Position numbers and translations under genes: made by a program. A stretch of DNA of 7,510 bases, from positions 1-7,510 of the forward strand of contig JAJRTK010000419.1 in NCBI GenBank assembly GCA_024278345.1, written 5' to 3'. This stretch comes from a bacterium (GTDB lineage Bacteria; CSSED10-310; JAJRTK01). Positions 1-7,510 of this stretch are shown piece by piece; the first letter of the stretch is position 1, and each line of letters starts with the position of its first letter. The notes beneath the pieces were generated by a model. The model was given only the letters and a program-made list of their open reading frames with translations, was not told the origin of the DNA and searched no databases.

Positions 1-128
1 CTGGTAGCTCTCCTTCAGTTACTCCCCACCCCGCCTCACGGCGACGCAGTTTCTGTCGGATACAGACCGGAGTGTGCATGTCTGGGAAGGACTTTCACCT
101 TCCTGTCCGAATGTGCTTTCAGGCGTAC
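1..128 (-). mobile_element. 5' end (domain I) of a group II intron, partial
   Basis: Read on the minus strand from 128 downward, the sequence starts GTACGCCTGAAAGCAC, then has GGAAGGTGAAAGTCCTTCC (about 99-81), and later GGGGAGTAACTGAAGGAG before leaving the window. Bacterial group II introns begin GUGYG, carry an early domain I hairpin of the form GGUGMAAGUCC, and have GC-rich domain I helices such as the one here (CGCCGTGAGGCG, 48-37). The match is from memory of the family, not an alignment. The third base is A instead of the consensus G, so either the true boundary differs or the 5' end is mutated. No protein is encoded in this part; a maturase, if present, would lie beyond position 1. 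A degenerate fragment is also possible. Confidence 0.5.
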
Positions 129-130
129 GT

Positions 131-239
131 CCAGGGAGCGATCGCTCCCTGGTGGGTGCAGGGCAAAGCCCTGCCAGGGGACCGGGGACAGAGTCCCCGG
201 ACGACCAAGGGGTAACGCGAAGCGTGACCCGCTTTGCGT
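131..239. repeat. cluster of four GC-rich hairpins
   Basis: Four inverted repeats follow each other. At 131-152 there is a perfect 22-bp palindrome with half-site CCAGGGAGCGA. At 158-174 GCAGGGC pairs with GCCCTGC around AAA. At 182-200 CCGGGGAC pairs with GTCCCCGG around AGA. At 215-239 ACGCGAAGCG pairs with CGCTTTGCGT with one mismatch around TGACC. The array lies 27 bp past the stop of the secreted-protein gene and abuts the putative group II intron 5' end. There is no T-run, so a classical intrinsic terminator is not evident. It may act as a transcript-end stabiliser, or it may be a dispersed palindromic repeat mosaic. Confidence 0.75.
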
Positions 240-265
240 GGATGGCCTTGATGAGATATCCGGGA

Positions 266-2011
266 TTAAGGGGTCCGGGCGCAACGGAAGCCGATGGTGG
301 AGTACGTCAGCGCCGGAGAGTACCAGTTCCGAGTCGCACCGCGGAGTTTGTCATTGTAGCTGTACCACGACCCGCCGCGCGACACTCGAACCGTTCCGGA
401 AATAGGCCCGGGTGGGTTGTTTGGCGGACTGCTGGAATAGTAGTTTGAGTCATACCAGTCCTGGCACCATTCCCATACGTTGCCAGCCATGTCGTGGGCT
501 CCGTACGGCCCTCGGTCGTCTGATGTTTGAAAGCCCCCCTGCAGCGAGCCGTCGTAAAAACCTACCGGGGTCGTCCACGGATAGCTTCCCGTTTCATACG
601 GGTCACCGCTGGCCGTGTAGTTAGCATAGCTGCCATCGATGCCGTTTCCCCACGGGAAGATTCGTTCGTCGGCTGCTCGGTCTGCCTTTTCCCACTCTGC
701 TTCCGTTGGTAGACGCTTTCCTTGCGCCTGGCAGTAAGTGTACGCTCCATACCAGCTCACCAGAGCCAAAGCGTGCCCTTCATAGCCCGACTCTACGCTG
801 TAGGGACCGTTGGGATCATACAGAATCCGGCTAGAGGAATCCTCGGTCTTGACGTTGGCGCAACGAAAGATATCGGGCGTGTTGGGATCGTCATCCATAC
901 ACCCATTTGTATGGTTCGTCCCTGACGCGTTCAGCCACGTCGCATACTCAGCGTTCGTCACCTCGTGCGTGTCGATGTAGTAAGCGCTGAGGGTCACCGA
1001 ATGCACCGGGGCTTCGTCTGCCCCACAGGAGTAAGGACCCTGTGAGCCATTGCAGCCCATATTGAACGCTCCCGCTGGCACCAGGAGGTCATTGCTTGGT
1101 GTCGGCGTCATTGTAGCGGTTTGAGCAGCAGTCGCCGTTGCTGTCGGAGTGGCGGTTGCTGTTGCCGTGGGCGTCTCCGTCGGCGTTGGCGTCTCTGTGG
1201 GAGTGTTGGTCTGGGTCTCCGTGGGAGTGGCGGTTGCCGTGGGCGTCTCTGTGGGAGTGTTGGTCTGGGTCTCCGTGGGAGTGTTGGTCTGGGTCTCCGT
1301 GGGAGTGGCGGTTGCCGTGGGTGTCTTCGTGGGAGTGTTGGTCTGGGTCTCCGTGGGAGTGGCGGTTGCCGTGGGCGTCTCCGTCGGCGTCTCGCTGGGT
1401 GTCTTCGTGGGAGTGTTGGTCTGGGTCTCCGTGGGAGTGGCGGTTGCCGTGGGTGTCTCTGTCGGCGTCTCGCTGGGTGTCTTCGTCTCAGTTGGACTAT
1501 CTGTCGGAACGCTGGTCGCCGTTCGCATTGGAGAAGCTGTTGGGCTCACCGGATACGGATAGAGCGTCACCAACTCCGCGGTCACGCTCCCTGAGCCATC
1601 CATGAGCACTTCCGTTGAGTCAGAGCCGTACCCATCATGCGAGAATTCCAGCCGATAGACTCCCGGCGCAAAATCGCCTCTGAACGAATAGGACCCATCC
1701 GCCGCGGAGATTGTCTCGATTGATGCCCAAACCACACACGCCAGCGCGAACAGCGCCAGTGGCATCAGTTTTCTTGCCCACCGCAACAGCACCACAAACA
1801 GACACAACACCACAACCGGCAGCGCCAACCACGCGTCCGCTGCCACAAGAGTTGTCAACGGCGTTAGAATCACGGATGTCCCCAAGTGGTCCACACTCCC
1901 GTCGAGCTTCACAACCCCGACGATGCCGTCTTGAGCCAATACAAACGACGGAAACAACATCCAAAACAAGCCAGAAACAGTTACCATCATTGTTGCGAAT
2001 TTGGGCTTCAT
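266..2011 (-). CDS. Secreted Thr/Pro-stalk protein with FGE/SUMF1-like (C-type-lectin fold) domain
   Basis: 581 aa from ATG at 2011; the SD GGGAGGT (2024-2018) sits 6 nt upstream and decides against the in-frame GTG at 2050. Residues 1-26 are a signal peptide (cleavage near VLA-Q). Residues 28-155 look like a carboxypeptidase-regulatory-like beta-sandwich ([20 protein letters not shown]), split by two hydrophobic stretches (61-78, 82-97). Residues 156-308 are a Thr/Pro repeat stalk. Residues 309-581 are an FGE-sulfatase/SUMF1-type domain with family landmarks [45 protein letters not shown] and GFRCAR. Human FGE carries its two redox cysteines just after the GGS motif; here that stretch reads [16 protein letters not shown] and has none, so formylglycine formation is unlikely. 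A surface ligand-binding role is inferred. No operon partner is visible. Confidence 0.85.
1088..1546 (-). repeat. Thr/Pro-rich tandem repeat region of the secreted protein
   Basis: The stretch encodes about 150 residues built from [18 protein letters not shown] and KTPSETPTE modules. QTNTPT occurs five times. At DNA level a 24-bp unit (GTGGGAGTGTTGG plus TCTGGGTCTCC on the plus strand) alternates with a GTGGCGGTTGCCGTGGGCGTCT unit in varying order. The near-identity of copies suggests recent slippage or recombination. It probably forms an extended, possibly glycosylated stalk holding the C-terminal domain away from the cell surface. The long overlapping plus-strand open frames here result only from the repeat. 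Confidence 0.9.
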
Positions 2012-2017
2012 CCTCTT

Positions 2018-2024
2018 ACCTCCC
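2018..2024 (-). promoter_or_regulatory. Ribosome binding site deciding the secreted-protein start
   Basis: On the minus strand GGGAGGT is followed by AAGAGG and then ATG (2011-2009). The 6-nt spacing fits, and the resulting protein begins MKPKF with a good signal peptide. The 13 residues gained from the upstream GTG would be Gly/Lys-rich and come from the SD region itself. Confidence 0.75.
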
Positions 2025-2105
2025 TTGCCTCCCTTGGTTTCCCCGTTCACTCTTCATAGCAACATCCCCATAAAAATATCGGTTTTTCCATGTTCTTCTT
2101 GAGCT

Positions 2106-2185
2106 GTAGGCGGGTAGGTCAGGGGCCTTGCGGCCCCTTTCCCCCCTAAGAACCGTGCACGCCAGTTTCCTGGACACAGCGGCTC
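2106..2185 (-). mobile_element. Group II intron 3' end remnant (domains V and VI)
   Basis: Read from 2185 downward, GAGCCG ... CCAG-GAAA-CTGG ... CGGTTC (2185-2150) has domain V form: a basal GAGCCG/CGGTTC stem carrying the catalytic AGC bases, a GAAA tetraloop, and unpaired bases between. It is 36 nt, against the usual 34, with an apparent extra base on the 5' strand. A domain VI-like hairpin follows: GGGGCC-GCAA-GGCCCC, then TGACCTACCC with a candidate bulged branch-point A, ending near TAC at 2108-2106. No maturase frame is readable upstream (2186-2626), so this is a remnant with its 5' part lost. It ends about 95 bp before the secreted-protein start codon. Confidence 0.7.
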
Positions 2186-2626
2186 AAGCAAACTGCGTTG
2201 CTCCTCAACTACTCGCTTCCTCGGGCCAAAGCCGAAGCTGTCGCGACCGCTTCCGAGACCTCCTCCGTGTCACGTTGCCCACTCGTTAGTTGTTTTCCAG
2301 AAGCAAGCCATATTCTGTTAGATTTAGCAACCTTCGGAGTTGCGTTCGGTCACGACTCCAAATCTGAGTCCACTCGAGTTCATTTCAGCCTGAGATCTTC
2401 TCGACTCGATCAAACGATGAACAAGGCCTGACTTGCGTATCACAACTGAGTGGTTTTTTTCCGAATTGGTGAATCTTGTCAATTTCGAAAACAGCTTGAA
2501 AAAGATGGATTTTTCATGCGATTGCCATGGTTCCCGGGGAAAGATGTCTGGGAAGTTCTGGACCAAGGCGGAGGGGCACTATCCGGGTTTCCCGCAGTTT
2601 GTTAGGATAAGAATTGGAGGAAGCCC
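2186..2626. other. Gene-free stretch between the intron remnant and the Uma2 gene
   Basis: Short open frames exist on both strands (for example 2198-2431 plus and 2324-2566 minus), but none has a convincing SD, a recognisable motif or typical codon use. The stretch is more AT-rich than its surroundings, with T- and A-runs near 2450-2520. It may hold decayed intron sequence toward 2186 and the promoter of the Uma2 gene toward 2626, but I could not pick a clear -35/-10 pair. Confidence 0.5.
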
Positions 2627-2879
2627 ATGAATCCCATCTCGCCAGCAATTGTCGGTCGAGAGGTGATCTACCCTGAAAGCGACGGGAAGCCCATGGCCGA
2701 CAATACGGAGCAGTTCTTCTGGATTGTGCTGATCAAGGAGGGTCTGGAAGCATTGTTTGCGGACCGGGAAAAGGTCTCCGTGGCGGGGGACCTTCTGTGG
2801 TACCCGGTGGAAGGTCGCCCCGATATCCGCCGAGCGCCGGATGCCATGGTGGCGTTTGGTCGTCCCAAGGGCCCCTGCG

Positions 2880-2893
2880 GCTCCTAGCTCCTA
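2880..2893 (+). repeat. 7-bp tandem duplication causing the frameshift
   Basis: GCTCCTA occurs twice back to back (2880-2886, 2887-2893). One copy fewer restores the Uma2 reading frame exactly, with the expected G-S-Y-L-Q-W reading. The duplication creates the TAG at 2885-2887. It could be a fixed mutation, a reversible slippage event or an assembly error. Confidence 0.9.
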
Positions 2894-3248
2894 TTTGCAG
2901 TGGCGTGAAGAAGGGATCGCGCCGCAAGTGGTGTTCGAAGTGTTGTCGCCGGGGAATACGAAGTACGAGATGGTGGAGAAGCTAGGTTTTTACGAGCGGT
3001 ATGGCGTAGAGGAATACTACTTGTGGGACCCTGATTCAGGTCGGCTCCAGGGCTGGATGCGGGAGGGAGCAGACCTTGCGCCGGTCTTCCAGATGGAGGG
3101 CCACCAGAGCTCGCGGCTGGGGGTGCGGTTTGAAGTGCGTGCCGGGAAGCTGGAGCTGTATGGTCCCGATGGTAGCCGCTTCTTGAGCTACGTGGAGCTA
3201 AAGCGGAAGATGGAGTGGGAACGGCGGCGGGCGGAGCAGGAAAGACAG

Positions 3249-3420
3249 CGGGCTCTCGTGGCGGAGCAAGCGGCGGAACGGGAAAAGTGGCAGGCGGATG
3301 AGGAAAGACGGCGGGCGGATGAGGAAAGACGGCGGGCTCTGGTGGCGGAGCAAGCGGCGGAGCGGGAAAAGTGGCAAGCGGAGCAGGAACGGCAGCGGGC
3401 TCTCGTGGCGGAAAAATCCG
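3249..3420 (+). repeat. Heptad-phased internal repeats in the Uma2 coiled coil
   Basis: A perfect 21-bp tandem duplication (7 codons, ADEERRR-type) occupies 3294-3314 and 3315-3335. A larger near-repeat starting CGGGCTCT begins at 3249, 3333 and 3396, spacings of 84 and 63 bp. All are multiples of 21 bp, so each expansion or loss keeps both the reading frame and the coiled-coil heptad register. Confidence 0.85.
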
Positions 3421-3528
3421 TGGACCGGGAACGGGAGCGCGCCGATCTGCTGGCGGAGCGACTGCGGCAGGTGGGGATCGATCCCCATGACTTGCACTGA
3501 GACTCCCGCCCTTTGTCGTACATAAAAA

Positions 3529-3603
3529 TGGCGGTCCCTACGGGGATCGAACCCGTGTTTCCGGCGTGAAAGGCCAGCGTCCTAACCACTAGACGAAGGG
3601 ACC
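3529..3603 (-). tRNA. tRNA-Glu (anticodon UUC)
   Basis: On the minus strand the acceptor stem GGTCCCT pairs with AGGGACC, followed by discriminator G and an encoded CCA (3531-3529). The D-arm is TCTAGTGGTTAGGA, the anticodon loop CTTTCAC (UUC) sits between CTGGC and GCCGG, and the T-arm is ACGGGTTCGATCCCCGT. The cloverleaf closely matches bacterial tRNA-Glu. A T-run (ATTTTTATG) directly after the CCA could help end transcription. It lies 61 bp downstream of the CUC-reading tRNA-Glu and is probably co-transcribed with it. Confidence 0.97.
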
Positions 3604-3611
3604 GCACAAGG

Positions 3612-3630
3612 TGGAAGCCTGTTGCTTCCA
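3612..3630. repeat. Hairpin in the spacer between the two tRNA-Glu genes
   Basis: TGGAAGC (3612-3618) pairs with GCTTCCA (3624-3630) around a 5-nt loop. On the minus-strand transcript it sits between the 3' CCA of the first tRNA and the 5' end of the second. It has no T-run, so it is more likely an RNA-processing or folding element than a terminator. Confidence 0.55.
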
Positions 3631-3664
3631 TAAGGCTTGAGATTGCCGTTAAATCCGGGACCAC

Positions 3665-3740
3665 TGGCGGTCCCTACGGGACTCGAACCCGTGTTTTCGG
3701 CGTGAGAGGCCGACGTCCTAGGCCACTAGACGAAGGGACC
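3665..3740 (-). tRNA. tRNA-Glu (anticodon CUC)
   Basis: On the minus strand the acceptor GGTCCCT/AGGGACC is identical to that of the neighbouring tRNA, with discriminator G and an encoded CCA (3667-3665). The anticodon loop CTCTCAC (CUC) lies between TCGGC and GCCGA, and the T-arm is ACGGGTTCGAGTCCCGT. It is the promoter-proximal member of the pair. The strong similarity to the UUC tRNA, with changes mainly in the D-loop and anticodon arm, suggests origin by duplication. Confidence 0.97.
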
Positions 3741-3776
3741 AGCAAGAAAACAACCGAATTTCGGCAAGTGGGGAGC

Positions 3777-3806
3777 TTATTAGCCTGTTTCGAGCTTTCC
3801 TGTCAA
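3777..3806 (-). promoter_or_regulatory. Sigma70-type promoter for the tRNA-Glu pair
   Basis: On the minus strand a perfect -35 TTGACA (3806-3801) is followed, after 18 nt, by the -10 candidate TAATAA (3782-3777). Shifting to CTAATA gives a 17-nt spacer. Transcription would start about 30 nt upstream of the tRNA-Glu(CUC) 5' end. The strength and position fit a stable-RNA promoter. Confidence 0.7.
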
Positions 3807-3890
3807 GAGTGGCTGAGCCTATGCAATCCGCCAGTTGCTGGAACTCCTTGCCATCCCTTATTGGTTAAAAGAGGGAATTGATTCGAAGTT

Positions 3891-3896
3891 GGAGGG
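3891..3896 (+). promoter_or_regulatory. Ribosome binding site of the helical-protein gene
   Basis: GGAGGG is followed by 8 nt and then ATG at 3905. This favours ATG 3905 over the in-frame TTG at 3878, which has only GAGGG (3871-3875) two bases away. TTG at 3902, 5 nt from the SD, is the other option. Confidence 0.65.
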
Positions 3897-3904
3897 AACT
3901 CTTG

Positions 3905-4657
3905 ATGTCGGGCGAGCGGGGCATTCGCGAAAGTGAGCTGGCGGAGCTCATTGGGATAGCGATGCAGCTTCAAGAACGGGCCGAGGAGCCCGGGGAGCAG
4001 CGCCTCTCCAAGGGGGACCTCTTTCAGATCGGGGAAAACCTGGGGATCTCGCAGCCGGTTATGGAAAATGCCCTGAGCAGCTACCGCGAGTTGCGGCGGG
4101 ACCTGTTCCGCTCGGCTTTAGGGGAACAGGTGCGGGAGGAGCTACTTCGGAAGCTGGGAGACGTGAAACTACGGGATCTGTACCGTGGCCGCGAGAAAAT
4201 GGTGGCGCGGATCGAGGCTCGGGAGCGGCATCTCCGGCTTTTGCGGAAGGAGATGGGCCTCTTGGAGCTTTGGAATCCCTTTTCCACCAGTCCCGAGCGG
4301 TCAGAGCTCCATCGGCAGAAAGAGGCGCTGAAAAACGAGCGGCGCCGATTGCGAGAGGTCGGGCGGCGTCTGGAAGAACGGGTGGAGGAGGTTCTGGACA
4401 TGGTGGGCCCTCTGAGCGTGGTCTTGCGAACCGCCCGAGTCGAGAAACTTCTCAAGGGATTGGGCGCGGCCCGTTTTTCCCCCGCGGGCCAGACCATCGA
4501 GGAGGCGATTCTGCATCAGCGAGCCATGCGCCGGACGATGCTCGACGCGTTTGGCCCCATTCCCGAGGGGGAGGAGCTCGCGCGGATGGTCTTGACGGCC
4601 TTGCCCAGCGTTTATGCGGAGCAGGAGGATTTCCTTGAAGGTGAGCTCGACGGTTGA
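3905..4657 (+). CDS. Hypothetical charged alpha-helical protein, first gene of a two-gene unit
   Basis: 250 aa from ATG 3905. No signal peptide or membrane segment is visible, so it is probably cytoplasmic. The N-terminal 60 residues (ESELAELIGIAMQLQERAEE ... LSKGDLFQIGENLGIS) look like a helical module seen at the start of many uncharacterised bacterial proteins: helix, then a small helix-turn-helix-like 'GDLFQIGENLGISQ' segment. A long Arg/Glu-rich stretch likely to form coiled coils follows (from REELLRKLGD to about LEERVEEVL). The C-terminal 90 residues (LRTARVEKLLKGLG ... AILHQRAMRRTMLDAFG) are helical without a family I can name. The stop at 4655-4657 lies inside the next gene, implying translational coupling. 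A weak promoter candidate is TTGCTG 3835 with TTATTG 3858. Confidence 0.8.
   Translation: MSGERGIRESELAELIGIAMQLQERAEEPGEQRLSKGDLFQIGENLGISQPVMENALSSYRELRRDLFRSALGEQVREELLRKLGDVKLRDLYRGREKMVARIEARERHLRLLRKEMGLLELWNPFSTSPERSELHRQKEALKNERRRLREVGRRLEERVEEVLDMVGPLSVVLRTARVEKLLKGLGAARFSPAGQTIEEAILHQRAMRRTMLDAFGPIPEGEELARMVLTALPSVYAEQEDFLEGELDG
4623..4628 (+). promoter_or_regulatory. Ribosome binding site deciding a TTG start for the TPR gene
   Basis: AGGAGG lies 6 nt upstream of TTG at 4635, within the end of the preceding gene. The in-frame ATG at 4614 has no SD upstream. A start at 4635 also gives a cleaner signal peptide (MKVSSTVEFLVAF). Confidence 0.65.
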
Positions 4658-6206
4658 ATTCTTGGTGGCGTTTGCGGCGGGCCTGGGTCTGGTCGCATGG
4701 CCTCTTCCCGGTTGGGCCGCTGGCGATGGGCTTCTGGAGGTTCGCGAAGCCTTACGCAACGGCCGGTGCAAGGAAGCGGAACCCTTGGCGCTGAAACTGA
4801 CTGGCGGAGGCCCTGAGACGGGACGGGCTCTCTGTTATTTGGGTTATTGCCGATTGCTTGCGGGCCACCGGGGAGATGCGCTGCGCTTCCTTGACGAAGC
4901 GGTTCGCTTGGAACCCGAGGCTGATACCTGCCACTACCTGCTGGCCCAAGCCCTGGAGGGTGCGGGGGAACTGGAATTGGCCGAAAGCCACGCCCGCCGC
5001 GCCGTGGAATTGCGCCCGGAGGATGATGCGAACCACTACCTGTTGGGGCGGATCCTTGTCCTTCAGGGGCGGTATGGCGACGGGGCGAGGATCCTGAAGA
5101 AGGGCCTGAAACTCCGGCCTGGCGACGGGTACAGCCGGCATTTCTTGGGGCAAGCGCTCTTTGGACGGCGCCAATATGAGAGCGCTTTCGAGGAGTTTCT
5201 GAAGGCAAGAAAAGAGCTGGGAGCCGACTTGGGCAACGAGCTTTGGCTCGGGAAGGTCCTCTTGGTCTTGGGACGGTTTGACGGTGCGGAAGAGGCTTTC
5301 GAGAGAGCCTTGGAAATCCGGCGAGATCCTTCTGGCCTCTATTGGCTGGCCTTGGCGCGGTTTCGACAGCAGCGGTTCGGCGACGCCGAGGGGCCACTGA
5401 GATCCGCAATGGAGATCGATCCCATTGATACGGCCATACGCCGTTTGCTGGGCGTTTGTCTCTGGAAGGACGGGCGGACTGAAGAAGCTTTGCAGGAACT
5501 TGAAAAGGTCGTTCATGGAGATCCTAAAGACGAATTAAGTCATTACATCATGGGCGTCCTCAAGCGCGAGGCAGGCAATTTGGAGGGAGCGTTGGAAAGT
5601 CTGGAGCGTGCGGCTGAGCTTCGACCGGATGATGGTTTGACGCACTTTCAGCTTGGGGCTGCCTTTGTTCTGGCGGGGCGGCCGGACGCAGCCGTGGAGC
5701 ATCTTCGACGAACAAAGGAGCTCGGATATCGCGATGCTTTTACCCTTCACTGGTTGGGGCGGGCCCTTTATAGAGCAAGGGATCTGGAAGGCGCCGCCGA
5801 TGCTTTTGCCGATGCGGCGAGACGGGAAATGGAGCCGGGAACGAACAACCAGTGGCTGGGAATGGTTCTCTACCTCTTGCAGCGCTATGAAGAGGGACTC
5901 AAGGTGCTGGCCGTAGCGTTGAAGCAGAATCCCCGGGAAGGGCTGAGCCACTATTGGGCGGGCCTTTGTCATGTCCGGCTCGGTCAGTACGAGGAAGCGG
6001 TCCGGGAGCTTTTTGCCGCCGTTCGTCACGGAGTGGATGATGGCCCCACTTCTTTGGTGTTGAGCCAGAGCCTGGTGGCGCTGGGCCGAATGCCCGAGGC
6101 CGCTTGGGAGTTGGCTCGTGCCAGGGATGAGGGAATGCAGCCTTCGGAAGAGCTGGAAAAGAGGCTTAAGGGAGCCAAGGCGGTTCAGCCCGCCGAATTG
6201 AAATAA
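4635..6206 (+). CDS. Exported tetratricopeptide (TPR) repeat protein
   Basis: 523 aa from TTG 4635 (ATG 4614 would give 530). It opens with a signal peptide: Lys2, a hydrophobic core FLVAFAAGLGLVAWPL, and a cleavage site near GWAA-G. The remainder is about 13 consecutive 34-residue TPR units with canonical positions, for example LAQALEGAGELELAESHAR, LGRILVLQGRYGDGA, MGVLKREAGNLEGALESLER and LCHVRLGQYEEAVREL, several joined by ELRPDDGLTH-type turns. No enzymatic domain is present. TPR solenoids bind other proteins; the export signal places this one in the periplasm or envelope, where it is probably a scaffold or assembly factor. Its coding region overlaps the upstream helical-protein gene by 23 bp, suggesting a functional link. 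The gene ends cleanly at TAA 6204-6206 with no clear terminator. Confidence 0.9.
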   Translation: MKVSSTVEFLVAFAAGLGLVAWPLPGWAAGDGLLEVREALRNGRCKEAEPLALKLTGGGPETGRALCYLGYCRLLAGHRGDALRFLDEAVRLEPEADTCHYLLAQALEGAGELELAESHARRAVELRPEDDANHYLLGRILVLQGRYGDGARILKKGLKLRPGDGYSRHFLGQALFGRRQYESAFEEFLKARKELGADLGNELWLGKVLLVLGRFDGAEEAFERALEIRRDPSGLYWLALARFRQQRFGDAEGPLRSAMEIDPIDTAIRRLLGVCLWKDGRTEEALQELEKVVHGDPKDELSHYIMGVLKREAGNLEGALESLERAAELRPDDGLTHFQLGAAFVLAGRPDAAVEHLRRTKELGYRDAFTLHWLGRALYRARDLEGAADAFADAARREMEPGTNNQWLGMVLYLLQRYEEGLKVLAVALKQNPREGLSHYWAGLCHVRLGQYEEAVRELFAAVRHGVDDGPTSLVLSQSLVALGRMPEAAWELARARDEGMQPSEELEKRLKGAKAVQPAELK

Positions 6207-6284
6207 TCTTCTTGGCCGGAAAGTTTTGTTGGGGGGTCGAAGGACTCTACCCTTTCCATTGACGGTTGTGCTACATTTACCGCC

Positions 6285-6309
6285 GTCGAGGTTCCTTGAA
6301 ATTCTCGAC
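6285..6309. repeat. Short inverted repeat upstream of tRNA-Leu
   Basis: GTCGAG (6285-6290) and CTCGAC (6304-6309) could pair around a 13-nt loop, in the 146-bp gap between the TPR gene and tRNA-Leu. It may be a weak operator-like or terminator-like element. No convincing tRNA promoter hexamer pair was found in this gap. Confidence 0.3.
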
Positions 6310-6352
6310 AGTTACCTGGTTCTTTTTCGGGACCGGGAAAACCAAAAAAATT

Positions 6353-6778
6353 GCCGGGATGGCGAAATTGGTATACGCAAGGGACTTGCGATGGCTGTGG
6401 CACCATAGGTGGTCCGCGAAGCCGCCGTGAGTGCGCCCGCGGAAACGCGGGACGTAGAACCTGGCTATATGCTGGAAACCCCGAGTATCCGCCGCCACCA
6501 GGCCTCCCGCCGCCGGAGCGGGCTGGAGGCCGGTGACAGTGCGGCGGTGCGGACAATCAGCAGGGAAGTCTCGAACCTGGCCCGCAAGGTTGCCGGCGCC
6601 CGCGAGGGCCCGATTCCATGACCCCTCAGAGACTGCACGCCGGGCGCCTGACCAGCGGAACCGCCAAGCGCGGAGCCGGCTGAAGGTAATGATACAGTCC
6701 AGCCCCCACGGCGACGTGGGGTAGAAGCGAAAATCCCTCGGACTTTTGTCCATGCGGGTTCGAGTCCCGCTCCCGGCA
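6353..6778 (+). tRNA. tRNA-Leu (anticodon UAA), interrupted by a group I intron
   Basis: Exon 1 is 6353-6387 and exon 2 is 6730-6778; joined they give an 84-nt class II tRNA. The acceptor GCCGGGA pairs with TCCCGGC, the discriminator is A6778, and no CCA is encoded. The D-arm is GGCGAAATTGGTATACGC. The anticodon stem AGGGA/TCCCT closes loop CTT-AAAA, so the anticodon is UAA. The long variable arm is GGAC-TTTT-GTCC and the T-arm GCGGGTTCGAGTCCCGC. The break falls between U34 and A35, the classic position of group I introns in cyanobacterial and plastid tRNA-Leu(UAA). Without splicing the transcript cannot fold into a usable anticodon arm. Confidence 0.95.
6388..6729 (+). ncRNA. Group I self-splicing intron in tRNA-Leu(UAA)
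   Basis: 342 nt, preceded by U6387 and ending in G6729, as group I introns require. A P2-like hairpin with GAAA tetraloop is at 6436-6451 (CCCGCG/CGCGGG). P7 is well supported: GACTG 6631-6635, within CAGAGACTGCAC, pairs with CAGTC 6695-6699 in GATACAGTCC. A P9 hairpin CCCCAC/GTGGGG is at 6704-6721, just before the 3' splice site. The order P7, P3', P8, P7', P9 fits subgroup IC3, to which tRNA introns belong; subgroup is an inference. P1 is less clear: ATGG/CCAT (6391-6394/6403-6406) with AGGT following could pair with exon ACTT, but the U·G pair falls one base off. There is no homing endonuclease frame. Confidence 0.9.
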
Positions 6779-7312
6779 TTTTTGGTTGTTTCAGGCTGCT
6801 CATCAAAGAGCATGATGGTTGAATTATCGGGATCCAGTCCTGATGAGGGTTAATCGGCAATCGTTCGAGCGGGAATCTAGGAGGGCCGCGGACGATCAGC
6901 TCGAGGTAGGCCAACCCCAAAACACCGGTGAAAACTCGCTATCGGCATTGGCGGGCCGAGACGCTGGAACGTTATGCCGACCCTGTCCTGCTCTTGTGGA
7001 ACCTGGATCTCGAACCAGCCCGACCGGTGCTCCAGAGCTGCCAACATGTCGAACGGTCGAGCGAGCAGGAGCGCGGGCGAGGGAAATCACCGAAAAAGCC
7101 CAAGAAGAGGCCCAGTAAGAAGCAACGGAAGCGCTCGGAGAAGAATCAGGGCAAAATTGAATGCCGGCGCCGTGAAACCAAGGCCCGAAAAAAGGCGGAA
7201 AAACAGCGAAATCCGCTCACTGCCCGCCATTGGCGATTTACCTTGGACCTGGAAACGAAACGGATCATACGGCTTCTCTGAAGAACTTCCATCGGCTGAG
7301 GAAAAACCTTCT
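6779..7312. other. Gap between tRNA-Leu and the IS element, probably mobile-element debris
   Basis: Three overlapping plus-strand frames (6819-7118, 6928-7281, 6974-7366) are open here, but only the first 40 codons of the 6928 frame look protein-like. The middle (7080-7220) is A/G-rich and gives a Lys/Arg low-complexity stretch in every frame. I see no terminator or RNA gene beyond the tRNA-Leu T-run (ATTTTTGG, 6778-6785). Confidence 0.45.
6928..7281 (+). pseudogene. Possible transposase N-terminal remnant
   Basis: From GTG 6928 the frame reads MKTRYRHWRAETLERYAD followed by PVLLLWNLDLEPARPVL, which resembles the start of a large DDE transposase group often labelled ISNCY, as I remember it. 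After about residue 38 the resemblance stops and the frame runs through a Lys/Arg-rich low-complexity region to a stop at 7281, ending 117 codons in all, far short of a transposase. No SD precedes the GTG. I read it as a degraded transposase start; it could also be a chance open frame. Confidence 0.3.
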
Positions 7313-7510
7313 AGGCTGTGTCTGACAAAGATCGTCAATTCTGGTATGGGTTTGGGTGGTTTTTGAGAGAGCGACGGTGGGTTGATCATAGGAGAGATGG
7401 TAGATGGGACGGCATGAGCTGACTGACGAGCAGTTTGCCCGAATTGAGCCGATGCTTCCAGTCAACACCGGGCGAGGCCGCCGATTTAAGGACCATCGCC
7501 GGGCCATTAA
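7313..7510 (+). mobile_element. IS5-family insertion sequence, left part only
   Basis: The transposase start at 7404 is preceded by about 90 bp of non-coding leader, and an element end is likely near CTAGGCTGTGTCTGACAAAG (about 7310-7329). The exact terminal inverted repeat cannot be confirmed because the right end lies outside the window. CTAG at 7310-7313 is a possible target duplication. Confidence 0.55.
7404..7510 (+). CDS. IS5-family transposase, N-terminal fragment cut by the window end
   Basis: ATG 7404 follows AGGAGAG (7390-7396) by 7 nt. The 35 visible codons begin MGRHELTDEQFARIEPMLP and continue VNTGRGRRFKDHRRAI, the typical opening of IS5-family DDE transposases (helical N-terminal domain, usually LTDxQWxxLxPLLP followed by GRP-x-xDHR). 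The catalytic DDE core lies beyond the window, so it cannot be judged whether the gene is intact. Confidence 0.85.
   Translation, partial: MGRHELTDEQFARIEPMLPVNTGRGRRFKDHRRAI

Follow-up and report, generated by a model that had tools for sequence, protein, structure and literature searches.

The group I intron of tRNA-Leu(UAA) is the textbook case of an intron that predates plastids, and whether it reached its present hosts vertically or laterally is debated. The site is already known, as are the group I introns in it. A tRNA-Leu(UAA) gene split by such an intron also lies in the 7,510-nt stretch of bacterial DNA analysed here (the window). Is this the same ancient intron, and if not, how could another have come to occupy its position?

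The host genome (G000) is a 6.06-Mb draft of 550 contigs, 87.9% complete with 2.12% contamination. Its phylum amounts to eight genomes in the collection searched; Cyanobacteriota comprise thousands of GTDB species. PsaA/PsaB homologues were not found in the host by a search in which the Synechococcus control was positive. Because the phylum has just eight genomes and PsaA/PsaB were not found, the host is not a cyanobacterium, which answers a question that an earlier note on this DNA had raised. The tRNA-Leu(UAA) genes of four relatives in the phylum (G001-G004) are uninterrupted, and RF00028 finds no further group I intron in the host and none in the phylum's seven other genomes. Elsewhere in the window, the minus strand encodes a protein with an FGE-sulfatase domain and a long Thr/Pro-rich repeat linker (266-2050), and the plus strand carries an apparently frameshifted gene for a putative Uma2-type endonuclease (2627-3500; frames 2627-2887 and 2757-3500 overlap). 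The protein of 3878-4657 has no relative in the phylum. An IS4/5-type transposase (DUF4096, under the Pfam cutoff) starts at the contig end (7404-7510, plus strand) and is the likely cause of the assembly break.

When introns are allowed, ARAGORN calls a tRNA-Leu(taa) with a 342-nt insert between U34 and A35, exactly as the earlier note had proposed. The joined exons also fold, as predicted there, into a complete class II tRNA of 84 nt, and they pair perfectly in both the 7-bp acceptor stem and the 5-bp anticodon stem. Default ARAGORN overlooks the split gene, and Rfam at gathering thresholds overlooks its intron. With this gene the genome's tRNA set is complete; for leucine, the remaining anticodons caa, cag, gag and tag are represented by one tRNA each. 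A search with the exons hits the genome at a single place, and the second, intact tRNA-Leu(UAA) that would have told against the earlier reading was not found in the 87.9% complete draft.

The insert has the architecture of a group I intron (Table 1). RF00028 (Intron_gpI) aligns to it, core helices included, at 37.7 bits (E=4.2e-8 in a 551-base search), a score obtained with permissive settings and lying under the Rfam gathering cutoff of 50 bits; the covariance match expected of a group I intron thus exists, though below cutoff. The P2, P7 and P9 pairings and the terminal G that the earlier note had pointed out are all present in the fold, the Rfam alignment and the exon boundaries, as parts of a full P1-P9 fold that ends in G at 6729. 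Unconstrained folding of the exon tail with intron nt 1-76 gives a P1 in which exon ACUU and intron GCG pair with CGUGAGU, followed by a 9-bp P2, and puts the wobble pair U34·G42 exactly at the 5' splice site. An alternative P1, GGACU/GGUCC, was rejected: it folds 9 kcal/mol worse and moves the wobble to U33. Across 27 distinct introns with the same type of core P3 is paired in 162 of 162 cells (shuffled partners reach about 70%, at most 80%), and P7 has a G-C pair where the relatives have A-U. Subgroup IA introns carry helices P7.1/P7.2 between P7 and the 3' strand of P3; these are absent here, where just CAC separates the two strands. No endonuclease gene is recognisable in the intron, and only short reading frames overlap it. 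Judged by this fold, the intron is predicted most likely to excise itself with guanosine as cofactor. That the copy is instead nonfunctional, with its intron unspliced or UUA read by another tRNA, is highly improbable: a second copy could sit in a gap of the incomplete genome, but no damage is seen in the core helices or in either exon, compensatory changes are present, and no other tRNA-Leu(UAA) was found in 6.06 Mb.

Table 1. Parts of the split tRNA-Leu(UAA) gene and its intron, in window coordinates
Feature	Position	Strand	Basis
5' exon of tRNA-Leu(UAA), last base U34	6353-6387	+	ARAGORN with introns
Group I intron, 342 nt	6388-6729	+	RF00028, 37.7 bits; ends set by exons
Internal guide sequence, P1 side, CGUGAGU; partner of exon ACUU and of intron GCG, with G facing U34	6426-6432	+	Unconstrained minimum-energy fold
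P2 hairpin, GAAA loop, within IC3-like module	6433-6455	+	Fold; identity to L147
Similarity switch zone, tRNA-Leu to phage-type, end of P2 to start of P3	6451-6461	+	tRNA-Leu matches stop at nt 73-74; best phage-type matches begin at nt 64-68
P3 5' strand, CCUGGC	6460-6465	+	Covariation, 27 distinct introns
P4 5' strand, UGCUG	6470-6474	+	Rfam alignment, inspection
P4 3' strand, CAGCA, in core motif ACAAUCAGCAGGGAAG (6553-6568)	6558-6562	+	Rfam alignment; motif common to phage-type introns
P7 5' strand, GACUG, guanosine-binding helix	6631-6635	+	Rfam alignment
P3 3' strand, GCCGGG	6639-6644	+	Covariation
P7 3' strand, CAGUC	6695-6699	+	Rfam alignment, covariation
P9 hairpin, CCCCAC-GGCGAC-GUGGGG	6704-6721	+	Fold; relatives keep loop, compensatory stem changes
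3' exon of tRNA-Leu(UAA), first base A35	6730-6778	+	ARAGORN with introns

The two ends of this intron resemble different families. Similarity was measured in a comparison with equal search space for a set of tRNA-Leu introns, picked by their exon, and a set of phage-type introns, picked by a core motif, so that neither set was selected on the part that yields the contrast. The tRNA-Leu introns called IC3-like here carry that label on account of their core motifs, with no subgroup model behind it. Intron nt 41-73 (6428-6460), comprising the internal guide sequence and P2, are identical at 31 of 33 positions to tRNA-Leu introns of Alphaproteobacteria among the matches listed; the best tRNA-Leu match, L147, reaches 94% over 33 nt (E=2.6e-9), and all such matches are confined to nt 41-74. 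No phage-type match begins before nt 47, and the best ones begin at about nt 64: L259 is 75% identical over 117 nt (nt 68-183, E=8e-16), with a second match of 94% over 34 nt (nt 232-264). The short motifs divide in the same way. The module GAGUGC-P2-GUAGAAC of the IC3-like tRNA-Leu lineage is present and the IC3-like core motifs CCGAGCCAAG and GUGUAGAGACUNGACGG are absent; the phage-type core signature, GCUAUAUGCUGGAA followed by ACAAUCAGCAGGGAAG, GACU and a P9 looped by GGNGAC, is present. The motif ACAAUCAGCAGGGAAG recurs in 117 stretches of viral sequence, of which many are group I introns. The core has no blastn match in INPHARED phages, and its relatives are therefore known only from IMG/VR contigs.

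Could the whole intron still be a fast-evolving IC3-like one whose core resembles phage introns by chance? Gene, site and P1-P2 are those of IC3-like introns, but over nt 67-334 (P3-P9), P5 architecture and P9 loop included, a phage-type profile scores 72.7 bits (E=4e-21), and the tRNA-Leu intron profile picks up two pieces at 7 bits each (E about 0.56), so this reading is scarcely credible. The same 7 bits back P1-P2 weakly across the IC3 family, the support there coming from a few close members. The identity that the earlier note suggested with the ancient cyanobacterial and plastid intron accordingly holds for the IC3-like P1-P2, which is closest to Alphaproteobacteria among the matches listed, and gives way in the core. 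Taken together, the similarities suggest that the only tRNA-Leu(UAA) detected in this host probably holds a natural hybrid intron, in which a tRNA-Leu P1-P2 is joined to a phage-type core and which would have been acquired laterally.

A phage-type intron might also have inserted independently at U34/A35, its P1-P2 converging on the IC3-like form without recombination. Pairing with the exon fixes the guide sequence, P2 hairpins with a GAAA loop and an AAC before P3 are widespread, and one phage-type intron natively has UGC...GUAGAAC (L315, found by searching for this very string). Against this, 4000 structure-matched random modules, with guide, GAAA hairpin loop and AAC fixed, complementary stems and 72% GC, reached at most 29/33 in their best matches to 95 tRNA-Leu intron 5' ends, as compared with the 31/33 observed; and 87 phage-type introns gave no match to nt 1-74, even when hits up to E=5 were admitted. 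Convergence of P1-P2 is unlikely on these figures.

The hybrid is seen on a single draft-genome contig, with no second record of it. Could an assembler have joined the tRNA-Leu gene of one organism to the phage intron core of another? The genome is a fragmented, metagenome-style draft with some contamination, and a transposase fragment stands at the end of the contig. Since the exons match perfectly in the acceptor and anticodon stems, however, such an artefact would need two false joins within 342 nt, both yielding a complete paired core; moreover, the P3 strands on either side pair together, and the gene fills the tRNA set of the genome. An artefact of this kind has only a small chance of being the explanation.

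If the hybrid is real, did it arrive inside a tRNA gene or enter one already there? No gene compared with the exons exceeds 86% identity; the best same-phylum gene reaches 85.7% and the split genes no more than 82.4%. Being closer to the same-phylum genes, the exons slightly favour entry of the intron into the host's own gene; they speak slightly, and not decisively, against a donor having supplied the whole tRNA gene.

How unusual is an intron at this site outside Cyanobacteria? A census pattern, the tRNA-Leu 5' exon followed by a base other than A, finds at least 119 stretches in cellular genomes other than the window's own. The taxa among the matches listed are Alpha-, Beta- and Gammaproteobacteria, Acidobacteria, Binataceae, Clostridia and one Chloroflexi MAG, and in most of the stretches listed the intron has an IC3-like core and a length of 207-330 nt. 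A tRNA-Leu(UAA) intron has also reportedly been described from a deep-subsurface gammaproteobacterium, by Vepritskiy et al. in 2002. Other group I introns known from bacterial tRNA anticodon loops sit in different tRNAs and have the usual IC3 core.

The tRNA-Leu genes collected in this way include several further arrangements. One Acidobacteriota MAG (L108:5551-6231) has a 681-nt tRNA-Leu(UAA) intron whose antisense strand contains a reading frame for an HNH endonuclease. In five Nitrospirae MAGs (L118, L120, L121, L131, L150) extra tRNA-Leu 5' halves, followed by TCCAATG..., lie just upstream of tRNA-Leu(UAA), twice in L118. In two Planctomycetota MAGs (L105, L110) a 26-nt hairpin is inserted into the anticodon loop of tRNA-Leu-like genes, and the tRNA-Leu-like bodies of L123, L137 and L145, with anticodons read as UGA, UUA or UGG, are variant or decayed genes.

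The same pattern occurs in 68 viral contigs of IMG/VR (L316-L383), 47 of which are IC3-like by profile; among those scanned, two (L326:18-212 and L383:8738-8925) stand above the Rfam group I cutoff. Some of the IMG/VR contigs with split tRNA-Leu(UAA) genes are dense in tRNA genes. According to a 2014 review, every phage intron then known sat in a protein gene (PMC3984707).

Plasmids carry such genes as well. With the L147 intron as query 1,281 plasmid records matched, mostly enterobacterial and 926 of them conjugative, and the two that were read (L426, L427) have IC3-like introns in complete tRNA-Leu(UAA) genes. In the Escherichia coli plasmid pB4-L (LC257589.1; L426:4001-4298) the gene is unannotated, its intron scores 157.6 bits with the profile, and it adjoins tmrB and aac(3)-IId; the other record is the Bradyrhizobium plasmid CP094621.1. 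Plasmids are a possible vehicle for lateral transfer of the intron.

Because the site is split in many non-cyanobacteria, in viral contigs and on plasmids, a non-cyanobacterial host is unexceptional. The earlier note had seen an out-of-lineage host as bearing on the choice between vertical inheritance and lateral transfer; at a site so widely split such a host is no surprise in itself. The data favour lateral acquisition of the intron. What sets the window's intron apart is its core. Among 191 candidate split genes listed, 148 have an IC3-like core (101 cellular, 47 viral), 42 are unclassified, some of these plainly not introns, and one is phage-type; the window's intron is the only phage-type one among the 149 classifiable introns at the site in the matches listed. 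As far as the open-access literature shows, neither a hybrid of this make-up nor a cellular tRNA gene with a phage-type core has been described before.

Comparison with its neighbours on either side locates the hybrid more closely. The cyanobacterial intron (Rudi and Jakobsen 1999; as cited in PMC5733544 and PMC3984707), as those citing works present it, shares with the window's the tRNA, the anticodon position and a self-splicing type without its own reading frame; it differs in host and in core, a distinction that is drawn by literature and motif only. IC3-like tRNA-Leu introns (L147, L086, L098 and others) have in common with the window's the site, the IGS GAGU, P2 and J2/3, the match over P1-P2-J2/3 being 31/33 for L086 as for L147. 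They diverge in having about 13 nt before the P1-P2 module, where the window's intron has 40, and a last hairpin before the 3' splice site that the window's intron lacks, and their profile does not recognise its P3-P9 core. That core, the P5 layout and the P9 loop GGCGAC are shared with phage-type introns (L259, L274, L258, L209, L276), whose P1-P2 ends in IMG/VR are unrelated to the window's and whose 3' ends are longer after P9. Unlike the window's, the phage-type introns examined sit in protein genes: the 3' part of the L259 host gene matches phage major head proteins, that intron itself encoding an endonuclease VII-type protein, and L258 interrupts another major head protein gene. One viral contig (L244, minus strand, about 3300-4030) has three similar phage-type cores in tandem over some 700 nt.

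How might the two parts have come together? The P1-P2 targeting module (nt 41-73) would descend from the IC3-like introns found at the tRNA-Leu site in many bacteria, and the P3-P9 core from the intron type of tailed-phage structural genes. A tRNA-Leu intron and a phage-type intron would have recombined in J2/3, a natural recombination point since both families have a similar A-rich AAC there, and lateral entry into the host lineage would have followed. Either order could apply: a phage-type core may have taken the place of the core in an intron already resident, or the guide module may have been captured by a phage intron. In the product the tRNA-type guide would set U34·G in P1 and hold the 5' splice site, P7 would bind guanosine, the phage-type core would carry out the two transesterifications and the terminal G would mark the 3' splice site. 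On this scheme it is reasonably likely that a phage-type core took an essential tRNA site by way of a tRNA-Leu P1-P2, and that group I introns can change their insertion site, or replace one another, by exchange of the 5' guide domain.

If the same site can hold an unrelated core, a shared site is no proof that whole introns share a common ancestor. The introns at this site in many bacteria, viral contigs and conjugative plasmids point to vehicles for lateral movement, and the hybrid suggests a simple route by which group I introns could be retargeted.
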